Shown: positions 1 to 16,194 of the stretch, piece after piece
Layout of the letters: each line of letters starts with the position of its first letter
Numbering within the stretch: the stretch's first letter is position 1
Assembly: GCA_020439485.1 (NCBI GenBank)
Contig: JAGQSP010000029.1
Location: forward strand, 1 to 16,194
Source of the DNA: Acidimicrobiales bacterium
GTDB taxonomy: Bacteria; Actinomycetota; Acidimicrobiia; Acidimicrobiales; Poriferisodalaceae
Direction of reading: 5' to 3'
DNA length: 16,194 nt
Notes under the pieces: model-generated
The model's input: the letters and a program-made list of their open reading frames with translations, nothing else
Databases searched by the model: none
What the model was told of the DNA's origin: nothing
Program-made: the position numbers and the translations under genes

Positions 1-26
1 CCTCTGGATGGCTAGCTTCTTACCGC

Positions 27-1319
27 ATGGGGCACAGCCACGGTCATGGCCACGAACACGGCGGCTTCGATGCCCAACATTGGAGGTCGTGGCTGGCCGA
101 CCCCAGGTCCAGGGTCATCGGCTGGATGTTGATGGTCGCCGCCGCCGCAACGGTTGGGGGAATCATCGCCTATTGGCCCAGTGGCGACGGTCGCCAAGCC
201 GCCATCGTCAGCGCCAACGAGCTGGGTCTGGTCAGCGACCGGCTGGCGGCCACCGTCCTCCAGGTCACGGATGCTCAATGCTCGTACTCGAGTGATCCTG
301 GCGAGATCTGCAGGCAGATGGACGTTCGCCTCGACGACGGCCCCGAGGCCGGCTCGCTGGTGGCACTGCCAGAGGTGAATCTGGCGTTCAACCCGTATCT
401 GCCCGACCTCTCCCCCGGCGACGGTGTGGTCCTGGGCTATGAAGACAGCACGGGCATCTATTTCTTCACCGACGTCGACCGTCGCAGCACGCTGTTGATT
501 CTCGCTGCCTTGTTCATGGCCGTTGTCGTCACCTTCGGCCGGCTGAGGGGCCTGCTGGCGCTGGTCGCCATGGCGGCCACGCTGGTCATCCTGGTGGCCT
601 TCGTCGCGCCGTCGGTTCTCGATGGCAACGACCCACTGGCCGTCTCGGTCGTCGCGGCCTGTGCCATTGCCTTCGTCACGCTGTACACCACTCACGGGCC
701 GACTCCCACCACCACCGTCGCGCTCGCCGGAACGCTCGGGGCGCTTGGCGTGACCCTGGCCTTGTCGTGGCTGTTCTTTGCCCTGGCCGAGTTTTCTGGC
801 CTGGCTTCCGAGGAAGCGCTGACCCTGCCCTTCGTAGCCAACCAGGTAGACGTCGGGGCTCTGCTGCTGGGAGGGGCGATAATCGGTGCGCTGGGTGCGC
901 TCGACGATGTCACCGTCACCCAGGTAGCCACAGTCTCCGAGCTTCGCCGCCACAGCCCAGACATGCCCTCCAAGGAACTGTTCGCCGCAGGAATAAGGGT
1001 CGGCCGCGAACACATCGCGTCCACCGTCAACACCCTCTTGTTGGCCTACGCCGGCGCCAGCATGCCCTTGCTGTTGCTGTTCGCGGCCTCCGACCAGTCG
1101 CTTCAGATGATCGCGAACACCGAGGTAGTCGCCATCGAGATAGCTCGCACCCTGTGCGGCTCGATGGGCTTGGTGGCGGCGGTGCCGGTCACCACAGCCC
1201 TGGCCGCGGCGCTGTCTGGTCGCGCGGACGCAATCACCGGCTCGGACGCCGCGCAACGCGAGACGCCACCGCCGAGCTGGGACGACTTCGCTCCGCCAGA
1301 CGAGCTGCGAGGCATCTAG
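27..1319 (+). CDS. YibE/F family multi-pass membrane protein
   Basis: The protein has 430 residues. It starts with a His-rich cytosolic tail (GHSHGHGHEHGG), then one membrane segment (about residues 31-50) and a soluble domain to about 150. A block of hydrophobic helices from about 155 to 400 carries the segments GALGALDDVTVTQ and GREHIASTVNTLLLAYAG, which are typical of the YibE/F family (established family knowledge). The molecular function of this family is not settled; a transport role is often suggested. The ATG at 27 is used because the His-rich tail follows it, but the frame stays open to the left edge, so an earlier start outside the window cannot be excluded. About 130 bases separate it from the next gene on the same strand. 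Confidence 0.88.
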   Translation: MGHSHGHGHEHGGFDAQHWRSWLADPRSRVIGWMLMVAAAATVGGIIAYWPSGDGRQAAIVSANELGLVSDRLAATVLQVTDAQCSYSSDPGEICRQMDVRLDDGPEAGSLVALPEVNLAFNPYLPDLSPGDGVVLGYEDSTGIYFFTDVDRRSTLLILAALFMAVVVTFGRLRGLLALVAMAATLVILVAFVAPSVLDGNDPLAVSVVAACAIAFVTLYTTHGPTPTTTVALAGTLGALGVTLALSWLFFALAEFSGLASEEALTLPFVANQVDVGALLLGGAIIGALGALDDVTVTQVATVSELRRHSPDMPSKELFAAGIRVGREHIASTVNTLLLAYAGASMPLLLLFAASDQSLQMIANTEVVAIEIARTLCGSMGLVAAVPVTTALAAALSGRADAITGSDAAQRETPPPSWDDFAPPDELRGI

Positions 1320-1447
1320 CTCCAATCGCACAAGCTCACCGAGCCACATCCCCACACGGTCAGGCGCCGGCGTGGACGCGGTCACCATGCGTGATCATCG
1401 AACGCTCCCGGTGGTAGCCGAATGGCCCTTCGAGTACTCTCGTTACC

Positions 1448-2842
1448 GTGTTGAGACCTCTCGCTTCCATCCTTGTCGTCCTGCTCCTGCTCGCCGCCTG
1501 TGGCGGTGGCGACGAAGGAGGATCCGACGCCTCGACGACCAGCCAGGCCACCACCTCGACCTCCGCTGTCGAAGCCGACGCCTCGACAACGACCTCGGCC
1601 GACACGACCACCACGACGCCCGAGCCGACCACTACGACGACGGCGTCGGCGACCACCGACGGGTCGACCACCACGACCGAAGCCGCAGAACCAGTGACTG
1701 AGGCCGATGAGACAGACTGGCTCACCATCGCTGCCGGGGTCACCATCGTCGGCTTCGAAGGGGAGAATGCGTCTGCCTCCAACGGGGTCCGCGCGATCGA
1801 TGGTGAGCCCACCCAGATCGGCTTCAGCAACGACGCCTCAGAGCCCGTCGTCTACGTGTTCGAGCTGCCCGCGCCCACCACCTTCACCGCGTTCTCCATC
1901 CCCGACACCCGCAACTCGCCGGGGAACACGACCTTCTTCGGCTCGGTCGAGGTCGCCGGCTCGAATACCGGACCCGAGGAGGGCTTCGAAGTTCTCGTGT
2001 CCAACGATTTCGTCGAACTCGACGAAGGTCAGGAGGCCGCCCACTTCACCCCGTCCACCTCGACTCCGGTTCGCTGGATTCGCCTCACGCTCTCCGGCGC
2101 GCTCCACGTCGAGCACGAGCCGGGAAAGACCGTCGTTCGCTTCACCGAGCTGATCGGACAGGGCGCTCAGGACCCGGTTCCCATGGGGGATAGGTTCAAC
2201 GGCGTGTGGGAGCTGGCCTTCCTCGACAACCCCGATGGCTCGGGTGATCTGACCCAGCTTCGCCAAGACGGGTCTCGCGTGTCTGGTTGCATTGGATTCG
2301 CGATGGTCAACGGAACCGTCACAGGCAACGTCGTTCGCCTGAACGGAATCGACACCCGCAACGACCGACCCAGCGCCTACCTATTCGTGGTCGGCGACGA
2401 CGGCCGACTGCGAGGTATGGAATCGACCAACAACGGTGTGTTCAGGGCGCGCATCGGGCGTGTGTCGCCTGAAGGCACCACGACGCCATGTAGCCAGTCC
2501 GAACCCGAACCGATCGCATGTGGCTCGGTCGTCTACGTCAACTTCGATGTCAACTCCGCGACTATCCGACCCGACTCGACCCAGGTCCTCGACGACTTGT
2601 ACGAAGACCTCGGCGCACAGGAGGCGACGGTCGTCGGCCACACCTCCACCGAGGGCGATGCCGACCACAACCAGGACCTCTCCGAACGCCGCGCCCAGGC
2701 GGTGGTCGACGAGCTGGTCGCCAGAGGAATGCCCGCCGACCAGATCTCGAGCGAGGGCCGCGGCGAAACCGAGCCCCTGGTGCGTGAATCCGACGAAGCC
2801 TCACGCTCGATCAACCGCAGGGTCGAGATCGCCTGCGGATGA
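1448..2842 (+). CDS. OmpA-domain lipoprotein with discoidin-like middle region
   Basis: The protein has 464 residues. A GTG start gives a lipoprotein signal peptide ending in LLAAC (Cys18). A Thr/Ser/Ala/Asp low-complexity linker follows (about 25-85), encoded by ACC/ACG/GAC-rich DNA. A beta-rich region resembling F5/8 (discoidin) sandwiches spans about 95-240, and another small domain about 245-345. An OmpA C-terminal peptidoglycan-binding domain covers about 358-464, with NFDVNSATIRPDS, LSERRAQAV (Arg414/Arg415) and INRRVEI. In this family a conserved Asp follows GHT and helps bind diaminopimelate; here the position reads GHTS (Ser400). The likely role is a membrane-anchored protein touching peptidoglycan. 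The discoidin assignment is by fold impression only. Confidence 0.88.
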   Translation: MLRPLASILVVLLLLAACGGGDEGGSDASTTSQATTSTSAVEADASTTTSADTTTTTPEPTTTTTASATTDGSTTTTEAAEPVTEADETDWLTIAAGVTIVGFEGENASASNGVRAIDGEPTQIGFSNDASEPVVYVFELPAPTTFTAFSIPDTRNSPGNTTFFGSVEVAGSNTGPEEGFEVLVSNDFVELDEGQEAAHFTPSTSTPVRWIRLTLSGALHVEHEPGKTVVRFTELIGQGAQDPVPMGDRFNGVWELAFLDNPDGSGDLTQLRQDGSRVSGCIGFAMVNGTVTGNVVRLNGIDTRNDRPSAYLFVVGDDGRLRGMESTNNGVFRARIGRVSPEGTTTPCSQSEPEPIACGSVVYVNFDVNSATIRPDSTQVLDDLYEDLGAQEATVVGHTSTEGDADHNQDLSERRAQAVVDELVARGMPADQISSEGRGETEPLVRESDEASRSINRRVEIACG

Positions 2843-2851
2843 TCGGAGCAA

Positions 2852-2871
2852 TCGTCGGCCTCAGCCGACGA
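2852..2871. terminator. Hairpin between convergent genes
   Basis: A perfect 8-bp stem (2852-2859 with 2864-2871) closes a four-base loop. It lies in the gap between the two convergent genes, and the stop codon of the minus-strand gene sits in the loop. It could act as a bidirectional terminator, but neither strand has a T-run after it, so this is a candidate only. Confidence 0.4.
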
Positions 2872-3889
2872 GCGTGAACGGCGTGAAGCTGGTTCCGTCG
2901 CTGAAGGTGAGCCCTTCGACGTAGAGGCTGTAGCCGATCTCGTCGAGCTGGTCGATCGTGATCGAGCCCATGGTGGCGAAGTCGCTTCCCAGCACGGGCT
3001 CGGGGCCCGAGCCGTCGGGGTCGTAGTAGACGCAGATCCCAGTGCTCGTGTTCGGGTCGTCACACGAGATCTCGTATGTTCCCAGTTCGCCGGTCCAGGC
3101 CTCACCCCACTGCGTGTAGAGCTCGAACGACAGGAAGAACCCGTCGGAGTCCGGATTGGTGTGGATGTGGAAGTACGGGTCCGCATCCGCGTTGGTCACG
3201 GCAAAGAACGGGGTAGAGGGCAACGCCGACCAGTCGATGGCGACAGTCGCCCCCTCGGTCACTCGCCAAACCCCCGTGGTTCCGCCAGTCGCCGACCCGT
3301 CGGAAGCCTCGGTGCTCGGGCTCGCATGATCCGCTGGAATCGACATGTTCTGGTTGACGGTAATGAAGTCACCGGTTTCGCCGATCTGGATCACCGCGGT
3401 CAATCCGGGGTTCGCTGGATCGGTGATGTTCAGCGCGACCGTGCCACCAAGATCGATCGGTTCGTCGACCGAGTAGCCCATCTCAGGCAGAGTCATTTGG
3501 TAGTGAGCGACGATCTCGGCGACGGTGGCTCCGGTCACCTCGAACACGACGCTCTGGTCGACGCCGAACTCGGTCTCGTTGACGGTGAAGGGCGCCCAGT
3601 CGGTTTCTACCGAGTTACCTGGCGGAAGCCCAAACACCGTCTCGAAGTCGCCGCCACCAGGGTCAGACTGTCCGGTCGCGTCAGCGTCGTCGCCATCGGA
3701 TCCGTCTTCTGAGGAATCACCCGATCCGCCTGAGCCTCCGGAGTTCGACTCGGAATCCGAGTTCGAACCTGTCTGCGACTCGTCATCTGTGCCCGACGGC
3801 GCACCCCCGGCATCTTCGGCCGACTCGCCACACCCAGCGGCGAGGACGAGACAGACCACGAGGGCCCCCAGCAATCGCCAGATCTTCAT
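2861..3889 (-). CDS. Secreted lipoprotein of unknown function
   Basis: The protein has 342 residues. The start is the ATG at 3889, chosen over an upstream in-frame start because it gives a clean lipoprotein signal peptide (MKIWRLLGALVV... ending LAAGC, Cys20). It also has an AGAAGGGTGG ribosome binding site just upstream. A Ser/Gly/Asp linker (about 21-80) leads to a globular part with two apparent halves. The first (about 85-195) contains VAEIVAHYQMTLPEMGYSV; the second (about 205-342) is beta-rich with WRVTEGATVAIDW. I do not recognise the family. The gene converges on the OmpA-domain gene with an 18-bp gap. It probably sits on the outer face of the cytoplasmic membrane. Confidence 0.8.
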   Translation of the reverse strand: MKIWRLLGALVVCLVLAAGCGESAEDAGGAPSGTDDESQTGSNSDSESNSGGSGGSGDSSEDGSDGDDADATGQSDPGGGDFETVFGLPPGNSVETDWAPFTVNETEFGVDQSVVFEVTGATVAEIVAHYQMTLPEMGYSVDEPIDLGGTVALNITDPANPGLTAVIQIGETGDFITVNQNMSIPADHASPSTEASDGSATGGTTGVWRVTEGATVAIDWSALPSTPFFAVTNADADPYFHIHTNPDSDGFFLSFELYTQWGEAWTGELGTYEISCDDPNTSTGICVYYDPDGSGPEPVLGSDFATMGSITIDQLDEIGYSLYVEGLTFSDGTSFTPFTLVG

Positions 3890-4086
3890 GGTTCCACCCT
3901 TCTGAGATGAGTTGACCCCATAAGTCGGCCAACTCACTATCCCTTCAAGCAACAAGTGCCGCGGCTGCTGCTGAGCGTGGGTGTGCAGGGTCCGTTACGC
4001 GCCGTCGAAGTAGCGGCGATTGGATCGGGATAGCGGCCGGCCGGAACCGCAGACGGCAAGGGCCCCAAAACAAAACCGATGTCGTT

Positions 4087-4707
4087 GTGGGCGTGGCCGG
4101 CGGGCAATTCGCCGGCCAGGACGAAACCGAGCCAGGCTTCGCACCCACCACGGTCAGCCCGGCAGATGCAGGTGCGGTCCGTGTCCTCTACACGATCGCA
4201 GAGGTCGAGCAGCTAATCGACGACTACGGCAACTGCATCATGGCCAACCGCGACTCCGGAGCGTTTGCAATCCAGCTCGACCGGGTCAAGGGCACAATCG
4301 GCCAAGCCCAGACATCCCACAAGGACCCCGCAGCTCTCGACGCCATCGATGCAGCCGAATCACTCTGCGACTCCAAGTTGGCGTTCTCATCCTCGATCAG
4401 CCTCGCCGACCGATACGACGAACCAACACCCGACAGCGAATGGATCGTGTTCGGCAAGAACCCAACCGGATGGGAAGACGCCGACTGGATCATCGAGATC
4501 CACCTCGACACGGACAGGCCACTCAACCGGCTCGACCCGATCGGCCAATTGCTCGCCGACCATCCCGACATCGCCTCTGGCACCTTCCAGGCACCATCGA
4601 CCTACCGCGTCGTCCCCCGACAAAGCCCCATCCCCGAAGACCTGATCACCGCCATCACAGACCTCGACGAAGTCGTCGCGGTATGGAGAATCGCGAAACG
4701 CACCTAG
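4087..4707 (+). CDS. Hypothetical protein, start uncertain
   Basis: The reading frame gives about 206 residues and ends at a TAG at 4707. The middle reads like real protein (YTIAEVEQLIDDYGNCIM, GWEDADWIIEIHLDTD), with a strong third-position C/G preference. The GTG at 4087 is the most plausible start in the frame, but it has no clear ribosome binding site. The frame runs open for about 100 bases upstream with unconvincing Arg-rich content. No domain is recognised. VVVGVAGGQFAG near the start might be the end of a lost or frameshifted signal segment. The gene lies on the host side of the tRNA attachment site. Confidence 0.5.
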   Translation: MGVAGGQFAGQDETEPGFAPTTVSPADAGAVRVLYTIAEVEQLIDDYGNCIMANRDSGAFAIQLDRVKGTIGQAQTSHKDPAALDAIDAAESLCDSKLAFSSSISLADRYDEPTPDSEWIVFGKNPTGWEDADWIIEIHLDTDRPLNRLDPIGQLLADHPDIASGTFQAPSTYRVVPRQSPIPEDLITAITDLDEVVAVWRIAKRT

Positions 4708-4768
4708 CGACCTCGCAAGCGGGCACTCATCCACAACGCTGGCAGCCCGCGGAGCGCCAAAACCAAGA

Positions 4769-4792
4769 CGGCCAGGGCGTTTGCCCTGGCCG
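4769..4792 (-). terminator. Intrinsic terminator of the tRNA-Val locus
   Basis: A perfect 10-bp GC-rich stem (4769-4778 with 4783-4792) has a four-base loop. On the minus strand it is followed by the T-rich stretch TCTTGGTTTT. It starts three bases after the tRNA CCA end, so it fits as the terminator of the original tRNA-Val transcript. Confidence 0.7.
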
Positions 4793-4795
4793 GAG

Positions 4796-4843
4796 TGGTG
4801 GGCGATACAGGAGTTGAACCTGTGACCTCTTGCGTGTCATGCA
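4796..4843 (-). other. Attachment site: 3' half of tRNA-Val(GAC)
   Basis: Read on the minus strand, this contains the 3' part of a tRNA. There is an anticodon loop with T-GAC-AC, the 3' anticodon-stem strand GCAAG, a five-base variable loop, a perfect T arm (ACAGG/CCTGT around TTCAACT), the acceptor strand ATCGCCC, discriminator A, and CCA at 4798-4796. The GAC anticodon means valine. Upstream of the loop only three stem bases still pair and no D arm or 5' acceptor strand follows, so the gene is incomplete. Tyrosine integrases often recombine in tRNA anticodon loops and leave such a copy (established knowledge). The break near 4840-4843 therefore marks the left end of the integrated element. 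Confidence 0.8.
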
Positions 4844-5445
4844 GCCCGTGGGGTGTCCGGCGGGGTCTGTCGCAGTCTGCCGACATCCGGCTGGGTTCGG
4901 TCGATCTGGGGGCATCATCCCTGGTCGGAAGGGGTTTCTTGTCCGGGTTGTCCGATGTCGTCCGCCGTTCCTGGTGGTTTGGCTGAGTGGCGAGCAGCCG
5001 GTTCGTTCGGGAACCGTTGGCTACGTTCTTGGCTACGTCGCGATCCAGCGGCGTCGGTGCCACCCGCGGCAGTCCCGTTCTCCGCAAGGATCGCTTGCAT
5101 GGACGTCTCCTCGTCGTATCGTTGACTGAGGCGAACCCGATACTCGTCGGAGACTCCTCGACACGGTCGAGCATCGAGGCAATAGATTCGCGGAGCCACT
5201 CGACTGTCCACTCCACTCATCGCACATGTCGGGCGCGCAGGGCGCGAGGACCACGCCGTCACGACCACCTGGCACACCGCCACCGACCTGCGGCAAGAGG
5301 TGTTGCAGCGTCCGCCCACGCTGGCGACTCCGGCTCGGACCTACCGGTGCTCCTCCGACTGGGGGTGTCGAAAGAGCACAGCTCGCGGATCCAGCACCGG
5401 ACAAGGTGCAGCCGATGCGAAACCCATCTGACCCGCCAGTGCGCT
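4844..5445. other. Gene-poor left end of the element
   Basis: I see no convincing gene in these 600 bases. Several overlapping frames are open because of the high GC content. On the minus strand, two frames between about 4850 and 5216 look partly protein-like (for example LDRVEESPTSIGF in one and YRVRLSQRYDEETSMQAILA in the other). They run through each other without a consistent start, as in a decayed or frameshifted gene. One of them runs into the tRNA fragment. Confidence 0.4.
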
Positions 5446-5473
5446 CGATTCACGACGGGAACGTCGTGAATCG
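5446..5473. repeat. Perfect 12-bp inverted repeat at the end of cassette 1
   Basis: CGATTCACGACG (5446-5457) and its exact complement (5462-5473) flank the loop GGAA. The TGA stop of the lipoprotein gene lies in the stem (5450-5452). It may terminate the minus-strand protease-lipoprotein transcript, but no T-run follows, so a binding site or RNA-stabilising stem is equally possible. Confidence 0.6.
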
Positions 5474-5941
5474 CAGGCCCACATCATCCCACCAGACTTC
5501 GAGGTCAACCACATTCTCATCGTCGAGTCTGGGTAGGTCCTCGGGCAGTACTCCAGCGACGACAACCCCTGATTCGCACTGGGGCGGGTACGACGTCAGT
5601 GTGATGGCACACGACACGACAGCATCTTCGGGCAGCGGTGGGGTATCGGCGGGCGAAGAGGTGAAGCGGGTGATGTTCGCCAATAGGCGCAACGTCAACA
5701 GGTTCGGTTCCTTACCGGACAGTGACCTGCCGACCGCATCCCACCCGTCGGGCCACGACTCCTGCGCCGGGAAGCCGGCAGGCACTTCGATCTCCGTTGT
5801 CGACTTCACCGGGTTCTCGTCCGATACTGCAGACGACTCAGAGCCGCTTACGAGGGAGTCTCCGCACGAAGCGAGCGCTACGACCGCGAGAACTGGGAGC
5901 AGCAGGGAGAAAAACCTAGCCAAGCACCATCGTGGGATCAC
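5450..5941 (-). CDS. Small lipoprotein, partner of protease 1
   Basis: The protein has 163 residues. The chosen GTG at 5941 gives a basic N-terminus, a long hydrophobic core and a lipobox ALASC (Cys26). An AGAGG ribosome binding site lies about 9 bases upstream, inside the protease gene. A TTG six codons downstream is an alternative start. The mature part has an acidic/Ser linker and then a domain of about 100 residues with VVSCAITLTSYPPQC. The two cysteines may form a disulfide, and I recall similar S-x-PPQC segments in uncharacterised actinobacterial exported proteins. The gene overlaps the end of the protease gene by 26 bp, implying coupled translation. Its role is unknown; inhibitor, anchor or immunity partner of the protease are possibilities. 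Confidence 0.72.
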   Translation of the reverse strand: MIPRWCLARFFSLLLPVLAVVALASCGDSLVSGSESSAVSDENPVKSTTEIEVPAGFPAQESWPDGWDAVGRSLSGKEPNLLTLRLLANITRFTSSPADTPPLPEDAVVSCAITLTSYPPQCESGVVVAGVLPEDLPRLDDENVVDLEVWWDDVGLRFTTFPS

Positions 5942-7808
5942 TGACCTCGACCTCTCGGTAGCGGTTGTTGCTGTACAACTCGAAACGAAGACCCGTTCGC
6001 CCGACCGGGAACGACACGGTTGTGTTGACCCACACTCGCGCCCCAGCTGGAATCGATGTCGATACGAATCTGACATCGACGCTGTAGCCGCTCCAGACTG
6101 CGAGGGTGATCGGACAGGATGAAGAGCTGGCGCACCGGATATGTGCTCCGAGGCCGATTCTCCGGTTCGCTTCGACCCATACTCCAACGTCCTGCTTCAG
6201 TGAGCAGCTCGAATATGAATTGGAACAGTCGATCAGAATTCTGCCGGTGTCCGCGTACCCGTCATCGGTGTCAATGTGGCTGAACTGTGAGTTGTCGGGC
6301 CAGCCGGTCCAGCCAGCGGTGTTGACGTTCCAGCGCGTATTCGAGAGTCTCTCTGGCTTGTCATCGATTAGGCGAAGCTGAGCCGAGTTGCCACCGAGCG
6401 GATCGATGGTGTCCATGTAGATGTCGATCGCTGTCGCGGAGTCGACAATGGCACCAGTGCCCGGAGCGTTTATGTGCGCCTTTGCCACGGCGAAGGCCTT
6501 GGAACCTATGTGCCAAAGGCCCCCGGAGTCACCCAAGACAGTCGTGGCTCGGTCAAACCAAGCGAGAGGTAGGTCAACGCTTGGTGCCTCGACGTCGTCG
6601 ATGTATCCCTTGAACTCCGCTCCGCGACACGCGGAGGACCGCGCTGCTGACAGCGAGACCCAGGTGCCGACCGTAGGGGTGTAGTTGACGAGTCCGGTGA
6701 TCTTGTAGTTCTGATCGGATGCACAGCGGTAGACGTGGTTGCTTGCATGCCAATCTGGCCAGGGAATCGTGGTGACGTCCAGACCAGCGGTGCCCGACAT
6801 CTCTTGCGTCCATGACACGTTCCACCTGGCCGTCCCCCAGTTCCCAGCGACTACTGGGTCTGGGAATCCTGAGGTGATCGTCTGGTAGTTGGAGGGAGCG
6901 CAGTGTTTGGCCGTCAACATATACGCGTCCAGCAGCCCGAATCGGATCGGAAACGCGATTGAACAGATCCCCGACGGGGTGCCGATTCCAGTTCCACCTC
7001 TCAGGTACCCGTAACAAGAAACGGTGCTGTCGCACCCGGCGCTTGTGTCGATCGTGATCGGCGCGCCAGGGACGAATCGGACTCCGATGTCGCTCAGTTG
7101 CTCGATCTTCAACACACTCGCAAGCTTCTCAGAAGTCAGGTCTCCCTGAACCAGCACCTCGTTTTCGGCGATATCGAGTTGAATTCGCTCAACGCCATCG
7201 ACCGACTTGAGACTGACGGCGACAGCCCTGAGATCGCGCAACGAGTGGGCGACTGCCCGCGTGCCGATGTGATCGGAGCTGAGGCCCGAAACATTGACCG
7301 CTTCTCTGATCAGATCGACCGCAGTGGAGGTGTCCAGGCCTGCAACAAGGATCGTGAGAGTTCCCCTTTCGAGATCCCATTCGCCGCCTGCGTACCACTC
7401 TGTCTTCTCGAGTTCTGAGAGCCACTTGCCCTCGGACTGCTGCGACTCGAGGATCCAGGCCACCTTTGAAGCTTCGGAAGCGAGAAGCCGGGCACCTATT
7501 GAGTTCACGCCGAAGAAGGCTGCCTCAGGATCCGCTGCGAATACCGCGGGGTCATCTATCTCTCGGAGGCCGAATGATGCGCGGGTCGTTGCCTCTTCCT
7601 GATCGACCGGCGCTGAAACGTCCTCGACCGCCCAGTACTCGTCGGCGGTCATCGGGGCGGGCTCTACTACGACTGGCGGCAGCTGGATATCACTCGGCGG
7701 CTCAGGTTTCGGCAAGACAGATGCGTCGTCTTGCACCACGAGGTCACGACCATTCCACTCGCCGGGGTCCGTCTCGGCGCCCGCTGCACTCGCAAGCAAT
7801 CCCAACAT
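5916..7808 (-). CDS. Secreted trypsin-like (S1) serine protease, signal peptide interrupted
   Basis: From the ATG at 7808 the protein has 630 residues. It has a Pro-rich and helical propeptide (about 15-250) containing RGTLTILVAG and VERIQLDIAENEVLV, which resembles propeptides of streptogrisin/alpha-lytic-type enzymes. The protease domain (about 255-470) has the triad His302 (LTAKHCA), Asp344 (GLDVTTIPW) and Ser428 (GDSGG), with paired cysteines. A beta-rich, jelly-roll-like C-terminal domain (about 485-630) ends near LRFELYSNNRYREVEV and may bind carbohydrate. The real start is probably the GTG at 7835, with a good ribosome binding site. From there the signal peptide hits an in-frame TAG at 7814-7812. 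Restart at 7808 would give a signal lacking its basic end. The gene may therefore be a recent pseudogene or poorly exported. Confidence 0.85.
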   Translation of the reverse strand: MLGLLASAAGAETDPGEWNGRDLVVQDDASVLPKPEPPSDIQLPPVVVEPAPMTADEYWAVEDVSAPVDQEEATTRASFGLREIDDPAVFAADPEAAFFGVNSIGARLLASEASKVAWILESQQSEGKWLSELEKTEWYAGGEWDLERGTLTILVAGLDTSTAVDLIREAVNVSGLSSDHIGTRAVAHSLRDLRAVAVSLKSVDGVERIQLDIAENEVLVQGDLTSEKLASVLKIEQLSDIGVRFVPGAPITIDTSAGCDSTVSCYGYLRGGTGIGTPSGICSIAFPIRFGLLDAYMLTAKHCAPSNYQTITSGFPDPVVAGNWGTARWNVSWTQEMSGTAGLDVTTIPWPDWHASNHVYRCASDQNYKITGLVNYTPTVGTWVSLSAARSSACRGAEFKGYIDDVEAPSVDLPLAWFDRATTVLGDSGGLWHIGSKAFAVAKAHINAPGTGAIVDSATAIDIYMDTIDPLGGNSAQLRLIDDKPERLSNTRWNVNTAGWTGWPDNSQFSHIDTDDGYADTGRILIDCSNSYSSCSLKQDVGVWVEANRRIGLGAHIRCASSSSCPITLAVWSGYSVDVRFVSTSIPAGARVWVNTTVSFPVGRTGLRFELYSNNRYREVEVSDPTMVLG

Positions 7809-7832
7809 TGCCTAGGCAATCAATAGTGGCTT

Positions 7833-7847
7833 CACGACTTACCTCCC
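7833..7847 (-). promoter_or_regulatory. Ribosome binding site and original GTG start of protease 1
   Basis: On the minus strand GGGAGGT (7847-7841) lies five bases before GTG (7835-7833), and an in-frame TAA (7841-7839) closes the frame upstream. The codons after GTG read K-P-L-L-I-A, then TAG, then A-M-L-G-L-L-A-S-A-A-G-A. Together they form a normal signal peptide apart from the stop. This supports 7835 as the ancestral start. Confidence 0.75.
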
Positions 7848-7906
7848 GACCGATGGTGCCGTTGTCATTCGCTGAAATCTCAGATTCAACGCCACCAATA
7901 TTTCGG

Positions 7907-7935
7907 AGCATGGCGACTCGCGCGACCGATGTCAA
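7907..7935 (-). promoter_or_regulatory. Candidate promoter for cassette 1
   Basis: A perfect -35 hexamer TTGACA (7935-7930) is followed after 17 bases by CATGCT (7912-7907), a weak -10 match. It lies about 70 bases before the ribosome binding site of the protease gene. The -35 is convincing, the -10 less so. Confidence 0.35.
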
Positions 7936-8430
7936 TGTCCAATTGCCGGTTCATAGTCGGCCACAAGCCAGGTCGTAGCGGCCTCGCGTTATCCGACACC
8001 CTGCCGAGTTGCATCCTGCTTAGGACCGCCGACCGCCCACAGCGGCCCAGCCGGCCGCAGGGGTGGGCCAGGGGAGTCACCGAGCAGCCCTGGCGGAAGC
8101 CGGCTCATCGACCGGATTGTGCAAGCGGGTGACCAATCTCGTCGCCTCGGCGGACCGAATCACTGCCGGGCCTGGGCGGCTGGTTCAGCTCGATGGGCTA
8201 GTCGACGAATTCGGGTGCTCGCAATCGATTCCGGGTACTCCATCCCGCAATCTCGACGCGCCCGTCGCCAACCGATCTGAAGAATTCCCAACCAGTCTGT
8301 CGCGTTTGGCCGGTCGGGAGGTCCCTGGGGTGGGGTGTGCGGACTCGGTTTGAAAGAAGGACTCAGTTCTCGGGTGTCCCTTTCGGCGACTTCGAGAGGC
8401 CACAGGTGTGTGGTCCCGGTCCGCTGTCTC
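7936..8430. other. Divergent intergenic region without a supported gene
   Basis: This stretch lies between the divergent protease 1 and excisionase-like genes. The open frames in it are short, rich in Arg/Pro/Ser and lack ribosome binding sites. I see no tRNA, repeat array or clear palindrome. It probably carries control regions for both directions. Confidence 0.4.
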
Positions 8431-8444
8431 GTGGAGGAGTTGAC

Positions 8445-8519
8445 GTGAGCCACATCCCGAATTGTCGACCGGCCCCGCCGGAAGCCCGCCTTGAGACCCA
8501 GGACTTTTCCCGTGGGTAG
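8445..8519 (+). CDS. Possible 24-residue leader peptide before the excisionase gene
   Basis: A strong ribosome binding site GGAGGAG (8433-8439) sits five bases before a GTG at 8445. The frame encodes 24 residues (MSHIPNCRPAPPEARL...) and ends at TAG 8517-8519. The stop overlaps the GTG start of the HTH gene at 8512 by eight bases, a classic arrangement for translational coupling. The peptide resembles nothing I know. It is inferred from the ribosome binding site and overlap only. Confidence 0.4.
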   Translation: MSHIPNCRPAPPEARLETQDFSRG

Positions 8520-8817
8520 GCGCGGTTTGCGGCTCGTGTACACGGTGCCCGAAGCGGCCGAGCTTTTGGGGATCGGCCGTTCGACTGCGTATGAGTACGT
8601 GGCGAGCGGCGAGATCGCGACCGTTCGTATCGGTAGCCGTCTCGTCGTGACACGTCCGGCTCTTACCCAGCTGCTCGGCGTCGAGCCGCCCCTGCCCGCA
8701 GAGATGGACGCAGTCCGCGCCGCTCTCCGCACGTCCGCTGCAACGAGCTCCTCCGCTTCGAAGCGACCTACCCCTTCGTCTGACGCCAGTCAAGAGCGTC
8801 TCCCCTTCACCGCCTGA
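8512..8817 (+). CDS. Excisionase-family HTH DNA-binding protein
   Basis: The protein has about 101 residues. The N-terminal half is a MerR-like HTH_17/excisionase domain: YTVPEAAELLGIGRSTAYEY, then VASGEIATVRIGSRLVVTRPAL. The tail is Ser/Ala-rich and probably disordered. Such proteins bind element ends or promoters and steer integrase towards excision, or regulate transfer genes. I chose the GTG at 8512 because AGGA lies about nine bases before it and the leader ORF overlaps it. A TTG at 8491 and a GTG at 8536 are alternatives. The gene lies about 110 bases upstream of the relaxase on the same strand and may form a regulatory unit with it. Confidence 0.8.
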   Translation: MGRRGLRLVYTVPEAAELLGIGRSTAYEYVASGEIATVRIGSRLVVTRPALTQLLGVEPPLPAEMDAVRAALRTSAATSSSASKRPTPSSDASQERLPFTA

Positions 8818-8830
8818 GGACCCTGTGATG

Positions 8831-8902
8831 CACCTACCGACCATCTCCCGCCACCTACCGCGATTGAAGACAGACGGTTGCACATTCAGTGCCGGTAGGT
8901 GG
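8831..8902 (+). repeat. Direct and inverted repeats before the relaxase, candidate oriT
   Basis: CACCTACCG occurs at 8831-8839 and again within CCACCTACCG at 8851-8860. The exact inverse CGGTAGGTGG is at 8893-8902, giving a 10-bp inverted repeat around a 32-base spacer. MobF relaxases usually recognise an inverted repeat beside the nick site close to their own gene (established knowledge), and the relaxase starts at 8929. The repeat could instead be an operator for the HTH protein. Confidence 0.5.
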
Positions 8903-8928
8903 TGCAGACCTATCGGGATGTGCAGTAG

Positions 8929-11900
8929 ATGACCGCCCGAGTGACGACGTTGAAGGGCGCCAGCGCTGGCGCCTACTACGTGGAGGCCCTGCCGTCCTAC
9001 TACCTGGACTCGGGTGAACCGAAGGGTGTCTGGCACGGCCGCGGTGCAGAGCTTCTGGGCCTGCACGGCGAACTCATCGACGACGAGTTCCTGGCGGTGA
9101 TGGCCGGCCTGCGCCCAGGCACTGATGGCGAGGTGCATCTGGGGCGGGTGATGGGCGACTCGTCGGTTCGGGGGTTCGACGTGACGGCGTCGGCGCCGAA
9201 GTCGGTGTCGGTCATGTTCGCAGTCGGCGACGACGACACCCGCCGACACGTCCTGGAAGCCCACGACACCGCAGTCAGGGTGATGATCGACTGGATCGAA
9301 ACCCATGCTCATACCCGGTTCCGGATCACCGGGCAGGTATCGGTCGTGGACGCCGAAGGGATCGTGGCGGCGGCGTTCCGCCAGCACACCTCACGGGCCC
9401 TCGATCCGCAGTTGCATACCCATGTGGTGGTCTCGAACCGGGTCCGCTCACCCGATCGACGCTGGCTCGCGTTGGACGCTCGGAGTTTGATGTTGGATCA
9501 GCGGACCCTGTCTGCGATCTACCACTCGACGCTGCGCTCGCAGTTGTCGGGCCGGCTGGGTGTGGTGTGGGAACCGGCCGAGAACGGGATCGCCGAAATC
9601 TCCGGCATCCCCGAGGCCGTGCTCGAGGAGTTCTCCTCGCGCACTCTCGATGTGCAACGAAGGATCGATGCGAAGCTGGACAGGTTCATCGACACGTTCG
9701 AACGCCAGCCGACACCGAGGGAGCGGTGGCGCCTCGAACGCGAAGCCGTCATCGACTCCCGCCCCCTCAAAGCGACCGCGGTTGATGGCGAGTCGCTGCA
9801 CGAGGGGTGGACACGCCAGGCCGACGCGACGGGTTTCGACCCGTACTGGCTAGTCGCCGATGTCGTCGGCCCACCACGCGCCCAAGCTCTCGACACCGAC
9901 ATCGCATCTGCGGCTGTGAAGGCTGCGGTTGACGCGCTTGTGGAGCGCCAGTCAAGCTGGCGTCCAGCAGAGCTGACCCGAGAGATCGCCGCCACCCTGC
10001 CGACCGATATCGCCATCGACCCGGCCGAGATCGTCGGCGTGTTGGATTCGTTGACCTCCCAGGCGATCGCGGCTTATTGCGTCGACATTTCCCGACCTGT
10101 CCCTGATGGTGTCGCGGTGCGCCGTGATGGCCGCCCTTTCGCCGAATCTGTGGCTGATCGGGCGATCACCACACCCGAGATCCTCGCCCAAGAAGAACGA
10201 CTCACCGCCTGGGCCCAACGACGGCTGGCAGACCCAGGCCTCGACTCGACTACCGCGCCCGACCTGTCCTCGCGCCGATTGACCGCACCCCAAGCCCAGA
10301 CCGCCGCCGCAGTAGCTGGCACCGCCGACCTTGTCCTGGTGGTCGGGCCCGCCGGTACGGGAAAGACCACCGCCCTCGCTCCCGCCGTGGCCCAGTTGCA
10401 GGCAGAAGGCCGTCCGGTGTTCGGGGTCGCACCGTCCGCCGCGGCCGCTGACGTGTTGGGCTCCGAGACCGGTGTGGGGGCGGACACGATCGACAAGCTC
10501 CTCGTCGAACACTCCGGGCGCCGCCCACCCGATCACCGCTATGACCTTCCGGCAGGGTCGACGATCATCGTCGACGAGGCCGGGATGATCGCCACCGACC
10601 GCTTCGACCGCCTCGCCGAACTCGCCGACACCAAAGCCTGGCGCATCGCGCTCGTCGGTGACCCGCTGCAGTTCTCCGCCGTCGGCCGGGGTGGCATGTT
10701 CCAGTTCCTCCTCGACGCCCACGGAGGTATCGAACTCGACCAAGTCCACCGATTCATCAACCAGTGGGAACGAGACGCGTCACTACAACTGCGCCAAGGC
10801 GACCCAGCCGTCGCCAAGATCTACGACCTCCACGACCGTCTCCACGGTGGAACCCTCACCCGCATGACCGGCCAAGCTCTCGACGAATGGTGGACCGCAC
10901 GCCACAACGGCGACAACGTCGTGCTGGCTGCGCCAACCAACGACACGATCATCAACCTCAACCGTGCCGCCCAGCAGATGCGCCTCGACGCCGGGGAACT
11001 CGACCCCCGAGGCCGCACCACAGAAGCCGGCCCGGCCCGCTACCAGATCCACGTGGGTGATGAGATCGTCACGCGGCAGAACGACCGCCAGATCAGAACC
11101 GACCGCGGCCTCGCAGTCCACAACCGAGACCGATGGCACGTCGACACCGTCCACCGCAACGGCGACATAACCGCCTACGGCACCACAGGCCGTGTACGGC
11201 TCCCAGCCGGCTACGTCGCCGACCATGTCGAACTCGGCTACGCCCAAACCAGCCACGCCACCCAAGGCAGAACCGTCGACCGATCCATCCTCCTACTCGA
11301 CACACCCTGCGACGTACGCGGGATCTACGTACCAATGACCCGCGGACGCGAACACAACAGCGCCTACATCGTCACCACAGGCGAACAGACCCCGGCCGAT
11401 GTGTTCGCGGAGTCGATCGCCCGCAGCTGGATCGACCAACCCGCCCTCGCCCGCCAAACAGAACTCACCGGCCAGAACCTCCACAAGCCCGGAGGCCTTC
11501 CCGCGGTCGAGCTTCGAACGCTGCTGCGGACGCGGACCGATCTCAACCGCCAGATCGGCCACATCAACAACGACAGCCGACAGCTCCCAAGGCAGATGGC
11601 CCAACTCGAACGCGCGAAAGAGCAGGCCGTCTCCCAGCTCGGATCCGACCGGTCAAGACTCAAACATGCCCACGACACCCTCGCCGCTCACGACAGGCCC
11701 CTCCGACGCCGAGGCCACGAAATCGAAATCGCAAACGCCCACCGGGCCGCCGACTACCTGCCCGCCGACATCGACAAGACGGCCGCCAAGATCGCCGAAC
11801 TCGACACCAAGATCACCGACCTGCACCACAAGATCGAAACCAACAACAAGCTCTCGCCGTCGGTGCCGCAACTTCAGAAGCGGCTCGACAATGTCAACGA

Positions 11901-12204
11901 CCGACTGCACGACGACTTCACCGTCCGGCGACGCCAGAACACCCTCGACCCACCAGCCCACGTCACGAATCAGATCGGCGAACGCCCCACAGGCGGACAC
12001 ACAGCAGACGCCTGGGACCGCGCCGCCGCCCAAATCGACCAACACATCACAGCCTTCGGACCCGCCAAGTTCCTCCAAAGCGGATCGGGGCTCCCACACC
12101 CCGCCGCCCGCGAAAGCCACGCCATCACCGGAGGCCTCATCCGAGGACTCCGAGACACCAGATCCCGAGAACTCGACGGCCCATCCCTCGGCATCGGGAG
12201 ATGA
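8929..12204 (+). CDS. MobF/TrwC-type conjugative relaxase with RecD-like helicase
   Basis: The protein has 1091 residues. The N-terminal relaxase domain (about 1-300) has Tyr pairs at 16/17 and 24/25 and the metal-binding histidines His153, His163 and His165 (DPQLHTHVVV). A superfamily 1 helicase follows (about 450-830), with Walker A GPAGTGKT (473-480), Walker B IIVDEAGM, GDPLQFSAVGRGG, YAQTSHATQGRTVD and YVPMTRGREHN. The last 220 residues form a long coiled coil and a charged tail. The enzyme should nick one strand at oriT, stay covalently bound through Tyr and unwind the strand for transfer. The ATG at 8929 directly follows an in-frame TAG and gives the typical N-terminus; its ribosome binding site is weak. 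No T4SS or coupling-protein gene accompanies it here. Confidence 0.93.
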   Translation: MTARVTTLKGASAGAYYVEALPSYYLDSGEPKGVWHGRGAELLGLHGELIDDEFLAVMAGLRPGTDGEVHLGRVMGDSSVRGFDVTASAPKSVSVMFAVGDDDTRRHVLEAHDTAVRVMIDWIETHAHTRFRITGQVSVVDAEGIVAAAFRQHTSRALDPQLHTHVVVSNRVRSPDRRWLALDARSLMLDQRTLSAIYHSTLRSQLSGRLGVVWEPAENGIAEISGIPEAVLEEFSSRTLDVQRRIDAKLDRFIDTFERQPTPRERWRLEREAVIDSRPLKATAVDGESLHEGWTRQADATGFDPYWLVADVVGPPRAQALDTDIASAAVKAAVDALVERQSSWRPAELTREIAATLPTDIAIDPAEIVGVLDSLTSQAIAAYCVDISRPVPDGVAVRRDGRPFAESVADRAITTPEILAQEERLTAWAQRRLADPGLDSTTAPDLSSRRLTAPQAQTAAAVAGTADLVLVVGPAGTGKTTALAPAVAQLQAEGRPVFGVAPSAAAADVLGSETGVGADTIDKLLVEHSGRRPPDHRYDLPAGSTIIVDEAGMIATDRFDRLAELADTKAWRIALVGDPLQFSAVGRGGMFQFLLDAHGGIELDQVHRFINQWERDASLQLRQGDPAVAKIYDLHDRLHGGTLTRMTGQALDEWWTARHNGDNVVLAAPTNDTIINLNRAAQQMRLDAGELDPRGRTTEAGPARYQIHVGDEIVTRQNDRQIRTDRGLAVHNRDRWHVDTVHRNGDITAYGTTGRVRLPAGYVADHVELGYAQTSHATQGRTVDRSILLLDTPCDVRGIYVPMTRGREHNSAYIVTTGEQTPADVFAESIARSWIDQPALARQTELTGQNLHKPGGLPAVELRTLLRTRTDLNRQIGHINNDSRQLPRQMAQLERAKEQAVSQLGSDRSRLKHAHDTLAAHDRPLRRRGHEIEIANAHRAADYLPADIDKTAAKIAELDTKITDLHHKIETNNKLSPSVPQLQKRLDNVNDRLHDDFTVRRRQNTLDPPAHVTNQIGERPTGGHTADAWDRAAAQIDQHITAFGPAKFLQSGSGLPHPAARESHAITGGLIRGLRDTRSRELDGPSLGIGR

Positions 12205-12218
12205 GCTCGGACAAACTC

Positions 12219-12247
12219 GCCTTCTGCCTCCGACCGGGCAGGAGGGC
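12219..12247 (+). terminator. Hairpin after the relaxase gene
   Basis: GCCTTCTGCC and GGCAGGAGGGC can pair over about ten base pairs with one bulge, 14 bases after the relaxase stop. No T-run follows. The rest of the 156-base gap to the convergent lipoprotein gene holds a weaker CACCCC/GGGGTG stem (12297-12320) and nothing else I can support. Confidence 0.3.
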
Positions 12248-12360
12248 GATAGTCGGAGTTCCGAGCTAGGCCCGCCGCCGCAGCCGTGGACATGACCACC
12301 CCCGACGTAACGGCGGGGTGACAGTCCGCTGCAACACTGCTTTCACCTGCGGTCTCGCCC

Positions 12361-12891
12361 CTAGCCGCCGGCTTCGATAGAGGTGACCCGGCCGAATCCT
12401 GAGACGACCGAGGCACCGAGCATCTCCCTGCATCGCTCCAACAGCGCAACTGCGGAGGCGTCAGCGGCCTCCAGAGCCTGCAGGACGGAGTACCCGCCAC
12501 CGCCGCCCAAGATGCGGTCCCCGGCTTCGATCGTCTGTCCGTCGGCTAGCACGATCTGCTGGTTCTCGTCGTCCCACCGGGTCCCGAAAGGCCAGCCCAC
12601 GAGATCTCTGCCGGGCCCCTCAGTCAGATACACGCATCCGTCGACGATCTCGATCGTCCCACCGAGCCCTGCGGCGTTGATGACGTCGGGCGCGCGGGCG
12701 GCTACGAGCAAAGGACCATCGGAGGTCAACCCCTTTGCCTCCGCGATCTCCTCCACGGTCGAGGCCGTGGTCTCCACAACAGAAGTAGTTGGCAACTCGT
12801 TGCCCCTGTCTTGGGTCGAGTCGCAAGCCGCCACCAGCAGCAGGGTAGCGAGAGCGGCCGCCAGCACTCGTTTAGCAGACTCGGCCGTCAT
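12361..12891 (-). CDS. Small lipoprotein, partner of protease 2
   Basis: The protein has 176 residues. The ATG at 12891 gives the signal MTAESAKRVLAAALATLLL with lipobox VAAC (Cys23), and GGAG lies nine bases upstream inside the protease gene. After a Thr/Glu linker, a compact domain (about 60-150) contains IEIVDGCVYL, GWPFGTRWDDE and LADGQTIEAGDRILGGGGG. A helix with a second Cys follows. I do not recognise a named family. The start overlaps the end of protease 2 by 20 bp, so the two are probably translated together. It is not visibly related to the lipoprotein of cassette 1. Partner roles such as inhibitor or anchor are inferred only. Confidence 0.78.
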   Translation of the reverse strand: MTAESAKRVLAAALATLLLVAACDSTQDRGNELPTTSVVETTASTVEEIAEAKGLTSDGPLLVAARAPDVINAAGLGGTIEIVDGCVYLTEGPGRDLVGWPFGTRWDDENQQIVLADGQTIEAGDRILGGGGGYSVLQALEAADASAVALLERCREMLGASVVSGFGRVTSIEAGG

Positions 12892-14794
12892 ACGCTGATG
12901 CTCCAGACGTAACCCTATTCGCGAACTCCGTGCTTCCGGTGAAGCTGTTGACCACCGTCGTCCAGGCGGCTTCACTCGTCAACTGGTTCGCCCAAGACGT
13001 CAACCCGCCCGAGTCCGACGGGCGTCCCATCATCGTCCAGTACGCGAGTTCAACCCTTATCTTGCGTCTGTCGTAGGTGTTGATCGGGTACCGGCCCCTG
13101 AACTCCGAGCTTGTCAGAATACCGCTGGCAACCTCAGCCGCCCTGGGCACTGTGCACAGATCGAGTTTGTTGCGCCAGTGGTTGTAGCCGTTCAGATCTG
13201 CAAAGCGACCTAGGCCGTGCTCGTACATCCCCAACACGAAATCGCGGGCTCGGTCCGTCGTCGTGTACACGCTCAGGCCCGACTCCACGTCGGCCAAGTG
13301 CTGTACCGAACCGATCACAGCCTCCCCGTTGCTGTCGTAGGCACCCTTGTATACGCCAACAGCAACCCAAGGCGCGGTCTGCCTATACACCGGACCTCCA
13401 CTGTCGCCCTCCGAACCAGCGACAGCAACCGACCCTCGTATCTGCTCGATGAATTCGACTTGCGTCTGATCGTCAGTTGCATCCTCCCCCACGTCGACAA
13501 CCGTTCCACACGCTGCTACATCACTGTTTGCGCCGGTCCGACAGATCGACTCGCCGATCATCGACGTGCCATAGGCCAGAGTGCCCGTGACAGTCGTGGC
13601 GGAGTTCAAGCCGGTCCTGAGTCGATTGGTCACGAGGAAGTTGCTCTCCTCGATCGTCTGACCATCGAGTCGGGACTGGTCGTAGTGACCGCTTGATCCG
13701 TAGGCACCGATGTACACATCGCGGGTCATGTTGAAGAAGGCGGAGTAGGTCCAGCTACCGCCACCACTTCCGGCTGCAAACTGAGCGTCAGGGCCGGTGC
13801 CCAGACAGTGACCGGCGGTGAGCCAGTCTCGGCCACCTGACGAACTCTCGACGGCGAAACCAAGGGAGCACCAGCTGTCACTCCAACGGCGCTCGATCTC
13901 GATACCAGCACGCTGAGGTGCGCACCCGAACCGGTTGCACGGGTCCTTGCCATGATCAGCCATGACCGTTTCACCAACAGTAAATGCGAAACGTGGCAAA
14001 CCCTCGAGCGAGAGCGATGCTCGACTAGCCGAACCGGGGCGGAGGTCAACCACGACCTGGTTGTTGCGAAGACTCCAGCCAACGGCTACGACCTCGGGGT
14101 CTGTGGCAAGCTCTGCGATCTCATCGCCCAATTGCTCCCGGTCACCAGCCCGCCCGTTGCTCCGCACGGCACTTCGAATCGCCTCCGCAGCTTGCCGCAG
14201 CTCGGCAAGTGATGACTCGACCTCCTCAACCGAAACGCGACCCCCGTCGCCTCCCAGCTCCTCGGTGGCCTCCTCAGCCTCGGCCAACCCGCTGTGCGTG
14301 CTCAGCAGCGCCACCGAAGGCTCCGAGAATGCCGGCACACCCGCCCAGTCAATCCGAACACCCGCGAACCATGTCCGGTCGTGTAGCTGCTCGACTAGCA
14401 GTATCGCCGCATCCTCCACAGCACGTGCATGCAGGAACGCTGCCTCTTCCGCCGCGTCGAGCACCACGCCATACTCTCGTACCTGGTCAATGGCACCTGG
14501 GGCACGAACCAGTTCGGCGGTGAGCAGGCGATCGCCCGGCAGACCCATCGCGATGCGTTGACGAACGTAGAAGTCGACAAGTTCTTCGTGGTCACCTGGG
14601 AGAGCTCCGTTGGCGAGTTCCTCGGGCGTCTCGAATGGCAGCGACCGATCGTGATCGTACCGAGGGTCCGGCACCGGGATCTCGTAAGCGATCTGACCCG
14701 ACCCCAGCTCTTGCTCGCCTCCATCCGCAGATACCGCAGGCGTGCTCGCCGCAACGAGCCCAGCCACCAGTACTACGAAGCACCAGCGCTTCAT
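12872..14794 (-). CDS. Secreted trypsin-like (S1) serine protease with DUF4214-like tail
   Basis: The protein has 640 residues. The ATG at 14794 is chosen because it starts a standard signal peptide (MKRWCFVVLVAGLVAAS, cleavage after AVSA at about 23) and follows GGAAGGTGGGG. A helical propeptide of about 270 residues precedes the protease domain (about 295-515). That domain has His329 (LTAGHC), Ser465 (GDSGGP) and a likely Asp372 (HYDQSRLDG), with Asp359 as the other choice. The entry segment C-x4-C...IEIERR...CSLGF matches the same point in protease 1. Residues about 515-640 resemble DUF4214 (LGRFADLNGYNHWRNKL, MMGRPSDSGGLTSWANQL), a domain of bacterial surface and secreted proteins. The enzyme should act outside the cell; its substrate is unknown. 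Confidence 0.88.
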   Translation of the reverse strand: MKRWCFVVLVAGLVAASTPAVSADGGEQELGSGQIAYEIPVPDPRYDHDRSLPFETPEELANGALPGDHEELVDFYVRQRIAMGLPGDRLLTAELVRAPGAIDQVREYGVVLDAAEEAAFLHARAVEDAAILLVEQLHDRTWFAGVRIDWAGVPAFSEPSVALLSTHSGLAEAEEATEELGGDGGRVSVEEVESSLAELRQAAEAIRSAVRSNGRAGDREQLGDEIAELATDPEVVAVGWSLRNNQVVVDLRPGSASRASLSLEGLPRFAFTVGETVMADHGKDPCNRFGCAPQRAGIEIERRWSDSWCSLGFAVESSSGGRDWLTAGHCLGTGPDAQFAAGSGGGSWTYSAFFNMTRDVYIGAYGSSGHYDQSRLDGQTIEESNFLVTNRLRTGLNSATTVTGTLAYGTSMIGESICRTGANSDVAACGTVVDVGEDATDDQTQVEFIEQIRGSVAVAGSEGDSGGPVYRQTAPWVAVGVYKGAYDSNGEAVIGSVQHLADVESGLSVYTTTDRARDFVLGMYEHGLGRFADLNGYNHWRNKLDLCTVPRAAEVASGILTSSEFRGRYPINTYDRRKIRVELAYWTMMGRPSDSGGLTSWANQLTSEAAWTTVVNSFTGSTEFANRVTSGASAYDGRVC

Positions 14795-15096
14795 AGCACC
14801 CCACCTTCCCCTCGGTGCCTCCACGGTAACGCACTGATCCGTCCGATTTCGCGCACCCTGGGCAGAAGCCACACTTCGGCGCCATACGCCGTACATGCCA
14901 GTTGTCTTGATCTTGCCGCCGAATAGGCCGACGCGAGCCGACTGAAAGTGCAGACAGCACAGCGCAGCATGCCGATAGGAAACTTCGGGCCCACCACGTC
15001 TCTCGTGTCGGGCCCGCTCGTCCAGTTGGCCTCATCCCAAGCGCTGCCAAGGCCTCGCGGCAGCGCTCCACGATCACCGATCAAGCTGCCCCGACG
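14795..15096. other. Intergenic region between protease 2 and integrase
   Basis: This stretch separates the integrase stop from the start of protease 2; both genes read leftwards. It must hold the control region of cassette 2, but I find no good -35/-10 pair. Open frames here are short extensions of neighbouring frames and are not supported. Confidence 0.4.
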
Positions 15097-16194
15097 TCAC
15101 GTTGCACCGCCGCTCGACAGCAAGTCGCCCCACGCCTGAGCAGCATGCGGGAGGCTGGGCCGGATGTTGTGGCGGTAGCCCTGGGTGGTCCGGGTGTCCA
15201 CGTGACCGGCGAGGTCGGCAACCTTCGCGAGGTCGTCGAGTTGATCGCTGACGAGCGAAACGAACGAGTGACGCAGCTCGTATGTCGTCCAGTCCTCGCC
15301 CACGCCGGCGTTGCGGCAAAGCTGACGGAACGCCCGGCGCATGTTCGCCTTCGTCATCGGGGTCCCATTGCCAGTGCAGAACACAATCCCCTCATCGTCA
15401 TACAACCCAAGCAACCGCTGATCCTCACGATGACGCAGAAGCGCCGCCACGAGCAACGGATGGAGCGCCATGCGTCGACGGCTCCGGGCCGTCTTCGGCT
15501 CGCCCTGGCCGACATATCGATGGTTCACCTCAATAGCCGACTCGGCGACCTCGAGCGTCGGCGTGTCGGAGTCAATGTCGACGTAGGGCCAGCGCAGGCC
15601 TGCCAACTCGCCAGGTCGCAACCCGCACATCAGGCCAGTCAGCCACATCGCAGGGCGAGGATCGGCCGGGATGGCCTTGGTCAACAGAGCCTGAGCCTGT
15701 TCGAGCGTGAAGCTCTTGCGAGGCTTCGACGGACGCCTCTCGGGCAACAGAACATCGGCGGCAGGGTTCGTCTTGATAGTCCGGTTCCGCTGGCCGTGCT
15801 GGAGAGCCTGGTTCAGGTAGTTCCAGTTCCTGTCGATCGTGCTGGTTGCATAGGAATCAACCATCGATGCGAATAGGCCTTCAAGCCGCCGCGTAGTCGT
15901 CCGGTCGACCTTGAGCGAGCCGATGGCTGGAATGACCGATGCGCCGAGAAGCTGGCGAGCATTCACAATCGTGTTGGGCGATTTGGTTCTCGCGTGCCGT
16001 GAGGTTCTCGAAGGCGCCACGTTGGGACATCCGTCGGCGAACCACGCCTCGATGACCTCGGCGAACGACGCCAGGCGGTTCCGTGGCGCATCGGGAGACT
16101 GTGCCTGCACTCGCAGGGTGATCAGCGCATCGAGATCCGCCTGGGCATCGGCCTTGTCGACACGCTCGACCTTGCGACGCGATCCGTCGGGGAA
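15097..16194 (-). CDS. Tyrosine integrase, N-terminus cut by the window edge
   Basis: 365 residues are visible; the frame stays open to the right edge, so the start lies outside and the GTG at 16110 is internal. An AP2-like/SAM-like core-binding region covers about the first 140 residues. The catalytic domain follows, with Arg193 in LMCGLRPGELAGLRW, a Lys near the GEPKTARSRR hairpin, Arg308 in YELRHSF, His331 in LAGH and Tyr340 in TTQGYRH near the C-terminus. In the first HxxR position Tyr replaces His, a common variant in actinobacterial integrases. The enzyme should recombine the element with the 3' half of tRNA-Val, using the HTH protein as excision factor. Its place at the end away from the displaced tRNA fragment fits an intact tRNA just to the right. 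Confidence 0.92.
   Translation of the reverse strand, partial: FPDGSRRKVERVDKADAQADLDALITLRVQAQSPDAPRNRLASFAEVIEAWFADGCPNVAPSRTSRHARTKSPNTIVNARQLLGASVIPAIGSLKVDRTTTRRLEGLFASMVDSYATSTIDRNWNYLNQALQHGQRNRTIKTNPAADVLLPERRPSKPRKSFTLEQAQALLTKAIPADPRPAMWLTGLMCGLRPGELAGLRWPYVDIDSDTPTLEVAESAIEVNHRYVGQGEPKTARSRRRMALHPLLVAALLRHREDQRLLGLYDDEGIVFCTGNGTPMTKANMRRAFRQLCRNAGVGEDWTTYELRHSFVSLVSDQLDDLAKVADLAGHVDTRTTQGYRHNIRPSLPHAAQAWGDLLSSGGAT

Follow-up and report, generated by a model that had tools for sequence, protein, structure and literature searches.

Overlapping genes for predicted exported proteases and lipoproteins on a predicted integrative and mobilizable element of an Acidimicrobiales bacterium

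Results

Genes of the window and extent of the element

The window, i.e. the whole stretch of DNA analysed (16,194 nucleotides), is the complete contig C77 of an Acidimicrobiales genome assembly that consists of 777 contigs and is 77% complete. The following features were assigned (the basis of each assignment is given in parentheses).

4796..4842, minus strand: tRNA 3' fragment, anticodon loop through CCA (sequence and alignment to the tRNA-Ala of locus L110)
5450..5941, minus strand: lipoprotein 1 (LIPO1), 163 amino acids, GTG start, alternative TTG start at 5923 (signal peptide and lipobox LASC)
5916..7808, minus strand: protease 1, with pro region, S1 trypsin-like domain and C-terminal add-on (alignment with protease 2 in profile A3)
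7809..7835, minus strand: 5' part of the protease 1 signal peptide, GTG at 7835, in-frame TAG at 7812-7814 (sequence)
8491..8817, plus strand: excisionase-like HTH_17 protein (Pfam HTH_17, 1.2e-11; TIGR01764, 1.3e-9)
8929..12204, plus strand: MobF relaxase, TrwC and helicase (PF08751, 4.4e-75; NF041492, 1.3e-64)
12361..12891, minus strand: lipoprotein 2 (LIPO2), 176 amino acids, ATG at 12891 (lipobox AAC; weakly assigned to partner domain family A4)
12872..14794, minus strand: protease 2, with pro region of predicted fold, S1 domain and DUF4214 (Pfam, structure model and homologue P0003)
15097..16194, minus strand: tyrosine integrase, truncated at its 5' end by the contig border (PF00589, 2.8e-16)

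The protease and lipoprotein genes overlap by 26 bp in the first pair (LIPO1 read from the GTG at 5941) and by 20 bp in the second (LIPO2 read from the ATG at 12891). If LIPO1 started at the TTG at 5923, its overlap with protease 1 would be 8 bp. An earlier note on this DNA had described two minus-strand overlapping units. The open reading frames and the overlaps agree with this description, but the interval 5450-7835 is not a single open frame. The GTG at 7835 is preceded by a good ribosome-binding stretch (GGGAGG), and the eighth codon is the in-frame TAG, located inside the would-be signal peptide. The open frame starting with the ATG at 7808 keeps only a stub of the signal peptide. The TAG is probably a sequencing error or the mark of a disabled gene, and unit 1 as sequenced is probably either disabled or misread at the signal peptide.

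In the alignment to the tRNA-Ala of L110 the anticodon position of the tRNA fragment reads GAC, thus the fragment was taken to be tRNA-Val. No whole tRNA was called at 4796-4842 by ARAGORN or Rfam, and a comparison of the window with Rfam yielded nothing at gathering thresholds. At L110 an intact tRNA-Ala(GGC) immediately precedes an integrase 70% identical to that of the window. In the genome to which the window belongs, contig C634 carries a tRNA-Ala 3' part, and the sequence before it resembles that at the window fragment. Judged by these sequence comparisons, the tRNA fragment is probably one att end of the element, and the second end would lie beyond the contig. From this end and the comparisons with L110 and C634 the element would span from approximately 4840 to past the contig end, with both pairs inside. 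The placement of both pairs on one integrative element, as originally proposed, is thus upheld: the pairs, the integrase, the HTH protein and the MobF relaxase all lie to one side of the tRNA-fragment end.

Integrase and relaxase genes occur together on the element, and conjugation pore genes were absent among the window proteins scanned (8 by Pfam, 10 by NCBIfam). The element is therefore predicted to be integrative and mobilizable. It resembles the canonical elements of this type in having a tyrosine integrase in a tRNA gene, its own relaxase, no visible pore and a length of at least 11 kb, but differs by its MobF relaxase from the elements with MobP, MobQ, MobV and MobC relaxases named in the parts of a 2017 review available to us (PMC5704250). 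A known anti-phage defence system was also considered and rejected: PADLOC, run on six window proteins, matched the HTH protein alone, as mad1.

Relationship of the two proteases

In the alignment of the two proteases the cysteine entry is C-x4-C in protease 2 and C-x5-C in protease 1, the His motif is TAGHC and TAKHC, respectively, and GDSGG is present in both. The catalytic Asp of the two enzymes could not be placed with confidence, while the His and Ser motifs are present. The C-terminal add-on was assigned by Pfam to DUF4214 in protease 2 (E 1.6e-16) and matched no Pfam family in protease 1. A common layout had been suggested for the two proteases, and this stands for the pro region, the C-x(n)-C entry, the His and GDSGG motifs and the C-terminal add-on. 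The CS-x-GF strand, however, is confined to protease 2 (CSLGF), because protease 1 reads CSIAF in this position.

Similarity between the two proteases was low (BLASTP E 0.033, 25% identity over approximately 130 columns), and the best E value between the two lipoproteins was 4. By these sequence comparisons the likeness of the two units is one of architecture rather than of close kinship, with unrelated lipoproteins and distantly related proteases. The same values rule out a module duplicated inside the element; independent acquisition of the two pairs is the better reading.

When profile A3, in which both proteases are aligned, was compared with PDB chains, the matches were 2oua (1.1e-9), 3ure (alpha-lytic protease, 1e-8) and streptogrisin B (6e-6). 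As a lone query protease 2 matched 2oua with an E value of 0.0071, and protease 1 gave no alpha-lytic or streptogrisin match among the PDB chains. On these profile matches the proteases group with the S1 enzymes of the alpha-lytic protease/streptogrisin/NAPase family (MEROPS S1E). They share with this family the S1 domain, and differ in having DUF4214 or the add-on without Pfam match. A homologue of protease 2, P0003, is 47% identical to it. The pro region of protease 2 is tentatively predicted to adopt the alpha-lytic pro-region fold. The catalytic domain of the same model was unreliable (pLDDT approximately 20-25), therefore no conclusion was built on it. The predicted structure of LIPO2 was of poor quality. 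The pro region of protease 1 gave weak matches to heavy-metal domains.

Recurrence of the gene pair

The earlier note had regarded the pair as a functional module. Loci encoding A3 proteases were collected from genomes of the same order. At least 28 places were found (where a genome offered many candidates, 2 or 3 were scored, thus the tallies are lower bounds). One place that repeated a gene already listed was dropped, and 8 of the remaining 27, in which no His and Ser motif was recognised in a closed frame, were set aside, leaving 19. A blind rule was applied to these: a same-strand ORF starting between -80 and +160 bp from the protease stop and carrying a lipoprotein signal. The rule was positive for 9 of the 19 proteases, and for 7 of 17 when the two of the window were omitted. 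In control stretches (20 stretches from six genomes of the order) the same rule was positive for 12 of 305 genes, and for 2 of 57 when exported-type genes were considered. With the window left out and the loci treated as independent of relatedness, Fisher's test gave p = 1e-5. With a looser lipoprotein rule the figures were 10 of 22 A3 loci (the 19 plus L049, L055 and L070) and 10 of 304 control genes. The possibility that homologues mostly lack an adjacent lipoprotein gene was not clearly borne out, since 10 of 19 were without one under the blind rule, or 10 of 17 with the window excluded.

Post hoc inspection of the 22 loci, for which there is no control, found a lipoprotein gene next to the protease in 13. 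A single-pass protein is encoded next in L049, L051 and L053. In L046 and L047 the protease gene is followed by a sigma factor gene and then by a gene for a single-pass protein, and in L063 a sigma-like gene is next. Inspection of the downstream genes revealed no partner in L060, L066 and L068. In L055, one of the 13, the lipoprotein gene lies slightly past the 160 bp limit, behind a protease frame without Ser motif. L008/L103 deviates in that its protease and lipoprotein genes converge. Overlaps were seen elsewhere, too: 19 or 10 bp in L003/L004, 19 or 4 bp in L106, ATGA in L054 and 23 bp in L065.

Partner lipoprotein families

None of the scanned partners reached the Pfam cut-off (the scan covered partners other than those of L052, L061, L064, L067 and L070). 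LIPO1 had no Pfam or NCBIfam match and no relative among the 12,010 ORFs of the fetched loci or in plasmids. Family A4 includes the partners in L052, L061, L064, L071 and L054 and, weakly, LIPO2, which outscored every background sequence with leave-out profiles (E values from 0.022 to 4.6e-5). Compared with the single sequence of L065, LIPO2 gave an E value of 0.18. When a profile of LIPO2 alone was used, the same L065 lipoprotein, whose gene overlaps that of its protease, scored best among the sequences outside A4 (E 0.003).

A back-search with A4 in 12 chosen genomes, all having an A3 match, yielded 11 loci in 7 genomes; two rows at E near 0.03 were left out of this count. Because the A4 profile had been built from partners already seen, the five held-out loci were counted separately. 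An S1 protease was encoded directly upstream in three of these five (G320:C34, G624:C1 and G481:C42), and none directly upstream in G324:C10 and C11. A second family, built from L047, L048 and L056, found L049, L055, L062 and L046/L070, all downstream of an A3 protease; this search was done in the 12,010 ORFs, among which A3-protease loci are over-represented. The L055 member aligned over its full length with Pfam META, at E 0.24, below the cut-off, and the META/HslJ-like likeness is an impression by eye. No META match was obtained by Pfam for the other scanned members of this family or for the L004 and L106 lipoproteins, and a comparison of the L047 ectodomain with the PDB gave nothing relevant.

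These results bear on the explanation that the partners are ordinary neighbours, i.e. co-transcribed secretome genes whose products do not make contact, short overlaps being common in GC-rich genomes. The overlap alone is weak evidence against it, and the diversity of the partner families and the three loci without partner would fit it. Nevertheless, we consider it unlikely in view of the low control rates (12/305, and 2/57 for exported-type genes), the return of the partner domain search to S1 proteases and the pro-region copy found in one partner.

A pro-region copy in one partner

The lipoprotein encoded at G481:C42 (L136, L164) contains an A4 domain followed by a stretch that resembles the pro region of the protease encoded just upstream (42% identity over 123 residues, E 3e-25). 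L050 and L058 encode lipoproteins with a pro region and without a protease domain. A search for a pro region was negative for LIPO1 and LIPO2, and for the majority of the remaining partners.

Alpha-lytic protease is a textbook case in which the pro region both folds and inhibits the enzyme. This pro region spans the active site of the enzyme and accelerates folding approximately 10^9-fold, according to the sections of PMC2829044 available to us. With the active site spanned and the enzyme inhibited, an anchored copy would thus most simply be an inhibitor on the surface of the cell that makes the protease, and the sequence match at G481:C42 points to such a membrane-anchored inhibitor. For LIPO1 and LIPO2 we infer this role by analogy, from the common gene order and the anchoring.

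The partner could instead be a folding helper or a docking site that binds the nascent protease outside the membrane and aids its maturation or its retention on the surface. The copy at L164 would suit a folding helper no less than an inhibitor, the overlap and stoichiometric expression would be in keeping with a complex, and DUF4214 and the other add-ons could be tethers. However, the proteases already possess a pro region in cis, so that a second helper is not obviously needed, and the negative pro-region search in LIPO1, LIPO2 and the majority of the remaining partners also speaks against it. We regard this alternative as improbable, to about the same degree as unconnected neighbours.

Mobility genes near the pairs

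In the wider neighbourhoods of eight related pairs mobility genes were recognised in three by Pfam, and none in the other five, which were viewed without Pfam scan (L164, L167, L170, L171 and L173). In L172 a TrwC relaxase starts approximately 2 kb from the pair, past an ISL3 transposase, in L103 a Tn3 transposase and a tyrosine recombinase are close to the pair, and in L166 the pair lies between two transposase genes. An IS110-type transposase is next in L105 (the same pair as L003), and no mobility genes were seen by eye in L106. Mobility genes are thus close to the pairs of the window, L172, L103, L166 and L105 and were not recognised near others, i.e. they occur near some pairs and do not follow a rule.

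At E 1e-60, relaxases related to that of the window were found in at least 77 of the order's 397 genomes, a count that includes the genome of the window itself. In 20 neighbourhoods of such relaxases (18 genomes, several neighbourhoods ending at contig ends) no S1 protease of the A3 family was detected by motif among the called genes. Likewise, none of all 2,780 ORFs in them was positive by motif or with the catalytic-domain, pro-region and both partner-domain profiles. Searches for a plasmid-borne or phage-borne family were also negative: tblastn of plasmids with protease 1, protease 2, LIPO1 and LIPO2, and of phages with protease 2, returned nothing beyond DUF4214 matches. In viral contigs nothing was found for the relaxase or for alignment A2.

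The proposal of a functional module carried by such elements can therefore be accepted in part. Recurrence far above control and the pro-region copy speak for a module, and mobility genes do occur at some pairs, but the tie to an element is weak, with none recognised at five of eight pairs and no S1 protease of the A3 family detected in the 20 relaxase neighbourhoods. We conclude that the protease-lipoprotein module exists and recurs, without being restricted to the element of the window.

Discussion

The reading that we favour, with a probability of roughly 45%, is that each unit encodes an exported protease of the alpha-lytic type and, in an overlapping gene, a lipoprotein serving as its membrane-anchored inhibitor. 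The protease, whose S1 relationship is observed, would be exported and matured by removal of the pro region. The observed gene overlaps may couple translation of protease and lipoprotein. The lipoproteins carry lipobox signals; once anchored, each would bind and inhibit the neighbouring protease, as the pro region observed in one partner suggests, which would protect the surface of the producing cell from an enzyme acting outside it. The pair recurs in other genomes, and in the window the pairs would travel as cargo of the predicted mobilizable element. The least likely alternative is an anchored ectodomain that the protease cuts, or that senses the protease, at the cell surface, in some loci as part of an anti-sigma-like membrane protein encoded after an ECF-type sigma factor: the single-pass ectodomains of L046 and L047 belong to the same family as the lipoproteins of L048, L055, L056 and L062, the L046 gene matches Sigma70_r4_2 (7.8e-16) and a sigma-like gene is next in L063, but such genes are next in only 3 of 22 loci, two of the three being named by eye, and between the two pairs of the window there is none.

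An arrangement comparable to anchored inhibition occurs in Bacteroides, where C10 proteases have co-transcribed inhibitor genes and some of the inhibitors are lipoproteins (PMC3462683, as far as the available text of this paper goes). According to the same text, Btp/Bti, Bfp/Bfi, SpeB/Spi and staphopain/staphostatin all consist, like the pairs described here, of an exported propeptide protease beside a small co-transcribed inhibitor-like gene, and some Bti proteins are, similarly to our partners, predicted lipoproteins. Btp/Bfp, SpeB and staphopain are, however, papain-like cysteine proteases, whereas the partners of the window's lipoproteins are S1 proteases. A lipocalin-like inhibitor fold would mark the staphostatin/Bti type, judged from a reference title in PMC3462683. 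As far as that source describes staphostatin-type pairs, the present ones also differ in that the partner gene overlaps the protease gene and that a copy of the pro region of the protease itself can be part of the partner. In the open-access literature searched, no S1 protease with an anchored partner gene was described.

Another actinobacterial protein of related layout is the Streptomyces umbrella toxin component UmbA, which has a secreted trypsin-like domain and a C-terminal add-on. Its trypsin-like domain is without catalytic activity and its partners are UmbB and UmbC, according to the parts of PMC11062931 available to us. Unlike UmbA, the proteases of the window keep the His and GDSGG motifs and have a pro region. 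UmbB and UmbC domains were absent from the Pfam scan of eight window proteins.

A wider generalization, which the sequences make conceivable and which we consider doubtful, is an undescribed but widespread actinobacterial class of self-protection. In it each alpha-lytic-type protease would have a dedicated anchored ectodomain, these ectodomains would have several independent origins including pro-region copies, and mobilizable elements would spread the pairs as protease-and-immunity weapons. If relatives of alpha-lytic protease have this inhibitor, or an unrelated one, in the form of a separate surface lipoprotein, self-protection against exported serine proteases would have a general genetic form. 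Several lipoprotein families without Pfam assignment would then acquire roles, and exported protease pairs would join the known cargo of MobF mobilizable elements.

Element ends and related MobF elements

Two tRNA 3' fragments were found in the genome, a Val-like one at 4796-4842 of the window and an Ala one in contig C634 (locus L013, approximately 1495-1550). Because similar element-end sequence precedes both of them, the genome probably harbours a second related element.

Predicted MobF mobilizable elements form a family in this order (L107-L125 and L088, the neighbourhoods of relaxases related to that of the window). In these loci the MobF relaxase is accompanied in many cases by an integrase close by. 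The cargo is varied, and part of it resembles, by eye, defence genes. The related element of L124, whose relaxase and excisionase are 67% and 75% identical, respectively, to those of the window's element over the aligned parts, encodes an RHS-repeat protein of 2000 residues between excisionase and integrase (2814-8816). Genes for a lipoprotein and a small exported protein are located directly 3' of the relaxase in another related element (L119, 7094-8002).

In the public protein P0009 a stretch of an integrase start, approximately 38 residues long and similar to that of the window, is joined to a homologue of lipoprotein 2. The fusion may have arisen either by deletion between the integrase and lipoprotein genes or as an assembly chimera.

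Proteases and partner proteins

A TAG triplet in frame with protease 1 was noted at 7812-7814 of the window, within the signal-peptide stretch.

Two loci (L046/L174 and L047/L175) have the gene order alpha-lytic-type protease, sigma factor, single-pass protein with a partner-type ectodomain. In L063 an alpha-lytic-type protease is followed by a sigma-like gene; among L046, L047 and L063, the third gene was found in the first two only.

The protease pro region also occurs in lipoproteins devoid of a protease domain (L050/L165, 871-2031; L058, 1369-2700). The partner lipoprotein of L055 (2376-2861) gave a sub-threshold match to Pfam META (E 0.24) extending across the whole domain, which may offer a clue to how the second partner family (L047, L048, L056 and relatives) folds.
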